From Vulcanimicrobiota bacterium (GTDB taxonomy: Bacteria > Vulcanimicrobiota > Vulcanimicrobiia > Vulcanimicrobiales > Vulcanimicrobiaceae), in NCBI GenBank assembly GCA_003151115.1, contig PLWS01000002.1, positions 372,001-436,000 of the forward strand: a stretch of DNA of 64,000 nucleotides. Direction: 5' to 3'. This document shows positions 1-64,000 of this stretch, one piece after another (positions within the stretch are counted from its first letter, which is position 1; each line of letters opens with the position of its first letter). The notes beneath the pieces were generated by a model. It searched no databases. It saw only the letters and a list, made by a program, of their open reading frames with translations, and was not told where the DNA came from. A program made the position numbers and the translations under genes.

Positions 1-605
1 TCATGCAGAAGAACTTGCTTAAATGACTTGAACTGTTCGTGAAGTTCCCCTTTAGAGGTCTCGCTTGCGAACGCGCGCCTGAGGACATCCCGAATCAACC
101 GCGCAGACCCCGCCATACGAAGCGCGAGATCACGCGAGGTTGTGATTACTGGGACCTTGGATTTTACGAAATGATCGAACAGCGCCTCAAAACCAGCATA
201 ATTCTTCGGAAGCGGCGAGAGTTTGCCGCGCGCGTCCACGCTAGCAATCCGTACGGATTCCCGTTGCTCTCCGTTTACGAACCAGGCAAATGAAATATAG
301 TCTGTTAAAATGAGATTTGACAGCGCATGGCGATAGCGCGTCAGTTGCTCGTCATCGGCAATGCGGTCGAGGTCAGTGCCAATGTCCTTTGCCTCGATGT
401 AACCAAGCGGCGTGTGTCCCCTACTGATTATGAAATCCGGGGCACCACATTTTATACGCTTGGGCTCGTTTGTAACTGTAATCTTGTTGTGCAGCTGCTC
501 CAGCAGATTCTGCAGTGTGCCCCGATGCGTATGCTCTGTCGCGTTGCCGAGCGACAGTGCCTTCCCAACTCTGCCGAGATAACCATCAATTGGGGTCGTG
601 CTCAA
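1..605 (-). CDS. Type II restriction-modification enzyme, N-terminal nuclease region (3' partial)
   Basis: An open frame on the minus strand runs off the left edge with no stop, giving about 201 visible codons. Near residues 50-75 it reads CGAPDFII followed by GYIEAKD, a PD-(D/E)xK nuclease signature (PD, then E-x-K). The flanking text TNEPKRIKCGAPDF and DEQLTRYRHALSNLILTDY is typical of the nuclease N-terminus of single-chain ISP/type IIG enzymes, in which an adenine-methyltransferase and a specificity domain follow; those would lie outside the window. I chose the TTG at 605-603 because GAGG lies 6 nt upstream and an in-frame TGA closes the frame just before it. The gene points the same way as the polymerase genes and may be cargo of the casposon-like element or an adjacent defence gene. 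The family call is from sequence memory; the methylase part is inferred. Confidence 0.72.
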   Translation of the reverse strand, partial: MSTTPIDGYLGRVGKALSLGNATEHTHRGTLQNLLEQLHNKITVTNEPKRIKCGAPDFIISRGHTPLGYIEAKDIGTDLDRIADDEQLTRYRHALSNLILTDYISFAWFVNGEQRESVRIASVDARGKLSPLPKNYAGFEALFDHFVKSKVPVITTSRDLALRMAGSARLIRDVLRRAFASETSKGELHEQFKSFKQVLLH

Positions 606-939
606 AGCGGCCCTCGTTCACCATTAAGTTACATCAACTATTGACAGCCCATTAAGCGTGCGCGGCCCCCTCGCCTCTGTTTTGCCCCACGCGAATGCAT
701 TGGGGTCTCTGATTCGCCCCCAGTAGGCGTTTGCGCGCGACGCGCAACTTTACGTCCTCGTCGCAGAAATCGGGGCGCTCAATACGGCGTGATATTCTGG
801 AACTTTCCAACTCCTGGGATGACGGCAGGCATTCTGGAGCTGCCGTACATGCTCGCGATGTTTGAATCGGAAGAGGCCGCTTCCGGTGTAGAGCTGGGCG
901 ACCTGGACCTTTGGCAAATGCTAGACGAGTACGACGAAA
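606..939. other. Intergenic region between the R-M gene and the polymerase gene
   Basis: This 334-bp stretch has no confident gene. It contains a small inverted repeat, CCCCA (685-689) with TGGGG (701-705), and an overlapping GCGAAT (691-696) with ATTCGC (712-717). A plus-strand frame open from about 700 to 957 ends in a peptide with LELPYMLAMFESEEA and a C-terminus DEYDEIIRWN. It looks mildly coding but has no good start before a GTG near 797 or an ATG near 820, and it overlaps the polymerase stop. It could be a gene remnant or chance. No matching terminal repeat of the element was found here by eye. Confidence 0.4.
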
Positions 940-2955
940 TCATTCGGTGGAACTAAAGCGCTCAGCCGAGTATTCCATAGCGAGACGAACAATTGCGCGC
1001 TGCGTTTTCCGGCGGGGGGTCGACTTGCGCTTCAAAATGTCGCGCCAGCGCCTTTCCGAGATACCGAGTATGGCTGCAATACGCGCCTGAGGAAATTGCG
1101 CAAGATAATCTACTGCGCTCCACAAGCCGTCGAAGCATCGGACACGCTTACGCTTCGCTTTAGCATCGTAGACTAGCGGCCCGTCGTTGTCGATGCTGGT
1201 GCCCTCGTCTTCATCGAGGCGGTCGACTTCTTTCCCGATGCGAATTGCGCCGTCGGATTCCAGGGGCAGCGAAAAAAGCACACCTCGGGTCTCCTCTGTA
1301 CACGGAATGCCTTCTGAGTCGGCTGCCTTGAGTTCCGGATGCCGCCGAAATTCTTCAACGTATTCGGCTAGCGATAACACCGGCACGGCTCCCGCCCAGC
1401 CATTGCGATCCCAATCGATGGCGATGGCGTCGCCTGTCAGCGCGTCAATGCACGGGAGTTTTCGGCATTTGCCCAGGTCCTTTTCGAACGGCATTACCGG
1501 TCGTATATCTTCATACACCGATTGTTCTGCAACGGTAAGTGCTTGTATAAAGTTAAATGGTTTTACCCACTGGTCATAAGGTTTGCGCGCGTTGTAATAC
1601 TTGAAACGTCCGAACGTTACAGGCTGCGTTATTGGAAGCTTCCGTCGAAGCGGCGTTTTTCCAAACTTGTATAACTGTTCAACCCGTCGCACTTGTTTTT
1701 TCGGCATTGGGAGCTCTTGGGATAAAATGGCGAGCCAAACTCGCCGGGCAAGCTTCTTGGTGTTCTCTCCGGCCGTTCGACCAACAATAGCGCCCAGTGC
1801 GCTCTCCGAGGCTTTCACGATCCGAATGCGGCCCGTTTCCGTTACCGTGTAGAGCACGTAACGTTTTGCAGAAATCGCAAAGCACCTGAGGTTGCGTTCT
1901 TCCTCGTGTTCAATTTTGATGAGATTGCCTTTTAGGTTATAAGGGCTTAGTACATCAAGTCGTTTCAATATGCGCTGAACTTGTGAGATTTTCAGACAGG
2001 GAACCGATGGAGGGCAATTGTCTCCAGCGACTATTGCGAGACTGTCCGTATCGCAGAAGGCAAATGTACCGCCTGCATCGATGACGTGCTGCTCCAGCAT
2101 TGCAAGCAGTAGCCGCGCACCGCCCGTGATTAAACTGGCGAAAACGAAATTCGTAAATGGTCCGGGCCGCTCGTCGCCAACGTCCTCGCATTCCTCGTCT
2201 TGGTCGGAATACCAATGTCCACGTTTGCCTTTAAGCGACGGGCTGACGTTGACCTCAGCAAACATGCCATAGCTGCAAACATTGGCGACCTGCTTTAGGC
2301 TGAGATCGAGGCGCCCTTCTTCTGAATTTGCGCCTAACTTTCTAGCGTGTTTGGTATCTTGTCTATGCTCGACGATGGTTTTGAAAATCTCGGTATTCGG
2401 ATCAACCTTGAACGAGTTGCGGAACGATACTGGCGTGAGCTGTTTTTCGCCGTGACCAATAACTTCGATTGCACGGAGAATCTTCGGCGCTCGCCCACTG
2501 CGAATCTTCGCCGAAATTACGTCGGCTAAGGTGTACCAGCAGGGGGAGCCGCATGTATACGGACTAATCGCAATGGTAAATGGCCCCGAAGGGTCCTCTC
2601 CCGGGGCCGGTTCGCGCCAGCGAACGGGCAGCATCTCACCTTTTGGCTCAAGCAAAACCAGGCGATTCAGGTTGCGCCACGTCTCAGGCCGTTCTAGATC
2701 GTACAGCGAGATTTCATCGATGAGGCTTTGCGTCTGTTCCGTGACATCACGAATCCATAGGCTCTTGCTGGCGAGCAGCTGCTGCAAGAATAGCAAGATG
2801 AATACCGTGGGGTACATGGAGGTCACATCTCCGACACAAACCGGAACGCCCATCATGCGAACGCGTACCTCTGCGCGACCTCCAAAATAGGCGGCAGCGA
2901 AGAACCCGTGCTCCTTTGAAGTAAGCGGAGTCTCGTTACTCTGCTTCTGAGTCAT
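940..2955 (-). CDS. polB: Family B DNA polymerase, palm/thumb subunit
   Basis: This 671-aa protein carries the three polymerase motifs of family B. Motif A is DVTSMYPT (D43-T50), motif B is KQVANVCSYG (K221, N225, Y229, G230), and motif C is FCDTDS (D302, D304). A KxY-like AISAKRY segment follows. It begins directly at the palm (AYFGGRAEVRVR precedes motif A), so the exonuclease part usually fused in front is missing and is supplied by the upstream gene at 2936-3856, which overlaps it by 20 nt in another frame. The last ~70 residues contain a helix-turn-helix-like segment (ARIAAILGISERRWRDIL). The ATG at 2955 has no clear ribosome site, so translation probably depends on termination-reinitiation from the exonuclease gene or on a +1 shift. 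In casposons the polymerase replicates or repairs the element; that role is inferred. Confidence 0.88.
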   Translation of the reverse strand: MTQKQSNETPLTSKEHGFFAAAYFGGRAEVRVRMMGVPVCVGDVTSMYPTVFILLFLQQLLASKSLWIRDVTEQTQSLIDEISLYDLERPETWRNLNRLVLLEPKGEMLPVRWREPAPGEDPSGPFTIAISPYTCGSPCWYTLADVISAKIRSGRAPKILRAIEVIGHGEKQLTPVSFRNSFKVDPNTEIFKTIVEHRQDTKHARKLGANSEEGRLDLSLKQVANVCSYGMFAEVNVSPSLKGKRGHWYSDQDEECEDVGDERPGPFTNFVFASLITGGARLLLAMLEQHVIDAGGTFAFCDTDSLAIVAGDNCPPSVPCLKISQVQRILKRLDVLSPYNLKGNLIKIEHEEERNLRCFAISAKRYVLYTVTETGRIRIVKASESALGAIVGRTAGENTKKLARRVWLAILSQELPMPKKQVRRVEQLYKFGKTPLRRKLPITQPVTFGRFKYYNARKPYDQWVKPFNFIQALTVAEQSVYEDIRPVMPFEKDLGKCRKLPCIDALTGDAIAIDWDRNGWAGAVPVLSLAEYVEEFRRHPELKAADSEGIPCTEETRGVLFSLPLESDGAIRIGKEVDRLDEDEGTSIDNDGPLVYDAKAKRKRVRCFDGLWSAVDYLAQFPQARIAAILGISERRWRDILKRKSTPRRKTQRAIVRLAMEYSAERFSSTE

Positions 2956-3856
2956 CTCTGACGGATGCGGCGAACCCCATCATCTTCATGTATTGCTTAG
3001 CGATACTCGCGGAAGACAGGATTCGCGTAATGGGAAGCGCCCAGGCGGGCTGATTGCGTTCATTTTCAAACGACGCAAAGGGGTGGTGCGCGTACTCCTC
3101 ACGGAGTTTTTCATACAGCGCCCACGTCGCATGCACATCGTTCCTACCGTAAGCAAGCGTCTCCGGCGTGACTATCCCGAGCGTTTCAATGCGGGTTTTC
3201 AACGGAAGTGCGCCAAAGCGGAGGCCAGCGGTATAGAGCGTGTGGTGTTCCCCCGTAAAAGCACGCGCTAAAGTCAAAACGTCGAGAAAGCGCCCGGGGA
3301 AGACCGGACCCTTATCTCGCCACTCGTCGGGCTCATTCTTGATTGCGAACGTTATGAATGCGCCTTTCCCTGAGATCGCTTCCACTCGAAGTTTTGGCTG
3401 GAATGGGTTCTCAGAGAGCGTGAACCGGAATTTGCGGCGGTTTCGTCCCCGCCCGACACCGGCATGAATTGCGATTCGACTGAGGTCGAAGGGCAAATTT
3501 GCGCCAACGCAAAGCGTCCCAAGTTCATAACATTCGGCGTAAAATAGATCCACGAATTGTGACCGGCTGAACATGCGAAGATTCTCGCGTCTTGCAAAAC
3601 GCGAGATCGTTTCAAGGTCCTTTACGGCAAGGTTATCGTGGTAGAAAATTGCTTCGAGTTCCAATGCGTCGTTCGCATAGACTCGAAAGAATCCGTAAAG
3701 CAGACGTTGAGTCAAATCGGTCGAGGTCTCCGTGTCGAAGATCCAGACCTTTTCGCCGATCCGCGCCGAACGAAAGCTCGTCGCCCTGCTTATCGCCCTT
3801 AGGCTGTCTCCGCGCTCTACTTCAACCCAGGCGCGAATCGCTGTCTGCACCCTCAT
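2936..3856 (-). CDS. 3'-5' exonuclease domain of a family B DNA polymerase (split gene)
   Basis: This 306-aa protein shows the DEDD exonuclease motifs of family B polymerases: ExoI FDTET (D41, E43), ExoII NLPFD (N120, D124) and ExoIII YGRND (Y236, D240). It ends with SIAKQYMKMMGF, the segment that in fused polymerases leads into the palm. It should therefore provide proofreading in trans to the polymerase chain encoded just downstream, or be joined to it by a frameshift. The ATG at 3856 overlaps the stop of the HNH gene (ATGA), showing translational coupling. The stop codon TAA at 2938-2936 lies 17 nt past the polymerase ATG. A continuous fused gene broken by a single-base change, or an assembly error, cannot be excluded. 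Confidence 0.85.
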   Translation of the reverse strand: MRVQTAIRAWVEVERGDSLRAISRATSFRSARIGEKVWIFDTETSTDLTQRLLYGFFRVYANDALELEAIFYHDNLAVKDLETISRFARRENLRMFSRSQFVDLFYAECYELGTLCVGANLPFDLSRIAIHAGVGRGRNRRKFRFTLSENPFQPKLRVEAISGKGAFITFAIKNEPDEWRDKGPVFPGRFLDVLTLARAFTGEHHTLYTAGLRFGALPLKTRIETLGIVTPETLAYGRNDVHATWALYEKLREEYAHHPFASFENERNQPAWALPITRILSSASIAKQYMKMMGFAASVRDDSEAE

Positions 3857-4512
3857 AATGGCAGTTCCAGGGTGAGACCCTTGTCGTAGTCCGGTCCATA
3901 CTTATCGAACAGATGCTCGTGCAGCGCGAAATCGAACGTGATACAGGCGGTAAGTGTCTCACCGATACTAATGTACATCGTGCCCAGAGACTCGTTACCG
4001 CTTTTTTGCGCGTGTGTGCCAAGCAGCACTAATAGAATAACCATCCCGATGAGGATGGCCGCCTGCAAGAGGAGACCGCCGCGCTCTCGGTCGCACCGTC
4101 GTACATCCTCGCCCTCGTGGTCCTCCTGCATGTCGGAGAAAATCGCGTGACAGTTCGTACACTTTGGCCCACAAAGGTCGCTGTTGGTCTCGGCAAAGAT
4201 GTGGTTAAGCTCAAGACAACGCACGTCGCCTTCACCGCATACGACGCACGTCGGATTTGGATATCCATGCTTTGCGAACTTCCGCACCTTAGCGCGCCTC
4301 GATAACTCCTTCATCGTGCGGCGCCTTTTGGAACAGTTTCCGCATAACACGATATGAAGACGATATGACCAGTAAACAAAACAGATGTTCGTTCCGCTGG
4401 CATCGATACCGCATTTCGCGCAACATGGGTTAGTAGTTTCGCTACGCTCGACGAGCCGCTGCCGTTTTCGTTCGAGACGTACGTTACGGCGAAGGTCAAT
4501 CTCATATCGCAT
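3853..4512 (-). CDS. HNH endonuclease with a C-terminal membrane segment
   Basis: This 219-aa protein has a zinc-ribbon HNH core: C89-x2-C92, then LELNH (H104), then C118-x2-C121-H122. A second cysteine pair set near C30-C34 and C57-C60 suggests another zinc-binding unit in the N-terminal half. Residues about 146-167 (LLLQAAILIGMVILLVLL) form a convincing transmembrane helix, followed by a ~50-residue soluble tail. HNH nucleases are recurrent casposon genes; a membrane-anchored version is unexpected. The gene sits 2 nt after the HTH gene, with GAGGGGC upstream of its ATG, and overlaps the exonuclease gene by 4 nt. The nuclease class is well supported. Its role in transposition is not known. 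Confidence 0.75.
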   Translation of the reverse strand: MRYEIDLRRNVRLERKRQRLVERSETTNPCCAKCGIDASGTNICFVYWSYRLHIVLCGNCSKRRRTMKELSRRAKVRKFAKHGYPNPTCVVCGEGDVRCLELNHIFAETNSDLCGPKCTNCHAIFSDMQEDHEGEDVRRCDRERGGLLLQAAILIGMVILLVLLGTHAQKSGNESLGTMYISIGETLTACITFDFALHEHLFDKYGPDYDKGLTLELPL

Positions 4513-4514
4513 CT

Positions 4515-5018
4515 CTAGAGCCCCTCGTCTGCGTAAATATCGAGAAAACTAATTTCGCCGGCACGTGCGACGCGCAGTATGGTTCGCGGGTCGGTGACGA
4601 AATCGTACTCCTGTTCGTCGGTCGCAAAATACAAATTCTCAAAAGCTTTGAGGCCACGCTGGTTTTCGGTTTTTAAATATGCGCGAACCGCGTTATGATG
4701 GTTCGCGATCAGGGTTGCGTCTCGGGAATCGGTTGTAAGGACGGAGATATATCCGCGCGGAGTGAGGAAACGCATTCTGCGCGGCAGCGTGTCGTGGGGC
4801 GTTGCGTACCATCGCCCCCGCTTAAAGGTTAGGGCAGGACGGGCTTGGCGCGTAACGTTGGAAACCGTTGTGCCCGAGAGCTCAGCGGCGCGCTCCAGCG
4901 TCATGTTCAGGTTGCGCCGCATGAGCGCAATGGCGTCTAGCGCCGCCCTGTATCCCCAACTTGCATGTAAAGCATACTGGCGAGCTCCGTGCTTGCGTCT
5001 GTACGGTCTTTTTGCCAT
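4515..5018 (-). CDS. Helix-turn-helix DNA-binding protein
   Basis: This 167-aa protein is the first gene of the minus-strand operon. The start was set at the ATG at 5018 (MAKRPYRRKHG) because GGAG lies 7 nt upstream, while the longer frame start at 5060 lacks a ribosome site. The N-terminus is very basic, and a helix-turn-helix is visible at about residues 39-57 (MTLERAAELSGTTVSNVTR). The C-terminal part is unassigned. Small HTH proteins are common in casposons and could bind the element ends or regulate expression. An 11-bp direct repeat lies in the divergent promoter region just upstream and is a candidate binding site. Confidence 0.65.
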   Translation of the reverse strand: MAKRPYRRKHGARQYALHASWGYRAALDAIALMRRNLNMTLERAAELSGTTVSNVTRQARPALTFKRGRWYATPHDTLPRRMRFLTPRGYISVLTTDSRDATLIANHHNAVRAYLKTENQRGLKAFENLYFATDEQEYDFVTDPRTILRVARAGEISFLDIYADEGL

Positions 5019-5103
5019 TTTTGATCTCCAAAGGAGGCGGTTTACGTTTGCGAGCCTCACTTTGAATTGAAGCAGCTTAAGTTCGGAAGTGTTAGCTATT
5101 GTT

Positions 5104-5152
5104 GCGCGGAGCTAATTGTCAAGGTGTTTTCGCGCGGAGCTATGTGTGTCAA
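5104..5152. promoter_or_regulatory. Direct repeat in the divergent promoter of the casposon-like operons
   Basis: GCGCGGAGCTA occurs at 5104-5114 and again at 5132-5142. Each copy is followed by a related tail, ATTGTCAA and TGTGTGTCAA. The start-to-start spacing of 28 bp is close to but not exactly three helical turns. The repeat sits between the two divergent operons, and the second copy supplies the GGAG ribosome site of the plus-strand gene. An operator for the encoded HTH protein is the likely role; this is an inference. Confidence 0.45.
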
Positions 5153-6144
5153 TGTCGAATCTCTTTGCGGTGTCATCAGTGCCGAAAATCCTCGTTCCTG
5201 AACTTGAAGCCGAATTAACCAGGCGCTTCGGCACTGCCAAATATTCGGATGTTTTAGACAAGATGCGCGCGCATGGACTCATCTCTAATAGTCGCCCAGC
5301 TGGGCGCGGCAAGAGCAACTATTATCTTTCTAATGAAGCAGAGCACATATACAGAGTATTCGAAGTTCGGCAGCAACTACCAAGTGGTGTTGAATACACC
5401 GCGCTTGCGTTCGCTATGGCTGCGAATGGGATAACGTCTACATTCTCCAATGCAAAACGATACATCGATAACGTTGCTATCTTTATCGAAACATGCATAA
5501 ATGACTTTACTGAGAGCAACGAAGAAGTTATAGGTGCTGCCGCTTCCGCTGGTAGGGCTGACGTTCAAAATCAACCCACTCCGCCGGAGGTTCTTAAGGC
5601 TCGAAGGGCCACTGCGCACGTACTCAGCAAGTTCGGTTTGCAGCGTTCGGCACAAACTGAGAACACATTTCAGCAAATCGAGCTTGTCTTTGAAATGCTA
5701 ATTGGCATCTACCTATTTGATAGGTTGGTATCGTCGTACACGAATAGACTTCGAAATTTAGGGGCTCCTCAGGATTTGGGCGAGTTCTTGAAAGAACTCG
5801 TACCGCGCCTCCGTCCCAGTGGAATCGAGAATCCTTTGGTTGCAGCAGTGCGACAGGCTCGGACCGAGTCTACTGATTTGCTCTTTGTCGGAGCGAAGGA
5901 TGCATTGCTGTTGCGTTCTGGTTTTAACGAATTACTAAGCGATTGCGAGATGGGATCGGCGCTGTCGATATGGAGCATTACCGAGCCAATTAGCGCGCTC
6001 TTGACAGCGGTGAGCATCGAGTTGCAGCTAGAAAACAGCGCTCATCCAGGACTACAGGCGCTGCGCGACGGGACGATGTTCCTCGAAATCAACGCGCGTG
6101 TCAATACTTTTCTGAGCCAGTTCACGACGGGAGAACAGATATGA
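5146..6144 (+). CDS. Unknown protein coupled to cas1, with a winged-helix-like N-terminus
   Basis: This protein of about 332 aa is not recognised as a known family. The N-terminal ~60 residues (PKILVPELEAELTRRF, then SDVLDKMRAHGLI, then a basic GRGKSNYYLS strand) read like a winged helix. The remainder is helical, without catalytic motifs I can name. The start is GTG 5146, with GGAG 6 nt upstream, or ATG 5152. It ends in ATGA, so its stop overlaps the cas1 start codon by 4 nt and the two products are made together. The context suggests a partner of the casposase, for example in end recognition or synapsis. That is inference only. Confidence 0.6.
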   Translation: MSMSNLFAVSSVPKILVPELEAELTRRFGTAKYSDVLDKMRAHGLISNSRPAGRGKSNYYLSNEAEHIYRVFEVRQQLPSGVEYTALAFAMAANGITSTFSNAKRYIDNVAIFIETCINDFTESNEEVIGAAASAGRADVQNQPTPPEVLKARRATAHVLSKFGLQRSAQTENTFQQIELVFEMLIGIYLFDRLVSSYTNRLRNLGAPQDLGEFLKELVPRLRPSGIENPLVAAVRQARTESTDLLFVGAKDALLLRSGFNELLSDCEMGSALSIWSITEPISALLTAVSIELQLENSAHPGLQALRDGTMFLEINARVNTFLSQFTTGEQI

Positions 6145-7499
6145 ACAAAGTTCTTTGCATTGAAGGCTATGCAGCCCGTTTGTACATCGAACGCGGCCAG
6201 CTCGTCGCCGTGACCGGGTTTCCTGGCGAGATGCAGCAGATACGCTTTTCACGCGGCCGCTGCGAGATAGATCGCATTCTAGTCCGAGCCAGGGCCGGAA
6301 CGGTTTCTATTGATGCCTTCGACTGGTGTGCTCGAATGGGAATAACGCTTTCCTTCATTGCCTCGGACAGCACGCTCACGAACTGTCTCATTGCTGACCT
6401 CCCACACGACGGGCCGCTGAAACGCGCGCAGGCAGTTACCGCTATAACTGATGACGCCGTTCCGCTAGCGCGAATGCTATTGAAATCAAAGCTAGCGGCT
6501 TGTACTGAAGCAATCACGCGAGATTTTGCGGCGCTGAGTATCGGGAACAGGACAGCGCGAGCTAGCGCAGTGGCAGCCATATCCGAATGCTCCAAAGGTC
6601 TGGACAAGGACGAAACGCTCACGCAGTTTCTTACACGCGAGGGATACGCGGCAAAGGAATATTGGGATTTGCTTACCGGCACGGCATTGCCATGGCCTGA
6701 CTGGTGCCTTAAGCGCATCCCCCCACACTGGGCCTTCATCTCTCCACGCGATAGCGGCGGTCGCAACCGCGTCCGTGACGCACGCGACCCTTTTAACGGA
6801 CTTCTAAACTGGTGCTACACGCTGCTAGAGGTCGAGACGCGAATCGCTTGCGCGAGCGTCGGACTAGACCCAGACCTTGGCCTCCTGCACGTAGATGACA
6901 GGCTGCGCGAATCGCTTGTTTTTGATCTCCTAGAGCCGCTTCGTTGCGATGTAGATGTCGCGGTATTCCAGTTCATCAAGCAGCGCGGATTACGCCCGCA
7001 CATGTTCATCGAACTCCGAGACGGCATAGTACGCCTCGACCCGGACCTCGCGCGTGATATCGCGCATCATCTTATGCCGCGCTTACGTTCAAAGGCGCTT
7101 CACGTAGCAAACGAATACGCGAAGCAGCTGCGACGCGTGAAGGTTCCGTATCGCTTGGTCCGTGCAGAACGAAAGACGATAGACGGAGCCCGCCGCGTGG
7201 AATCGCTTTCGAACTGCCGATATTGTCAGCAACAGCTACCGCGTAGAGGTTTGCAATTTTGCGACCGTCAGTGTTATCTCAGCTACTCCGTCGAGATAGC
7301 GCGGCCAATTGACAAGGCGCAAGCGAAGCTCGCGGAAATGCGAGCAGCAGGGCTGTCACCGGGCCATGGTGGCGAGGCAGCTAAGAAGCGTGGCGCGAAG
7401 ATAGCGGAGAGCAATCGCCGTAGGTCGCTCGGTTTGCCACCGGCAAAAACACGTGCTCGCAAAGCGGAGCAGATGCGGGCTACCGCGCCGGACCTTTAG
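6141..7499 (+). CDS. cas1: Solo Cas1 (casposase-like) integrase with C-terminal zinc finger
   Basis: This 452-aa protein has the Cas1 fold signatures. These are REGYAAKEYW with the catalytic glutamate E167, DPFNGLLNWCYTLLE, GLDPDLGLLHVD with H250, and SLVFDLLEPLR with D262/E265 as the third metal ligand region. The N-terminal half matches the beta-rich Cas1 domain. CRISPR Cas1 proteins are usually about 300-340 aa. Here a further ~110 residues follow, with a C359-x2-C362-x11-C374-x3-C378 zinc finger and a very basic tail (residues ~395-448), presumably for DNA-end recognition in place of the HTH seen in archaeal casposases. No cas2, cas4, effector genes or CRISPR array are present in the window. 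The start overlaps the preceding gene. Cutting and integrating the element is the inferred role. Confidence 0.9.
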   Translation: MNKVLCIEGYAARLYIERGQLVAVTGFPGEMQQIRFSRGRCEIDRILVRARAGTVSIDAFDWCARMGITLSFIASDSTLTNCLIADLPHDGPLKRAQAVTAITDDAVPLARMLLKSKLAACTEAITRDFAALSIGNRTARASAVAAISECSKGLDKDETLTQFLTREGYAAKEYWDLLTGTALPWPDWCLKRIPPHWAFISPRDSGGRNRVRDARDPFNGLLNWCYTLLEVETRIACASVGLDPDLGLLHVDDRLRESLVFDLLEPLRCDVDVAVFQFIKQRGLRPHMFIELRDGIVRLDPDLARDIAHHLMPRLRSKALHVANEYAKQLRRVKVPYRLVRAERKTIDGARRVESLSNCRYCQQQLPRRGLQFCDRQCYLSYSVEIARPIDKAQAKLAEMRAAGLSPGHGGEAAKKRGAKIAESNRRRSLGLPPAKTRARKAEQMRATAPDL

Positions 7500-7507
7500 G
7501 GACTTGT

Positions 7508-7559
7508 TCTAGCGCCCAGGCGGGGAACCGGGTTTCACGGGGCAGGCTCCGGCGCTAGA
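7508..7559. repeat. Inverted repeat just downstream of cas1
   Basis: TCTAGCGCC at 7508-7516 is the exact reverse complement of GGCGCTAGA at 7551-7559, with a 34-nt G/C-rich loop. It lies 8 nt after the cas1 stop. It has no T-tract, so it is not an ordinary terminator. It could be part of the element's right end or a structured 3' untranslated region. No second copy was seen near the left border. Confidence 0.5.
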
Positions 7560-7578
7560 AATCGCCGAATGCTTCGCA

Positions 7579-7875
7579 ATGGACGACGCAGCGTTCGTGG
7601 CATATGTTTTGAACAATGCTCCACGGTACGAAATAGAGAGCCTGGAAAAGATCGTCATAGGCTTGAACAGCAATATTGCTTCTCGCCGTTGGGGCCCCCG
7701 CTTCGAGTTAGTATCCGAAATCGCTTTTGTATCGCAAATGCCCTCCGCTGTATTCAGAATACACCCCAAGGTATCCCAGGAGCGGCGTCGCCTCCTGGCA
7801 ACCCGCATCAGCCGAGGTCGGGCCACTTCGGTCTCCCTTTTGCTTAACGGTGCCTCGCAATTCGCTGAAGGCTAG
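7579..7875 (+). CDS. Possible small ORF of unknown function
   Basis: A 98-codon frame begins MDDAAFVAYVLNNAP and has mixed codon use like the casposon genes in its first half. No ribosome site is visible before the ATG and no family is recognised. The second half is Arg/Ser-rich and looks less like coding sequence. The rest of 7560-7917 shows nothing else. Treat this as a weak candidate. Confidence 0.18.
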   Translation: MDDAAFVAYVLNNAPRYEIESLEKIVIGLNSNIASRRWGPRFELVSEIAFVSQMPSAVFRIHPKVSQERRRLLATRISRGRATSVSLLLNGASQFAEG

Positions 7876-7917
7876 GTTGCTGCGATCTTCCGCCGTCTTT
7901 TCTAACCGTCGATTATG

Positions 7918-8220
7918 TCATGGTGAAGGGCTCGGACTGGATGACATCCTCTTCAACCTGCACGGCGAAATGCAGGTCAAATCATTGACGTTCTCAGTGG
8001 CCGAGACGGCGATAATGTCTCCGACCTGGGCCGTCGCGGAGCTTATCTTGTCAGTGGGGGAAACGGGCACTCTAGTACCAGCTGGCACCAGAACCTGCAC
8101 CGTCTTTAGTGGCGGGGTTGCAGTTGGTTGCGGGCCGACGATCTGGGCTCTAACGATTGGAGCCTGGCTCACCACGGCCGCGAAGATTGCAGCTGTCATA
8201 ATGGCCGAACGAAAGCGCAT
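7918..8220 (-). CDS. Secreted protein with signal peptide, probably truncated at its C-terminus
   Basis: This 100-aa protein starts with a clear Sec signal (MRFRSAIMTAAIFAAVVSQA, cleavage near VRA-Q), and GAGG lies 6 nt before the ATG, so expression is plausible. The mature part contains VLVPAGTRVPVSPTDKISS and a VGDIIAVSA strand pattern, like small beta-rich secreted domains that are normally longer. After residue ~78 the sequence changes character (LTCISPCRLKRMSSSPSPSP), while another frame of the same strand reads more naturally (DLHFAVQVEEDV) up to a stop near 7914. This suggests a frameshift or a junction at about 7985. Confidence 0.5.
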   Translation of the reverse strand: MRFRSAIMTAAIFAAVVSQAPIVRAQIVGPQPTATPPLKTVQVLVPAGTRVPVSPTDKISSATAQVGDIIAVSATENVNDLTCISPCRLKRMSSSPSPSP

Positions 8221-8342
8221 AATACACCTCTTCCAAGAAGCGCTTCGGGCCTAGCCTATTGGGCCCGGACCTATGTCGAACCTTTGGACTTACCAATCGT
8301 AACAAGTGCCGAGCCGGGGCTTGAGATCGATTTTTGCAAGGA

Positions 8343-8394
8343 AGCGAACCCTCGACCTCCGCCGTGACAGAACGCGCATGGAAACCGCTACAAC
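8343..8394 (-). pseudogene. tRNA-Asp-like remnant
   Basis: Read on the minus strand, this stretch contains an AGCGGTT D-loop-like block, then CTGTCAC (a GTC anticodon loop), GGCGG, AGGTC and GAGGGTTCG. These match the anticodon arm, variable loop and 5' half of the T arm of a tRNA-Asp. The 3' half of the T arm, the acceptor stem and a paired 5' end are missing, so it is not a working tRNA. Its broken 3' side faces the casposon-like region, which is of interest because casposons and other elements often use tRNA 3' ends as targets. The match is by eye and could be fortuitous. Confidence 0.35.
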
Positions 8395-8483
8395 GCGTCT
8401 TAAGAGGATGGTGGCCGCTGGTTTACGCTGGTTACCGATGGTCTGAGGGGAAATTTGAGGGGAAACAGGGATTCGAAAATGTT

Positions 8484-8512
8484 AAAAAAAGCCCGCGCAA
8501 GGCGGGCTTTTT
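8484..8512. terminator. Bidirectional rho-independent terminator
   Basis: The stem GCCCGC (8491-8496) pairs with GCGGGC (8502-8507) around a short loop. It is flanked by seven A on the left and five T on the right, so it can end transcription from both sides. It serves the lipoprotein gene on the minus strand. Confidence 0.8.
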
Positions 8513-8532
8513 CTTCGGCTATATCAACAAGC

Positions 8533-9160
8533 TTACGGTGTGATTTTTCCGATCTTGTTGCCGGCGTTTTCGGTAAACCAGAGGTTGCCGTCCGGGCCGG
8601 CGACGATGCCGAACGGGGTCGCGTTACCAGTCGGAACCACATACTCGGTGAACGTGCCGCTCGTCGTGATCTTCCCAATTTTGTTGCCGGCGTTTTCGGT
8701 AAACCAGAGATTGCCGTCCGGGCCCGAGGCGATGCCTACCGGCGCCGAGTTAACCGTCGGAATCGCATACTCGGTGAACGTGCCGCTCGTGGTGATCTTT
8801 CCAATCTTGTTGCCACCGACTTCGGTAAACCAGAGGTTGCCGTCCGGGCCGGCGGTGATGCCGTAGGGGGTCGCGTTACTAGTCGGAATTGCATATTCGG
8901 TGATGGTGCCGCCTGTGGTGATCTTTCCAATCTTGTTGCCGCTTCTCTCGGTAAACCAGAGGTTGCCGTCCGGGCTGGCGGCGATACCGGTCGACTGTGA
9001 GAGATTCGTCGGAATCGTATACTCGGTGAACGCGCCGCCCGTGGTGATCTTTCCAATCTTGCCGCCGCTGTTTTCGGCAAACCAGAGGTTGCCGTCCGGA
9101 CCCGCGGCGATGAGGAACGGCCCCGCGTTACCCGTCGGAATCGCATACTCGGTGATGGTG
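8533..9160. repeat. 126-bp tandem coding repeats in the Vgb-like gene
   Basis: Five units of about 126 bp encode the propeller blades. Blocks such as CCAGAGGTTGCCGTCCGGGC and ATCTTTCCAATCTTGTTGCC recur almost unchanged. The high identity at DNA level indicates recent duplication or gene conversion. Spacers are absent, so it is not a CRISPR array. Confidence 0.8.
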
Positions 9161-9321
9161 CCAGGCGCTACCGGAGCGGCGACGGTTGACACTATTGGCG
9201 TCATGGTGCTGCCGCCAGCTCCGCCACCGCAATTCACTAAACCCAACGTAAATAGCGTAGTTGCAAGAATACGGCCGAAGCTATTGGCCGTGAGATCAAA
9301 AGTTCTTTTAAACATTCTCAT
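8533..9321 (-). CDS. Lipoprotein of virginiamycin-B-lyase-like (Vgb) propeller repeats
   Basis: This protein of about 262 aa has a lipoprotein signal (LFTLGLVNC lipobox) and then five ~42-residue repeats of the form TEYAIPT...GIAAGPDGNLWFTE...GNKIGKIT. This is the streptogramin (virginiamycin B) lyase beta-propeller pattern. Vgb proper has seven blades. Here only five are present, and the last ends abruptly at GKITP, so a closed propeller may not form and lyase activity is doubtful. Such repeat proteins are often surface or binding proteins in uncultured soil bacteria. The start is uncertain: ATG 9321 or ATG 9315, with a weak ribosome site. The terminator at 8484-8512 follows it. Confidence 0.75.
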   Translation of the reverse strand: MRMFKRTFDLTANSFGRILATTLFTLGLVNCGGGAGGSTMTPIVSTVAAPVAPGTITEYAIPTGNAGPFLIAAGPDGNLWFAENSGGKIGKITTGGAFTEYTIPTNLSQSTGIAASPDGNLWFTERSGNKIGKITTGGTITEYAIPTSNATPYGITAGPDGNLWFTEVGGNKIGKITTSGTFTEYAIPTVNSAPVGIASGPDGNLWFTENAGNKIGKITTSGTFTEYVVPTGNATPFGIVAGPDGNLWFTENAGNKIGKITP

Positions 9322-9384
9322 TTGAATATACCGGTTAAGCCATTCTCTGTTTTGTATTTGAACAGACTCAGAGTCTACCCACAA

Positions 9385-9669
9385 TCTCAGACGGGCAAGC
9401 GAAGATCGGAGTACGTTTCGTCAATGTCGGCACGCACGAATATTGTGTGGGCGCACATACTTATATACGAATACTCATACCTAATTGTGAAAGCGTTTGG
9501 TCGTTCGTCGACGTCGATGTGAGCGCGGGCGGGGTTTGCCGGGCGCGGCTATGACAGAGAGCCGCGCGGTAACGGAGGCCTTCTGCGCTTGAGCTTATCC
9601 CTAGATTACGCTATTATTAAGATCGCTAGATCGAACGACCCAAGAATTGCCGTATGAACGGGTGAGAAT
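9385..9669. other. Intergenic region between divergent lipoprotein and TetR genes
   Basis: This 285-bp region should hold the promoters of both neighbours. I see no RNA gene, repeat array or convincing open frame. It is noticeably A/T-rich around 9440-9500 and 9595-9625. Confidence 0.4.
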
Positions 9670-10353
9670 ATGCATGCAAGACGCGGTCGGCCTGAGAATC
9701 TGCAGCGGCGGGAAGCAATTCTCGACGCAGCTATCATCAGAGCTGCAGAAAATGGATATCGGGGCACGGCTATGGCTGACGTGGCTAACGATTGCGGAAT
9801 CAGCAGTTCCCTGATCTTCCGATATTACCCCAACAAGGCGGCGCTGTTTGATGCCATGAGCAAACGCGGCGAGGGGCAATTGAAATGGCTCATGCGCGGC
9901 ATCGACCAAGCCGCCCACAAGAATCGGACTTGCGTTGATTTACTGGTCGACGTGGGAAATCTCTATGCGGAGTTTATCCATCGGATGCACGATCACTACG
10001 CGCTATGGTTCCTGAATAAGGATCGTCTGTTGTCTAGGCACAACGGTTGGCTTTTCAGCCACCTGTACCCGACGCTGTCCCAGAGCCTCGCCAGCATGCC
10101 CGACTACAGCAATGACATCGCGCCTGAAGTCGTCACACGCGCGTTCCTCGGCGCCATCTTTCATGAAGTATTCTTGTATGAGCGCATGGGCTCGGATATC
10201 CCGCGAGGCATTTCGCTCGACGAATACGTGCGCATCGTTTCAACCTCCCTTGCCCGCATCACAACTAGAGCGCACATCGCTGCTCTCACCATATTCAGCG
10301 CGACTTTTTACATCCTTGAGGACTCCCTAGGCTTGATTTATCTCGGCAGCTAG
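9670..10353 (+). CDS. TetR-family transcriptional regulator
   Basis: This 227-aa protein has the standard TetR N-terminal domain: an R-R-x-x-I-L-D-A-A start, AAENGYRGTAMADVANDCGISSSLIFRYYPNK with the recognition helix at about residues 40-60, then a helical ligand-binding region. The last ~30 residues are hydrophobic (IAALTIFSATFYILEDSLGLIYLG) and unusual for the family, possibly a changed C-terminus next to the repeat zone. No target operon is adjacent, so its ligand cannot be guessed. Confidence 0.85.
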   Translation: MHARRGRPENLQRREAILDAAIIRAAENGYRGTAMADVANDCGISSSLIFRYYPNKAALFDAMSKRGEGQLKWLMRGIDQAAHKNRTCVDLLVDVGNLYAEFIHRMHDHYALWFLNKDRLLSRHNGWLFSHLYPTLSQSLASMPDYSNDIAPEVVTRAFLGAIFHEVFLYERMGSDIPRGISLDEYVRIVSTSLARITTRAHIAALTIFSATFYILEDSLGLIYLGS

Positions 10354-10487
10354 TTGCGTGGCATTTCTTGCCTGTTGACATCGGGGTGATAGGAGGCAAT
10401 TGTTGATTTGTACGCGTCCTTAATCTCCGAATACGAGGCAGTTGCAGAAACTCCCAACAAGTCGTAGTAGGTAAATGAATGCGCCAT
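10350..10487 (-). pseudogene. Truncated J-domain (DnaJ-like) fragment
   Basis: A 45-codon frame starting at ATG 10487 reads YYDLLGVSATASYSEIKDAY and then SYHPDVNRQ, the first two helices of a J-domain including the diagnostic HPD. It stops just after that, whereas a J-domain needs about 70 residues and a DnaJ protein 300 or more. It overlaps the end of the TetR gene by 4 bp, tail to tail. It is a gene fragment left by rearrangement, or a very short J-peptide. Confidence 0.7.
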
Positions 10488-10498
10488 CTGCTTCCGCT

Positions 10499-11239
10499 TT
10501 AGTGCGCGAAGCCGATGTCCTGGTTCGGACACCGATAGCTTGCGCATCGGCGCATCGTGCATTGCGCATCGGGCATCACGCATTGCGCATCGGCACATTG
10601 CGCATCGGCGCATAGCGCATCGACGCATTGCGCATCGGCACATTGCGCATCGGCGCATAGCGCATCGACGCATTGCGCATCGACGCATTGCGCATCGGGC
10701 GACCGGACGTTTTGCGCACTTAAGCTCCGCGCGTTTGGACCTCGTCGCGAGCTGACCGGACGTTTTGATTCCTTATGATATATCCCGAGAATCTTCTTGC
10801 CCTGAACGTTGCCGCTGACGTCGATCGTGTATTGCACCGGCGTCAGGCGATTGTATGTGATCGTTAGCGCCAGCTTCGGATAGATCGCGTGGAAGGCGAT
10901 GTGGTTGATTCCCGACGAGGTGCCGTGCAGCACGTCGTAACTGCCGGGTAGGAAGTCATCGAGTACGACCCACGTGCTGTCGACCTTACTGAACGTCAGG
11001 GTGTGTTCTGCGGTCACTTGGCCCTTGGTGCTGTCGGTCGCGCGCAGCCATAGACCGCCGACCGGAGCGGTCCAATCCTCGTTGTAGGTTCCGCCGCCGT
11101 CACCGGTTTGCGTGCAAACCCAGTGTCCTCTGAGTTGCAGCGCGACGAGGGGAGAAGCCGCCGTTTTTGCGTGCACCGTCGCGATGCCGCTCGCGAGCAC
11201 GGCGCCCGCAACGGCCGCCAAGAAAACTCTTCCCATCAT
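10499..11239 (-). CDS. Secreted protein with signal peptide; C-terminus made of a DNA tandem repeat
   Basis: The start is ATG 11239, with GGAGG 7 nt upstream; the longer frame is not used. This 246-aa protein has a signal peptide (MMGRVFLAAVAGAVLASGIATVHA) and a ~150-residue domain (LRGHWVCTQTGDGGGTYNEDW ... GIYHKE) that I do not recognise by name; it is beta-rich with a lipocalin-like rhythm. From residue ~160 on, the frame enters low-complexity DNA and becomes a Cys/Asp/Ala-rich string of DAQCVDAQC-type units before stopping at 10499. The repeat DNA has probably replaced the native stop, so the tail is likely an artefact of array expansion. Confidence 0.55.
   Translation of the reverse strand: MMGRVFLAAVAGAVLASGIATVHAKTAASPLVALQLRGHWVCTQTGDGGGTYNEDWTAPVGGLWLRATDSTKGQVTAEHTLTFSKVDSTWVVLDDFLPGSYDVLHGTSSGINHIAFHAIYPKLALTITYNRLTPVQYTIDVSGNVQGKKILGIYHKESKRPVSSRRGPNARSLSAQNVRSPDAQCVDAQCVDALCADAQCADAQCVDALCADAQCADAQCVMPDAQCTMRRCASYRCPNQDIGFAH
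10541..10700. repeat. 15-bp tandem repeat array
   Basis: Units of the form TTGCGCATCGGCRCA and TAGCGCATCGACGCA repeat without spacers in the regular part (about 10580-10700). There is a 45-bp higher-order period, and a degenerate start at 10541-10580. Because 15 is a multiple of 3 and the unit has no stop in several frames, all overlapping frames look open and repetitive. It is a minisatellite-like array, not CRISPR. Confidence 0.85.
10701..10767. repeat. 14-bp direct repeat flanking the end of the tandem array
   Basis: GACCGGACGTTTTG occurs at 10701-10714 and 10754-10767. The pair brackets a 39-bp segment between the 15-bp array and the intact part of the secreted-protein gene. It may mark a duplication formed when the array was acquired. 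Confidence 0.6.
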
Positions 11240-11268
11240 GAATCGACCTCCGCGCGATTGCTTACCCA

Positions 11269-12414
11269 TTAAGGAACTTCGGCCTCCATTTCTTCGGGCT
11301 CTTCGGCCGGCTTGAAGAGCGCCTGTGCGATGAGGGTCGGCACGATCGCCGTCAAGATGACGACGGTCACCAGAGCCGTGTACTGCGACTGGTTGATGTA
11401 ATGGTGCGTCAGTCCGTAGAGGCTCGAAATCGTTCCGAATGTCAGGCCCGTCGCCATCATCAGCGTCAGGTAGCCCGCGTCCTTTGGCGAGTAGCGAAAA
11501 CCGTAGCGCGCGATCGGCAGCACGGCCACGACCTTTGCGACGATCTTCACGAAGAAGAGAACGGCGATCAGCCACGCGCTGCCCGCCGCCGCCGAGAACG
11601 AAATGTACGTTCCCGCCTTGATAAAATAAAACGGCGCGAGCAGCGTCATCGTCATCGTTTGCAGGCGGCGTTTCACATCGGGATAGGCGAACAGGAAGCC
11701 CGCGCACGCGATGCCGAGGAAGTAGGCCGGCAGCACGCCCTCACTTTTGGCGTACGTCGCCAGCGCCGCGAGGATAAAGATCACGGCAAACAAGATGCGC
11801 AGGCCCGGTTCGCTGACATAACGGCGCGTGCGTTCGATAACTGCCGGAAGCAGCTTGGGCACTACGATCATTCCGCCGACGATGCCGGCGACCAATAACG
11901 CCAGCCAAAGGTTATAGTTTGCGAACAACAATCCGAGCATCGCGACCGTTCCTAGGTCGGTGAAAAAGCACGCCGCCAAAATGAGTTGCCCGAATTCGCG
12001 TCCGGCGAGTCCCGTTTCTACCATGACGGCGTAGACCACCGCGACCGACGTCGTCGACATTGCCAATCCGGCGATCTTTGCCGCGGGCGCAGTCCAGTGC
12101 GCGACCAACAACGCGTAACCCATCGCTGCAAGAAACGGGGCAAGAAAAGATGCCGCGCCCAGCACCGTCGACGGAACGAGCTGCTTGCGCAAAACGACCG
12201 GATCGATCTCGGCGCCGGCCAAAAATGTCAGCAAGATGCTGCCGAAGCCCGCGACGAAATCGATCCATGCGTTGGTATGCAGCATGATGAAGTTGCCGGC
12301 GAGCATACCGATGATAATCTCGGCCAGCGCCGCCGGCATTTTGATGCGGATCGCAATGAGGGCGCTGACAGCGGCAAGTGCCATCCATATCGCCGCAACC
12401 AACCACATGTTCAT
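11269..12414 (-). CDS. Cation/proton antiporter, CPA2 (Kef/NapA-like) family
   Basis: This 381-aa integral membrane protein has about 11-12 hydrophobic segments and no soluble TrkA domain. PAALAEIIIGMLAGNF in the second helix and STTSVAVVYAVMVE and FFTDLGTVAML in the central helices match the CPA2 exchanger core, with acidic residues in the transport site region. It would exchange Na+ or K+ for protons across the inner membrane. Its ATG is preceded by GGGAG 5 nt upstream, but that ribosome site is buried in a stem of the structured leader (12415-12525), so translation is probably controlled. The C-terminus is acidic (EEPEEMEAEVP). Confidence 0.82.
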   Translation of the reverse strand: MNMWLVAAIWMALAAVSALIAIRIKMPAALAEIIIGMLAGNFIMLHTNAWIDFVAGFGSILLTFLAGAEIDPVVLRKQLVPSTVLGAASFLAPFLAAMGYALLVAHWTAPAAKIAGLAMSTTSVAVVYAVMVETGLAGREFGQLILAACFFTDLGTVAMLGLLFANYNLWLALLVAGIVGGMIVVPKLLPAVIERTRRYVSEPGLRILFAVIFILAALATYAKSEGVLPAYFLGIACAGFLFAYPDVKRRLQTMTMTLLAPFYFIKAGTYISFSAAAGSAWLIAVLFFVKIVAKVVAVLPIARYGFRYSPKDAGYLTLMMATGLTFGTISSLYGLTHHYINQSQYTALVTVVILTAIVPTLIAQALFKPAEEPEEMEAEVP

Positions 12415-12525
12415 GTAAACTCCCGTCTAAGCGCACGTGCAGACAGGAGCCATTAGCCGCGAGCGGCGGTTATCGGGGAGCTCCATCCCCTTCGGGGGCG
12501 CGTTTCAGCGCTTGGGTCTAGGCGC
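12415..12525 (-). promoter_or_regulatory. Structured leader of the antiporter gene, candidate ion-sensing riboswitch
   Basis: In the minus-strand transcript, CTCCTGTCT (12449-12441) pairs over 9 bp, with one G-U, with AGACGGGAG (12428-12420), which contains the ribosome site. Upstream are further hairpins: GCCGC/GCGGC with loop near 12456-12467, and CCCC-GAA-GGGG near 12486-12497. GGAGCTCC near 12477-12484 could compete for pairing. Such a layout in front of a Na+/H+-type antiporter resembles ion or ligand riboswitches, but I cannot match it to a named class. Confidence 0.45.
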
Positions 12526-12536
12526 CCTGGGCATTG

Positions 12537-14996
12537 TTAATCCGTGCGAACGATCGCAAAACACCGGGCATACCCTGGCCGAAACTCGTCGGGACAGAGA
12601 GCCCGGGTTGGGCCCGGATGGTAGTTCAAACCCGTGAAGGGCGCGGGCTGTTCGCGCCCGGTCTCGAGCGGCTGTATGAATGCTCCGGTCGCGCCGTTGG
12701 GAGTCCCGAGCCCTGTGGGTCCGTCGTAGCCGGCCGCGGCCGTGCAGTAATAGAGTGGATCGGGATTACAATTCCCGTTGTTCCCTGAAGTGATGTCGTA
12801 GAGCCAGCTGGTATGCGCGTAGGGATACGATCCGGCGACCACCGAGGATGCATTTCCCGAGATCGCATAGACGGATGCGATGATCGGAGAAGAGGCGCTC
12901 GTGCCGCCCACGCGCACCCACGTGCCGTTTCCGCTGGACTGGTACGTGTCGTAGGTCCAAACCGCCGTCGCGGGATCGGCCACCGCAGAGACGTCGGCGA
13001 CCATGCGGTTTGTGCACCCGCCGTCAATTTGCCAGGACGGCTTCGAGATGTACTGGCTGCACCCGCTGCCCGTGCCGGTGTCAGGTGTGCTGGTGCCCCA
13101 AGCGGTTTCGGACCAGCCGCGGTTGCCCGTAGCGGCCATGAGCGTCGTGCCCCCGACCGCCGTCACGTATTGTGACGACGCCGGGTAACTCACGCCACCT
13201 GCGTAAGCATTGTCGCCGCTACTGGCCGTGATCGGGATGCCGGGATGATTGAAGTTCTTTTCAGCCGCCAAGATGAGGACATTTTCGTTCAGACCCCAGC
13301 TGTTGCTGATCTCGGTCGCGCCTAGAGTAGCCGCCTCGTTCTCGGCTGCGTACAGGTTCGTGGTCGAATCCGTTGTTGCTTCGACGAGCAGAATATGACA
13401 ATTCGGACAGATCGCTGAAACCATGTCGATATCCAACGAGATCTCGCCGGCCCAGCCGGCGTCGGGAACGGGATAACTCGTCGTTCCGTCTTGCGCGCGT
13501 TTTTTGAAGCAGCCGTTTGCGGTCGTGCATGCCGGTAGTCCGAACGCGCTGCGATAAATCGCCAGATCGCTTTCGGCGGTCGGATCGTCGTATGCGTCGA
13601 CGATCGCGACTGTCTGCGTGCCGCCGCCCGCTGCCGAGCTGGCGGCTAAGTTGTAGGCCGATTGCAGATCGCATGGATAGTAGCCGGACAAGCCGGATCG
13701 ACCCGCGCTCCCTGTCGTCGTGCAAGGGCCCACCACCAAGAACGATCCCGTAACGGTGCCGCCGACGCTGGCTCTGATTCGGGTACCTGCAAACGCAGAG
13801 CTGCCGTTGTAGGTGAGTGTAACCGACGTGCTCGACGAAGAGACGGTCGTGACGTTGAGTGATGTCGCTCCGGTGTTATCGAGATTCGACAAAGTCACCG
13901 GAGTGTCGTAGGTCCCTCTAATCGTCTTTCCGTTAACGTCTTGCTCGGTAACGGTTAACGTAATGGTCTTCGGCGTTCCGATCGTGACCGACCCGAAGGC
14001 CGAGCTGGATGGTCCGGTGACGATGGCGGTCGAGACGGCTTCCGTCGCTGCAGCTGAGTAAATGGAACCCGACGAGCTCGTGAGGTACAGAGCTGATGGG
14101 CCGGCGGAGATGCTGAGCAAACCGGCACCGTTTTGCGCCGTAAATCCCGGTGTGTCCAGATCGTAGTAGTAGACTTGGTTGCCGCCGGATGCGACGGGGT
14201 AGCCCAATACGAAGAATCCGCCTTTGGTTGTCGGCGCTATGCCCGAAGCCGCGCCGGGAACCTGCGCGAAGCTCTGATTCGCATTCTCGTACCAAATTGA
14301 CCCGGAAGAACTCAGGATATAGACGCCGCCGGCATTGATGGGTCCACTTACGCCCGCGCCCGGCGTAAAGTTGTTTGTGTCCCAGTTCGCCGCAAGCGCC
14401 GTACCCGAACCAAGGAGTTGCGTCCATCCGCCGCTCGGCGAATAATGCCAGATCGCCCGATCGGCTCCCGAGCCTCCATTTGAAAGAACGTATATTCCGT
14501 TGGATGCATCCGCGGTTATGCTGTTCGTGGCGCCGCCGCCGGGCGACGTCCAAGTTCCGCCGCTGTAATGCCAGATGCCGCCGGCTGAGTTAAGCGCCCA
14601 CAGCGATCCGTCCGCGGCGACGGAGAGATTTGACGCCAAACCGGAAATATTGGTCCAGCTTCCGCCCGAATAATGCCAGATATACTTATCGGGGCCGCTC
14701 GGTTGATCGGAAAGCACCCACAGAGATCCGTCAGGGCTGGCTGCCACCACGCTGGCGGTACCCGGAATCGGCATCCAGTTCAGCGGTAGAACCGCGGTAT
14801 CTGATTTCGGCGGCGACTGCATCGCACTGGCGGGAAGAATGGTCGTCTTCGCCATCGGAGCCGCCGGAATGGTTCCCGGCGAGACCGATTGCGGGGTGAT
14901 CGGCAGGCTTGAGCCGGCCGGAAGCACACCTGAGCTGCCGTGAGAACACCCGGCGAGGACGGCAAAAAGCACGCCGACGAAAAGACGCTTGCGCAT
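12537..14996 (-). CDS. Sedolisin-type (S53) serine-carboxyl protease lipoprotein
   Basis: This 819-aa protein begins with a lipoprotein signal (FAVLAGC). Residues ~70-310 hold repeated SLWVLS / IWHYSGGSWT units resembling a tectonin/propeller domain, followed by an Ig-like strand region near 325-420. The catalytic part spans ~430-790. E518 and D522 (EISLDID) and S700 (GGTSASSP) match the Glu-Asp-Ser triad of peptidase family S53, and SSGDNAYAGGVSYPASS supplies the usual oxyanion region. It is predicted to be exported and membrane-anchored, degrading peptides, perhaps at low pH. No pro-domain of the usual S53 type is obvious; the propeller takes its place. Confidence 0.8.
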   Translation of the reverse strand: MRKRLFVGVLFAVLAGCSHGSSGVLPAGSSLPITPQSVSPGTIPAAPMAKTTILPASAMQSPPKSDTAVLPLNWMPIPGTASVVAASPDGSLWVLSDQPSGPDKYIWHYSGGSWTNISGLASNLSVAADGSLWALNSAGGIWHYSGGTWTSPGGGATNSITADASNGIYVLSNGGSGADRAIWHYSPSGGWTQLLGSGTALAANWDTNNFTPGAGVSGPINAGGVYILSSSGSIWYENANQSFAQVPGAASGIAPTTKGGFFVLGYPVASGGNQVYYYDLDTPGFTAQNGAGLLSISAGPSALYLTSSSGSIYSAAATEAVSTAIVTGPSSSAFGSVTIGTPKTITLTVTEQDVNGKTIRGTYDTPVTLSNLDNTGATSLNVTTVSSSSTSVTLTYNGSSAFAGTRIRASVGGTVTGSFLVVGPCTTTGSAGRSGLSGYYPCDLQSAYNLAASSAAGGGTQTVAIVDAYDDPTAESDLAIYRSAFGLPACTTANGCFKKRAQDGTTSYPVPDAGWAGEISLDIDMVSAICPNCHILLVEATTDSTTNLYAAENEAATLGATEISNSWGLNENVLILAAEKNFNHPGIPITASSGDNAYAGGVSYPASSQYVTAVGGTTLMAATGNRGWSETAWGTSTPDTGTGSGCSQYISKPSWQIDGGCTNRMVADVSAVADPATAVWTYDTYQSSGNGTWVRVGGTSASSPIIASVYAISGNASSVVAGSYPYAHTSWLYDITSGNNGNCNPDPLYYCTAAAGYDGPTGLGTPNGATGAFIQPLETGREQPAPFTGLNYHPGPTRALCPDEFRPGYARCFAIVRTD

Positions 14997-15065
14997 CCAC
15001 CGCGATTCCCTCCGCGCAAGAGAGTGCCCCTTTTCCTGGGGCCCTGAGAAACGTTAAGAATGGGC

Positions 15066-16715
15066 CTAAGCAGGCAGGCCCTCACGAGCGAGCATGGCCC
15101 GGTAGATTTCCTCGACACGATCGATCGAATCGATCTCGGCCGCGGGCTTGTCGTCGCGGATTCGGACGATGCGCGGAAAGCGCAACGCAAAGCCGCTTTC
15201 GTGCAGATCGCTTGGCTGGATGATGTCGAAGGCGACTTCGAGCACGATCTTCGGCTCGACGGTTATCGCGTGTCCGCGCCGTCCGCGCTTATGCGCCAAG
15301 AACCAGGGCGTGAGCTCGGCGATTTCCGCGTCGGTTAAGCCCGAGTACGCCTTGCCGATCGTTCGCAACACGCCGTCCTTACCGCGCACGGCGAATGTGT
15401 AATCGGAGAGAACCTTGGCGCGCTTGCCGTGCCCCCACTCGACCGCGACGACGACGACGTCGAGCGTCGACAGCTCGCGCTTGAGTTTGAGCCACCATTT
15501 TCCGCGCCGTCCAGGATGGTATAGCGACTCGCTACGCTTGAGCATGATGCCTTCGTGTCCGCGTCCGCGAGCTGTGTCGAACAGTTCGTGCAATTCCTCC
15601 GGCGCCGGCGTTTTCGAGAGCCGCGTGAAGCGCGCGATCTCCAAGTGCCCGCTCGCGACGATCGTTTCGGCCAAGCGTTCGCGCCGTACGACCAGCGGCT
15701 CGTCTATCAAGAAATCGTCACCCGACGCGAGCATGTCGAAGACGAAGTAACTGACCGGCACTTCCTTGAGAAGCTCGGGTTCTACGGTCTTGCGCTGCAG
15801 CCGCGCCTGCAGGTAACGAAACGGCAGCACGCTCTCGCCTCGCTTTGCAACGATCTCACCGTCGAGCATGAAGTTGCCGGGAACCGCACCCAGTGCGGCG
15901 GCGACTTCCGGGTAAGATTGCGTCACGTCGTTCAACGTGCGCGAGAAGAGCTTGACGCTTTTGCCGGCCTTGTGCGCATGCGCGCGAATGCCGTCGAATT
16001 TCTCTTCGGCCAGCCACGTGCCTGTGCGCAAGTCTCTGTAATCGGAGCCGTAGATTATCGGAGACGCAAGCATGAAACCGATCGGCGAACCGTAAGCCAC
16101 GCGCAGATCGCCGAGATTTCCCTCGCGCGCCGCGATCGTGACTGCGCCGATGTCGCCGGCCGCCATGACGGCGCGCCGCACTTCGTGCGCATCGCGTTCG
16201 AACGCTGCCGCGACCGCGTCGGCAACGAGCCCCTCGCGCAGGCCGATCCGAAGATCGCCGGTCATGATTTTTATGACATAGGTCGCTTCGGTTGCGTCGG
16301 CGCACGCGCGTAGAATGCGCTCGACGCCCGCGGCTTTACCGCGCGCGTTTGCGATCTCTTCGAAGAGCGCGTAGAGTGAAGCCGGCGTCAGCGTCTCGGA
16401 GAAAAGCGCGAGATCCATCGCCGCACGAACGAATGGGCCGAGCGCCGCGCCGAGATCGCCGTGCTCGCGGTAGTTCGCGCCAAGTTGCGCTTCGTCGAAG
16501 CCCCATGCGTTGCGTGCTGCGGCAACGATGGTACGCCAGCCAATGCCTAGGCTGCGATCGTCGCGCGCCGCGAAGGGGTTGCCGGTGAAGAAGCGCACCG
16601 CCGCGCTGAGATTTGCGTCATCGAGCGAGCGAAAGTACTCTGCAAGCAGCGCGATCTTTTCGATCTTTCCGGCACGCGCCGCGATCGCCGCGCAAGTCTG
16701 TCCGAAGCGAAGCAT
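15066..16715 (-). CDS. ATP-dependent DNA ligase
   Basis: This 549-aa protein has an N-terminal helical DNA-binding domain (1-210), the nucleotidyltransferase motif I EKFDGIR with the AMP-accepting lysine K239, motif III FMLDGEIV, motif IV HEGIMLK, motif V WWLKLK, and an OB-fold C-terminus. It would seal nicks using ATP. It follows the ligase-associated exonuclease gene by 4 nt on the same strand, an association known from a conserved bacterial repair cassette that often includes an Lhr-type helicase. Helicase and phosphoesterase partners are not present here. Confidence 0.88.
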   Translation of the reverse strand: MLRFGQTCAAIAARAGKIEKIALLAEYFRSLDDANLSAAVRFFTGNPFAARDDRSLGIGWRTIVAAARNAWGFDEAQLGANYREHGDLGAALGPFVRAAMDLALFSETLTPASLYALFEEIANARGKAAGVERILRACADATEATYVIKIMTGDLRIGLREGLVADAVAAAFERDAHEVRRAVMAAGDIGAVTIAAREGNLGDLRVAYGSPIGFMLASPIIYGSDYRDLRTGTWLAEEKFDGIRAHAHKAGKSVKLFSRTLNDVTQSYPEVAAALGAVPGNFMLDGEIVAKRGESVLPFRYLQARLQRKTVEPELLKEVPVSYFVFDMLASGDDFLIDEPLVVRRERLAETIVASGHLEIARFTRLSKTPAPEELHELFDTARGRGHEGIMLKRSESLYHPGRRGKWWLKLKRELSTLDVVVVAVEWGHGKRAKVLSDYTFAVRGKDGVLRTIGKAYSGLTDAEIAELTPWFLAHKRGRRGHAITVEPKIVLEVAFDIIQPSDLHESGFALRFPRIVRIRDDKPAAEIDSIDRVEEIYRAMLAREGLPA

Positions 16716-16719
16716 TCGT

Positions 16720-17820
16720 TTAGAACAGCGCCAGCTGTGTGTGTTCCTCTAAGTACTCCGCGTCGATGCCGAGCCGCCGCAGGCGGAAGACGAAGTCCGG
16801 CCAGCCATGGTTGAGCAACACTTTTTTCGGCTGCGCCAATTCGATGTAGCGCAGCAGCGCCGGATAGTCGGCATGATCGGAAAGTGGGAAGCAGCGGTCG
16901 ACGCCGTAGCGGAATCGCGCGCTGCGATCCATCGACCAGCCGGTTAAAACGGCGGTGCGCACCGGCTTGCCGCGCAAAGCTTTCGGCAGCGCTTTTCCCG
17001 ATGGCGGCCAGACGACCGCGCCGTTCGCATTGAACGTGAGCACGTCGTAGCGTTCGTACTTCGGAAGCTGTACGCCGCACGTTTCATAGACGTGGCACAG
17101 CGTTTCGATCGCGCCATGCACGGTCACATCGATCCCGGCATTGCCGAGGATCGCGACCGCTTCTTGCGCTTTGCCCAACGAGTAGGCGAAGAAGACGGGC
17201 ACGGCTCCGGCTTCGAGCGCATCGCGCGCGAATGCGATCATTTCGGCGGCGACTTCGTCGCGCGGCGGAAAGGCATACTGTGGTCGGCCGAAGGTGCATT
17301 CCATGAGCACTAGATCGCACTGCTTCACTTCCGGCGGCTCGGCGGTTATTGACGAGTCGAGTTTGAAGTCGCCCGTATAGACGAAGCTGCCGTGTTCGCC
17401 TTCGATCATAATCTGCGAGCTACCGAGTACATGACCGGCGGAAAATAGCGTCAACCGGTGATTTCCGCTGGTCCAGGGTTCGTTGAAGCCGTGCTCTTCA
17501 AAGATGCTGGGCGGGCGCGGGGGCTTTGGCGTTTTGAAACCGGCGAGCAGCGACGGCTGCATCGCGCGCGCTTCCCGGCGAGCGAATTTCGCGCGGCAGA
17601 TCGCGGCGGTGTTCGGAGTGGAGACGATCGTGTCGTGCTCGCGTGCGTGATCGGAGTGGCCGTGCGAAACGTAGCAGCGCCCGCGCGAACGCATCGAGTC
17701 GATCCAAAGATCGATCGCTTCCACGTAGAGCGACTTGTCGGCCAGCGAGAACACCGGCTCTATTTTCCGTCGGATCGCGCGCGCGGCCTGTGCAGCTTTT
17801 CGCAAGCGCGGGCGGTTCAT
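16720..17820 (-). CDS. Ligase-associated metallo-beta-lactamase-fold DNA exonuclease
   Basis: This 366-aa protein has the MBL metal-binding motif SHGHSDHA, a further histidine in [17 protein letters not shown], and a C-terminal [12 protein letters not shown] with a metal-ligand histidine, as in beta-CASP/SNM1-type nucleases. The family is known as ligase-associated DNA exonuclease and processes DNA ends before ligation. The start chosen is ATG 17820 ([10 protein letters not shown]), because the long frame upstream overlaps cysK on the other strand. Its start codon is only 6 bp from that of cysK, so promoters must lie inside the neighbouring gene or transcripts are nearly leaderless. Confidence 0.83.
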
Positions 17821-17826
17821 GGCTGC

Positions 17827-18789
17827 ATGAGCCGCATCTATGAGAATCTGGCCGACTCGTTCGGCAACACCCCGCTCGTCAAGCTTCCCCGGCTGACCAA
17901 GGGTCTGCCCGTAATCGTTGCCGTGAAGATGGAGTCGTTCAATCCGGCCGGATCGGTGAAGGACCGCATCGGCATTTCGATGATCGAAGCCGCCGAACGC
18001 GAAGGCCGCCTGCGTCCCGACTCGGTGATCATCGAACCGACCAGCGGAAACACGGGCATCGCGCTGGCCTTCGTGGCCGCCGCCAAGGGCTATCCGCTGA
18101 TTCTGGTCATGCCCGATACGATGACCGTCGAACGCCGGAACCTTCTTAAAGCTTACGGCGCGCAAGTCGTGCTGACGCCGGGCGCTGAGGGGATGAAGGG
18201 CGCGATTGCCAAGGCCAAAGAGATCCGCGCGGGCGACCCGGCCAAATATTTCATGCCGCAGCAGTTCGAAAACCCGGCGAACCCCGAAATCCACCGCCGC
18301 ACAACGGCGGAAGAGATCTGGCGCGACACCGATGGAACCGTCGACGTCTTCGTTGCGGCTGTCGGAACGGGCGGAACGATTACCGGCGTGGGCGAGGTGC
18401 TGCGCGAGCGCAAGCCCGGCGTGCAAATCGTTGCCGTCGAACCCGATGCCTCTGCGGTCCTTTCGGGCGGAACGCCCGGCCCCCACAAAATTCAAGGCAC
18501 CGGCGCGGGCTTCGTTCCGGCGATCCTCAACACGAAGATCTATCAAGAAGTGATCCGCGTTACCGACGCGGACGCGATCGCGACCACGCGCCGTGCCGCT
18601 CGCGAAGAGGGCATGCTGGTTGGGATTTCTTCGGGCGCGAACATTTGGGCGGCGCTGCAAGTCGCGGCCCGGCCGGAGTCGAAAGACAAGCTCATCGTGA
18701 CCATTGCCGCCGACACCGGCGAACGCTACCTCTCGAATCCAGTGTTCGCCGAACAAGAAACGCGGATTGTCGAAACCGCTCTCGTTTAG
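17827..18789 (+). CDS. cysK: Cysteine synthase A
   Basis: This 320-aa PLP enzyme makes cysteine from O-acetylserine and sulfide. The PLP lysine lies in [11 protein letters not shown], the substrate loop in [11 protein letters not shown], and the phosphate-binding loop in [11 protein letters not shown]. Length and motifs are those of CysK. It begins a plus-strand cluster with asparaginase and metH, linking cysteine and methionine supply. The ATG at 17827 lacks a strong ribosome site. Confidence 0.92.
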
Positions 18790-19774
18790 CGTTCAGGTTA
18801 CTCGCGGCGGCACCGTGGAGTCGATCCACGCTATTGCCGCGTGCGCCGTCGACGCGCGCGAAAAAACCGTACTCGCGTACGGTGACGTCGACGAGTTTCC
18901 CGTTTTTTTACGTTCGAGTGCAAAGCCGTTTATCGCCGCGGCCATTATCGAAGCCGGCGCGCGAGAACGCTTTGGCCTGGAGCCACGCGAGATTGCCGTT
19001 ATGGCGGGATCGCACGGCGGCCAGCCGTTTCACGTCCAAGCCGTTCGTTCGATTCTCAAGAAGATCGACATGCCCGAAGACGCGCTGCAATGCGGCGTGC
19101 ATCCGCCGTACAACGCGGTGGCGGCGCTCGAGCTCGAACGCGCCGGCCTTCCGCTGACGCCGATCTACAACAACTGCTCCGGTAAACACGCAGGCATCCT
19201 CGCGTTGTGTAAGATCATAAACGCTGATGCGCGAACTTACCTCGATGCGGAAAATCCGGCCGAGCAACTCATCTTGGATTTCTGCGCGCGCGTCTCCGGT
19301 GTGAAGACGGCGGAGATGCCGATCGGCGTCGACGGCTGCGGCATTCCGGTCTACGCGGTGCCGCTGCGCAACGCAGCGATGTCGTTCTTGCGGCTGGCGA
19401 CGCTCGACGATGTGAGCGCGGAAGATGCGGCGGCGTTGCGGATCGTGCGTGATGCGATGATGGCTTTCCCCGAGTACGTTTCGGGCACGGGCGAATTCGA
19501 CGCGCGTCTGATGGAGACGGGCGCCGGCAACATCGTCTGCAAAGCGGGCGCCGAAGGCGTGCACGGCGTCGGCGTGCTGACGCCGGGGTTAGGCCTGGTT
19601 TGCAAGGTGCTCGACGGAACGGCGCGCGCCCGAGGCCCTGCAGTCCTGGCGATGCTGAAGCGCCTTGGCGTACTCTCTCCGGCGCAGCTGACCAAACTCG
19701 CGGACCTCGAGCGCGGAATAGTATATAATCGGGCTGGGCGCGCCGTCGGCCATATCAGCGCCCGCGAAGGATAA
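18767..19774 (+). CDS. L-asparaginase II family (AnsA-like, Rhizobium type)
   Basis: This protein of about 335 aa matches the thermolabile asparaginase II family. [13 protein letters not shown] carries the conserved serine and lysine, followed by [12 protein letters not shown] and [14 protein letters not shown]. It should hydrolyse asparagine to aspartate and ammonia in the cytoplasm. The start is uncertain: TTG 18767 overlaps the end of cysK by 23 nt, while ATG 18704 would add 21 residues unlike the family. The gene ends 2 nt before metH, so the two are cotranscribed. Confidence 0.8.
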
Positions 19775-19776
19775 TT

Positions 19777-22700
19777 TTGGCGGACTACCTGCAACTTTTG
19801 GGCGAGCGCGTGCTCGTTTTCGACGGGGCCATGGGCACGCAAATCATGGACCTCGAACTCACCGCCGACGATTTCGGCGGTGTTCGCTATCAGGGCTGCA
19901 ATGAAGCTCTCGTTTTGACGCGCCCTGAGATCGTCCGCGACATCCATGAAAAGTATTTGGAAGCCGGCGCCGACGTACTCGAAACCGACACGTTCACGGC
20001 ATCGCGCCTCAAGCTCGACGAATACGAACTCGGCAGTAAGGTTGCCGAAGTCAACCGCACCGCCGCGCAGCTCGCGCGTGCCGCGTGCGACAAATATTCG
20101 ACTCCGGATCGTCCGCGTTTCGTCGCCGGATCGATGGGACCGACGGGCATGCTCATCTCGTCATCGGATCCTTCACTCTCCAAAATCACGTTCGAAGAGC
20201 TCGTCGAGTTGTATGGCGAGCAGGCACGGTATCTGATCGAAGGCGGCGCCGATCTCTTGCTGCTGGAGACGATGCAGGATCTGCTGGAGCTCAAAGCGGC
20301 CGTCGCCGGCATCACGCGCGAGTTTACCAAGGGAATGCGCCGCGTTCCCATTCAAGCGCAGCCGACGCTCATCACCGAAGGGCGCATGCTTCTCGGCACC
20401 GACATTCGCGCGATCTGCGCGACGCTCGGCGCACTGCCCGTCGATGTGATCGGTTTGAACTGTTCCACCGGTCCGTCGCAAATGCGCGATCCGATCCGTT
20501 ACCTGTGTGAAAATTCCGATCGCTTTATCAGCGTCATTCCAAATGCGGGTTTGCCGCTGATGGGCCCGCGCGGCGAAACGATCTATCCGGAGAAGCCGGC
20601 AGAGCTTGCGCGCGAACTCGCTGAGTTTGTGCGCGACTTCGGCGTGAACATCGTGGGTGGTTGCTGCGGTTCGACGCCGGCGCACATTGCCGCAATTCGC
20701 GCGGAAGTAGACGCTTTGGCGAGCGCCGGTAAACGCGGCCGCATTCCGATCTCGCAACCAAAACAGTTCGCCGCCTCGGCAATGACGGCAATCGCGCTCG
20801 AACAAGAGCCGCGTCCGCTGCTCGTTGGCGAGCGCATCAATTCGCAAGGCTCGCGCAAGATTAAGCGGCTGCTGCTCGAGGATAACTTTGACGACATCAC
20901 CCTGGTCGCGCGCGAGCAAGTCGAAGGCGGCGCGCACGCACTCGACGTCTGTTGCGCGCTGACCGAGCGCACCGACGAAGACGAGCAGATGCGCCTGATG
21001 GTCCGTAAGCTGGCGCAATCGGTGGAAGTGCCGCTGATGATCGATTCGACCGAACCGAAGGTGCTCCAGGCGGCGCTCGAAGCCTATCCAGGGCGTGCGA
21101 TCGTCAACTCGGTGCATCTCGAGAGCGGCCGCGCGAAGATCGACGCGGTGCTGCCGCTCGCGATGGAGCACGGCGCAGCGGTCGTCGCGCTGACGATCGA
21201 TGAGAACGGCATGGCGAAGACTGCCGATCGCAAGCTCGAAGTCGCCAAGCGCATCTACGATATCGTCGTCAACGAATACGGATTGCCGCCCGGCGCGCTG
21301 ATTTTCGACGACTTAACCTTCACGCTGGCCACCGGCGACGAAGAGTACATCAACTCCGCCGTCGACACAATCGAGGGCATCAAGGCCATCAAAGAGGCGC
21401 TGCCGGGCGTGCTCACGTCACTCGGTGTCAGCAACGTCTCGTTCGGATTGAAACCCGCGGCGCGCGCAGCGCTCAATTCGGTCTTCTTGCATCATTGCGT
21501 GCAGGCCGGGCTCGATCTGGCGCTCGTCTATGCTAAAGAGATTACGCCGTATGCCGAACTCGACGCGACGGAGCGTGAACTCTGCGACGATCTAGTGTTC
21601 AACCGGCGCCCCGATGCGCTGCAGCGTTTGATCGAACACTATGAGGGCACGACCGCCGAAGCCAAAGGCGAAAAGAAAGACGACGACGCCGACGCGCCGC
21701 CTGAGGTGCGCATCCACAATGCGATTTTGCGACGGCGCAAAGACGGCATCGAAGCCAAGATCGACGCAGCGTTGGAAACGCGCGGTCCGGTCGAAGTGCT
21801 CAACGACATTCTGTTGCCCGCTATGAAGGAAGTCGGCGACAAGTTCGGCGCGGGCGAGCTGATTTTGCCGTTCGTTCTACAGTCGGCCGAAGTCATGAAG
21901 AAAGCCGTCGCGCACCTAGAGCAGTTTCTCGAGAAGAAAGAAGGCCAGACCAAAGGGAAGATCGTGCTCGCGACCGTTTTTGGCGACGTGCATGACATCG
22001 GCAAGAATCTCGTGCACACGATTCTCGCCAACAATGGCTACACCGTTTTCGATCTCGGCAAACAAGTGCCGATGAATACGATTTTAGAGAAGGCCGTCGA
22101 AGTAAAAGCCGATGCGATTGGGCTCTCGGCGCTGCTCGTTTCCACCAGCAAACAGATGCCGGTCTGCGTGCAAGAGCAAGATACGCGCGGCTTGGAATTT
22201 CCGGTTCTCGTCGGCGGCGCCGCGATCAATCGCGACTTCGGCCGGCGCATTTCCGTGCTTGAAGGGAACCGCTACTTCGAGCCGGGGCTCTTTTATGCCA
22301 AGGACGCGTTCGAAGGTTTGCAAGTGATGGAAACGCTGACCGGCGATCCGTCCGAGCGCGAAAAATTTATCGGGCAGGCGAAGCGTGAGGCGCTCGCGCC
22401 GCGAGCGGCCGCGCAAACTGTCGTGTCGACGAACGGCGCCATCAAGTACTCCGCCGTGAAAGCCGATCGCGCGCCGGTTCCTAAGCCGCCGTTCTTCGGA
22501 ACGCGCTCGGTGCGCGACGTCGACCCGGCCAAACTCTGGGCGTGTTTCGACATGCGTAGTCTGTACAGGCTCTCTTGGGGGGCTGCGAACACCAAAGGCG
22601 ACGCGTTTGACAAACTCGTCCGCGAAGAGTTCGAACCGCGGTTGCATCGCTATCAAGAATCGGCCGCGGAGTTCTTGGAACCGCGTTTTGTCTACGGGTA

Positions 22701-23259
22701 TTTTCCGGCGGCGGGCAGCGGTAACGACGCAATCGTCTACGATCCGGAAGATCCGTCACGCGAAATTGCGCGCTTCACTTTTGTGCGCCAGGCCGGCGGC
22801 GAACATCTGTCGCTGGCGGATTATCTGCGCGAGCCGGAAAACGGCCGCGGCGTGGATGTGGTCGCGCTGCAAGTTGTTACGGTCGGATCGCGCGCATCGG
22901 AAAGGATCGCTGAACTGCATGCCGCCGGCGAGTATAGCGAATCTTATTTCTTGCACGGATTTTCGGTGCAGAGCGCCGAGGCGTTGGCTGAATACGCGCA
23001 CCGGCAGATTCGAGCTGAACTAGGGCTGCCGGACGATCGTGGAAAGCGCTATTCGTGGGGCTACGGTGCTTGCCCGGACCTCTCGCAGCATGAGATTGCG
23101 TTTCGTTTGCTCGACGCGGGCAACGCGATCGGCGTGAAACTGACCGAAGCCTTTCAAATCGTGCCGGAGCAATCGACGGCAGCCATCATCATGCACCATC
23201 CGAAAGCGGCCTACTTTAATGCCGCGGCCGTGAGGGAACTCGAACCAGCTTCAGCGTAA
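19777..23259 (+). CDS. metH: Cobalamin-dependent methionine synthase
   Basis: This full-length 1160-aa protein has four modules. The homocysteine domain (1-310) carries the zinc ligands in GLNCST and VGGCCGST. The pterin/methyltetrahydrofolate domain (~345-600) contains GERINSQGSRK. The B12 domain (~650-860) has the histidine of GDVHDIGKNLV. The SAM activation domain (~890-1150) contains RYSWGYGACPDL. It methylates homocysteine using methylcobalamin, consistent with the B12 import locus at 35.8-40.5 kb. The start is TTG, 2 nt after the asparaginase stop. No riboswitch precedes it. Confidence 0.95.
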   Translation: MADYLQLLGERVLVFDGAMGTQIMDLELTADDFGGVRYQGCNEALVLTRPEIVRDIHEKYLEAGADVLETDTFTASRLKLDEYELGSKVAEVNRTAAQLARAACDKYSTPDRPRFVAGSMGPTGMLISSSDPSLSKITFEELVELYGEQARYLIEGGADLLLLETMQDLLELKAAVAGITREFTKGMRRVPIQAQPTLITEGRMLLGTDIRAICATLGALPVDVIGLNCSTGPSQMRDPIRYLCENSDRFISVIPNAGLPLMGPRGETIYPEKPAELARELAEFVRDFGVNIVGGCCGSTPAHIAAIRAEVDALASAGKRGRIPISQPKQFAASAMTAIALEQEPRPLLVGERINSQGSRKIKRLLLEDNFDDITLVAREQVEGGAHALDVCCALTERTDEDEQMRLMVRKLAQSVEVPLMIDSTEPKVLQAALEAYPGRAIVNSVHLESGRAKIDAVLPLAMEHGAAVVALTIDENGMAKTADRKLEVAKRIYDIVVNEYGLPPGALIFDDLTFTLATGDEEYINSAVDTIEGIKAIKEALPGVLTSLGVSNVSFGLKPAARAALNSVFLHHCVQAGLDLALVYAKEITPYAELDATERELCDDLVFNRRPDALQRLIEHYEGTTAEAKGEKKDDDADAPPEVRIHNAILRRRKDGIEAKIDAALETRGPVEVLNDILLPAMKEVGDKFGAGELILPFVLQSAEVMKKAVAHLEQFLEKKEGQTKGKIVLATVFGDVHDIGKNLVHTILANNGYTVFDLGKQVPMNTILEKAVEVKADAIGLSALLVSTSKQMPVCVQEQDTRGLEFPVLVGGAAINRDFGRRISVLEGNRYFEPGLFYAKDAFEGLQVMETLTGDPSEREKFIGQAKREALAPRAAAQTVVSTNGAIKYSAVKADRAPVPKPPFFGTRSVRDVDPAKLWACFDMRSLYRLSWGAANTKGDAFDKLVREEFEPRLHRYQESAAEFLEPRFVYGYFPAAGSGNDAIVYDPEDPSREIARFTFVRQAGGEHLSLADYLREPENGRGVDVVALQVVTVGSRASERIAELHAAGEYSESYFLHGFSVQSAEALAEYAHRQIRAELGLPDDRGKRYSWGYGACPDLSQHEIAFRLLDAGNAIGVKLTEAFQIVPEQSTAAIIMHHPKAAYFNAAAVRELEPASA

Positions 23260-23268
23260 CCCGCCCGC

Positions 23269-24522
23269 ATGCGTCTGATTCTTGCAACTGCAGCGCTGGC
23301 GGCCCTCGCGGCGTGTTCCGGTGCGAACAATGCCTCGACTTCAAAAAACACGACGACGACAACGACCGCGGTGACCGCGGCTCCCAGTCCGGCTCCGCCG
23401 GGCCAGGTGGTAAAGATCGGAATCGACTTGCCGCTCTCGGGCGGCGATGCATCGGTGGGAATCAGCACCGAACAAGGCGCGCTGCTCGCAATCGATCAGG
23501 CGCAGAAGAATATGCCGCACGGATACACGCTTCAAGGCGAAGCGCTCGATGATTCAGTGCAAGGTGTGCACAATCCAGAGCAGGGCGTCTCCAATGTTCG
23601 CAGCTTCATTAGCGACGCTGCGGTGCTCGCGGTTGTCGGGCCGTATAATTCCAACGTTGCGCGCGCGGAGATTCCGGTGACGAACGCGGCTGGCTTGGCG
23701 CAGATCGGCCCTTCGGTTGTCGCCGATAATTTAACGATCGGGCCGGACGCGGCGCAACTGAGGCGTACAAATCCTTCGATGAATACCTTTTTCCGTGTGT
23801 GTACGACGGATTCGCGTCAGGGCTCCGCGCTCGCGCAATTCGCGCGTTCGCTGGGGTTCAAGCGCACGTACATCATCGACGACAACGAAACGTACGGACT
23901 CGATCTCGCAGATCGCTTCGAGAAAGATTTCACTGCCGATGGCGGAACGGTGCTTGCGCGCGACCATCTGGCCAAGAACACGCAAGATTTTAAATCGCTG
24001 CTGCTCAAGGTGCTGGCTGCAAAGCCCGATGTCGTGTTTTTCGGCGGCGTGACGAGTACTGGTGGCGGACTCATACGCAAGCAAATGTTTAGCGTCGGTT
24101 TGGGAAAGACTGCATACATGGGCGGTGATGGGTTGGCGGATCTTGGGACGGTGGCTGCGGCACAGGCCGACGGAAGCTATTACACACTGGCAGCGCCGAA
24201 CGCCCAGAAGCTCCCGGCGGCGCGGGCGTTCGTCAAGACGTACCGCGCGAAGTACAACGCCGACATCGGTCCGTACAGCGCCAATGCCTACGCGGCGGCG
24301 CAAGTTGCGGCGAACGCAATCATTCGCGCCATCGGCAGCAGCAAGGGTGCGATACCGGCGCGCGCGGCGGTGGTCGCAAATGTCGCCGCGACGAAGCTCG
24401 AGACGCCGATTGGGCCGATCAGCTTCGATAAGTACGGCGACGTCACCAATCCCGTCTTGAGCCTCTACGGCTTCAAGAACGGTCAGCCGTACTTTATCCG
24501 GCAGATCCAATTGAAGCTCTGA
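23269..24522 (+). CDS. livK: Branched-chain amino-acid ABC transporter, substrate-binding lipoprotein
   Basis: This 417-aa protein has the lipobox LAALAAC and a low-complexity Ser/Thr linker. A type I periplasmic binding fold follows, starting KIGIDLPLSGGDASVG and containing VVGPYNSNVARAEIPV. It captures leucine-type or other amino acids outside the inner membrane. It heads a complete importer of two permeases and two ATPases, all on the plus strand. It lies 9 nt after metH. Confidence 0.9.
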   Translation: MRLILATAALAALAACSGANNASTSKNTTTTTTAVTAAPSPAPPGQVVKIGIDLPLSGGDASVGISTEQGALLAIDQAQKNMPHGYTLQGEALDDSVQGVHNPEQGVSNVRSFISDAAVLAVVGPYNSNVARAEIPVTNAAGLAQIGPSVVADNLTIGPDAAQLRRTNPSMNTFFRVCTTDSRQGSALAQFARSLGFKRTYIIDDNETYGLDLADRFEKDFTADGGTVLARDHLAKNTQDFKSLLLKVLAAKPDVVFFGGVTSTGGGLIRKQMFSVGLGKTAYMGGDGLADLGTVAAAQADGSYYTLAAPNAQKLPAARAFVKTYRAKYNADIGPYSANAYAAAQVAANAIIRAIGSSKGAIPARAAVVANVAATKLETPIGPISFDKYGDVTNPVLSLYGFKNGQPYFIRQIQLKL

Positions 24523-24547
24523 CCTTTTTGTCATGGTGACAACAAAT

Positions 24548-24620
24548 GTCATCCTGAGCGTAGCATTTCGCCCTTGGCGAAATGCGAAGTCGAAGGGCCG
24601 CCGAGCGAAGTCGAGGCGCG
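24548..24620. repeat. Dispersed GTCATCCTGAGC-type repeat with hairpin
   Basis: The block begins GTCATCCTGAGCGTAG and contains the perfect hairpin GCATTTCGCC (24563-24572) / GGCGAAATGC (24576-24585). It ends in GCGAAGTCGAGG, which supplies the ribosome site of livH. Related copies occur at 27338, 46529, 46562, 50515 and 62320-62505. Confidence 0.85.
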
Positions 24621-24621
24621 C

Positions 24622-25533
24622 ATGCATGAATTTCTAGCGCAGCTCGTAAACGGCATATCCCTCGGCGGCATCTATGCGCTGATCGCGCTCGGCTACACGA
24701 TGGTGTACGGGATCATCGGACTCATAAACTTTGCTCATGGCGACGTGTACACGCTCGGCTCTTTCTTCGCCCTCACGATACTGACCGCGCTCGGCGTTTC
24801 CGGCGAGTTACACGGGGTCGCACTCGTTGTGGATGTGGCGATCGCGCTGATAGGCGCGGCGCTCCTGTGCGGCATCGTCGGCGTACTCATCGAGCGGCTC
24901 GCGTACCGTCGTTTAAGGAACGCGCCGCGCTTGGCGCCGCTCATCACCGCGATCGGCATCTCGTTCATTCTCGAAAACGTGATGCAGATATGGAAAGGGC
25001 CGGCGCCGGTTTCGTTCCCGGCGGTTGTGCCCAACCCGTCGGTGATGGTCGCGGGCGTCGCCATTGGCGCTCAGCAGTTCTTGCTGGTCGGCTTGGCCGT
25101 GGTGATGATGGTCGCGCTGCAGCTCTTCATTCACAACACGCGCCTAGGGCGCGCGATGCGTGCGACCGCGGAAGATCGCGATGCGGCGCAACTGATGGGC
25201 ATTAACATCAACAGGACGATCATGCTGACGTTCTTGATCGGGAGTGCACTGGCGGGCGTCGCCGGTTTCGTTTCGGGCGTGTACTACCAGTCAACCTGGT
25301 TTTTCAACGGTTTCGGCGCCGGCCTAAAGGCATTTACCGCGGCGGTCCTCGGCGGGATCGGCAACATCGCCGGCGCAATGCTCGGCGGCTTTCTCATCGG
25401 CATCATCGAGTCATTTGCGACCTGGAAGTTCGGCGGCCAGTGGAGCAACGTCACGGTCTTCGCGATTCTGATCCTCGTGCTGGTCTTTCGTCCGTCGGGC
25501 CTGCTGGGCGAAGCGGTCTTCGAGCGCGCATGA
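24622..25533 (+). CDS. livH: Branched-chain amino-acid ABC transporter permease LivH
   Basis: This 303-aa membrane protein has about eight helices. NGISLGGIYALIALGYTMVYGIIGLINFAHGD-type residues open the protein, and the coupling region is around NTRLGRAMRATAEDRDAAQLMGIN. The start ATG 24622 was chosen because the upstream codons derive from the dispersed repeat; GAGG from that repeat lies 5 nt before it. It overlaps livM by 4 nt. Confidence 0.92.
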   Translation: MHEFLAQLVNGISLGGIYALIALGYTMVYGIIGLINFAHGDVYTLGSFFALTILTALGVSGELHGVALVVDVAIALIGAALLCGIVGVLIERLAYRRLRNAPRLAPLITAIGISFILENVMQIWKGPAPVSFPAVVPNPSVMVAGVAIGAQQFLLVGLAVVMMVALQLFIHNTRLGRAMRATAEDRDAAQLMGININRTIMLTFLIGSALAGVAGFVSGVYYQSTWFFNGFGAGLKAFTAAVLGGIGNIAGAMLGGFLIGIIESFATWKFGGQWSNVTVFAILILVLVFRPSGLLGEAVFERA

Positions 25534-26588
25534 TTTACGCTTATTTTCTGATCGCGATCGCGGTCGTTGTCGTTGCGCAGCGTTTGCCGGACAAGCGCGC
25601 CAAACGCGCGTTGTTTTTGGCGCTCGGTATCGCGCTGTTATGTGCGCCGCTTTTCGATCGCAACGATGCGACCTTCAACGTGCTCGCGGACGCCGGCATT
25701 TTTGTGCTGCTGGCGCTGGGCCTAAATATTGTCGTCGGCTTTGCCGGACTGTTGGACCTCGGTTACGCGGCATTCTTTGCCATCGGCGCCTACACGTATG
25801 CGATGATGGCCAGTCCGCAATTCAATCTGCATCTGCCGTTCTGGCTGCTGCTGTTCTTGGCGGCCGCGTTTGCGTCGGCTTTCGGCATTATCCTAGGAGC
25901 GCCGACGCTGCGGCTGCGCGGCGACTACTTGGCCATCGTCACGCTCGGCTTTGGTGAAATCGTGCCGCAGATTTTCCAAAACCTCACAAAATATACCGGT
26001 GGACCGAACGGCATCGGCGCGCTCGATTTTCCGTCGTTTTTCGGACGCTCGTTCGGGCAGAGCACGATTCCGTACTACTACGTAGTGCTGGCCCTCATCG
26101 CTTTGGCGCTGTTCTTCGCCTACAATTTGCGCGACAGTCGTCTCGGACGAGCGTGGATGGCGATCCGCGAGGACGAACTGGCCGCGCGCCACATGGGAAT
26201 AAACACGACCGCCGTAAAGCTCGCAGCGTTCGCGCTTGGCGCTTCGTTCAGCGGTTTGGCCGGCGTCGTCTTCGCTGCTAAGCTGAGTCTGGTTTCGCCC
26301 GATCTCTTTCAATTCCAAGTGAGCGTGCTGATTGTCTCGATGCTCGTGCTCGGCGGCATGGGAAACATTCCGGGCGTGGTCGTCGGCGCGCTCGTGCTGG
26401 TGCTCGTGAACAATGTCGTGCTGCCGCAGGCGAACACGATCGCGGCGAGCGCTGGTCTGCACGTGGATTTCGGAAACTATCATTTCTTCATTTACGGCGC
26501 GATCTTAGTGGGCATCATGCTCTTCCGGCCGGAGGGATTGCTGCCCAGCCGTCAGCGCAAAGAGGAGCTGCATCATGCTGCGGCTTGA
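25530..26588 (+). CDS. livM: Branched-chain amino-acid ABC transporter permease LivM
   Basis: This 352-aa membrane protein carries the family motifs ADAGIFVLLALGLNIVVGFA and GLLDLGYAAFFAIGAYTYA, plus RDSRLGRAWMAIREDELAA for ATPase contact. The ATG 25530 overlaps the livH stop. Its 3' end overlaps livG by 14 nt. Confidence 0.92.
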   Translation: MIYAYFLIAIAVVVVAQRLPDKRAKRALFLALGIALLCAPLFDRNDATFNVLADAGIFVLLALGLNIVVGFAGLLDLGYAAFFAIGAYTYAMMASPQFNLHLPFWLLLFLAAAFASAFGIILGAPTLRLRGDYLAIVTLGFGEIVPQIFQNLTKYTGGPNGIGALDFPSFFGRSFGQSTIPYYYVVLALIALALFFAYNLRDSRLGRAWMAIREDELAARHMGINTTAVKLAAFALGASFSGLAGVVFAAKLSLVSPDLFQFQVSVLIVSMLVLGGMGNIPGVVVGALVLVLVNNVVLPQANTIAASAGLHVDFGNYHFFIYGAILVGIMLFRPEGLLPSRQRKEELHHAAA

Positions 26589-27333
26589 GCGCGTCAGCAA
26601 GCGCTTCGGCGAGCTCATCGCGGTAAACGAGCTGTCGCTTAGCGTGGCAGCCGGAAGCATCTCGGCCATCATTGGCCCCAACGGCGCCGGAAAATCCACC
26701 CTCTTCAATATGGTAAGCGGTATTTATCGTCCGAGCGCCGGCGAGATATTCTTTGAAGACGCGCGCATCGACGTGTGGCCCACGCATCGCATCGCGGCCG
26801 CCGGCATCGCGCGCACGTTTCAAAATATCCGTCTCTTTTCGTTCATGGCCGCAATCGATAACGTGCTGGCGGGAGAGGATTCGCATTTGCACGCACGACT
26901 TTGGGATTCGCTGCTGCATACTCCGCGCCAGCGCCGCGAGGAGAAAGCCGCGCGTGAGCGCGCGCGCGAGTTGCTGCGATTCGTGGGTTTGGAAGGCGTC
27001 GCCGAGACGTACGCCCGCAATCTGCCCTACGGTTCGCAGCGCCGGTTAGAGATCGCGCGCGCCTTGGCGAGCCGCCCGAAACTGTTGCTGCTCGACGAAC
27101 CCGCCGCCGGCATGAATCCGCGCGAGAAGGGCGAGCTCGCCGATTTGGTCGCGGCGATTCGCGAGCGCGGTATCACGGTGTTGCTGATCGAGCACGACAT
27201 GGGACTGGTGATGCGCGTCAGTGACGAGATAACCGTGCTTGATTACGGCGAGCGGATCGCGCGCGGCACGCCGGCTGAGATTCGAAACGATCCGCGCGTT
27301 ATTGCCGCATATCTCGGCACGGCGGTCGCATGA
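26575..27333 (+). CDS. livG: Branched-chain amino-acid ABC transporter ATPase LivG
   Basis: This 252-aa ABC ATPase has Walker A GPNGAGKST, the Q-loop region GIARTFQNIRLF and Walker B LLLLDEPAAGMNP. The signature position reads LPYGSQRRLEIARAL, the variant usual for LivG. It overlaps both neighbours, indicating coupled translation. Confidence 0.93.
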   Translation: MLRLERVSKRFGELIAVNELSLSVAAGSISAIIGPNGAGKSTLFNMVSGIYRPSAGEIFFEDARIDVWPTHRIAAAGIARTFQNIRLFSFMAAIDNVLAGEDSHLHARLWDSLLHTPRQRREEKAARERARELLRFVGLEGVAETYARNLPYGSQRRLEIARALASRPKLLLLDEPAAGMNPREKGELADLVAAIRERGITVLLIEHDMGLVMRVSDEITVLDYGERIARGTPAEIRNDPRVIAAYLGTAVA

Positions 27334-28073
27334 GCCCTTCGACGAGCTCTGGACAGGCTCTGCTCGAAGTCCGCGATCTAAGCGTTTCGTACGGCGGCAT
27401 TCGCGCGCTTCGCGATGTTTCGCTGCGCGTGGAAGAAGGCGAGATCGTCGCGCTGCTTGGTTCCAACGGTGCCGGCAAGACGACGACGCTGCGCGCGGCT
27501 AGCGGACTCGCGCCCTACAGCGGATCGGTGTTTTTCGACGGTAACGATCTGCGCAAGTGTTCGCCCGACCAAGTCGTTCGACTCGGACTGGGCCATGCAC
27601 CGGAAGGCCGGCGCATATTCACGCGCATGACCGTCCGCGAGAATCTCGCGCTGGGCGCTTATACCGTTCGTTCGAACAGTGAAATCGAACGGCGCTTGGC
27701 ATTCGTTGTCGAAACTTTTCCAAGACTCGAAGAACGGCTTTCGCAATCTGCCGGCACGCTCTCCGGCGGCGAGCAGCAGATGCTGGCCATCGGGCGTGCG
27801 CTCATGAGTGCGCCGCGCTTGCTGATGCTCGACGAACCGTCCTTGGGGTTAGCGCCGATCGTCGTTCAAACGATATTCGGCGTCATCAAATCATTGAACG
27901 AGCGCGGAACGACGATTCTTCTGGTCGAGCAAAACGCGCAGCAAGCTTTGCGAATTGCGAACCGCGGCTACGTTTTGGAAACCGGCGAAATGCGCTTCGA
28001 AGACACGGGCAGCGCGCTGCTTGAAAATCCGGCAGTGGCGCAAGCGTATTTAGGCGCAGCGCCAATAGGATGA
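27330..28073 (+). CDS. livF: Branched-chain amino-acid ABC transporter ATPase LivF
   Basis: This 247-aa ABC ATPase has Walker A GSNGAGKTT, signature LSGGEQQMLAIGRAL, Walker B LLMLDEPSLGL and the LivF-typical HAPEGRRIFTRMTVREN. The first dozen residues (MSPSTSSGQALLE) are encoded by a copy of the dispersed repeat family, so the mobile repeat has extended or replaced the native N-terminus in frame. Confidence 0.92.
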   Translation: MSPSTSSGQALLEVRDLSVSYGGIRALRDVSLRVEEGEIVALLGSNGAGKTTTLRAASGLAPYSGSVFFDGNDLRKCSPDQVVRLGLGHAPEGRRIFTRMTVRENLALGAYTVRSNSEIERRLAFVVETFPRLEERLSQSAGTLSGGEQQMLAIGRALMSAPRLLMLDEPSLGLAPIVVQTIFGVIKSLNERGTTILLVEQNAQQALRIANRGYVLETGEMRFEDTGSALLENPAVAQAYLGAAPIG

Positions 28074-28082
28074 CGTTAGGAG

Positions 28083-28883
28083 CTAGAAGTGCTCGTTCGT
28101 CGACCGCATCAACCCGCCGAATTGTTCACGGGCGACTTCATAGCACTCGCACGAGGCGCCTTCGAGCCCTTCGCGATCGAGGATCGTGATCACGCCGCGC
28201 GCGTAGCTGATGAAGCCGGCTTGCTGTAACGTGCCGGCGGCGATCGTGACGCCCGAACGCTGCGTGCCGAGCATCATCGCCAAATATTCGTGGGTGAGCC
28301 CAATCTCGTTCGTGCCGACGCGATCCTGGGTCATCAGCAGCCACCGGGCGCAGCGTTCGTAGACGTTGTGCAGCCGGTTGCACGCGGCGAGTTGCCCGAG
28401 CATGTTTACGTATGCCTGCACGTAGCGGTCGAGAAGGTGGCTGAACTTCGGGTTTCCGCGCAGCGACTGAAAGACGTCTGCGTCAATTTTGATCGCTGCG
28501 CCGCCAACCTGACAATAGGACTCGTTCGCGGTTGTCGTCGCTCCCAAGAGCAAGGGGATGGCTGAACAGCCCTCCCGCCCGATCGTGCCGACCTCAATCG
28601 CGTTGCCATCTTTCATGCGGGTGACGATCGAAAGCACGCAATCTAATGGAAAGAAGACCTCACCGATCTTTTCGTTAGGCTGATAGATCCGATCGCGGAC
28701 GGCGAGGTTCACCAGTTCGGCGCCCTTCGTAACGGCCGCCATCTCCATGCCGGCCAGACCACGAAGAATCGCGTTTACCTCGAGATGCCGTGGCGTTGCC
28801 TCGCTCGAGGCGTCTAAAGTTGTCACTCGTTTTCGCACTTTTCTTTCACCCAGGACGGATGCTAAGTCCGCAATTATACGCAC
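28083..28883 (-). CDS. Crp/Fnr-family transcriptional regulator
   Basis: This protein of up to 266 aa has a cyclic-nucleotide-binding-like domain (~55-170, KIGEVFFPLDCVLSIVTRMKDG, EVGTIGREGCSAIPLLLG) and a C-terminal winged helix with TQRSGVTIAAGTLQQAGFI as recognition region. No cysteine cluster for an Fe-S centre is evident, so an O2-sensing Fnr role is unlikely. The start is uncertain. The GTG at 28883 overlaps a TATAAT that could be the promoter -10, so a GTG at 28838 or 28826 may be used. It is convergent with livF. Confidence 0.85.
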   Translation of the reverse strand: MRIIADLASVLGERKVRKRVTTLDASSEATPRHLEVNAILRGLAGMEMAAVTKGAELVNLAVRDRIYQPNEKIGEVFFPLDCVLSIVTRMKDGNAIEVGTIGREGCSAIPLLLGATTTANESYCQVGGAAIKIDADVFQSLRGNPKFSHLLDRYVQAYVNMLGQLAACNRLHNVYERCARWLLMTQDRVGTNEIGLTHEYLAMMLGTQRSGVTIAAGTLQQAGFISYARGVITILDREGLEGASCECYEVAREQFGGLMRSTNEHF

Positions 28884-28980
28884 CCGGGCGTCCGTTCCTG
28901 CTGTTAAAAAAACACCGTGTGAAAAAGGACGGTTAAAAATGCGCAGACGCTAGGTTTTGGCGGGACCATACTGAGGGTAT

Positions 28981-29310
28981 ATGGCAATTGTGCGGGAGCT
29001 TGCTTTTCACGGCGACTTCGACATCTCACAGAAAGCCGAGATCGAACGAGGGTTCGAGCCCATGCGAAGAACCGGCTCGCCCAAGATGACGATCCTCGAT
29101 CTGACGGACGTGAGTTACCTTGATACAACCTTTCTCAATGCCATGGTCGGCATCGCGCAGTGGGCGGTGGATCATAACACCGATAGCCGCCTGTGCGTCG
29201 CGGCCGGCCGGAACTTGTCGCGCATCTTTCACATCACAGCGCTGGACAAAATGTTTCCGGTATTCGCAACAATGGCTTTGGCGCGCGAATACGCCGTTCT
29301 TTTGCGGTGA
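28981..29310 (+). CDS. STAS-domain protein (anti-sigma factor antagonist-like)
   Basis: This 109-aa single STAS domain contains MTILDLTDVSYLDTTFLNAM, where SpoIIAA-type proteins have D-S/T at the phosphorylated position; here it is the DTT threonine pair. GAGG precedes the ATG. Partner kinase genes are not nearby. Confidence 0.8.
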   Translation: MAIVRELAFHGDFDISQKAEIERGFEPMRRTGSPKMTILDLTDVSYLDTTFLNAMVGIAQWAVDHNTDSRLCVAAGRNLSRIFHITALDKMFPVFATMALAREYAVLLR

Positions 29311-29335
29311 TGTTATTGGAAGTTCAGGTTGAGCT

Positions 29336-30607
29336 ATGGTGAATAAAACGATGTATGCCGCGGCAGCGGTGCTTTTGGCTGTGCTGCTAGGCGGATTTCC
29401 AGCCGCTGTCCGGGCGGACGCTGTGCAGGTTGCGCAGGCATCACCAGTCCCGGCGCCGGCTTTTGGTACGCCGCCTTCGGGCGAGATTCCAATTCTTTAC
29501 AATGACCACACGGTCTACGCCAAGCCGGATGTCCTCAAACAAGGCCGCGTCCTGGCCGCATTGCTCAAAGACGGTCAGATATACGTGCCGCTGCGCAGCA
29601 TGTTCGAACAAATGGGCGCCACTGTGTCGGCGTCGGCTGACGGCAAAACCGTTACCGCCACTAAAAGTGGAGCGACGGTTTCAGTAACGCTCAATAAGCC
29701 AGAAGTCGTCATCAACGGCGAAACGCGTCCGCTCGACGTACCGCCCATCATGTATCAGGGCGTCCTGCTCGTCCCGGTGCGCGTGATTTCCGAAGGCATG
29801 GGCGCCTACGTGCAATGGGTCCCGGAAAAACGCGTGGTCGTCGTGCGGTACATTCCGCCGACTCCTCCGCCGACGCCCGAGCCGACCGCCGCGCCGACAA
29901 TCGCGCCCGTTCCGACACCCGTGCCCACCGAAGCACCCTACACGATGTTCGTGCAAGCCGCGGTCGCGCACGATCAGAACTACAATGAGTTTGTGGCAGG
30001 CGGATACTGCAAGGCGCTTTTAGCCGCCGCAGCAATCGTCTTCAAAAATTCACCTTTCGCCGTGAAGATCGACTATCGCCTAGACTCCTATGTCACCAGC
30101 GATAATCTCACCGACGGATATGGAACCCATTATACGAAGTTCTCAACTATCGACGGCGGATCGGCATTTACGCCGGTCTTCATGGCGCGACAGAGCAGCG
30201 CGGATGTACGCTTGGAATATAAAGTCGCCGATCCCAAAATCTACGTGGGCCTGGGCTATCTCCAGACCACGACCAATTACGGATACCCAAGCCTCAACGC
30301 GATCGGCTTCGGTGTCGAGAAATTACCCGAACTGCGCACCGGGATCAGCTGGTTCGGGTCCGCGTTCTATTATCCAACTGCAAGCGGCAACTACACGGTC
30401 GCAAATCCCGCCAGCCCCAACAACGGCAAGAGCTATCGCCAGCAGTACGGCATAACGAAGCTCGACATCGGTCTTGCGCTCGCGCTGTCGCACTTCCCGC
30501 TCTATATCTACGGCGGCTACAGCGCCGATCAGTGGGCGGCGAAGTCAGCCGCGCCAATCGGCCAGACGCATAACGGTCCGTACCTCGGACTCGGATTGAA
30601 GATCTAG
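29336..30607 (+). CDS. Secreted protein with copper-amine-oxidase-N-like domain and barrel-like C-terminus
   Basis: This 423-aa protein has a signal peptide (to about A28), then a stalk-type domain at residues ~45-165 (IYVPLRSMFEQMGATVS, LLVPVRVISEGMGAYVQW). A Pro/Thr linker (PPTPPPTPEPTAAPT) follows, then a ~210-residue region of alternating strands ending GPYLGLGLKI, typical of an outer-membrane beta-barrel end. The N-terminal domain family binds cell-wall or surface polymers in other bacteria. The exact function is unknown. The next gene starts immediately after the stop. Confidence 0.72.
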   Translation: MVNKTMYAAAAVLLAVLLGGFPAAVRADAVQVAQASPVPAPAFGTPPSGEIPILYNDHTVYAKPDVLKQGRVLAALLKDGQIYVPLRSMFEQMGATVSASADGKTVTATKSGATVSVTLNKPEVVINGETRPLDVPPIMYQGVLLVPVRVISEGMGAYVQWVPEKRVVVVRYIPPTPPPTPEPTAAPTIAPVPTPVPTEAPYTMFVQAAVAHDQNYNEFVAGGYCKALLAAAAIVFKNSPFAVKIDYRLDSYVTSDNLTDGYGTHYTKFSTIDGGSAFTPVFMARQSSADVRLEYKVADPKIYVGLGYLQTTTNYGYPSLNAIGFGVEKLPELRTGISWFGSAFYYPTASGNYTVANPASPNNGKSYRQQYGITKLDIGLALALSHFPLYIYGGYSADQWAAKSAAPIGQTHNGPYLGLGLKI

Positions 30608-31618
30608 ATGAGGATCATGAACATGCTCAAGACCGTGCGTTTCTCTAATGTTCTACGGCTCGCTGCGTTGCTTGCCCTGATGGCGCCGGCGGCTTTGGTC
30701 GCGTGCAGCGGCGGCGGCGGATGCGGCAGTAATTGCACCGTGCCGGCGTTCCACACGCCGACGCCCAGCCCCGTACCCACGCCTTCACCGACACCATCAC
30801 CGACACCATCACCGACACCATCACCATCACCGACGCCCACCGCTACTCCGATTTTGTCGTGCAGCCAAGGGGCATCGGCCATCACGCTCGGACCGGCACT
30901 CTCGCCGTTCGCGCTACTCGCGGGTTCAACGATCACAAATGTCGGTAACACGCTGGTTACATTCGCGCCTGGTGCGGTCACCGGCACGACCAACGACGAT
31001 CTCATCGGCGTTTCTCCGGGAACTGCAGTGACGGGATTCTATCCGCCCGGAACCGACACGGATGGCCCGAATGCGATATACGCGGCTACCTTTAACAACA
31101 CTCCTGCCGTACCGCTCGCCGCCGAAAACGCCTTGACGACCGCTTATAATACGGCCGCCGGACGCGCGACGACGACCGCCTTTGTTGGAACGCCGGACCT
31201 CTCGCAACAGACCGTGCCCGGCTTCCCGACGGGGACGCTTCCTGCCGGAGTCTACAAGGCCACTTCATCGGCTGCGATTGCGGCCGGCAATCTGACGCTG
31301 GACGGCGGCGGCAACGCGCAGAGCGTCTTTATCTTCCAGATAGGGTCGACGCTCACGACAACGCTAAACGGCACAACCAGCGGCAACGTTATCTTGCAGA
31401 ACGGCGCCAGCGCTTGCAACATCTACTGGCAGATTGGCAGCTCCGCAACGCTTGGCGGCGCGACGTTCTTTGGAAACGTGTTCGCGTATTCATCGATAAC
31501 CATCAACGCCTCGAAATTCACCGGGCGCGCGTTAGCCGGCGGCCCGTCACTGGGCACCGGCGCAGTCACCATTCCGGTCGCGGGTGGGTCGCTGATTACA
31601 AACCCTGGCGGCTCGTAA
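30608..31618 (+). CDS. Ice-binding-type (DUF3494) lipoprotein
   Basis: This 336-aa protein has a lipobox ALVAC, a proline/threonine linker encoded by a CACCGACACCATCACC-type repeat (about 30784-30840), and a beta-helix domain. SPFALLAGSTITNVG, PAGVYKATSSAAI, LTLDGGGNAQSVFIFQIGS and FGNVFAYSSITINASKFTGRAL are the recognisable strands of the DUF3494 ice-binding fold. Members bind ice or act as adhesins. The lipid anchor places it on the cell surface. The strong terminator at 31648-31678 follows it. Confidence 0.85.
   Translation: MRIMNMLKTVRFSNVLRLAALLALMAPAALVACSGGGGCGSNCTVPAFHTPTPSPVPTPSPTPSPTPSPTPSPSPTPTATPILSCSQGASAITLGPALSPFALLAGSTITNVGNTLVTFAPGAVTGTTNDDLIGVSPGTAVTGFYPPGTDTDGPNAIYAATFNNTPAVPLAAENALTTAYNTAAGRATTTAFVGTPDLSQQTVPGFPTGTLPAGVYKATSSAAIAAGNLTLDGGGNAQSVFIFQIGSTLTTTLNGTTSGNVILQNGASACNIYWQIGSSATLGGATFFGNVFAYSSITINASKFTGRALAGGPSLGTGAVTIPVAGGSLITNPGGS
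30784..30840. repeat. Short tandem repeat encoding a PT-rich linker
   Basis: CACCGACACCAT units repeat several times and encode a Pro-Ser/Thr linker between the lipid anchor and the ice-binding domain. The length is likely variable between strains by slippage. Confidence 0.7.
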
Positions 31619-31647
31619 GCGCCAAAGACGAGCTCTCCGAGTTGAAA

Positions 31648-31678
31648 GGCGGCCCTCGCTAAGGGGCCGCCTTTTTTT
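31648..31678. terminator. Rho-independent terminator
   Basis: GGCGGCCC (31648-31655) pairs with GGGCCGCC (31664-31671) and is followed by seven T. It ends the plus-strand gene. The minus-strand nagA stop codon lies inside its T-tract. Confidence 0.9.
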
Positions 31679-32825
31679 ACGCGGCGGCCGGAGCGAAAAC
31701 GTCGCCGAAAACGGTGGTCCCGCCAACCATCGTGCCGATGACGTTGTATTCGGCATCCCAAAAAGAAAGATCGGCGCGCGCGCCCGGCACCAACCGGCCC
31801 ATCTCGCGGTCGAGCGAAAGCAATTTAGCGGGCGCGTACGTTGCCGAGACGATCGCTTTTTCAAACGGAAGCTCGGTGTAGGCCATGTAGTTGCGCACTG
31901 CATCGTCCATGCGCAGCGCGCTGCCGGCGATCGTTCCGTCCTCCGCGCGCATGACGCCGCCGGAGATATGGTAACCTGGTCCCGCCGAAGGCATGATATC
32001 GCTGGCCAGAATGAGCCGTTCGCGCAGCGTACGGTACAGCAGATCGACCATGACCGGCGCGACGTGAATGCCGTCGCAAATGACTTGCACGGTCGTCCGG
32101 CCGTCCTGAATGAATGCCGCCAGAATCGAGGGGTCGCGATGGTCGAGCGGCGGCATCGCGTTGAATGCGTGCGTTAACGAGCGAAAGCCTAACCCGATCG
32201 CGAGCATGCCTTCGCGATAGCGTGCCGCGGTGTGGCCGGCCGAACAAACGATGCCGTGTTCCAAGAAAAAGCGCGCCGCATCGGATACTCCGTCGACTTC
32301 GGGCGCCATCGTAATCATCAGGCACGCGCCTTTGCACGCCTCAACCAGTGCGCGCGCGCGCTCGGGCGTCGCAGGCAAGATCCACTGCTGCTGATGCACG
32401 CGCCGAAACTTCGGGTTAAGAAACGGCCCTTCGAAATGAATGCCTAAACAACGGGCGCCGCGCGGCGAGTCCTCTTCGAGTTGGTGCGCCGCTTCAACGA
32501 CTTCCCCGGCCGCATGCAGCATCGATTCCCAGGGCGCGGTCATAATGCCGGCGACGAAGGCGGTGGTGCCTTGCCGCGCGTATTCGACCGCAGCGACCGG
32601 AACCGCATAGCCTTGATCGCGGTTGAACAAGAATTCGCCGGCGCCGTTGGTGTGGATGTCGATCAGTCCCGGCGCGATGCGCGTTCCGGCGGGTAAGCGG
32701 TGATCGCTCTCGCCGCCGGCCGGCAAGATTTCGGTAATACGCCCGTTTTCGACGGCGATGCGGCCCTCGACCGACGAGCCGTCACCGATAGCGATCTCCG
32801 CGGGACCGATCACAAATGCGTTCAC
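31677..32825 (-). CDS. nagA: N-acetylglucosamine-6-phosphate deacetylase
   Basis: This 382-aa amidohydrolase has GLIDIHTNGAG, the metal glutamate in HFEGPFLNP, the histidines in CSAGHTAA and LTHAFNAMPPLDHR, and the catalytic aspartate in LASDIMPSAG. It removes acetate from GlcNAc-6-phosphate for amino-sugar recycling. It starts at GTG 32825, overlapping the phosphohexomutase stop (GTGA). No nagB is adjacent. Confidence 0.92.
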   Translation of the reverse strand: MNAFVIGPAEIAIGDGSSVEGRIAVENGRITEILPAGGESDHRLPAGTRIAPGLIDIHTNGAGEFLFNRDQGYAVPVAAVEYARQGTTAFVAGIMTAPWESMLHAAGEVVEAAHQLEEDSPRGARCLGIHFEGPFLNPKFRRVHQQQWILPATPERARALVEACKGACLMITMAPEVDGVSDAARFFLEHGIVCSAGHTAARYREGMLAIGLGFRSLTHAFNAMPPLDHRDPSILAAFIQDGRTTVQVICDGIHVAPVMVDLLYRTLRERLILASDIMPSAGPGYHISGGVMRAEDGTIAGSALRMDDAVRNYMAYTELPFEKAIVSATYAPAKLLSLDREMGRLVPGARADLSFWDAEYNVIGTMVGGTTVFGDVFAPAAA

Positions 32826-34162
32826 GAGCGTATTAATTCCAGCGCCTCGTCACGATGTTTCTCCATGAGTTCGCGCGTGTCGCCTTCGACGTTGAGGCGC
32901 AGTAGCGGCTCCGTATTCGAAGGGCGCACGTTCAGCCACCAGTCGGCATAGGAAATTGTTACTCCGTCCAAATGATCGACCTTGGCACCTTTATAAAATT
33001 CCTCGATCTCCCGCATTTTACCCTGGACGGCCTTGACCTCCCTGTTGATTTCGCCCGAGCGAAAGCGGGTGTCGATGGGCGTAATGAATTCGCTCACCGC
33101 TTTGTTTGCTTCGCTGAAGAGTTCCAGGCACTGCATCAGCGCGATCATTCCCGAGTCCGCGTACCAATTATCACGGAAGTAGAAGTGCCCGCTGTGTTCC
33201 CCTCCAAAAACGACGTCCTGTTCGCGCATCGTCTGCTTGATGAGCGAGTGCCCGACTTGGGAGCGAATGGGAATTCCGCCGTTTGCCTTGATGAGTTCGG
33301 GAACGCTGCGGCTGCAAATCAGATTGTAGAGAATCTTGCTGCCTGGATGACGTTTGAGCGTGTTGAGCGCAACCAGCGCCGTGACGGTGCTGCCGTCGAT
33401 GAGATCGCCTTTCTCGTCGACGATGAACATGCGGTCCGCGTCGCCGTCGAATGCCGCGCCGAGATCGCAGTGGTGTTTGCGCACCGCGGCCTGCAGATCG
33501 ACCATATTCTCCGGTTCGATCGGGCTGGCCGGATGATTCGGAAAACTCCCGTTAAGTTCGAAGTAGAGCGGCACCACTTCGCAGGGCAAATGCTTAAAGA
33601 CGTGGGGTACCGTTTCGCCCGCCATCCCGTTGCCGGCGTCGATCGCAATTTTGAACGGCTTGATTTTCTTCGGTTCGATGAACGACAGGCAGTGCGCCGC
33701 AAATTCGTCCAGGATGTTGCGCTGCGTGATCTGCCCCCGTGCAGATGCCGCCGGGGGCGGCAGACTCCCCGAGGCGATCTGATCGCGAATCTGCGCCAGA
33801 CCCGTGTCGAGCGAAATCGCCTGCGCCTGCGATCGCGTAAACTTCATGCCGTTGTAGTTGGCGGGGTTATGTGAAGCGGTGATCATAACGCCGCCGTCCA
33901 GTTCGTACTTGCCGACCGCGAAGTAGAGCGCGTCGGTCGAAACGCGGCCGACGTCGAGCACGTTGCCGCCCGCTTCGGACGCACCGCGCGCGAACGCCTC
34001 GAAGAGGTGCTCTCCGGATTCGCGCATGTCGCGGCCCACCGCAACGTGTTTCGCTTTGAGCAGCGGAATGAAGCAGCGTCCGATTTTGTAGGCGAGGTCG
34101 TCGTTGAGTTGGTCGGGATAGATGCCGCGTACGTCATAGCTCTTGAAAATCGCCGAGAGCAT
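32822..34162 (-). CDS. Phosphomannomutase/phosphoglucomutase
   Basis: This protein of about 446 aa belongs to the alpha-D-phosphohexomutase family. The phosphoserine loop is TASHNPANYNGMK, the metal loop FDGDADRMF, the sugar loop GGEHSGHFYF, and the phosphate-binding RPSNTEPLLRLNVE lies near the end. It interconverts hexose 1- and 6-phosphates for cell-surface polymers. Start codons at 34210, 34174 or 34162 are possible. I prefer 34162 because SAIFKSYDVRGIYP then sits at the usual N-terminus. It lies downstream of glnA and upstream of nagA on one strand. Confidence 0.88.
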   Translation of the reverse strand: MLSAIFKSYDVRGIYPDQLNDDLAYKIGRCFIPLLKAKHVAVGRDMRESGEHLFEAFARGASEAGGNVLDVGRVSTDALYFAVGKYELDGGVMITASHNPANYNGMKFTRSQAQAISLDTGLAQIRDQIASGSLPPPAASARGQITQRNILDEFAAHCLSFIEPKKIKPFKIAIDAGNGMAGETVPHVFKHLPCEVVPLYFELNGSFPNHPASPIEPENMVDLQAAVRKHHCDLGAAFDGDADRMFIVDEKGDLIDGSTVTALVALNTLKRHPGSKILYNLICSRSVPELIKANGGIPIRSQVGHSLIKQTMREQDVVFGGEHSGHFYFRDNWYADSGMIALMQCLELFSEANKAVSEFITPIDTRFRSGEINREVKAVQGKMREIEEFYKGAKVDHLDGVTISYADWWLNVRPSNTEPLLRLNVEGDTRELMEKHRDEALELIRS

Positions 34163-34245
34163 CCCCGTCCCCATAGACGAGGCCGTTTCGACGTGAAAAG
34201 AGGCTTCCATTCGCGGAAGCCCCTTTTCGATTGCCTGCTTAGCTG

Positions 34246-35739
34246 TTACGCGTCGTAGTACAGATAGAACTCGTACGGATGCGGACGAATCTCTACCGGT
34301 TTGAGCTCGCGCTCGGTCTTGTAGGCGATCCACAGGTCGATGAAGTCTTGCGTGAAGACGCCCGTGTCGGTGAGGTAGTCGTGATCGTTGCGCAGCGCAT
34401 CGAGCGATTCACGGAGCGATCCCGGAACCGAGCGGATCTTCGCCGCTTTCTCGGGCGGCAGGTCGTAGATGTTTTCCTCGAGCGGTCCGAAGCCCGCGGC
34501 GACCGGATCGATTTTGCGCTTGATGCCGTCGAGCCCCGCGCAGAGCAGCGCGGAGAACGCGAGGTATGGATTGGCCGTCGGATCGGGCGGCCGGAACTCG
34601 AGGCGCTTGGCTTTAGGATTGCCTTGGAAGAACATCGGGATGCGGATCGCGGCCGAACGGTTGCGCGCCGAGAACGCAACGTTGACGGGCGCTTCGTAGT
34701 GCGGCACGAGACGCTTGTACGAGTTGGTGGTCGGCGCGCAGAACGCCATCAGCGAGTCGATGTGCGTGAGCAGGCCGCCGATGTAGTAGAGCATCGTCTG
34801 CGAACATTCGGCGTAGCCGTCCTTGTCGTAAAAGAGCGGCTCACCTTCGTTCCAGAGCGATTGATGCACGTGCATGCCGCTGCCGTTGTCGCCGAAGACC
34901 GGTTTGGGCATGAACGTCACGCTCTTGCCGTAGCGCGCCGCAACGCTGCGCACGACGTATTTGAACGTCATCAAGTTGTCGGCCGTTTTCAGCAGGGAGT
35001 CGAAACGAAAATCGATCTCGGCTTGGCCGGGCGCGCCCACTTCGTGGTGCTGCATCTCGACGTTGATGCCCCACTCTTTGAGGACCAGCGCGGTTTCAGC
35101 GCGGACGTCGGCGGTCGTATCCGCCGGTCCCGCCGGGAAATAGCCCTCCTTCGGGCGCAGCGTGTACCCGCGCGAGCCTTGTTCGGTTCCGCTGTTCCAA
35201 TGCGCTTCGTTCGAATCGATTTCGTAGAACGAACGGTTGGGCGAATTCTCGTACGAAACGCGATCGAAGTAATGGAACTCAGCCTCGGGTCCGAAGTAGG
35301 CCGTTGTGGCGATTCCGCTCGAGCGCAGGTACGCTTCGGCTTTGCGGGCGATGTTACGCGGGTCGCGGTGATACAACTCTTTGGCGATCGGATCGAAGAC
35401 GTCGCAGATCATCGAAAGCGTCGGAACGGCGCAGAAGCTGTCGACTTCCGCCGAATCGACGTCGGGCTTCAGAATCATGTCCGATTCGTGGATGGCCTGA
35501 AAACCGCGGATCGAGGAGCCGTCAAAGCCGATTCCGGCCGCCAATAAATCCTCGTCGATTTGATCGGCCGGCACGCTCGTGTGCTGCCAAGTTCCCGGAA
35601 CGTCGGTGAACTTGAAGTCCACCATCTTGATGCCTGTCTTTTTGATGTATTCTACGAGGGCTTTGGGCGAGCTCTTCCTTTGCACGCCGTTTCCGTTCGA
35701 CGAAACTGATCTTTTAAGCTCTCCGGCCGTGATTGCCAT
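34246..35739 (-). CDS. glnA: Glutamine synthetase, type I
   Basis: This 497-aa enzyme makes glutamine from glutamate, ammonia and ATP. Signatures are GFDGSSIRGFQ, the metal-binding PEAEFHYFD, VGAPGQAEIDFRF, FMPKPVFGDNGSGMHVHQS, and NRSAAIRIP. Y425 in NIYDLPPE corresponds to the adenylylation tyrosine of GSI-beta enzymes, so covalent control is likely. The start ATG 35739 has GGGAG 7 nt upstream. The 123 nt before it (35740-35862) form its leader and show no recognised riboswitch. Confidence 0.94.
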   Translation of the reverse strand: MAITAGELKRSVSSNGNGVQRKSSPKALVEYIKKTGIKMVDFKFTDVPGTWQHTSVPADQIDEDLLAAGIGFDGSSIRGFQAIHESDMILKPDVDSAEVDSFCAVPTLSMICDVFDPIAKELYHRDPRNIARKAEAYLRSSGIATTAYFGPEAEFHYFDRVSYENSPNRSFYEIDSNEAHWNSGTEQGSRGYTLRPKEGYFPAGPADTTADVRAETALVLKEWGINVEMQHHEVGAPGQAEIDFRFDSLLKTADNLMTFKYVVRSVAARYGKSVTFMPKPVFGDNGSGMHVHQSLWNEGEPLFYDKDGYAECSQTMLYYIGGLLTHIDSLMAFCAPTTNSYKRLVPHYEAPVNVAFSARNRSAAIRIPMFFQGNPKAKRLEFRPPDPTANPYLAFSALLCAGLDGIKRKIDPVAAGFGPLEENIYDLPPEKAAKIRSVPGSLRESLDALRNDHDYLTDTGVFTQDFIDLWIAYKTERELKPVEIRPHPYEFYLYYDA

Positions 35740-35862
35740 GCGCGTTCTCCCTTTAAAATAAAAAAGGGCCTTTTGACAATCTTGCCATGGACCGGCTCCG
35801 GGCGCCTTAGCCACCCGGTAAAAGGTTGGGGGCGCGGGTTATGCCGCGTGTCGAGCCGGGGG

Positions 35863-36633
35863 TCAGCTTGCTGAGGGGAAAATCCGGCGAGCCCCAGAGG
35901 CGGTGGCCACCGACTCCATTTTCAGACCGTAGGCCTGCTCGAGCAGAGCCGGCGTGAGCACCAGCTCTTTCTCCTCAAAGGCCAGAATGCCGCCGCCGGC
36001 CAGGAGCATCGCGCGGTCCGCATAGGCCGCGGCTTCATTCGGATCGTGCAGCACGCAGACGACCGATTTCCCAGCCTTCACTTGCCGGCGCAACAACGCG
36101 AGAATGTGCTGCGCGGCGCGCAGATCGAGATGGCTCGTCGGCTCGTCCAAAAAAAGCAGCGGTGCTTCCTGCGCGATCGCGAGCGCGATCCAAACGCGCT
36201 GCCGTTCGCCGCTTGAGAGCGTCGCAAATTCGCGATCGGCGAAGCTCTGCAGTTCGACGGCTTCGAGCGCGCCGGCAATCGCTTGCGCGTCTTGCGGTTC
36301 CGGCGTCCACTGCCACCAGCGGTGATGCGGATAACGTCCGGCTGCCACGACTTCGCGCACCGTCAAGCGATCCGCAAAGACGTCGTCGCTGGTGACGAAT
36401 GCGATAGCGCGGCTGCGTTCGGCCGGCGAGAACGCCGCGATTCCGCGCGAGTTGAGCGCGACGCTTCCGCCTTCCGCGGGGTGCAAGCCAGCCAGCGCGC
36501 GCAATAGCGTCGTCTTTCCGGCGCCGTTGCGCCCGAGAATGCCGACAAATTCGCCCGCGCCGATCTCGAATGACATGCTCGCAAGCAGCGGCTTTCCGCC
36601 AACACGCAGCGCTAGATCGCGAACCGCTATCAT
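35863..36633 (-). CDS. btuD: Vitamin B12 ABC transporter ATPase
   Basis: This 256-aa ABC ATPase of the FecE/BtuD type has Walker A GRNGAGKTT, the signature LSSGERQRVWIALAIAQ and Walker B LLFLDEPTSHLD. The start ATG 36633 overlaps the permease stop. Iron-siderophore ATPases look similar. The cobalamin riboswitch in front of the operon decides the substrate call. Confidence 0.85.
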   Translation of the reverse strand: MIAVRDLALRVGGKPLLASMSFEIGAGEFVGILGRNGAGKTTLLRALAGLHPAEGGSVALNSRGIAAFSPAERSRAIAFVTSDDVFADRLTVREVVAAGRYPHHRWWQWTPEPQDAQAIAGALEAVELQSFADREFATLSSGERQRVWIALAIAQEAPLLFLDEPTSHLDLRAAQHILALLRRQVKAGKSVVCVLHDPNEAAAYADRAMLLAGGGILAFEEKELVLTPALLEQAYGLKMESVATASGARRIFPSAS

Positions 36634-37613
36634 GCCGCTGCCGTGCGCCGGTCGCGAAGGTAGAGATAAAGAAACGCGGGGACGCCGATGAACGCCAGCA
36701 ATACGCCGATCGGAATCTCCGCCGGCGCGAACAGCGTGCGGCTCAGCGCATCGGCCACGATCGTCAGCGCCGCACCGAGCAAAGCCGATGCGGCCAGCAC
36801 GTAACGCGCATCGGATCCCACCATGCGCCGCGCGACGTGCGGCACGATCAGACCGACGAAGCCGATCGTGCCCGACAGCGTCACCGCCGAAGCGGCGAGC
36901 AAGGAAGATGAAGCGAGAATCGTCCACTGCGCGCGTCCGACGTCTACGCCGACCGCCGCGGCGCGCACATCACCCAAACGCAGCGCGTTGAGCGCCGGGG
37001 CGCTTAGGAAAGCCAGAATCGCGCCGAGCAACGCGTAGGGCGCCGCGAAAAACATGTCGCCCCACGAGCGTCCCGAGAGCGTGCCGGCGAGCCAACTCAC
37101 GATCGCGGGCGCGCTGCCGCCGCCTTGCACGCGCGTTAAGACCAGTGCGATGACCGCCGCGAAGAGCGACGAGAGCGAAACGCCCGCGAGGATCAGCCGC
37201 GTCGCATCCAAACTCGCGCCGCGCCGCGCTAGCGCCGCCACCGTCACCGCTGTCGCCAAGCCGGCCGCGAATCCGAGCGCCGGCACGGCTGCCGCTGCGA
37301 CGCCCGCCGAGATCGAAAGGACGATTGCAACCGCCGCGCCCGCGCTGACGCCGGTCAAATACGGATCGACCAGCGGGTTACGCAGCAATCCTTGCAGCAG
37401 CGCGCCTGCGATAGCGAGCGCCGCGCCGACAAACGCGCCGATCGCGATGCGCGGAAGCCGCAATTGCCAAACGATCGTCGCAACCTCGCCGCTGTTGGGA
37501 TGCAGCAGCGCGTTTCCAATCGCACCCGGCGAAAGCTCCGTTCCACCGACGAGCAGCGCTCCCGCCGCCACAGCGAGCAATCCGGCGGCAAGCGCTGCGA
37601 AGCGCAGGATCAT
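36630..37613 (-). CDS. btuC: Vitamin B12 ABC transporter permease
   Basis: This 327-aa FecCD-family membrane protein has about ten helices. It contains RLPRIAIGAFVGAALAIAGALLQGLLRNPLVDPYLTG-type residues and GTIGFVGLIVPHVARRMVG, the ATPase contact loop. It starts right after btuB. The substrate is inferred from the upstream riboswitch. Confidence 0.86.
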   Translation of the reverse strand: MILRFAALAAGLLAVAAGALLVGGTELSPGAIGNALLHPNSGEVATIVWQLRLPRIAIGAFVGAALAIAGALLQGLLRNPLVDPYLTGVSAGAAVAIVLSISAGVAAAAVPALGFAAGLATAVTVAALARRGASLDATRLILAGVSLSSLFAAVIALVLTRVQGGGSAPAIVSWLAGTLSGRSWGDMFFAAPYALLGAILAFLSAPALNALRLGDVRAAAVGVDVGRAQWTILASSSLLAASAVTLSGTIGFVGLIVPHVARRMVGSDARYVLAASALLGAALTIVADALSRTLFAPAEIPIGVLLAFIGVPAFLYLYLRDRRTAAA

Positions 37614-37614
37614 G

Positions 37615-39399
37615 CTAGCGCGTGGAGAGCTCGAACGCGAACGTGCGGCCGGGCATCGGGAATCCGCTCACCGCTTCGTAACGGGCGTTTCCGAGGTTGT
37701 ACGCGCGCAGCGTGAAGAGCACGTTCGGCGACGCCCGCAGCGAGAGATAAGCGTCGGCGCGGGTAAACGCCGCCGGTCCGTGCGCGCCGGCCGAGTGCAC
37801 CGACGCTCCCGCCGCCTCTACGACGCCCGCGCCGGCGTAATCCAAGCCGAGATTCGCAGTAAGGACGGGATCGTCGGGCAAGCGCGACTGCGCGTTGAGA
37901 TCCTGCGCGCGGTAGAGATCGGTGAGATTGAACGAAGCCGTGAAACCGCGCAGCGGCCGCGTCTTGGCGTCGAACGTCAAACCTTCGATCAGCGCATGCC
38001 CGATATTCTCCGGCGCGAAGATGAAATTTACCGGATCGATGAGCGTCGTAACGATCAAGTTGTTCGTGCGATTGCCGAACCATCCGATCGAGACGCCGCC
38101 CAGCACCGCCGAATCGACCAAGGTCAAGTCGGCGACTTTAGCGCGCTCGGGCTTGAGATCCGGATTTCCGAAGAATGGGAAGTACAGCTCGCTGGCATTT
38201 GGCGCGCGGAAAGCGGTCGCGATGTTCCCCTTGAGCGACGCTTCGCTCGATAAGCGAACGGCGAAACCGGCCGATGGCGAGAATTCACCGCCGAGCGAGC
38301 CGTCGCGCTCGCCGCGCACGCCCGCATACGCATTTCCCCAGCGCGTCGAGAACTTTTGCTGAACGTATGCAGCCGCTTGCGCTAAACTACTGGTCGAAAA
38401 CAAACCGCCTGCATCGCCGCGCACCGTTCCGCGAGACAGATCGATGCCGTATAGAAGCCGCCCGTTCTCACTGCTGACGACGTTTCGCGCATCGAGGCCA
38501 AGGCGGCTCTCCGTATCGAGCGACTGCACCGATTGGAAGCAGTTTGAATCGGTGTCTGCGTTGCATTCGAACGTGATCTGCTGGCGCGTTCCGCCGAACT
38601 GAATGGTCAATTCCGCCTGCGGCGTCCGGCGCGTGAGCGTGACGTTGGCGTCCGCGTTCAGATCGGTTTGACGCGAGGTGGGAGAAGTGAACTCCAGCGG
38701 TCCGGGCGCTCCGCCGCGATCGCTCGATAATCCCGCGCGCAACACGGCGTCGAACGAACCGATGCGCGCGCCGGCGTTAGCATGAAGCGCCGATACCTGG
38801 TAGTCGCTGTCGGGCCTTATCGAACCGTCGGAGAGTTCGAAATCGTTACGGGCGACGATCCGTGAGAATTGGATGTTTGGAGAGCGCAACTCGAACGAGC
38901 TGTCGCCGAGAGATCCGGTGCGAGCCGTTACGCCGTCTGCCGACTTGCGGTCGGTGATCACGTTGATGATGCCGCCAATCGCGCCGGTGCCGTACAGCGT
39001 CGAGCCGCCGCCTTCGACCAGCTCGATGCGGTCGACGCCGGTGGTCGGCATCGTGGCGAGCTCGACGGAGTTTGCGAACGAACCGGGCGCGGGCATGCCG
39101 TCGATCAGCACGAGCACTTGCGCGCTGTTCGTGCCGCGCACGCCGTACTGCGCGCTGCCGCCGATCGGTCCGTATGGTGAAAATTCGAACGCCGGCAAAC
39201 CTTCGAGCGCCTCGCCAACCGTGCGGTATCCGTGGCGTTCGATCTCTGCGCGTGTGACGATGTAGGTCGTGCGCGCGGCGTTATTGAGCGTTTCGTCGGT
39301 GCGATCGCTCGTGTAGACGTGAGCGATCTCCGGTAACGGCGAAGGCGAAGGCGACGCCGCGGCGGCGCCCAGTGTGATAACCAGAAGAAACGAGAACAT
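37615..39399 (-). CDS. btuB: TonB-dependent outer-membrane receptor, BtuB-like
   Basis: This 594-aa protein has a signal peptide (MFSFLLVITLGAAAASPSPS). Its plug domain carries RTVGEALEGLPAFEF, GVRGTNSAQVLVLIDGMP and RIELVEGGGSTLYGTGAIGGIINVITD, and a beta-barrel ends in the canonical FAFELSTR. It imports corrinoids across the outer membrane. The start ATG 39399 has AAGGG upstream; the longer frame runs into the riboswitch. It shares an operon with btuC and btuD. Confidence 0.9.
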   Translation of the reverse strand: MFSFLLVITLGAAAASPSPSPLPEIAHVYTSDRTDETLNNAARTTYIVTRAEIERHGYRTVGEALEGLPAFEFSPYGPIGGSAQYGVRGTNSAQVLVLIDGMPAPGSFANSVELATMPTTGVDRIELVEGGGSTLYGTGAIGGIINVITDRKSADGVTARTGSLGDSSFELRSPNIQFSRIVARNDFELSDGSIRPDSDYQVSALHANAGARIGSFDAVLRAGLSSDRGGAPGPLEFTSPTSRQTDLNADANVTLTRRTPQAELTIQFGGTRQQITFECNADTDSNCFQSVQSLDTESRLGLDARNVVSSENGRLLYGIDLSRGTVRGDAGGLFSTSSLAQAAAYVQQKFSTRWGNAYAGVRGERDGSLGGEFSPSAGFAVRLSSEASLKGNIATAFRAPNASELYFPFFGNPDLKPERAKVADLTLVDSAVLGGVSIGWFGNRTNNLIVTTLIDPVNFIFAPENIGHALIEGLTFDAKTRPLRGFTASFNLTDLYRAQDLNAQSRLPDDPVLTANLGLDYAGAGVVEAAGASVHSAGAHGPAAFTRADAYLSLRASPNVLFTLRAYNLGNARYEAVSGFPMPGRTFAFELSTR

Positions 39400-39442
39400 C
39401 GCAACCCTTTCCCTTTCGCGAGGCGGTTGTGTGTGCGTTTGC

Positions 39443-39595
39443 GCTGGTATCCTGACTCGCGGATCGTAGCCTCGTGCCCGTGCCTTCCCCCCAAAGGAGT
39501 GACATCGGGCGGCTCCCCGCCTACAGTGGCGCGACCGTGCCGGCATTCGACCGGCTTCCCGCGCACAAACGTGTATGGCGAGATACCGCGGTGCA
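39443..39595 (-). promoter_or_regulatory. Cobalamin riboswitch
   Basis: On the minus strand the sequence carries GGGAAGCCGGT, GCGCCACTGTAGGCGGGGAG and the B12 box AGTCAGGATACC (39457-39446), in the order and spacing of adenosylcobalamin riboswitches. It lies 44 nt before btuB and should repress uptake when B12 is plentiful. Confidence 0.93.
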
Positions 39596-39629
39596 GGCTA
39601 GGCTTCCTGGTCTTTGGAAGCTCGCGCGA

Positions 39630-40466
39630 GTGAAAAGAGCTTTGGTCGCGGCGATCCTGACGGCGGTTCTCGCCGGCTGCACTTCATCGAACGCGCCGCC
39701 GGCCGAAGGCGCGCGGCCGCGCATCGTTTCGCTCATCCCATCACTGACCGAAGACCTTTGCGCGATCGGCGCGGCGAAACAGCTGGTGGGCGTCTCGCAA
39801 TTCGGTTCGGGCATCGCCTGTGCGAAAGGCTTGCCGGAAGTTAACGATGCGTCGAGCGTCGATGCCGAAAAAATCGTCGCGCTGCATCCCGGCCTCGTCG
39901 TCGGCATTCCGTCGCAGGCGCGCGCGGTCTCGGCACTGCAACGAGCCGGTCTCAAAGTTTCGCTGCTGCGCGACGACACCTATACGGATTTGTTCGGCGA
40001 CATTACGAAACTCGGTTCGCTCAGCGGGCACCAAAGCGAAGCGAGCGCGCTGATTTCGAGATTGCGCGAGCGGACAAAAGAACTGCAAGCATCCGAACAC
40101 TTCGCACGGCGGCCGGCGGTCTTTGTGGTGCTGCAAACAAATCCAATCTGGACCGTTGGCCCCGGTTCGTATATCTCGTCGCTGATCTCGCTCGCAGGCG
40201 GGCGTAACGTCGTGACGGCGCTGCCGCAGACGTACGCGCAGTTCAGCGGCGAAGCCCTGCTGCGGCTCCAGCCCGATGCGCTCCTGGCCGCGCGCGACGC
40301 GCAGCTCGAACAGAGCGTCAGCCGCGAACCGTGGCGTTCCTTACTAGCGGTGCGCGCCAAGCGGCTGCTGATCGTGCCCAATCCGGATCTGCTTTATCGA
40401 CCCGGACCGCGCTACAACGAAGCCCTGTCATGGCTCATCGAACGCCTGCGTCCGATCGCGCGCTGA
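39630..40466 (+). CDS. btuF: Vitamin B12-binding lipoprotein
   Basis: This 278-aa protein has a lipobox LAGC and a type III periplasmic binding fold, with RIVSLIPSLTEDLCAIGA and GVSQFG near the start. It delivers B12 to BtuCD. It starts at GTG 39630 and is divergent from btuB. The DNA of the riboswitch therefore also has to hold its promoter, and it is not itself under the riboswitch. Its end overlaps the proposed hflX start. Confidence 0.85.
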   Translation: MKRALVAAILTAVLAGCTSSNAPPAEGARPRIVSLIPSLTEDLCAIGAAKQLVGVSQFGSGIACAKGLPEVNDASSVDAEKIVALHPGLVVGIPSQARAVSALQRAGLKVSLLRDDTYTDLFGDITKLGSLSGHQSEASALISRLRERTKELQASEHFARRPAVFVVLQTNPIWTVGPGSYISSLISLAGGRNVVTALPQTYAQFSGEALLRLQPDALLAARDAQLEQSVSREPWRSLLAVRAKRLLIVPNPDLLYRPGPRYNEALSWLIERLRPIAR

Positions 40467-42163
40467 CGACCGCGGCGCTCGTCGTCGCAGTAGACACAGA
40501 CGATCCCGCGCGTCCGATCGAACCGGAACTCGCCGAGCTGGAGGCGTTGGCCGCCGCGTCGGGAGTAAAAACCGCGGGACGAGTCGTGCAGCGCCGTGCG
40601 CGCGTCGATCCCGCAACGCTCGTCGGCACGGGAAAAGCGCAAGAGATTGCGGAGCTGGCGCGATCGCTGCGCGCCGGTTTAGTGCTGGTGCTCAACGACT
40701 TGCGGCCCAGACAGCGGAAGAACCTCGAGAAAATCATTCCGATTCCGATCGTCGACCGCACGATGCTGATTCTGGACGTCTTCGCGCGCCACGCGCGCAG
40801 CCGCGAAGGCAAGCTGCAAGTGGAACTCGCGCAGCTGCGCTATCGGCAGTCGAACCTGATCGGCGCCGGCGCCGATCTCTCGCGGCTGGGCGGCGGCATC
40901 GGCACTCGCGGCCCCGGCGAAACGAAGCTCGAAGTCGACCGGCGCGGCATTCAAGCGCGAATCAGCGTGCTGAACCGGCAGTTGGAAGAAGTGCGCCGTC
41001 AGCGCACGACGCGCCGCGGAAGCAACGGCCGCGAACCGCTGGCCGCACTCGTCGGTTACACGAACGCCGGCAAATCCTCGCTGCTCAACCGGTTGGCCCG
41101 ATCGCACGCGTTCGTTGCAGACCAGCCGTTCGCAACGCTCGATCCGACCGTGCGCCGCGTCTGGTTCGGCGAAGGCCAGTACGTCCGGATCGTCGATACC
41201 GTGGGTTTCATCACGGATCTCCCGAAAGATCTGCTCAACGCGTTTCGCGCGACGCTCGAGGAGTTAGAAGACGCCAAGTTGCTCGTTCACGTGGTCGACG
41301 CCGCCAATCCCGACTGGCCGCGGCAGATGACCGCCGTCGAGAACACGCTCGCTGCCTTACATTTGGAATCCAAGCGCTGCATCGTCGCGTTCAACAAGTG
41401 TGATGCGGTCGAGGAGGTACCACGCCGGGGAGAATCTATTGCCGTCAGCGCTCGGACCGGAACGGGCATCGCGCAATTGAAAGCGGCAATTGCCAGCGCG
41501 CTTTTGCTGCTGAGCGGATGCGCGCAGCCCAAACCGGCCGGCGATCCGTTCGTCGCCGCGGCGGCCAAACTGCGTCCCGCGACGATCTTGTTGACGATGA
41601 GCGTGCCGGGCGAAACGAAGAAGAGCGGCCCCGATACCGAGTATGCCAGCGGCGTCGTAGTCGCGAGCGGTAATTGGGGGAGCGACATCCTGACCGTGGA
41701 GCACGCGCTCGAAAATACGTGGAACCACGTCGCGACGATCGGCAACAAACGCCGGGTTCCGTTTCGCGTTATCGCGCGCGACGCCGATCTCGACGTCGCG
41801 CTAGTTCGCACCGCCGCCAAAAATCTTCCGGTCGCAACGCTTGGTTCCAGCGCCGATGCGCGTCAGGGCTCTTCGATCGGTTTGCTCGGCTATCCGATTC
41901 CGGATGAGTTCGATAACGAAGGCTTGGGACTCGCGACGTCGCTGAATTCCGGGCGCGTTTCCGCGCTGCGCCGCGGCGCGATCGAGGTGACGCTTCCGAT
42001 CGTCCCCGGTGAAAGCGGCGGCCCAGTGTTCTTAGCGGATACCGGGGAGGTGATCGGGATCGCCGAGTCGCGATTTGAAGACGAGCGCTCGATCGGGTTC
42101 GCGCTGCCCATCAACGACGCGAAGCGCTTCCTTCATAGGCACGACGCGGCCCACGGGTTTTAG
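40430..42163 (+). CDS. hflX: HflX-type GTPase fused in frame to a trypsin-like serine protease
   Basis: This 577-aa frame joins two proteins. Residues ~15-355 are HflX: GGGIGTRGPGETKLEVDRR in the glycine-rich ribosome-binding region, G1 GYTNAGKSS (~208), G3 DTVGF and G4 NKCD. HflX splits stalled ribosomes. Residues ~375-577 are a chymotrypsin-fold protease with H425 (LTVEHAL), D455 (DLDVALV) and S529 (GESGGP). At the join, codons 350-364 read LKAAIASALLLLSGC, a perfect lipoprotein signal, and codon 350 is TTG. The frame may therefore yield both an HflX and an exported protease. A true fusion would place a protease signal inside a cytoplasmic protein. Confidence 0.82.
   Translation: MAHRTPASDRALTTAALVVAVDTDDPARPIEPELAELEALAAASGVKTAGRVVQRRARVDPATLVGTGKAQEIAELARSLRAGLVLVLNDLRPRQRKNLEKIIPIPIVDRTMLILDVFARHARSREGKLQVELAQLRYRQSNLIGAGADLSRLGGGIGTRGPGETKLEVDRRGIQARISVLNRQLEEVRRQRTTRRGSNGREPLAALVGYTNAGKSSLLNRLARSHAFVADQPFATLDPTVRRVWFGEGQYVRIVDTVGFITDLPKDLLNAFRATLEELEDAKLLVHVVDAANPDWPRQMTAVENTLAALHLESKRCIVAFNKCDAVEEVPRRGESIAVSARTGTGIAQLKAAIASALLLLSGCAQPKPAGDPFVAAAAKLRPATILLTMSVPGETKKSGPDTEYASGVVVASGNWGSDILTVEHALENTWNHVATIGNKRRVPFRVIARDADLDVALVRTAAKNLPVATLGSSADARQGSSIGLLGYPIPDEFDNEGLGLATSLNSGRVSALRRGAIEVTLPIVPGESGGPVFLADTGEVIGIAESRFEDERSIGFALPINDAKRFLHRHDAAHGF
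41477..42163 (+). CDS. Possible separate product: lipoprotein serine protease from an internal TTG start
   Basis: Starting at TTG 41477, in frame with hflX, the product would be 228 aa with a short signal (MKAAIASALLLLSGC, lipidated C15) followed by a trypsin-like domain with a complete His-Asp-Ser triad. The ribosome site is poor (GGAACGGG, about 10 nt upstream). The signal-like segment makes an independent start plausible. The alternative is a real fusion. Confidence 0.45.
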   Translation: MKAAIASALLLLSGCAQPKPAGDPFVAAAAKLRPATILLTMSVPGETKKSGPDTEYASGVVVASGNWGSDILTVEHALENTWNHVATIGNKRRVPFRVIARDADLDVALVRTAAKNLPVATLGSSADARQGSSIGLLGYPIPDEFDNEGLGLATSLNSGRVSALRRGAIEVTLPIVPGESGGPVFLADTGEVIGIAESRFEDERSIGFALPINDAKRFLHRHDAAHGF

Positions 42164-43236
42164 TGGTGGGGCAGAATGGTCCGATCTCCGACCCATTGCA
42201 CCGGCGGTATCTCCAGCCAGCGCGCGAGCGTGTTGAGATGCACCGCGTAAGTTCGCCGTAAGTCATAGAAGCGCTTCCACGCATCGTCACCGCCGTTGCG
42301 CAGCTTGTATCCCACTTGCGTCAAGCGCTTGCAAGCAGCGTCAAACTCGGCGCGTTCGATTCCCGCGGCGCTCCCACTGTCCCGAAAGCCGAAGTAGTTG
42401 GTGAAATCGTGCGTTAGGTGCCGGCCGAGGTTGTACGCGACGTGCGCTTGGCCGCGAATCGCGTCGTCCACTTCAATGGTCGTTAATACCAGAGCCGATG
42501 CATCCAGCAGAGTGCCGAGCGTTCCCACCCACGATTCATAATCGTGGCTCGAACGAAAGAGCGTGAGGATCGGATAGGCCAGGTGACTTTCCATGACCTC
42601 GGCCATCCACGTTTGCCCATCGCGAAAAACTTGCGCCAAGTCGGGAACGATCGCGGCCTGCGCGTGCTCGATCAGCAAGCCGACGCCGCTCGGCGGAGCT
42701 CCGGCGCGCGCGCCCAGCGTGACGACGAATCTTTCGCGCTGTTGAAACGCCCCGAAGATCGAAAACAAGAACGTCGCGACGACGGCGACGACCGCCAAGC
42801 CGCACGCGCCCGCGGTCAGGGATAGCATGTGCGACAGTGTCGTCATTCCGACGATATCCCCGTATCCGATCGTCAGGAACGATGCGCCCGCAAAGTACAC
42901 GCACTCGGCAAACGATAAACCCTCCGGCCGCAGCTGGTCGCGGATACCGTAGAAGATCAAACCCCAGCCGGCGATCAGTAGCGCGACCCAAGTCGCCAAG
43001 TACACGACGAGCATGAGCGGCGCAAACGTGCCCAGGAAATTTTCGCGTTTGCGTTCGTTGCGATAGAGTAAATACGCAACCCAGGGCCAGATGCCCCAGC
43101 ATCCGCGGTTCAAATAGTGACTGACGCGGAGCACCGTGTTCTCGGCGCGCGGTACGATGACGCCTTGAAAGACGTCGCGCAGCGCGACGAGCACCAAGAA
43201 CAGGCCACCCGCAATCGCCAGCAGGTTGAGCGCCAC
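42160..43236 (-). CDS. Two-helix potassium channel-like protein
   Basis: This 358-aa protein has a first hydrophobic helix near 3-25, two more near 70-95 and 135-165, and a pore loop with the selectivity filter TIGYGD (~res 130). The C-terminal half is soluble and helical and not a known RCK domain. It should pass K+ across the inner membrane. It overlaps the hflX stop by 4 bp, tail to tail. Confidence 0.8.
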   Translation of the reverse strand: MALNLLAIAGGLFLVLVALRDVFQGVIVPRAENTVLRVSHYLNRGCWGIWPWVAYLLYRNERKRENFLGTFAPLMLVVYLATWVALLIAGWGLIFYGIRDQLRPEGLSFAECVYFAGASFLTIGYGDIVGMTTLSHMLSLTAGACGLAVVAVVATFLFSIFGAFQQRERFVVTLGARAGAPPSGVGLLIEHAQAAIVPDLAQVFRDGQTWMAEVMESHLAYPILTLFRSSHDYESWVGTLGTLLDASALVLTTIEVDDAIRGQAHVAYNLGRHLTHDFTNYFGFRDSGSAAGIERAEFDAACKRLTQVGYKLRNGGDDAWKRFYDLRRTYAVHLNTLARWLEIPPVQWVGDRTILPHH

Positions 43237-43685
43237 TACGGCGATGGACTGTTGCTGCCGCTTGGGCTGGGTTCGGGGCTAAGCACGGGCGTGGGCGTCG
43301 CGGGTCCGGCCGTCGGTGTCGGCGTCGGCGGCGGCGGCGCGGTGGGGCCGCCCGAGAGCGGAAGCAGCCGGACGTAATAGGCGTTGGTCGTCTGACCTTT
43401 GTGCACGGGAACCGTCACGGTCGTGGTCGCGTAACCGGGCGCACTGGCGCTCAGACCTTGACGGCCGATTGGAATGCCGGAGAGCGTGAAGGCGCCGTCG
43501 GGGTTAGAGTAGCCTGTGTAGAGCGCACCGACCGCGACTATTGCGTTAGGAACCGGACGGTTGTTCGAAGCGTCCAGTACGCGCCCCACGATCGAACCGT
43601 AGTCCTGAACGCCGCCGCCGTTTGGGTTATTGCACCCGCCGGCCTGGGCCAAAACGAAGACAATCGCTGCCGCAAACAGTTTCAT
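43236..43685 (-). CDS. Lipoprotein with carboxypeptidase-regulatory-like (CarboxypepD_reg) domain
   Basis: This 149-aa protein has a signal ending in AQAGGC. One Ig-like domain (SIVGRVLDASNNRPVPNAIV, YSNPDGAFTLSGIPIG) is followed by a Pro/Thr/Ser-rich tail (PPPPTPTPTAGPATP). It probably has a binding or structural role on the surface. It lies 1 nt upstream of the channel gene. Confidence 0.75.
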   Translation of the reverse strand: MKLFAAAIVFVLAQAGGCNNPNGGGVQDYGSIVGRVLDASNNRPVPNAIVAVGALYTGYSNPDGAFTLSGIPIGRQGLSASAPGYATTTVTVPVHKGQTTNAYYVRLLPLSGGPTAPPPPTPTPTAGPATPTPVLSPEPSPSGSNSPSP

Positions 43686-43741
43686 GCGCCTATTCGTTCT
43701 TCAAGGGGTTGGGAAAGGCTTGTGAAAACTGTCACAAGCCG

Positions 43742-44095
43742 ATGACCCCCTATGCTCCCGTCGCGATTTTTGCGGCCGTCGCCGTGGCCGCCGCGCTGGC
43801 TTTCAGCCTGCTGCCAGGCCTTCTTGCACAGCGCAAACCCAATCCTGAAAAAGAGAAAGCGTACGAGTGCGGCGTCGAGCCGACCTCGGCCATCGCCGGC
43901 CGATTTCCCGTGAAATTCTACCTGATCGCGATGCTGTTCGTGATCCTCGACGTCGAAGCGGCTTCCTTTTATCCGTGGGCCGTTCAGATGCACGCCCTGC
44001 GTATGTTCGGCTTGATCGAAATGGGCGCGTTCATTGTGGTCCTCGGGATTGGCTATGCCTATGTTTGGAAAAAGCGAGGCTTCGAATGGAGGTAG
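43742..44095 (+). CDS. nuoA: NADH-quinone oxidoreductase subunit A
   Basis: This 117-aa, three-helix membrane subunit has the marker KAYECGVEP and [15 protein letters not shown]. It is the first gene of a complete 14-gene complex I operon. The start ATG 43742 removes a spurious upstream extension. It overlaps nuoB by 10 nt. Confidence 0.93.
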
Positions 44096-44565
44096 GACCG
44101 GGGCATTTCCTCTTGGCGAAGCTCGACGACGTCGCGCGCTGGGCGCAAAGCTCCAGCGTCTGGCCGCTCACGATGGGTTTGGCCTGCTGCGCGATCGAGA
44201 TGATGAGCGCGACCGCGCCCGAGTACGATATCGGACGCTTGGGCTCCGAAGTTTTCCGCGCATCGCCCCGGCAAGCCGATCTGATGATCGTCTCCGGCCG
44301 CGTTGCGCAAAAAATGGCGCCGGTCGTGAAGCGGCTCTTCGATCAAATGGCCGACCCGAAATGGGTCATCTCGATGGGCGCTTGCGCGAGTTCCGGCGGT
44401 GTGTTCGATAACTACGCAATCGTTCAAGGCGTCGATACGATCATTCCGGTCGACGTGTACGTTCCCGGCTGCCCGCCGACGCCCGACGGCCTGCTGTATG
44501 CGGTTAACTTGATTCAGCAGCAGATCCGTGAAGGCGGCCGCGGCGGTCTGCTGGCGCGAACATAA
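44086..44565 (+). CDS. nuoB: NADH-quinone oxidoreductase subunit B
   Basis: This 159-aa subunit binds the terminal 4Fe-4S cluster N2. Its ligands are the paired cysteines in [10 protein letters not shown], the one in GACASSGG and the one in PGCPPTPD. It starts inside the nuoA end at ATG 44086. Confidence 0.95.
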
Positions 44566-44573
44566 CGTAAAGC

Positions 44574-45148
44574 GTGCCTAGCACACAAACACCGCCGCTG
44601 ACCGGCACGGCGATCGATCCGCCCGCGTTGCGGCCGCCGATCGACGACGCCGCGATCGAGCGCATCGAACCGGCAAACATTCACTCGCGTCTGACAGAGT
44701 TAAAACGCGACGGTTTCACCATGCTGCTCGACCTCGGTGCGGTGGATTATCCGCAGCGCACGCCGCGCTTCGACGTCGTCTACCATCTTTTGAATCTGCG
44801 GCAGACCAAACGCGTGCGGCTGCTCTGTGGTCTGGCCGGGGACGATCCGAAACTTCCTACGGCCACCGATCTTTGGAAGTCCGCCGACTGGGCGGAGCGC
44901 GAGATCTTCGATCTTTTCGGCATTACATTCGAAGGACACCCGGATCTGCGCCGCATCCAAATGCCGAATGATTGGGAAGGCCACCCGCTGCGCAAGGATT
45001 ATCCGCTGCGTGGTCCCGCGCGCGAACGTTCGCCGCGCCCGGCCTTTGCACTCAAGAGCAACGTGCAGGCGGGAACGCCGCCGTCGGGGCGCACGCTCGA
45101 AGCGCTGCAGCGGCAGATCGCCAAAATTCGCGGCGAGGATGCCTCCAA

Positions 45149-45152
<4 letters not shown>
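44574..45152 (+). CDS. nuoC: NADH-quinone oxidoreductase subunit C
   Basis: This 192-aa hydrophilic arm subunit contains DWAEREIFDLFGITFEGHPDLR and RKDYPLRGP. It is separate from nuoD, as in most bacteria other than E. coli. It starts at GTG and overlaps nuoD by 4 nt. Confidence 0.93.
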
Positions 45153-46366
<1,214 letters not shown>

Positions 46367-46372
46367 CAATTG

Positions 46373-46522
46373 AACGCGCCGCGCTCCATCCCGAAACCGC
46401 TGGCGAAAAAACGTCCATGTTTTTTCGCCGCTTGAGCGCATTTTCGAAAGAACAAAGTTGTGAAATCGACATCCTGTCGAGTTCGAAAATGTCGCACATT
46501 TCCGGATGGAGCGCGACGCGTT
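46373..46522. repeat. Nested palindromic element (MITE-like) between nuoD and nuoE
   Basis: The outer 24-nt inverted repeat at 46373-46396 and 46499-46522 matches at 22 of 24 positions. Inside are three perfect hairpins. GGCGAAAAAAC/GTTTTTTCGCC lies at 46402-46429. CATTTTCGAA/TTCGAAAATG lies at 46439-46448 and 46482-46491. Within the latter is TCGACA/TGTCGA at 46466-46480. The open frame that crosses it is not coding-like. The structure suggests a small non-autonomous mobile element or a processed intercistronic RNA structure. Confidence 0.8.
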
Positions 46523-46528
46523 CCCATT

Positions 46529-46610
46529 GTCATCTTGAGCTGGTCGAAGGACCCCGAGCATGTCATCCTGAGCAGCGACCGAAGGGCGCGAGTCGAAGGG
46601 CGAGGGGCGC
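46529..46610. repeat. Two copies of the dispersed repeat before nuoE
   Basis: GTCATCTTGAGCTGGTCGAAGG and GTCATCCTGAGCAGCGACCGAAGG stand in tandem and end in GTCGAAGGGCGAGGGGCGC just before the nuoE ATG. As at livH, the repeat supplies the ribosome site (GAGGGG). Confidence 0.85.
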
Positions 46611-47351
46611 ATGACCGACTTCAACGCGCTCCGCGACCAGCTCAAGCCGCAATGCGAAGCCATCATCGCGCAGTACGAGCAGCCGCGATCGGCGCTGCTG
46701 CCGCTGGTGCATCTGTTCCAAGCGCACGAAGGCTATGCAAGCGCTGACGCGCTGCGCGCAGTGTCGGAGATGCTCGATCTCTCGCTTGCCGTAGTGGAGT
46801 CGACGGTATCGTTTTACACGCTGTTCTACCGCAAACCGGTCGGCAAGTACATGCTGCAAGTCTGCCGCGGTTTGGCGTGTACGCTGAACGGCGCCGAAGA
46901 CATTATGGCCTACTTCCGCGAGCAGCTCGGCATCGGTCACTTGGAAACGACGGGCGACGGCTTGTTTTCGTATGAAGAAGTCGAGTGTTTGGCGGCGTGC
47001 GATCGCGCGACGTGCATGCAAGTAAATTTGAATTTCGCCTACGATTTGACGCCGAAGATGATCGACGATATGCTGACGGCGATGCGCGCCGGCAAGTACG
47101 AAATCACGCCGCTCCCGCAGACGGAGCACCCGCCACGGACATGGACGCTGCGGCAAGATTTGCAAGTGTCGCACGGAGACAAATCCGCGGGCGCGCAAGA
47201 TCAGTCCGCACCGAATAACCCGGGCGGGCTCGATCGCGACGGCATCATCATGCTCGACCGCATCCTCTCAGACGAAGCGCGCTTCAAAGGACGCACCAAG
47301 GAACGGCTCGCGAATGTCGAGCCCGCGATGGCGGAGGCGATCGAAGAGTAA
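46611..47351 (+). CDS. nuoE: NADH-quinone oxidoreductase subunit E, with extended C-terminus
   Basis: This 246-aa protein has a thioredoxin-like 2Fe-2S domain with ligands in VCRGLACTLNG and ECLAACDRATCMQV. The usual length is about 160-180 aa. The ~70 C-terminal residues (from about 175, polar, with NPGGLDRDGIIML) are an extension, perhaps a linker toward NuoF. The ATG 46611 lies after the repeat. Confidence 0.9.
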   Translation: MTDFNALRDQLKPQCEAIIAQYEQPRSALLPLVHLFQAHEGYASADALRAVSEMLDLSLAVVESTVSFYTLFYRKPVGKYMLQVCRGLACTLNGAEDIMAYFREQLGIGHLETTGDGLFSYEEVECLAACDRATCMQVNLNFAYDLTPKMIDDMLTAMRAGKYEITPLPQTEHPPRTWTLRQDLQVSHGDKSAGAQDQSAPNNPGGLDRDGIIMLDRILSDEARFKGRTKERLANVEPAMAEAIEE

Positions 47352-48610
47352 TGCCGGTCGTCAAAGTGTTGACCGAAGGTATCGGCGAGGCCAACCTGCG
47401 CGATATCAAGGTTTATCGCGATCGCGGCGGATACAAACAGCTCAAGCGCGCGTTCACCGAGATGAAACCGGCCGACGTGCAGGCGATATGTGACAAGTCC
47501 GGACTGCGCGGCCGCGGCGGCGCGGGTTTTCCGACGGGCAAGAAGTGGGCCTTTTTGCCGGCGGGGGTCGCGCCGCGCTATCTCGTCTGCAATTGCGACG
47601 AGGCTGAGCCGGGCACGTTCAAAGACCGCATGCTGCTCGAAGAGACGCCGCACCAAATCATCGAGGGCATTCTGTTAGGGGCGTATGCGATAGAGTCGCA
47701 TCACGCATTCATTTATATTCGCGGTGAATTCAAACGCGGTTATGAAGTTTTCATGGACGCGCTGGCGCAGGCGCGCAAAGCGGGCTTCGTCGGAAAAAAT
47801 CTTTTCGGCAGCGGCTTCGATCTGGAGTTGACGGTGCATCGCGGCGCCGGCGCCTATATTTGCGGCGAAGAAACCGCCCTGCTCAACTCGCTCGAAGGCA
47901 AACGCGGCGAACCGCGCCTGCGCCCGCCGTTTCCGGCCGTGCAAGGCCTCTACAGCAAACCGACGATCGTCAACAACGTGGAGACGCTCGCGTACCTGAT
48001 CCCGATCCTGGAGCGCGGACCGGAATGGTTTGCAGCGGTGGGAACTGAGCGCAGCAAGGGATATAAGATCATTTCGATCAGCGGGCACGTGCAGAAACCG
48101 GGCAACTATGAGGTTGCGCTGGGGACGCCGGTACGCAAATTGATCGAGCTCGCCGGCGGTTTGCGCCCCGGGCGAAAACTCATGGCGATTCAACCGGGCG
48201 GCGGTTCGTCGGCGTGCATCTTTGAAGAGCATCTCGACATGCCCTACGATTATGAATCGCTGCAAAAGGCGGGCACGATGCTGGGATCGGGCGCGATCGT
48301 CGTTATGGACGACACCACCGATTTCGTGCGCGCCGCGTTCAATCTCGTCCGTTTCTTCGCGCACGAATCGTGCGGTCAATGCACGCCCTGCCGCGAGGGC
48401 GGGCATTGGCTGGAGCGCGTGCTCCATCGTTTCCTCGAAAACCGCGGGCTGAAATCCGACATCGAAATGCTGGCGCGCGTCAGCCACGAGATCACCGGCA
48501 TCAATCTCTGCCCGCTGGGCGATTCGATCGAACCGTTCTTGGCTTCCGTGCTCAAGCGTTTTCCCGAACAATTCGAAGCTCGCGTCGCACGCGAAACGGT
48601 GCGCGCGTGA
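47351..48610 (+). CDS. nuoF: NADH-quinone oxidoreductase subunit F
   Basis: This 419-aa protein is the NADH- and FMN-binding subunit. It contains GRGGAGFPTGKKW, GAGAYICGEETALLNSLEG and the 4Fe-4S site SCGQCTPCREG with the distal cysteine in INLCPLGDS. Its start overlaps the nuoE stop by 1 nt and its stop overlaps the nuoG GTG. Confidence 0.95.
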   Translation: MPVVKVLTEGIGEANLRDIKVYRDRGGYKQLKRAFTEMKPADVQAICDKSGLRGRGGAGFPTGKKWAFLPAGVAPRYLVCNCDEAEPGTFKDRMLLEETPHQIIEGILLGAYAIESHHAFIYIRGEFKRGYEVFMDALAQARKAGFVGKNLFGSGFDLELTVHRGAGAYICGEETALLNSLEGKRGEPRLRPPFPAVQGLYSKPTIVNNVETLAYLIPILERGPEWFAAVGTERSKGYKIISISGHVQKPGNYEVALGTPVRKLIELAGGLRPGRKLMAIQPGGGSSACIFEEHLDMPYDYESLQKAGTMLGSGAIVVMDDTTDFVRAAFNLVRFFAHESCGQCTPCREGGHWLERVLHRFLENRGLKSDIEMLARVSHEITGINLCPLGDSIEPFLASVLKRFPEQFEARVARETVRA

Positions 48611-50949
48611 TCGACCAGCAACTCGTCACCGTTACCATCGACGGCACGCCAGTGCGGGTTCCTAAAGGAACGTGGCTGGTTGAAGCTGCGAAGCAGATAA
48701 AACGCGAGATTCCGGTCTATTGCTATCACCGCAAGATGGGACCGGCTGGATTGTGCCGCATCTGCCTCGTCGAGATCGAAGGCATGCCGAAGCTGCAGAT
48801 CGCCTGCAACACTGCGGTGACCGACGGCATGGTCGTGCACACCCAAAGCGACAAAGCCGCCGATGGCCGTCGCGCGGTGCTCGAATTGTATCTCGTGAAT
48901 CATCCGCTCGACTGTCCGATTTGCGACAAGGGCGGCGAGTGCGATCTGCAAGACTACGCGATGGCCTACGGCCAAGGCTATTCGCGCAGCGTCGATCCGA
49001 AGGTCAGTAAGCCCAAAGCCGTCGACCTCGGGCCGACCATCGTGCTCGACGAAGAGCGCTGCGTCGTTTGTCAGCGGTGCGTGCGTTTCGACGACATGAT
49101 CGTCGGCGAACGAGAACTCGTTTTAAAAGATCGCGGCGTGCGCAACATCATCGCGACGGCGAACGGCGAGCCTTACCGGCATAACTTCACCGGGAACGTC
49201 ACGGAGCTGTGTCCGGTCGGCGCGCTGACGTCAAAGACGTACCGCTTCAAGTCGCGCCCGTGGGATCTGCGGCGGACGACGACAACGTGCACGCAGTGCC
49301 CGGTGGGCTGCCAGATGCATGTGGACGTGCGCGTGGGCGTCGTGCAGCGCACCATGTCGCTCGAAGACGACGACGCGATCAGCGACGGCTGGCTCTGCGA
49401 TCGCGGCCGCTACAACGTGGGCTTTTACGACGACCCGGCGCGCGTCACGCAGCCGATGTACAAACGCGATGGCGGCTGGGTGCAAATCGGCTGGGACGAC
49501 GCGCTGGATATCTGGGCAGCAGCGATACGCGAAGCTTGCGCGGTGAATCCGGCATCGGTGGGCGTGGTCGGCGGCGGCCGCTTGACCAACGAAGAAGCAT
49601 TCTTGCTGCAGCATCTCTTTCGTGCGAAAGGCGTTGCGAATCTCGATTGGCGCGCCGGCAGCCAGCGCCAAGCCTCGCCCGGACGTAACGGCGGAACGCT
49701 CGTCGATCTGGAAAGCTGCGACGCGATCGTGCTTATCGGGGAATCGCCGGCGGAGCGCGCGCCGGTCATGGACCTGCGCGTGCGCAAAGCCGCGTTGCAA
49801 AAAGGCGCCAAAGTCATTCGCATCGCGTCGGCCGAGCGGCCCTATCCGGCGCCGATCCCCTCGACCGATGTTGCGACCGTCGCAGAAGCGATCAAGAAGT
49901 TGCCGAAGGATCCCAAGCGCATCGCGATCGTCTGGGACGGTTGCGACGCAGATTTCGCGACGTCGCTGCTCGAAAAACTTCCCGCCGGCGCGCAAGTGCT
50001 GACCTATATTACGGGAGAGCAGGCAAACGCGCGCGGCGCAGAAGCGATGGGCATGCTGCCGTTCTCCGAGCCCGGCTACGGCAAAGCCGAGTCCGGGCTG
50101 GATGCAGCGCAAATGTTCGCCGCGGCGCGCGACGGAAAACTCGCCGTGCTGTCGATCTTCGGCGCCAATCCGGCAATGTATCGCGCGGATTTCGCGCGCG
50201 CGTCTTTCACGGCGGTCAGCGATCTCTTCATGACCGAAACCGCGCAGCTCGCGGATTTGGTGCTTCCGGCAAAGGGGCCGTTCGAAAAGACCGGCACGAC
50301 CACGAACATGGCCGGCGACGTGCTGCCGGTCAACGCGGCGCACTCACTCGAAACGCCCGCCGATGCGCTGAGCGATCTGGAGATGGTCGTCGCGCTGGCC
50401 GAAAAGCTCGGCGTCGAACTGCCGGTCGCGGAAGAAGTTGATGCGGCGGTTCTTCGCCACTTGGCGAAGGCGCCGGAAGATTTCACGCTTGGCGACGCGC
50501 GTTTTGGTACTAGCGTCATCCTGAGCCCGTCGAAGGACCCCGAGCGGCGCCGAAAGGCGCATGTCGAGGGGATAGCGTTCAACGTCGTAGTGCAGACCCG
50601 TGTCTTCGGCGGCGGCGGAACGAGCGCGCACGACGCGCGCATCGCGGAACTCTGCCCGCTTCCGGAAGCCGCGTTTTCGCCTGAAGATGCCGCCGAGCTC
50701 GGCGTGAACACGGGCGATTACATCGATCTTGTCCTCGACTCCGTCTCGGACGTGGTTCAAGCTCACCATGACAACGTTGGGCACGATCTGCTGGTTGAAG
50801 TTCGCAACGGAATGCCGCGCGGAACGATCGCGCTGATCGGCGGCTTGCCCGACAGCCCTGCGAGCAACTTGGCCGGCGCGCGCGTTAGCGTGACGAACAT
50901 CCGGCGCGCTCCCGAAGACGCGGCCGAAGCGATCGGTGCGCCCGCGTGA
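48607..50949 (+). CDS. nuoG: NADH-quinone oxidoreductase subunit G
   Basis: This 780-aa protein starts at GTG 48607. Iron-sulfur ligands are visible for the 2Fe-2S cluster (CYHRKMGPAGLCRICLVE), for the CPICDKGGECDLQD site, for CVVCQRCVRF, and for the extra N7 cluster (TTCTQCPVGCQ ... WLCDRG). A molybdopterin-oxidoreductase-like domain follows. Residues ~637-656 (SVILSPSKDPERRRKAHVEG) are encoded by an in-frame copy of the dispersed repeat, inserted between conserved segments and probably forming a surface loop. Confidence 0.94.
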   Translation: MIDQQLVTVTIDGTPVRVPKGTWLVEAAKQIKREIPVYCYHRKMGPAGLCRICLVEIEGMPKLQIACNTAVTDGMVVHTQSDKAADGRRAVLELYLVNHPLDCPICDKGGECDLQDYAMAYGQGYSRSVDPKVSKPKAVDLGPTIVLDEERCVVCQRCVRFDDMIVGERELVLKDRGVRNIIATANGEPYRHNFTGNVTELCPVGALTSKTYRFKSRPWDLRRTTTTCTQCPVGCQMHVDVRVGVVQRTMSLEDDDAISDGWLCDRGRYNVGFYDDPARVTQPMYKRDGGWVQIGWDDALDIWAAAIREACAVNPASVGVVGGGRLTNEEAFLLQHLFRAKGVANLDWRAGSQRQASPGRNGGTLVDLESCDAIVLIGESPAERAPVMDLRVRKAALQKGAKVIRIASAERPYPAPIPSTDVATVAEAIKKLPKDPKRIAIVWDGCDADFATSLLEKLPAGAQVLTYITGEQANARGAEAMGMLPFSEPGYGKAESGLDAAQMFAAARDGKLAVLSIFGANPAMYRADFARASFTAVSDLFMTETAQLADLVLPAKGPFEKTGTTTNMAGDVLPVNAAHSLETPADALSDLEMVVALAEKLGVELPVAEEVDAAVLRHLAKAPEDFTLGDARFGTSVILSPSKDPERRRKAHVEGIAFNVVVQTRVFGGGGTSAHDARIAELCPLPEAAFSPEDAAELGVNTGDYIDLVLDSVSDVVQAHHDNVGHDLLVEVRNGMPRGTIALIGGLPDSPASNLAGARVSVTNIRRAPEDAAEAIGAPA
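50515..50575. repeat. Dispersed repeat inserted in frame inside nuoG
   Basis: GTCATCCTGAGCCCGTCGAAGG followed by GGCGCCGAAAGGCGC (a small hairpin) and ATGTCGAGG is the same family as at 24548 and 46529. It is a multiple of three in effect, and nuoG stays open through it. Confidence 0.85.
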
Positions 50950-51950
50950 ACGGCTTTATGACGCCGCAATCCTCGATCTGGTGGATGGTGCTCATCAAGT
51001 GCGCGGTGCTGCTCTTGGTGGTGATCACGACGTTCGCGTATGCGATGCTCGCCGAGCGCAAGGTCATGGGCTGGATGCAATTGCGGCCTGGACCCAATCG
51101 CGTCGGTCCCTGGGGATTGCTTCAGCCGGCCGTCGACGCCGTCAAGCTTATATTAAAGGAAGACCTCACTCCAAAGACCGCCGACCCGCTCATCTACCGG
51201 CTTGCGCCGTTCATTTCACTGGTCACCGCGTTTGCGGTGTACGCCGTCATCCCGTTTTCGGAACCCGGCCCAGGCAACGTGTGGGCGGTCGGCGACGTGA
51301 ATGCCGGCATCTTGTTGATCCTCGCGATGACGTCGATCGGCGTCTACGGCATTTCGCTCGGCGGGTGGGCCTCCGGTTCGAAGTATCCGTTGCTCGGCAG
51401 CGTGCGTTCGACGGCGCAGCTGGTCAGCTACGAACTGGCGATGGGCATGTCGCTGGTCGGCGTGCTGATCTTGGCGGGCACGACGTCGCTCGTCGGCATC
51501 GTCAACAGCCAGGCGAAATTGTGGTTTTTCATTCCGCAGATCGTCGGCTTCATTATCTACGTCATCACGGCCGTGGCCGAAACCAATCGCGCGCCGTTCG
51601 ATTTGGTCGAAGCCGACGCCGAACTCGTCGGCGGCTTCAACACCGAATATTCCGGGCTGCGCTTCGGATTGTTTTTCATCGCCGAGTATATCAACATGCT
51701 GACCGTCTCATGCATCGCGACGCTGCTTTTCCTGGGCGGCTGGAATGCGGTAGTCGGGCTGACGATCGTTCCCGGCATCGTGTGGTTCTTGCTGAAAGTA
51801 GCGTTCTTCATGTTCGCATATATCTGGCTGCGCTCGTCGTTCCCGCGGATCCGGTACGATCGTCTCATGGCGTTCGGCTGGAAAGTTCTGCTGCCGGTCG
51901 CGACGCTCAATCTCATCATCACGGCGGCCTACGTGGCGGTGCGCGGATGA
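50946..51950 (+). CDS. nuoH: NADH-quinone oxidoreductase subunit H
   Basis: This 334-aa, eight-helix membrane subunit forms the quinone entry site. It contains AERKVMGWMQLRPGPNRVGPWG, AETNRAPFDLVEADAELVGGFNTEYSG and RIRYDRLMAFGWK. It starts at GTG 50946 within the nuoG stop. Confidence 0.95.
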   Translation: MNGFMTPQSSIWWMVLIKCAVLLLVVITTFAYAMLAERKVMGWMQLRPGPNRVGPWGLLQPAVDAVKLILKEDLTPKTADPLIYRLAPFISLVTAFAVYAVIPFSEPGPGNVWAVGDVNAGILLILAMTSIGVYGISLGGWASGSKYPLLGSVRSTAQLVSYELAMGMSLVGVLILAGTTSLVGIVNSQAKLWFFIPQIVGFIIYVITAVAETNRAPFDLVEADAELVGGFNTEYSGLRFGLFFIAEYINMLTVSCIATLLFLGGWNAVVGLTIVPGIVWFLLKVAFFMFAYIWLRSSFPRIRYDRLMAFGWKVLLPVATLNLIITAAYVAVRG

Positions 51951-52546
51951 GCCGCAAAAATCTCTACAACGTCGGCGCATTGCTGGCCGGGCTCGGAGTC
52001 ACGTTCAAGTATATGTTCAAGCGCAAGCCGACGATTCAATATCCGTCGCGCAAGAAGAAGCACGCCCCGCGCTTCCACGGATTGCATGAATTGCGCCGCT
52101 ACGGAGATGGTAAAGAACGCTGCATCGGCTGCGAACTCTGCTCGAGCGTTTGTCCGGCCAACGCGATCACGGTGATCGGCGCAGAAAACTCGCCGGCCGA
52201 CCGGCGCTCTCCCGGAGAGCGGTACGCCGCGCGGTATGAAATTGACGAACTGCGTTGCATTTTCTGCGGCATGTGCGAAGAAGCGTGTCCGACCGACGCG
52301 ATCGTCTTAACGCCGCGATTCGAGATGTCCGATTACCGCCGCGGTTCGTTCATTTATTCCAAAGATCGCCTGCTCGTGCCGCCGGAAGCCGGTACCGGAT
52401 TGGCGCCGGACGACCGGCCTAACGGCATCCCGTCGGATCTCGGCCGAGTCGCGGAGATTAAATCCACCGTCAGCACCGATGAAGGGTACGACGCGACCTG
52501 GCGAGGCACGATCCTCAAGACACAGACCAAAGGCTTGGCCGAATGA
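51947..52546 (+). CDS. nuoI: NADH-quinone oxidoreductase subunit I
   Basis: This 199-aa protein carries two 4Fe-4S clusters, CIGCELCSSVCP and CIFCGMCEEACP. The start ATG 51947 overlaps nuoH. A C-terminal tail of about 60 polar residues follows the clusters. Confidence 0.94.
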   Translation: MSRKNLYNVGALLAGLGVTFKYMFKRKPTIQYPSRKKKHAPRFHGLHELRRYGDGKERCIGCELCSSVCPANAITVIGAENSPADRRSPGERYAARYEIDELRCIFCGMCEEACPTDAIVLTPRFEMSDYRRGSFIYSKDRLLVPPEAGTGLAPDDRPNGIPSDLGRVAEIKSTVSTDEGYDATWRGTILKTQTKGLAE

Positions 52547-53145
52547 CGGTTGCGTTCTGGATTTTGGCGGTGCTGCTGGTCGCGTCGGCGATTTGCGTGA
52601 TCACCGCGCAGAAGCCGGTCTACAGCGTCGCCGGACTGCTCGCGCATTTTCTCTTTCTCGCAATCACGTATTTCATGCTTTCGGCCGAGTTCTTGGCGGT
52701 CATTCAGTTGATCGTTTACAGCGGCGCGATCCTGATGCTCTTCGTTTTCGTCATCGCACTGCTCTCGAGCGGCGTCGCTCCGTTCGCGGTAGGTCCGGAT
52801 CGCCTCCCGAAAATTGCGGCTCCCGCAATCGCCGTGATCGCCATCTTGCTGGGCTTCGTCGCCTACGCCGTCTCCCGCGAGCCCGCGGTGAAGCCGTCGT
52901 TGCGCGGTATCGTTTCCGGGCCCGTCGGCACGGCCGGCGTCTTCGGTTCGGTTGCCGATTTCGGACATGCGCTCTTCACGCTGAACCTGCTGCCGTTTGA
53001 AATCACCGCGTTCATTCTGATGGTTGCGGTCGTCGGCGTAATCTTGCTGGCCGGCGACCACGTGCCATACGTGCCGACCCGCCGCCGCGCGCGTCTGGTT
53101 GAGCACGACATGCGTGAGGCGATCGTCCGCGCGGGAGAAGAGTAG
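52543..53145 (+). CDS. nuoJ: NADH-quinone oxidoreductase subunit J
   Basis: This 200-aa, five-helix membrane subunit contains KPVYSVAGLLAHFLFLAITYFMLSAEFLA-type residues and QLIVYSGAILMLFVFVIAL, the bulge helix of NuoJ. It overlaps both neighbours. Confidence 0.92.
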   Translation: MTVAFWILAVLLVASAICVITAQKPVYSVAGLLAHFLFLAITYFMLSAEFLAVIQLIVYSGAILMLFVFVIALLSSGVAPFAVGPDRLPKIAAPAIAVIAILLGFVAYAVSREPAVKPSLRGIVSGPVGTAGVFGSVADFGHALFTLNLLPFEITAFILMVAVVGVILLAGDHVPYVPTRRRARLVEHDMREAIVRAGEE

Positions 53146-53465
53146 TGCACGCGGATCTCCTTCCGGTTGCGCTCGCCAACTATGTCGCACTTTCGTCGGT
53201 CATTTTCTTTATCGGCGTTGCCGGTGTCGTGCTGCGCCGTAATCCGCTGATCATGCTGATGAGCATCGAGCTGATGTGGAACGCCGCAAATCTCTTGTTT
53301 CTGGCGTTCGCGCGCGCGTGGCTCAACAACGCGGGCCACATCTTTGCTTTTCTCGTCATTACCGTTGCCGCCGCCGAGGCCGCGATTGGCTTGGCCATCG
53401 TGGTCATCGTTTTCCGGAGCCGCGCGAACGTCGACGTCGACGAAATCGCGCTGATGAAGGGCTGA
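53145..53465 (+). CDS. nuoK: NADH-quinone oxidoreductase subunit K
   Basis: This 106-aa, three-helix subunit has the conserved glutamates in MLMSIELMWNAANL and ITVAAAEAAIGLAI. It starts at GTG 53145 and overlaps nuoL by 1 nt. Confidence 0.94.
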   Translation: MHADLLPVALANYVALSSVIFFIGVAGVVLRRNPLIMLMSIELMWNAANLLFLAFARAWLNNAGHIFAFLVITVAAAEAAIGLAIVVIVFRSRANVDVDEIALMKG

Positions 53466-55414
53466 TGGGCGTCGCCGGTTCGTATCCGCTGTTGTTCGCG
53501 ATCTGGCTGGTGCCGCTGGCCGGCGCGATCGTCAACTGGGCGTTCGGACCGCAGCTCAAGCGCGCGGCCGGCATCGTCGGCTGCGTGGCGATCGGCCTAC
53601 CGTTCGTCGCGACGCTTGCGGCATGGGGCATTGCGACGCAAAGCTCCGGCGCCGCCGTTGGCGCGAACCAGCACCTGCTTTCGTGGATGCCCGGCTTCGA
53701 TTTCGGCCTGCTGCTCGATCCGCTGTCGCTGATCTGGGCGCTGATCATCACGGGCGTCGGTTTTCTGATTCACGTGTATTCGGTCGGCTACATGTGGCCG
53801 GACACGGCGATCGCGCGATTCTTCGCGTACATGAATTTCTTCGTCTTCGCGATGCTCACGCTCGTGCTCTCAGACAACTTCGTCGGTCTGCTCGTCGGCT
53901 GGGGACTCGTCGGACTGGCTTCATACTTCTTGATCGGCTTCTGGTTCTTCAAGCCAACCGCGGTAGCGGCGGCCCGCAAGGCGTTCGTCATCAACGTCGT
54001 GGGCGACGTCGCGATCATGTTCGCGATCTTCATGATCTTCGCGAAGGTCGGCTCGACGAGCTTTGTGACGGTCTTCGCGCACGTGCCCGCGCTCGGCAAT
54101 TGGCTCTTCTTGGTTTGCTTGTTCCTGTTCATCGGCGCAGCCGCCAAATCGGCGCAGATTCCGCTGCACACGTGGCTTCCCGACGCGATGGAAGGTCCGA
54201 CGCCCGTTTCGGCGCTGATCCATGCGGCGACGATGGTCACGGCCGGCGTCTATTTGGTCGCGCGCTGCTGGCCGCTGTGGAACGCTTCGCACGACGCGCA
54301 GGTGCTGGTGGGAACGATCGGCGGTTTGACCGCGCTAGGTGGTGCTTTGCTCGGCGTCGCGCAGTGGGATATCAAACGGATTCTCGCCTATTCGACGATG
54401 TCGCAGATCGGCTACATGATCATGGGCGTTGGCGTAACCGCATATCAAGCCGGCGTCGCGCATTTTTTCACGCACGCATTCTTTAAAGCATGTCTCTTTT
54501 TGGGTGCGGGCATCGTCATCCACGAACTCGCCGACGAACAGGATATCCGGCGCATGGGCGGCATGCGCTTGCGAGCGCCGGTCGCGTTCTTTGCGATGTT
54601 CGCTGCGGTCTTGGCGATCAGCGGATTTCCCGGTTTCGCCGGTTTCTTCAGTAAAGACGCCGTCGTGTTCGGCGCGCTCGAGCACGGGTTTCCGTGGTTG
54701 TACGTCCTCGGAATCGTCACTGCCGGAATCACGGCCTACTACATGTTCCGCTTGTTTTTCGTGACGTTCTTCGGAACGTACCGCGGCGATTTGGATCCGG
54801 CGCAGGTCGGCGTGACGAACCCGGTGGAACCTGCTGCGCACGAGCCCGCGCACGGCGAAGCGCATGCTCCGGCCTGGCTGATGGCCGCGCCCGTTGCGAT
54901 TCTCGGAGTCTTTTCGGTCATTGCCGGTTATGTGATGATCGGATCGAATTCTCCGTGGAATCGTTTGTTCACTCAAACGTTTCCGTCGCAAAACCTAGCC
55001 GTGCCCGCTCTAAGCGAAGGCTGGACGACGGCGATTCTCTTCATCGTGATGGCCGCCGGCATCGCGATTGCGTACGTGAGGTATGCAACGCCCGCGGCGC
55101 TCGCCGATGCGCCGGCGCGGCTGCGCGCGGAGTCGCAACGTATGCCGGCAGTCTTGGTGAGGCTGTTCTACTTCGACGACGTTATCGATTGGCTGTTCGT
55201 CCGTCCGTCGCAAGCGCTGGGAAGATTTTTCGGCAGCATCTTCGATCCGGATGTGATCGACGGCGCGGTGCGTGGCGTCGTGCGGGTGAACACCGAGCTC
55301 GGCGAAGTCGTGCGCGGCATGCAAACCGGGCTGCTTCGTTCCTACGCGCTGGTCATCGTCTTCGGCGCGGCGCTCTTTGCCGTCTACTACGCGCTTCAAG
55401 GAGTCGCGCACTGA
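53465..55414 (+). CDS. nuoL: NADH-quinone oxidoreductase subunit L
   Basis: This 649-aa antiporter-like subunit contains the lysine/histidine helices (KSAQIPLHTWLPDAMEGPTPVSALIHAATMV) and KRILAYSTMSQIGYM, and a long C-terminal lateral-helix region. The start ATG 53465 lies in TGATG. Confidence 0.95.
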   Translation: MGVAGSYPLLFAIWLVPLAGAIVNWAFGPQLKRAAGIVGCVAIGLPFVATLAAWGIATQSSGAAVGANQHLLSWMPGFDFGLLLDPLSLIWALIITGVGFLIHVYSVGYMWPDTAIARFFAYMNFFVFAMLTLVLSDNFVGLLVGWGLVGLASYFLIGFWFFKPTAVAAARKAFVINVVGDVAIMFAIFMIFAKVGSTSFVTVFAHVPALGNWLFLVCLFLFIGAAAKSAQIPLHTWLPDAMEGPTPVSALIHAATMVTAGVYLVARCWPLWNASHDAQVLVGTIGGLTALGGALLGVAQWDIKRILAYSTMSQIGYMIMGVGVTAYQAGVAHFFTHAFFKACLFLGAGIVIHELADEQDIRRMGGMRLRAPVAFFAMFAAVLAISGFPGFAGFFSKDAVVFGALEHGFPWLYVLGIVTAGITAYYMFRLFFVTFFGTYRGDLDPAQVGVTNPVEPAAHEPAHGEAHAPAWLMAAPVAILGVFSVIAGYVMIGSNSPWNRLFTQTFPSQNLAVPALSEGWTTAILFIVMAAGIAIAYVRYATPAALADAPARLRAESQRMPAVLVRLFYFDDVIDWLFVRPSQALGRFFGSIFDPDVIDGAVRGVVRVNTELGEVVRGMQTGLLRSYALVIVFGAALFAVYYALQGVAH

Positions 55415-56790
55415 TGGCGTTGGTGCTGATTCTGCTTCCCATCGCCGCGGGCTGCGCGCTGTTCTTGCTGCCGCGCGGCGAGCGGACGATCAGCCGCCTC
55501 GCGGGATCGGCGGTCGCCGCGCTGACGTTCGTGTTGCCGCTGGTCGCCCAGAACGGCGGCGAGTTTTCGGTTCGCTGGCTGTCGCGGCCCTTTACCGCTG
55601 CGCTGCACTTCGCGTGGACCGGTCCCTCGCTGTGGCTCGTGCTGCTGCTCGCGCTCTGCACGTACTGCGCGATTGTCGCGACGAACACGGCTCAAAACCG
55701 TTCGATGATCGCGCTGCTCCTGATGCTCGAAGGCTGCATGATGGGCCTGTTCACCGCGCGCGACATCCTGGCGTTCGCGCTTTTTTGGGATCTGATGCTC
55801 ATTCCGCCGTTCTTCGCGCTGATCGAGTGGGGAACGCATCGCGATACCGCATGGCGCTTCCTCATCTACAATTTCTCGGGCGGTTTGACACTGCTGCTGG
55901 CAACGGCCGCGTTCGGCGTTTTGAGCGGTTCCACCGATGTCATCGGCAGCACGCATCAGTTTGCCGGATCGTGGGCGCCTTGGATTTTCGCGGGCTTTGC
56001 GTTTGCGTTCGCCGTGAAGACGCCGCTGTGGCCGCTGCACACGTGGATGCCGAACACCTACGCCGAGCTGCCGCCGCCTTTTGTCGCCGTTGTCAGCGCC
56101 GTGCAGTCCAAAGCCGGTCTGTATGGGTTCATCGTCATCGCGCTGCCGTTCTTGCGCACGTCGATGGCCGAATGGCGCTGGCTGATCGTCGCCCTGGCGC
56201 TCGTCTCACTGCTGTACGGTGCGTTCGTTGCGCTCACGCAGACGGACATGAAGCGCATCGTTGCCTACTCTTCGCTCTCGCATCTCGGTCTGATCGTGCT
56301 TGCTATCGTCAGCGCCAACCCGATCGCGATAAAAGGCGCGCTCGTGTACATCGTCGCGCACGGACTTTTTAGCGCGGCGCTGTTCTTGATACTTGGTTAC
56401 TACGAGGAGCGCGAAGAGACGCGCTCGGTGCTAAAGCTCGGCGGCCTAGGAGCCGTCAATCCAAAACTGGCGGGAGCATTTACCATCGCCGCACTGGCGG
56501 CGCTGGGACTTCCCGGTTTGGCGGGCTTTGCCGGCGAACTCGTGATTCTCACGGGCGTCTTCCGCGCGGGATACTTCTGGCCGGCACTGATCGCGCTGAT
56601 TCCGATCGTTATCGCATCGGCGTACATGCTCCGCCTGCTCCAGGATACGATCAACGGGCCTCAGCTCGCCGACATCCCGCAGCGCCGCGATTTGACGTTT
56701 GCGGAAGCGCTGGCCGTCGCTCCGCTGCTGGCGGCATTGCTGTATGTGGGGATCTATCCGCACGCGCTGCTGGCGGCGGTGATGCACTGA
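55414..56790 (+). CDS. nuoM: NADH-quinone oxidoreductase subunit M
   Basis: This 458-aa antiporter-like subunit contains the marker KTPLWPLHTWMPNTYAELPP and TDMKRIVAYSSLSHLG. It is a little shorter than the usual ~500 aa. It starts in TGATG of nuoL and ends in TGATG of nuoN. Confidence 0.95.
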   Translation: MALVLILLPIAAGCALFLLPRGERTISRLAGSAVAALTFVLPLVAQNGGEFSVRWLSRPFTAALHFAWTGPSLWLVLLLALCTYCAIVATNTAQNRSMIALLLMLEGCMMGLFTARDILAFALFWDLMLIPPFFALIEWGTHRDTAWRFLIYNFSGGLTLLLATAAFGVLSGSTDVIGSTHQFAGSWAPWIFAGFAFAFAVKTPLWPLHTWMPNTYAELPPPFVAVVSAVQSKAGLYGFIVIALPFLRTSMAEWRWLIVALALVSLLYGAFVALTQTDMKRIVAYSSLSHLGLIVLAIVSANPIAIKGALVYIVAHGLFSAALFLILGYYEEREETRSVLKLGGLGAVNPKLAGAFTIAALAALGLPGLAGFAGELVILTGVFRAGYFWPALIALIPIVIASAYMLRLLQDTINGPQLADIPQRRDLTFAEALAVAPLLAALLYVGIYPHALLAAVMH

Positions 56791-58208
56791 TGCCGAATTT
56801 CATTACGCACCAAGATTGGCTTGCAATTACGCCTCTGCTCATCGCGGGAGGCGGAGCGCTGATCGTGCTGCTCGTCGATCTGCTTTGGCCCAAGCACTCG
56901 CCGCGCGCTGTTTCGCTCGCGATCGGCATCGGCGTCTTGCTCGCGGCCGGTGCATTCGCCGCGACGACGTACGGCCGCAGTTACAACGCGTTCAACGGCG
57001 GCTTCATGCTCGGCGGATTCGCGGTGGTTTTTCAAGAGATCATTGTTCTGTCCGCGATCCTCTCGCTTTCGCTGTTCGGCACGTTCGGCCGCGACGATCG
57101 CATGGCGGGCATTACCGCGCTTCTGTTATGGAGTACGACGGGCGCGATGCTGATGGCGGGCGCGGCCAACCTGATGACGATCTTCTTGGGCCTCGAGTTG
57201 CTCTCGCTGGCGCTCTACTGCCTGTGCGGCGTCGCCGATCGTGCCGCGTCGCAAGAGTCCGCGCTGAAATATTTGATCCTCTCGTCGACGGCATCGGGTT
57301 TTTTGCTCTTCGGTATGGCGCTGCTGTTCGGCGCCACCGGCAGCGTAACGCTAGCGAGCCTCATGCTCCCAGGCTTGGCCGCGAATCCGCTGTATTGGAT
57401 GGGTGGCGGATTCTTTTTAGTCGGCATCGCTTTCAAGCTCAGTTTGATGCCGTTTCACGTGTGGTCGCCCGACGTCTACGAAGGCGCACCCCTGCCGGTG
57501 ACCGCGTTCATGAGCGTCGTGACGAAAGCCGGAACGCTCGCGGTCTTCGCGCGTTTTGCATACGCACTACCTGCCGGGGGGAAATTGCTGCTGCCGTTTT
57601 TCGTGATCGCCGGCGTTTCGATGATCGGCGGAAACCTCGCCATGCTGGCGCAGACCGACCTGAAGCGGCTGCTGGCGTACTCCGGCGTCGCGCAAGCCGG
57701 GTACATGGTGGCCGCCCTCGCGGGCGCTTCGGCGCTGGGCATGCGGTACGCGATCTATTACTTGGCGGCTTACATGTTCATGAATTTGGGCGCGTTTGCG
57801 ATCGTTGCCGTCCTATCAGGAGAGCGGGAGGAAGGGGCGCAAATCGCGGCCTTCCGCGGGCTGGGGCAGCGGCGTCCGTGGCTGGCTGCGGCGATGAGTT
57901 TCTTCCTCTTGGCCTTGGCCGGCTTTCCGCCGACCGCGGGTTTCCTAGGCAAGATCCTGATTCTTGCGGCCACGGTTAATGCCGGGTACGCTTGGCTTGC
58001 CGCACTCCTCATCGCCGGCACCGCCATCTCGCTCTACGCTTACTTCAAGGTCCTCCGGCTCATGTACGACCCGCACGATCAGCCCGCTCCGGGTCCGCGC
58101 ACGAGCGCGCCCCTCGCCTACGCCGGCGCCGCGCTGTGCGCGGCCTTTGTCATAATCATGACTTTCTATCCGTTAACGCCTAGTAACGTATTGCCGCTCG
58201 TCAAATAG
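56790..58208 (+). CDS. nuoN: NADH-quinone oxidoreductase subunit N
   Basis: This 472-aa antiporter-like subunit contains FKLSLMPFHVWSPDVYEGAP and TDLKRLLAYSGVAQAGYM. It is the last gene of the operon, 39 nt before the TPR protein gene. Confidence 0.95.
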   Translation: MPNFITHQDWLAITPLLIAGGGALIVLLVDLLWPKHSPRAVSLAIGIGVLLAAGAFAATTYGRSYNAFNGGFMLGGFAVVFQEIIVLSAILSLSLFGTFGRDDRMAGITALLLWSTTGAMLMAGAANLMTIFLGLELLSLALYCLCGVADRAASQESALKYLILSSTASGFLLFGMALLFGATGSVTLASLMLPGLAANPLYWMGGGFFLVGIAFKLSLMPFHVWSPDVYEGAPLPVTAFMSVVTKAGTLAVFARFAYALPAGGKLLLPFFVIAGVSMIGGNLAMLAQTDLKRLLAYSGVAQAGYMVAALAGASALGMRYAIYYLAAYMFMNLGAFAIVAVLSGEREEGAQIAAFRGLGQRRPWLAAAMSFFLLALAGFPPTAGFLGKILILAATVNAGYAWLAALLIAGTAISLYAYFKVLRLMYDPHDQPAPGPRTSAPLAYAGAALCAAFVIIMTFYPLTPSNVLPLVK

Positions 58209-58247
58209 ACCGATACAATAAAGACGCGGCGCAAAAGAGGCGAGATC

Positions 58248-59441
58248 ATGCAGCGATTCCTGTCTGCCGTTTTGGCCATCTCTTGTCTGGTGCTGGCTTC
58301 GGCCGCGGCCGTGCGCGCCGGAACGGTGACCGTCAACGCACCGGACCATGCGATTCTTCCGTCCGACCCGCAGGGTGCGATCCAAGCCGCGCGCGAGCGC
58401 GTTGCGGCCGACGATTTGGACGGCGCCATTCGGGGCCTGGCGACCTACGTTGCGGGGCACCCGGGCGAAATCGGGCCGGAGCGCCTGCTCGGCGACCTGT
58501 ACTACCGCCATGGAGAATTGGCCAAAGCCGAGGAGCAGTACCGGCATATTTTGACATACGCACCCAGAGACAAAGAGACGCATAACCGTCTGGGTTCGGT
58601 CTTCGCGACCGAAAACAAGATCGACGCCGCGATCGACGAGTTCGATCGTAGTCTGCCCGGAACCGACTCGGTCCCCGACTTGGTGCGGCTGCATCTCCGC
58701 AAGGGCGATTTTGTGCAGTACAGATACGAGCGTGAAAAGGCGGCCATCGACTATCCGACGGATCCGGAAGATCAACTCGAACTGGGCGACGTCTACCTGG
58801 CGATTCACCAGACCGAGGATGCAGTGAAGTATTTTCGGCGCGCGCTCGACGAGGATCCGTCGTCGCTGCAAGCGCTCAACGATTTAGGCCGCGGATATCT
58901 CGACTTGCAAGACTACGACGCCGCGATCGATTCGTTCGGAAAATGCTTGGGCCGGGATGCGAGCTATTATCCGTGCGCCGTCAATTTAGGCGCCTCATAT
59001 CTGGAGAGCAAGCGGTACCCGGAAGCAGCGAACATCTTGGCGATCGCGCACCGTTTGCAGCCCGAACGTGGCGAAGCGCTCGTGAACATCGGCTACTTGT
59101 CCGACGTCAACGGCGACTGGAAGAGCGCGGTAACCTACTACGTGCAGGCGATGACCGTATATCCGTACGCACCCGAAGCGTATATCAATCTCGGGCTCGA
59201 CTATAACCAGCACGGTTTCTACGAACTCGCGCAGTCAGCGTTGCTCAAAGGGCTCGCGGTTGCGCCCGAGGACGGACGTTTGCACTTCATACTCGGCGAC
59301 GTCTATTCGCGTCAGGGCAATCAGGCAATGGCGGCGGCGCAATTCAAAATGGCCCTTGATTCCTACGATCCGATCGTCAAATCACTTGCCAAAGAACGCG
59401 TGGCGGCGTTGGAGCGTACGGGCTTGCGGGTAACGCCTTAG
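58248..59441 (+). CDS. Exported TPR-repeat protein
   Basis: This 397-aa protein has a signal peptide (cleaved near AAAVRA) and about eight tetratricopeptide repeats. Examples are GDLYYRHGELAKAEEQYRHI, YLAIHQTEDAVKYFRRAL and DLQDYDAAIDSFGKCL. TPRs mediate protein contacts; it may act in the periplasm. It could be cotranscribed with the nuo operon but is not a complex I subunit. Confidence 0.85.
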   Translation: MQRFLSAVLAISCLVLASAAAVRAGTVTVNAPDHAILPSDPQGAIQAARERVAADDLDGAIRGLATYVAGHPGEIGPERLLGDLYYRHGELAKAEEQYRHILTYAPRDKETHNRLGSVFATENKIDAAIDEFDRSLPGTDSVPDLVRLHLRKGDFVQYRYEREKAAIDYPTDPEDQLELGDVYLAIHQTEDAVKYFRRALDEDPSSLQALNDLGRGYLDLQDYDAAIDSFGKCLGRDASYYPCAVNLGASYLESKRYPEAANILAIAHRLQPERGEALVNIGYLSDVNGDWKSAVTYYVQAMTVYPYAPEAYINLGLDYNQHGFYELAQSALLKGLAVAPEDGRLHFILGDVYSRQGNQAMAAAQFKMALDSYDPIVKSLAKERVAALERTGLRVTP

Positions 59442-59818
59442 CGAGGCATGGCGATCGCGTCGATCTCGACGCGCGCACCTTTTGGAAGGCCGGAAACGGC
59501 GACGGTCGTTCGCGCGGGTTTGTTGGCGTCAAAATATTTCGCATAGACCGCGTTGACGGCCGCAAAGTCATTCATATCTAAGAGAAAAACCGTCGTTTTC
59601 ACGACGTTCGCGTAGCTCAAGTGCGCGGCGGCCAGTATGGCGCCCATGTTTTTCAACGCCTGATCCGCCTGCTCGGCCGCATCGGAGCCGACGAGTTCGC
59701 CGCTCTGCGGGTCGAGCGCGATCATGCCACTGCAGAAGAGCTGATCGCCGGCGCGAATCGCCTGGCTGTACGGCCCTATGGGTGCGGGCGCCTTATCGGA
59801 ACGAACGACCTCGGCCAT
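59438..59818 (-). CDS. ridA: RidA/YjgF-family enamine/imine deaminase
   Basis: This 126-aa protein has the RidA signatures GPYSQAIRAGDQLFCSGMIALDP, the arginine in KPARTTVAVSGLPKGARVEIDAIA and the family's length. It hydrolyses reactive enamines formed by PLP enzymes, which fits the PLP decarboxylase two genes away. It overlaps the aldo/keto reductase stop (TAATG). Confidence 0.92.
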   Translation of the reverse strand: MAEVVRSDKAPAPIGPYSQAIRAGDQLFCSGMIALDPQSGELVGSDAAEQADQALKNMGAILAAAHLSYANVVKTTVFLLDMNDFAAVNAVYAKYFDANKPARTTVAVSGLPKGARVEIDAIAMPR

Positions 59819-60849
59819 TATACAGCCGCTTCCACGGGCGACATGGTCCCCTTGAATGACATCGGCGGTTCCTCGATTCCGAAATTCGCCGCATAGAGCT
59901 CGGCGATCTTGTCGAGTTCCTCGCGCGTGAGCTGTGGGGTGTCCACGGCTTTCGTGAATTCGACGAGCTGTTCGCGGTTGTAAATATTCGGCAGCACGGT
60001 CATGACGCGCGGTTCGTTCAACAGCCATTGGATCGCCGCTTGCCCGAGCGTGCGCTGCGGCGATTCTAAAAAACGCAGCTGCCCGATCTTCTTGACGCCG
60101 TTGATCAGCCAAGAACGCGGGCGGTGGCGGCGGTGGTCGCCCTCGGGGAAGACCGTCTCCTCGGTGTATTTGCCTTCGAGCATACCGCTGGAGTGCGGCA
60201 CGCGGATCATGTAACCCGTATCCGCTTGCGCGTCGTGCGCGGCTTTGATCTGCTCGTTTCCGGGATACTGCTCGAGCATGTTCCAAATGATCTGCAGCGA
60301 CGAGATGTTGCGCTTCTTAACGGCGTCGATGCCTTCGTAGAGCCAGCCGATGGCAGGCCCAAGCGCGACGCCGTACATCCGGATCTTGCCTTCGGTCTTA
60401 AATGTTTCCAGGAGCGCGAAGAGTTCGTCGTTCTCGATCTGCGAAAGGCGCGCGTTGTGCAGCTGGTAGATGTCGATGCAGTCGGTCTTCAAGCGCCGCA
60501 GCGACTCTTCGAGTGCGAAACGCACGAATCCTGAAGAAATATCTTGCGGCAGCTCGCGTTCGCCGCGCTTCTTGTCGGGATTGTTGTAGAAATCGTACCC
60601 GAACTTCGTTGCGTAGACCACTTGGTCGCGGCGGTCGCCAAAAGCGGTTGCCAGCTGTTCCTCGCTGCGTCCGTTTCCGTAGACGTCGGCGGCGTCGAAA
60701 AGCGTGACGCCGAGATCGAACGCTTCGTGCAGCAATGCGATAGCTTCGTCTTCGCTCTTTTTGCCCCACCAGTCGGTGGCGGTGGTCCATAAACCGAAGC
60801 CGACTTCGCTGACGGTCACGCTGCTGTTGGGGTAGGTCCGGTATCGCAT
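59818..60849 (-). CDS. Aldo/keto reductase
   Basis: This 343-aa NAD(P)H-dependent oxidoreductase has the tetrad aspartate and tyrosine in LFDAADVYGNGRSE, the lysine in YATKFGYDF and the histidine in IYQLHNAR. It is predicted to be cytosolic, and its substrate is unknown. It is divergent from the decarboxylase gene. Confidence 0.88.
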   Translation of the reverse strand: MRYRTYPNSSVTVSEVGFGLWTTATDWWGKKSEDEAIALLHEAFDLGVTLFDAADVYGNGRSEEQLATAFGDRRDQVVYATKFGYDFYNNPDKKRGERELPQDISSGFVRFALEESLRRLKTDCIDIYQLHNARLSQIENDELFALLETFKTEGKIRMYGVALGPAIGWLYEGIDAVKKRNISSLQIIWNMLEQYPGNEQIKAAHDAQADTGYMIRVPHSSGMLEGKYTEETVFPEGDHRRHRPRSWLINGVKKIGQLRFLESPQRTLGQAAIQWLLNEPRVMTVLPNIYNREQLVEFTKAVDTPQLTREELDKIAELYAANFGIEEPPMSFKGTMSPVEAAV

Positions 60850-60868
60850 TGCCTTAATATACTCCCTC

Positions 60869-62278
60869 GTGAGCGACTTCGCTGCCGAGTTTGCCGCAGC
60901 CGGCGCCTGGATCGATCGGTATCTTTCGGAGGCGCGCGATTATCCCGTGCTTTCCAAGGTCTTGCCGGGCGAGATCGCCTCGCGCCTGCCCGCCGAGGCT
61001 CCGGAACGTGCCGAGCCCTTCGAAGCGCTGATCGCCGATTTTCAATCGGTGATCCTTCCGGGCATTACGCACTGGAATAGTCCGCGCTTTTTCGCCTATT
61101 TCGCGACGAGCGCCGCGCCCATAGGCATCACGGCCGAAGCGCTGGCGGCCGCGCTCGACGTCAAGGCGATGCTGTGGCGTACCTCGCCGGCCGCGACCGA
61201 GCTGGAAGAAGTCGTCATGCGCTGGCTGGCGCGCCTCATCGGATTGCCCGACACGTTTACCGGCATCATTTACGACACCGCGTCGATCGGCGGTTTCACC
61301 GCGCTGGCGGCGGCGCGGGAATCGCTCGGACTCGAGATCCGCGAACGCGGCATGGCCGCGCGCGATCTCCCGGCTTTACGCGTGTATATCACCGGCGAGA
61401 CGCATTCGCACATCGAGAAGGCGTGCATCGCGCTCGGATTGGGCCGAGAGAACGTCGTCCGCATTGAAACCGACGCCGAGTTGCGCATGCGGCCCGATGC
61501 TCTCATCAAACGCATCGACGCAGATATCGCAGCGGGTATGCGTCCTATGGCGATCGCTGCAACGGTTGGCACGACATCCACGACGGCGCGCGATCCGGTC
61601 GAAGCGATCGCCGCGATTGCGCGCGAACGAAAAATCTGGCTGCATGTCGATGCCGCTTATGCCGGCGCGGCTGCCATCATGCCGGAGTTTCGTTCGATTC
61701 TCGCGGGCGTCGAGCATGCGGATTCGGTGGTCGTCAATCCGCACAAGTGGCTCTTCGTCCCGATGGATTGCTCGGCGCTTTTCGTTCGCGATCCGGAGAT
61801 GCTGCGCCGCGCGTTCAGTATCGTCCCGGAGCACGTGCTTCAGCATCACGGCGCTTCTTCGGGAACGAATTTCATGGAGTATGGCCTGCAACTTGGGCGC
61901 CGTTTCCGCGCGCTCAAACTCTGGTTTGTCCTGCGCTACTACGGCGCGGAGGGTTTGCGCGAACATTTGCGCCGCCATATCGCGCTGGCACAAGAATTCG
62001 CGAGCTGGGTCGAAGCGGAACCCGGGTGGGAGATCCTCGCGCCTCATCCATTCTCGGTTGTTTGTTTTCGCTATTCGCCTTCCGGATTCGACGAGGATGC
62101 CGCGGAAAAGCTCAATGCACGCATTCTCGACGACGTCAACGCGACCGGCAAGGTGTTCTTGTCACACACGAAGATTCGCGGCCGCTACGCGTTGCGACTA
62201 GCGATTGGAAACATTGCAACGACGCACGACGACGTAGCGCTAGCGTGGAGGTTGTTACGAGAGCGCGCGGCTGATTAG
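60869..62278 (+). CDS. PLP-dependent (aromatic) amino-acid decarboxylase
   Basis: This 469-aa group II decarboxylase has HWNSPRFFAYF, the PLP aspartate and alanine in LHVDAAYAG, and the PLP lysine in VVNPHKWLFVPMDC. It would convert an aromatic amino acid such as tryptophan, phenylalanine or tyrosine to the amine. It starts at GTG 60869, 19 bp from the divergent reductase start. Confidence 0.9.
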   Translation: MSDFAAEFAAAGAWIDRYLSEARDYPVLSKVLPGEIASRLPAEAPERAEPFEALIADFQSVILPGITHWNSPRFFAYFATSAAPIGITAEALAAALDVKAMLWRTSPAATELEEVVMRWLARLIGLPDTFTGIIYDTASIGGFTALAAARESLGLEIRERGMAARDLPALRVYITGETHSHIEKACIALGLGRENVVRIETDAELRMRPDALIKRIDADIAAGMRPMAIAATVGTTSTTARDPVEAIAAIARERKIWLHVDAAYAGAAAIMPEFRSILAGVEHADSVVVNPHKWLFVPMDCSALFVRDPEMLRRAFSIVPEHVLQHHGASSGTNFMEYGLQLGRRFRALKLWFVLRYYGAEGLREHLRRHIALAQEFASWVEAEPGWEILAPHPFSVVCFRYSPSGFDEDAAEKLNARILDDVNATGKVFLSHTKIRGRYALRLAIGNIATTHDDVALAWRLLRERAAD

Positions 62279-62319
62279 GAGTGGAGCGCGTACATTGCTT
62301 GGAAATGTGCGCTTTCTAG

Positions 62320-62505
62320 TTGTCATGGTGAGCGGCGCGCAAGCGCGCCAGTCGAACCACGCTCGAGCGCAGCGCGCGTAAGCGCGGTAAGACGAGAGCC
62401 GCATTCACGCGGGCCTCGCCCTTCGACCCGGCTCAGGATGACATAGCTCGGCCGCCCTTCGACTCCGCATTTCGCTAAAGGCGAAATGCTTCGCTCAGGA
62501 TGACA
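62320..62505. repeat. Cluster of dispersed repeats downstream of the decarboxylase gene
   Basis: The gap 62279-62523 holds no gene. It has degenerate and near-perfect copies of the repeat family in both orientations: GTCATGGTGAGC at 62322, CCGGCTCAGGATGACA near 62428-62442, and CTTCGCTCAGGATGACA near 62489-62505. The hairpin GCATTTCGC (62467-62475) / GCGAAATGC (62481-62489) is the same as that in the livH copy. Confidence 0.85.
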
Positions 62506-62523
62506 CCTTTGAGCCAGCAAATA

Positions 62524-63834
62524 TTAATACAACCGCAAATACGCCCGGTGCTCCCACGGATGTACCGCTCGGCGGTAGCGTTCGTACTCGTCGAGCTTGG
62601 CGTCGCGGAAAGCATGATAGATGTGATCGCCGAGCGCGGCGCGGATTACCGGATCGTTATCGAGTTCAGTGATCGCTTGGCGTAAAGATTTCGGAAGCGT
62701 GCCGATGCCGCGTTCGTGCCGCTCGCGTTCGGCAAGTTCGTACGTCGAACCCGTGAGCGGGTCGCCGGGAAGGCGGTGCTGGTCGACCCCGTCCGCAAGT
62801 GCGCCGAGTAATACCGCGAGCGACAGATACGGATTGCCGGCCGCATCGGGGCTGCGCATCTCAAGCTGCGGCGGATCTTGGCGCGGAACGCGCACGAGTG
62901 CGTTCGCGCTGCGTTCGGACCACACGGTGTAGATCGGCGCATCCCATGCATTTACCAGACGCTTGTATGAATTCACGGTGGAATTGCAGACTGCGGTCAG
63001 CGCGCCGGCATGCGCGAGCAGGCCGCCGATCATGTAGAGAAGCTCCGGCTGCTGTTCGCTCGAGACGCGGAAGTTGACGTGCAAGCCGCTGCCCGCGCGA
63101 TCTTCGAGCGGCTTGGGCATGAACGTCGCTTCCAGTCCGCGAGCCGCGGCGACGTGTTTGGCGATCGAGCGCAGTGTGAGCAGCGCATCGGCGGCCGCCA
63201 GCGGATCGCTGTGGGGGAAATCGATCTCGTGCTGACCCGGACTGTGCTCGTGATGCGAGCTGGCCACGGCGACGCCCATCGCTTGCAGCGCCGCGACGAT
63301 CGCGCTGCGCGCGTCTTCGCCGCGATCGTTGGCGGAGAAATCGAAATATGAACCGACGTCGGCGGTCTTGGTCGAACCGTATTCGGAGTCGAGCGCTTCG
63401 AAAAGATAGAACTCGACTTCAAGTGCAACGGCGATCCCTGCCAACGGGCCTTTTGCCTCTTCGATCGCGCGCTTGAGCGTCGTGCGCGGGCAGCCTTCGA
63501 ACGGCGAACCGTCGGGCATCGCGATATCGCAGAGCAGTCGCGCTTCGGGCATCTCCGGCGTCGACCAAGGATAGAGCGCGAACGTTGAAGGGTCGGGGCG
63601 CAAGACCATATCGAGCTCTTCGCCGCGGACGAATCCATCGATCGAGCCGCCGTCAAAGGTCACTTTGCCTTCGAGCGCCGCTTCGAGTTCGGTCGCCGGA
63701 ATAGAAACGTTTTTGGCAACGCCGAGCACGTCGACGAACGACAGACGCACGAACTTGACGTTGCGTTCCTTGGCGAGACGCAAGACTTCGCGTTTGCCGG
63801 CGGCGCGCTTCGAGTCGCTAGGCGGTGAGTGCAT
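62524..63834 (-). CDS. Glutamine-synthetase-family ligase (second GS)
   Basis: This 436-aa protein has the GS fold signatures FDGGSIDGF, ALEVEFYLFE, HEHSPGQHEIDF, FMPKPLEDRAGSGLHVNF and ERSANALVRVP. It lacks the NLYDLPP adenylylation loop and is shorter than GlnA. It could be an alpha-type GS or a gamma-glutamyl ligase acting on amines or polyamines. Coupling to a PucR-type regulator and proximity of an amine-forming decarboxylase favour the second. The regulator's stop lies 17 nt inside its start. Confidence 0.82.
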   Translation of the reverse strand: MHSPPSDSKRAAGKREVLRLAKERNVKFVRLSFVDVLGVAKNVSIPATELEAALEGKVTFDGGSIDGFVRGEELDMVLRPDPSTFALYPWSTPEMPEARLLCDIAMPDGSPFEGCPRTTLKRAIEEAKGPLAGIAVALEVEFYLFEALDSEYGSTKTADVGSYFDFSANDRGEDARSAIVAALQAMGVAVASSHHEHSPGQHEIDFPHSDPLAAADALLTLRSIAKHVAAARGLEATFMPKPLEDRAGSGLHVNFRVSSEQQPELLYMIGGLLAHAGALTAVCNSTVNSYKRLVNAWDAPIYTVWSERSANALVRVPRQDPPQLEMRSPDAAGNPYLSLAVLLGALADGVDQHRLPGDPLTGSTYELAERERHERGIGTLPKSLRQAITELDNDPVIRAALGDHIYHAFRDAKLDEYERYRRAVHPWEHRAYLRLY

Positions 63835-64000
63835 CGATTGCGATCGCCATTCTCAGCGTGAGCTGGTCGTGTGGGTCGTCCAATTTGCAGCCGCAGATCT
63901 CGCCGATTTGGCGCAGGCGGTAGAAGACCGTGTGGCGGTGGACGTTTAATTCGGCAGCAGCGGTTTTGACATTTTCGCCGACCGAAAAATAGAGCCGCAG
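63818..64000 (-). CDS. PucR-family transcriptional regulator, C-terminal part (5' partial)
   Basis: The minus-strand frame enters from the right edge and ends at a TAG at 63820-63818, giving 60 visible residues. It reads LYFSVGENVKTAAAELNVHRHTVFYRLRQIGEICG and then a TLRMAIAID helix. This is the characteristic PucR/CdaR C-terminal helix-turn-helix. It overlaps the second GS gene by 17 nt and is probably its regulator. The sensory part is outside the window. Confidence 0.85.
   Translation of the reverse strand: MRLYFSVGENVKTAAAELNVHRHTVFYRLRQIGEICGCKLDDPHDQLTLRMAIAIDALTA

Follow-up and report, generated by a model that had tools for sequence, protein, structure and literature searches.

A fluoride-sensing riboswitch in the 64,000-nt window analyzed here (the entire stretch of contig PLWS01000002.1 under study) very probably switches on translation of a CPA2-type antiporter, which would in turn counter fluoride stress; a probability of roughly 0.93 is assigned to this reading. 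When the whole window was compared with Rfam 15, only two matches reached gathering scores. The first, at 12499-12437 on the minus strand, is to RF01734, the fluoride riboswitch aptamer (50.1 bits, E 6.7e-11); it clears the family gathering score of 34 bits, is complete over model positions 1-64 in the cmscan alignment, and is the sole RF01734 match in a scan of the whole genome. The other is a cobalamin riboswitch at 39425-39598 (minus strand, 64.7 bits).

The architecture required of a fluoride aptamer was found in the Rfam alignment. The P1 hairpin (12475-12490) pairs GGGG 12490-12487 with CCCC 12478-12475 around the loop AUGGAGCU (12486-12479), the P3 hairpin (12456-12467) pairs GCCG 12467-12464 with CGGC 12459-12456, and the pseudoknot joins GGAG in the P1 loop (12481-12484) to CUCC on the 3' side of P3 (12446-12449). 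These hairpins are the further upstream hairpins mentioned in the preliminary description of this DNA, and the competing element that it reported, GGAGCTCC, includes the first pseudoknot strand: GGAGCUCC at 12484-12477 (minus strand) is the P1 loop region of the aptamer, and its GGAG pairs with CUCC 12449-12446 as the pseudoknot. The bases that surround the ion in the crystal structure (A6, U7, G8, U41 and G42) are all present, as A12486, U12485, G12484, U12452 and G12451. The window copy differs from the RF01734 consensus at aptamer position 39, which is A instead of G, and close relatives vary at this position too. Both members of the linchpin pair, A40 (12453) and U48 (12445), were located by alignment; this pair caps the pseudoknot, and the fluoride-locked state depends on it (PMC8752731). 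The minus-strand leader, taken from 12500 up to the start codon, is CGCCCCCGAAGGGGAUGGAGCUCCCCGAUAACCGCCGCUCGCGGCUAAUGGCUCCUGUCUGCACGUGCGCUUAGACGGGAGUUUAC-AUG. The copy is predicted to bind fluoride.

Downstream of P3 the leader forms a stem of nine uninterrupted pairs between the anti-ribosome-site strand CUCCUGUCU (12449-12441) and its partner AGACGGGAG (12428-12420, both on the minus strand), or of 12 pairs when the G-U pairs at its ends are counted. The partner strand contains the ribosome site GGGAG (12424-12420), five bases ahead of the AUG at 12414, and the 9-bp stem sequestering GGGAG that had been described earlier is thus present. Folded alone, the stem has an energy of -16.9 kcal/mol; when no constraint is placed on the leader, the probability that the ribosome site is unpaired is 0.001. 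The aptamer P1 and pseudoknot are absent from the single-sequence minimum-energy fold, which comes from a program that cannot score pseudoknots. When P1 and P3 were imposed and both pseudoknot strands were kept out of other pairing, the unpaired probability of the ribosome site was 0.77, in a model with no explicit pseudoknot energy; with the pseudoknot strand alone withheld and P1 and P3 free, the site was still mostly paired, both in the window and in several homologues. The CUCC at 12449-12446 serves both as the second pseudoknot strand and as bases 1-4 of the anti-ribosome-site strand, so that the two pairings are mutually exclusive, suggesting a translational ON switch for fluoride. Here the ribosome site is paired by the very strand that the aptamer uses in its other state, which is the arrangement that marks a translational riboswitch.

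The following course of events is proposed. When fluoride is absent, CUCC 12449-12446 would pair with the ribosome site in the 9-12 bp stem and translation would be off. On binding of Mg2+ and F-, the GGAG of the P1 loop would capture CUCC in the pseudoknot capped by A40-U48, blocking the stem, freeing the ribosome site and allowing the antiporter to be made. The antiporter would then counter fluoride stress; its most likely means of doing so is cation/proton exchange, which would restore internal pH and ion balance after the entry of HF. The direction of switching, ON with fluoride, is likewise a prediction from the pairing pattern. A tract common to the pseudoknot and the expression platform is general in fluoride riboswitches (PMC11077080), and members that act on translation have been described (PMC13273304). 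The leader in the window resembles the latter (crcB motif, RF01734, of Burkholderia and Pseudomonas syringae) both in its complete aptamer, with P1, P3, pseudoknot and A40-U48, and in the sharing of a pseudoknot strand with the platform. The fluoride riboswitch of B. cereus, in contrast, is a well-studied terminator, whereas the platform in the window hides the ribosome site of the antiporter gene.

The total folding energy of the leader is ordinary for its composition (z of -0.5 against shuffles), as would be expected of a GC-rich leader folding by chance with no regulatory function. That the structure is nevertheless not a product of chance is argued by the 50.1-bit covariance-model score, by the absence of so long a stem from all 500 shuffles, and by covariation in homologues. 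For comparison, the 30 top-ranking antiporter homologues in the phylum were taken together with their leaders, and the aptamer motif and stem were detected automatically in 26 of them; the other four had Ns beside the start, a crcB gene between riboswitch and antiporter, a misassigned start with the aptamer still visible, or no aptamer. Most leaders, taken singly, have a stem that stands out from shuffles. Among 24 distinct homologous leaders, standard pairs occupy 85.3% of stem cells, and changes on both sides of a pair were found in 28 cells, involving five pairs, as compared to 10.2 in shuffles (none of 500 reaching 28). These leaders give a stem covariation score of 0.345, whereas shuffles give 0.169 and slid controls do not exceed 0.077; for these counts the inter-strand loops were replaced by N and the register was that of the longest helix in each leader, which somewhat favours structure. 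The fixed core, CUCC/GGAG, is nearly invariant and is uninformative alone. The stem therefore covaries strongly in homologous leaders, and the lack of covariation that the preliminary description had named as grounds for abandoning a regulatory structure is not what these leaders show. Together with the conserved linkage described below, this covariation rules out a chance fold, the likelihood of which is judged negligible.

The preliminary description had suggested a riboswitch for Na+ or Li+, or else a new class of ion sensor. In favour of this proposal, the leader precedes a cation/proton antiporter gene, as Li+ riboswitches precede nhaA genes (PMC9646797) and the window shares with these (nhaA-I and nhaA-II) an ion-sensing RNA ahead of such a gene. 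However, the Li+ riboswitches are different RNAs linked to a different antiporter family, and the gene product in the window is not NhaA but a PF00999 protein of the CPA2 type. With Rfam 15 models, no riboswitch class for Na+ or Li+ was matched anywhere in the window at gathering scores, nor between 12380 and 12580 at E<=1, and no other cis-regulatory family matched the leader at E<=1. The fluoride aptamer, matched at full length, is the only significant Rfam match in the leader, which rules out the proposed ligand class and makes any such reading very improbable. The riboswitch-like leader hiding its ribosome site, the competing element and the expectation of covariation were thus borne out, but the ligand was misassigned.

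The best-characterized fluoride riboswitches are transcriptional, and it could be argued that the riboswitch acts mainly by transcription termination, with the stem over the ribosome site serving as a terminator hairpin. Seven U residues do follow the stem in two leaders of the same genus (L039 and L040), and a strong hairpin followed by a U-run occurs in several distant leaders. In the window, however, the stem is followed only by UUUAC, and no terminator-like site was found on the minus strand; with just UUU after the stem, a purely transcriptional mode is unlikely there. The ribosome site, moreover, lies inside the stem itself, 5 bases from the AUG, and the U-run is absent in many homologues (L051, L052, L058 and L066). 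Termination as the main mechanism in the window is accordingly disfavoured by the missing U-run and considered quite unlikely, while the U7 tracts of the two same-genus leaders suggest that dual action, including termination, may occur in some members.

The gene probably governed by the fluoride riboswitch (11269-12414, minus strand) encodes a 381-aa protein, which agrees with the cation/proton antiporter recognized earlier: it carries a Na_H_Exchanger domain (PF00999, 5e-35 in Pfam) with a CPA fold. The NCBIfam CPA2 subfamily model scored 94.6 bits, below its cut-off of 238.3. A search of solved structures with the single sequence returned nothing useful, but a family profile matched NapA (3.9e-18) and KefC (4.3e-12) in the PDB. 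The predicted structural model (pLDDT 85.9) aligned to NapA over 362 residues with a Z of 41.5 at 3.3 A, and shares its fold with the CPA2 exchangers NapA (4bwz, 5bz2) and KefC (8bxg). The protein thus belongs to a clade of the NapA/KefC fold (CPA2), and cation/proton transport is its predicted activity. In the profile alignment to NapA, to which identity is about 21%, the ion-site residues D157 and K305 correspond to D153 and K294, and D156, the first Asp of the NapA pair, corresponds to T152 (residue numbers counted from the alignment). The NapA-type Asp-Asp pair is therefore not present in the antiporter, which has T152-D153 instead. Of 81 family members, 80 retain D153, 66 have T and 15 have N at position 152, and K290, K294 and E225 are invariant; in comparison with NapA and KefC, the clade of the window antiporter is also marked by conservation of K266 and E225. 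With T/N-D at this site the family resembles electroneutral exchangers, and the arrangement would suit electroneutral cation/proton exchange. The long C-terminal domain of KefC is absent from the window antiporter. In one homologue of 69% identity (L052), the ion-site Asp153 is replaced by G, which reflects either an error in sequencing or a change in the transporter.

The closest relatives of the antiporter are found in Candidatus Eremiobacterota, and members of 46-54% identity occur in Chloroflexota, Nitrospirota, Bacillota, Armatimonadota, several Deltaproteobacteria-labelled groups, Mesorhizobium and others. The loci of relatives were retrieved by protein similarity alone. Directly upstream of the antiporter gene, RF01734 was found in 41 of 60 scanned relatives, mostly from other phyla (a count of matches within about 300 bases, tallied by hand from tables), and at several more of the 60 loci it lies further upstream, leaving space for another gene. 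By genome, RF01734 is present in 32 of the 34 Eremiobacterota genomes that have the antiporter, as compared to 42 of the 115 that do not. These two distributions indicate that the clade is predominantly fluoride-regulated, which fits the reported rank of Na+/H+ antiporters as the commonest gene class linked to fluoride riboswitches after exporters, a linkage explained by pH homeostasis (PMC11139923). A fluoride riboswitch directly before a Na+/H+ antiporter gene is therefore of a kind already described, of which the window provides a further member. It differs from the antiporters linked in that report in lying in an Eremiobacterota genome with no detectable CrcB or CLC, and in that the clade is defined here by sequence and by linkage across many phyla.

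Several other features of these loci may be recorded. In two genomes (G103 and G105), a DNA-ligase-like gene seemingly runs directly up to the antiporter leader; in the window, ligase and leader are separated by an 819-aa, secreted-protease-like protein with a Tectonin domain match (12537-16715, minus strand). Further along, the window contains a Virginiamycin B lyase family protein (8533-9384, minus strand; PF24684, 4.9e-81) with 126-base internal DNA repeats, and a tandem repeat of about 10.7 copies of the 15-base unit TTGCGCATCGGCGCA (10540-10698). A candidate fluoride aptamer with G6-C38 in place of A6-U38 accounts for 23 of 123 pattern matches, A-U being found in 89; matches with neither pair are mostly false. 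The variant, in which P1 and P3 are nearly always separated by an additional small hairpin, occurs in leaders of antiporter relatives (L053-L055 and L057-L066) and at L156, L157, L161, L162 and L128 (minus strand), nearly all in Eremiobacterota, where most of its Rfam scores fall at about 22-39 bits. With scores around or below the gathering score, it may be missed by surveys. Some relatives have 4-7 fluoride riboswitches in each genome, most of them in clusters (L031, G118:C1, G033:C21 and C35, G099:C20, G077:C3). At L031 (G108:C5:365000-384900), riboswitches accompany CrcB, DUF190, dynamin-like, MutS-like, phosphoesterase and NADH-dehydrogenase-like genes in an apparent fluoride-response island.

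Profile searches found no match to CrcB (PF02537) or CLC (PF00654) in the 98.5% complete genome from which the window derives; the same searches gave CrcB and CLC matches in 10 and 12, respectively, of 14 control genomes. Including this one, 19 Eremiobacterota genomes carry the riboswitch and antiporter with no match to either exporter family. The antiporter is negatively associated with these families, which are present in 13/34 genomes with the antiporter and 81/115 without it (p 0.001, with no phylogenetic correction), and 24 of 50 distant antiporter genomes likewise have neither family. The 24 include cultured strains such as Desulfovirgula thermocuniculi and Desulfofundulus thermobenzoicus; among the others, incomplete metagenome assemblies are numerous. 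Each of these distributions would be expected if the antiporter were itself a fluoride-resistance transporter, acting by export or by export coupled to cations or protons and replacing CrcB and CLC-F. Such a role concerns the gene and is compatible with control by the fluoride riboswitch. However, the cation-exchanger fold with its conserved ion-site aspartate D153 and K294 speaks against it, divergent exporters may escape profile searches, and related genomes are not independent. Antiporter and CrcB also occur together in 11 Eremiobacterota genomes, some of them side by side or in one gene cluster, as would be expected of a helper. Strict mutual exclusion of the two is ruled out by these 11 genomes. 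The antiporter would thus most likely have a helper role, in pH and ion balance, and replacement of the exporters is unlikely. Individual arrangements include riboswitch, crcB and antiporter in one cluster (G034, L050, G034:C119:1926-3926) and antiporter followed by crcB (G126 and G128, L053 and L054).

With the ligand reassigned from Na+ or Li+ to fluoride, the window adds covariation support for a translational fluoride switch, a type of platform that has been less studied than terminators. No functional tests of fluoride-linked CPA2 antiporters were found in the open literature searched. There is an outside chance, judging from gene content, that fluoride resistance depends chiefly on transport by the riboswitch-linked CPA2 clade, possibly as a third kind of fluoride exporter, in carriers that lack CrcB and CLC; if so, the known exporter families would be incomplete. 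The clade is widespread, mostly under fluoride control and often found without any known fluoride exporter, raising the question of whether a CPA2 antiporter alone can confer fluoride resistance, and how.

Follow-up and report, generated by a model that had tools for sequence, protein, structure and literature searches.

The TwoAYGGAY motif (Rfam RF01731) was described by Weinberg and colleagues in 2010, with no function assigned (PMC2864571). In 2014 it was suggested to bind CsrA, which in that work stands as a proposal (PMC4333381). The consensus for CsrA is given in several papers as RUACARGGAUGU. Other work concerns how RNA stems arise. Template switching is described as creating and repairing stems (PMC8794818) and, in a second account, is predicted to invert a spacer between fixed flanks (PMC8604942).

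The sequence considered here, termed the window, is a 64-kb stretch from a ~2.56 Mb genome of Candidatus Eremiobacterota. Within its nuo operon lies a palindromic element that the original prediction took for a possible mobile element or a possible control of mRNA processing. The element is a dispersed, selected, structured RNA with presence/absence polymorphism, and is neither a classical MITE nor specific to nuo. As an explanation of the whole, a dispersed GGA-loop RNA with a template-switched stem and a spreading core, representing a divergent form of the TwoAYGGAY architecture in Eremiobacterota, is favored with moderate confidence. The most interesting part is the behavior of the closing stem.

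Architecture of the element

The element separates nuoD from nuoE (Table 1), at a place in the operon where, according to the original prediction, every other junction overlaps. This is roughly right, as nuoE and nuoF have 1 base in common; the exception is nuoB/nuoC, with a gap of ~8 bp by the listed starts. A plasmid search with the nuo region returned nuo genes wherever the matches had annotated features. Within the window, the element is the sole inverted repeat found with arms of at least 14 and a spacer of at most 300 nucleotides.

The near-perfect terminal inverted repeats that had been predicted are present as arms of 25 nt with 23/25 positions paired, and all three perfect inner hairpins (11, 10, and 6 bp) were found. 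The closing stem P1 holds a branched helix, P2/P3, and a hairpin, P4, with GGA in both loops. Other copies carry a different but equally paired P3, GGCCATGGATGGCC. The stop codon of nuoD (46364–46366) falls inside the outer arm of the window copy. The predicted fold of this copy has an energy of −85.1 kcal/mol against −47.1 ± 3.8 kcal/mol for shuffled sequence (z = −10.1). A search of the window copy gave neither a sigma-70-like promoter nor an intrinsic terminator.

Table 1. Features of the element and its flanking genes, in window positions.
Feature	Position	Strand	Evidence
nuoD, gene upstream of element	45149–46366	+	PF00346, E = 1.8e-111
Whole structured RNA element	~46364–46532	− (RNA sense)	model R1, 170 bits; strand test; pairing limits
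P1 outer locus-specific extension, 3' side	46364–46370	−	TGACAAT; 7-bp pairing with 46526–46532
Closing stem P1, 3' arm	46372–46396	−	inverted repeat; pair covariation, 26 copies
Hairpin P4, loop AUGGAC (46413–46418)	46402–46429	−	perfect 11-bp inverted repeat (arms 46402–46412/46419–46429); helix 4 covariation
Helix P2, 3' side	46439–46448	−	perfect 10-bp inverted repeat; helix 2 covariation
Conserved unpaired segment between P3 and P2, TTCACAACTTTGTT	46451–46464	−	near-invariant alignment columns
Hairpin P3, TCGACA-GGA-TGTCGA, loop GGA (46472–46474)	46466–46480	−	sequence; arms 46466–46471/46475–46480, 6 bp
Helix P2, 5' side	46482–46491	−	perfect 10-bp inverted repeat; helix 2 covariation
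Closing stem P1, 5' arm	46499–46523	−	inverted repeat, 92% complementary
P1 outer locus-specific extension, 5' side	46526–46532	−	ATTGTCA pairs with TGACAAT; paired in fold
nuoE, gene downstream of element	46611–47351	+	PF01257, E = 5.2e-43

A second dispersed repeat, TGTCATCCTGAGC...GTCGAAGG, has 8 near-matches in the window against 1.2 expected, at positions including 46528–46540, 46561–46573, 24547–24559, 50514–50526, 62431–62443, and 62493–62505. Two copies lie between the element and nuoE, and one is in frame within the nuoG ORF, translated as VILSPSKDPE. At the nuoD–nuoE junction of another genome (G019, locus L101), two tandem, partly duplicated element-like stretches can be read from the sequence.

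Evidence for a transcribed RNA

In an alignment of 80 copies, 60 of the 64 base pairs have changed on both sides in a compensatory way, with the count per pair leaning towards the model to which these copies were fitted. All 30 pairs of the closing stem (helix 1) covary, together with 13/15 in P2, 5/6 in P3, and 12/13 in P4. Paired cells make up 95.5% of the alignment compared with 58% after shuffling, and the covariation score (0.925, control 0.217) is far above shuffled and slid controls. An unfitted MAFFT alignment of 26 copies, taken on the minus strand, retains compensatory double changes at 48/64 pairs. The original prediction had named a single conserved copy, covarying at one locus, as the observation that would count against it; covariation is found, and it is found in many copies.

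The strand of the RNA is indicated by mismatches that only one strand can pair. With the arms aligned without favoring G·U, the copies of the window's genus have 48 G·U against 8 A·C on the strand with the GGA loops (p = 5e-8), and those of genome G012 have 27 against 8 (p = 0.002). An excess of G·U over A·C on one strand points to a transcribed RNA and not to a DNA palindrome. By this sequence evidence, the functional molecule is most likely an RNA on the minus strand of the window, antisense to nuo. Orthologous copies (n = 14) of G012 and G060, two genomes of one genus, diverge by 1.5% in the core, 8.6% in the flanks, and 11.5% in the arms. The core is under strong constraint, and the closing stem changes fast and in pairs.

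Relation to TwoAYGGAY

The gathering cut-off of RF01731 is 43 bits. The window copy scores 24.0 bits on the same strand as the GGA RNA, and the best copy of its genome, L005, aligns over the full model (1–168) at 38.2 bits (E = 0.0043). Other loci score 28–35 bits, and 20 loci of G012 and other genera gave no match at E ≤ 0.5. Since every copy tested misses the cut-off, the element is termed a divergent variant of TwoAYGGAY and not a formal member. In the reverse direction, model R1, built without L040, L042, and L043, recovers these RF01731-detected loci at 48–59 bits. In the window copy, the P4 loop fits AYGGAY, and the P3 loop, ACAGGAUGU, contains GGA but not AYGGAY; L004, L005, and L006 have AYGGAY in both hairpin loops.

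Related structures were also observed. A GC-rich TwoAYGGAY-like copy lies between atpG and atpD, on the sense strand of the operon, in the window's genome (G000; L042:1502–1653, G000:C5:152099–152252) and in G002 (L040:1506–1656), and a second respiratory operon thus contains a related RNA. Two palindromes of G012 (L161:13586–13760 and L171:1072–1238) have arms of 41–46 bp, spacers of 83–85 nt, GGA-rich hairpins on the reverse strand, and no match to R1; they may be another subtype. Rfam matches of the long stems to MIR810 and MIR2118 are far under the cut-off and were set aside as generic hairpin matches.

Copy number and distribution

The expectation that the genome would hold further copies, as a repeated dispersed unit, was borne out by DNA and covariance-model searches, which find 6 copies with BLAST and 8 with the model. 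The six other genomes of the host genus have BLAST matches in 5/6 and model matches in 6/6, and copy number in the genus is 1–9 per genome. Across the family, the element occurs in 31 of 68 genomes and 12 of 31 genera, reaching 36–39 copies in G012 and 24 in G060. A pattern derived from the core and scanned over GTDB genomes matches only records of Candidatus Eremiobacterota. The same pattern has no match in viral contigs, and phage-borne spread was rejected as an account.

Many contigs of the metagenome-assembled genomes (MAGs) end inside an element, among them C35, C66, C225, and C279 of G060 and C11 and C22 of G012. The repeats thus fragment assemblies, and the copy numbers are probably underestimates.

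Behavior of the closing stem

Each locus has an outer stem of its own, 25–45 bp long; stems in G012 are ~36–46 bp with sharp ends. Ten orthologous stems of G012 and G060 contain 22 paired double changes, to Watson–Crick pairs, and 10 one-sided changes, where ~3 double changes would be expected if the sides were independent; this count includes L247 and L254, which look like fold-back contigs, and the flipped locus L248, and leaves out L249, L257, and L263 as out of register and L261 as poorly aligned. At L129, L132, L139, and L141, the end of the neighboring gene with its stop codon forms part of one arm, and an inverted copy lies in the other. Paralogs of G012 with near-identical cores have unrelated outer arms, as in L126/L127 with 99% core identity, unlike orthologs, which keep theirs. 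The inner 20 bp of the arms follow a degenerate consensus in one subfamily (C). At 3 of 14 orthologous loci (L128/L248, L129/L252, and L142/L261), the core has opposite orientations in G012 and G060 within the same flanks, as template switching predicts.

The closing stem would need only to be double-stranded and not to have a set sequence. Template switching between the arms at replication would keep it perfect and extend it outward into host sequence. This account of the stem is probably correct, with the evidence drawn from MAGs, in which an inverted repeat may be assembled wrongly and some contigs show fold-back artefacts. Strong selection combined with rapid compensation could imitate template switching. 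Slow compensatory drift of a common outer stem is ruled out by the unrelated outer arms of paralogs with 99%-identical cores, and is kept only for the inner 20 bp. Standing palindromes as targets of insertion were also rejected: in a survey of the 64-kb window and ~400 kb of G012, every inverted repeat with arms longer than ~26 bp encloses a spacer of 83–103 nt and belongs to an element or a related structure. Dozens of stems per genome changing in matched pairs between sister species make it directly testable in this family whether compensatory change in a stem proceeds stepwise with selection or in one step by template switching.

Alternative explanations

The original prediction allowed that the element controls how nuo mRNA is processed between the operon's two halves, and its presence at nuoD–nuoE in G000, G005, G010, and G019 would speak for this. 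It is antisense in the first three and sense in G019, so that one junction has opposite orientations, and in most other genomes checked the element is missing and the two genes are adjacent or overlapping. These absences and the one sense copy argue against a role specific to nuo. Most copies lie away from nuo, and this reading is extremely improbable. A second alternative is a role at the 3' ends of transcripts. A very stable bidirectional hairpin would end or protect transcripts where genes converge, and the GGA loops would be secondary; this agrees with the long, GC-rich stems and with G012, where most copies are between convergent genes and stop codons are a few bases from the arms or inside them. 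However, a terminator needs no conserved core, GGA loops, or unpaired TTCAAAACTTTGTT segment; the window copy has no T-tract; and the window copy, L002, L004, and L005 (the last three by reading of their flanks) are between genes of the same direction. Such a role is quite unlikely as the main one.

Two further readings concern mobility. The many copies, the length of ~150 bp, the inverted ends, and the empty sites in relatives agree with a classical MITE, that is, a DNA transposon without its own transposase, which an enzyme acting in trans would move by binding the terminal inverted repeats. As predicted, insertion polymorphism is seen at nuoD–nuoE and between G012 and G060, where G060 has continuous, element-free sequence at five G012 sites (85–91% identity); empty sites for L124, L126, L139, and L141 also occur in relatives from other genera. 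Given these empty outgroups, the polymorphic sites are most simply gains in the G012/G060 lineage; the genus tree leaves G000 and G005 unresolved. The predicted short target duplication was not detected, as the flanks of 33 copies have no excess of common direct words (3.5 nt against 3.4 nt shuffled), and the outer ends are random between copies, with 29% identity in the outer arms and a fixed part of only 5–6 bp next to the core. Strand-asymmetric G·U pairs, covariation of the core, and core divergence ~6 times less than that of the flanks also speak against a MITE. The Y1 transposase (PF01797) is absent from all 14 element-bearing relatives searched and from G000, on which ground REP-type mobilization was rejected as well. 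The mobile-element prediction therefore stands for the dispersed copies and empty sites and falls for the terminal repeats and target duplication of what is a covarying RNA, and a classical MITE is highly improbable. More room is left for a self-spreading RNA or DNA element whose integration would copy 7–20 nt of the target in inverted orientation and so make a new closing stem at each site, which is a minor possibility. Such copying would explain why near-identical paralogs have unrelated outer arms and orthologs share them, why a native gene ends in one arm and its inverted copy lies in the other, and why at L147, L149, and L122 the empty site of G060 holds the outer part of one arm only. 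Nor do ~400 kb of G012 contain long palindromes lacking a core, apart from two related-looking structures. Against it, later template switching yields the same arms with no new integration mechanism, the polymorphic sites are not proven to be gains rather than losses, and the inner-arm consensus of subfamily C implies that the arm is in part inherited and subject to drift, which weakens the idea of arms as a wholly new inverted copy of the target. A self-spreading structured RNA that gains a perfectly paired stem at each integration is unlikely; if true, it would define a class of mobile elements whose inverted repeats derive from the target and whose RNA core is under selection. The template-switched stem around a core that would spread among sites is the preferred reading.

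GGA loops and a possible role of CsrA

At least one GGA loop is present in 79 of 80 copies, and two or more are present in 63. The ACAGGAUGU loop resembles the CsrA consensus. An RNA-binding protein, for which CsrA is the most plausible candidate, may recognize the two GGA loops that the RNA presents, and the RNA would then act as a decoy or within the 3' ends of transcripts; this is a tentative proposal, at somewhat below even probability. The csrA gene is present in the window's own genome (G000:C2:252441–252596) and in most relatives. It occurs in 26/31 genomes with the element and 33/37 without it, and no match to csrA was found in either genome of genus g10, one 97% and the other 90% complete, although the element is present there in 5 copies and 1 copy; csrA therefore does not track the element. 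This lack of co-occurrence argues against a simple version of the CsrA proposal. CsrA binding is the leading proposal for function, clearly unproven, and another GGA-binding protein or a 3'-end role may apply in its place.

Two genomes of the window's genus have a copy within ~10 kb of csrA: L006 in G000 (C2:260979–261143) and L011 in G003 (C1:836058, with csrA at C1:845789). TwoAYGGAY has been without an established function since 2010, and genomes with 8–39 copies, together with close relatives whose sites are filled or empty, are natural material for testing the CsrA proposal.

Comparison with known systems

MITEs and REP/REPIN sequences resemble the element in being short, palindromic, intergenic, multi-copy, and patchy among relatives. 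The element differs in lacking common terminal repeats, a target duplication, and a Y1 (RAYT-type) transposase, and in covarying at the RNA level. CsrA/RsmA decoys such as CsrB, RsmY, and RsmZ are similar in that each RNA displays GGA in two or more hairpin loops, an arrangement that suits a dimeric protein (PMC4333381). The element differs from them in having only two sites per RNA and many genomic copies, in the lack of any promoter or terminator found for the window copy, and in a distribution that csrA does not follow.

TwoAYGGAY shares with the element a long, poorly conserved external stem around two hairpin domains with GGA loops. In contrast to TwoAYGGAY, the element has helix P2 beneath the first hairpin, a conserved TTCAAAACTTTGTT strand, P3 loops that are often ACAGGAUGU and not AYGGAY, and many copies per genome. 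The hosts also differ, being human gut, gamma-proteobacteria, and Clostridiales for TwoAYGGAY and Eremiobacterota for the element. Template-switched RNA stems (PMC8794818, PMC8604942) share homogenized arms, outward extension, and spacer inversion with the element. In the element, template switching would act on a dispersed, multi-copy unit, with closing stems of 25–45 bp and dozens of independent stems per genome.
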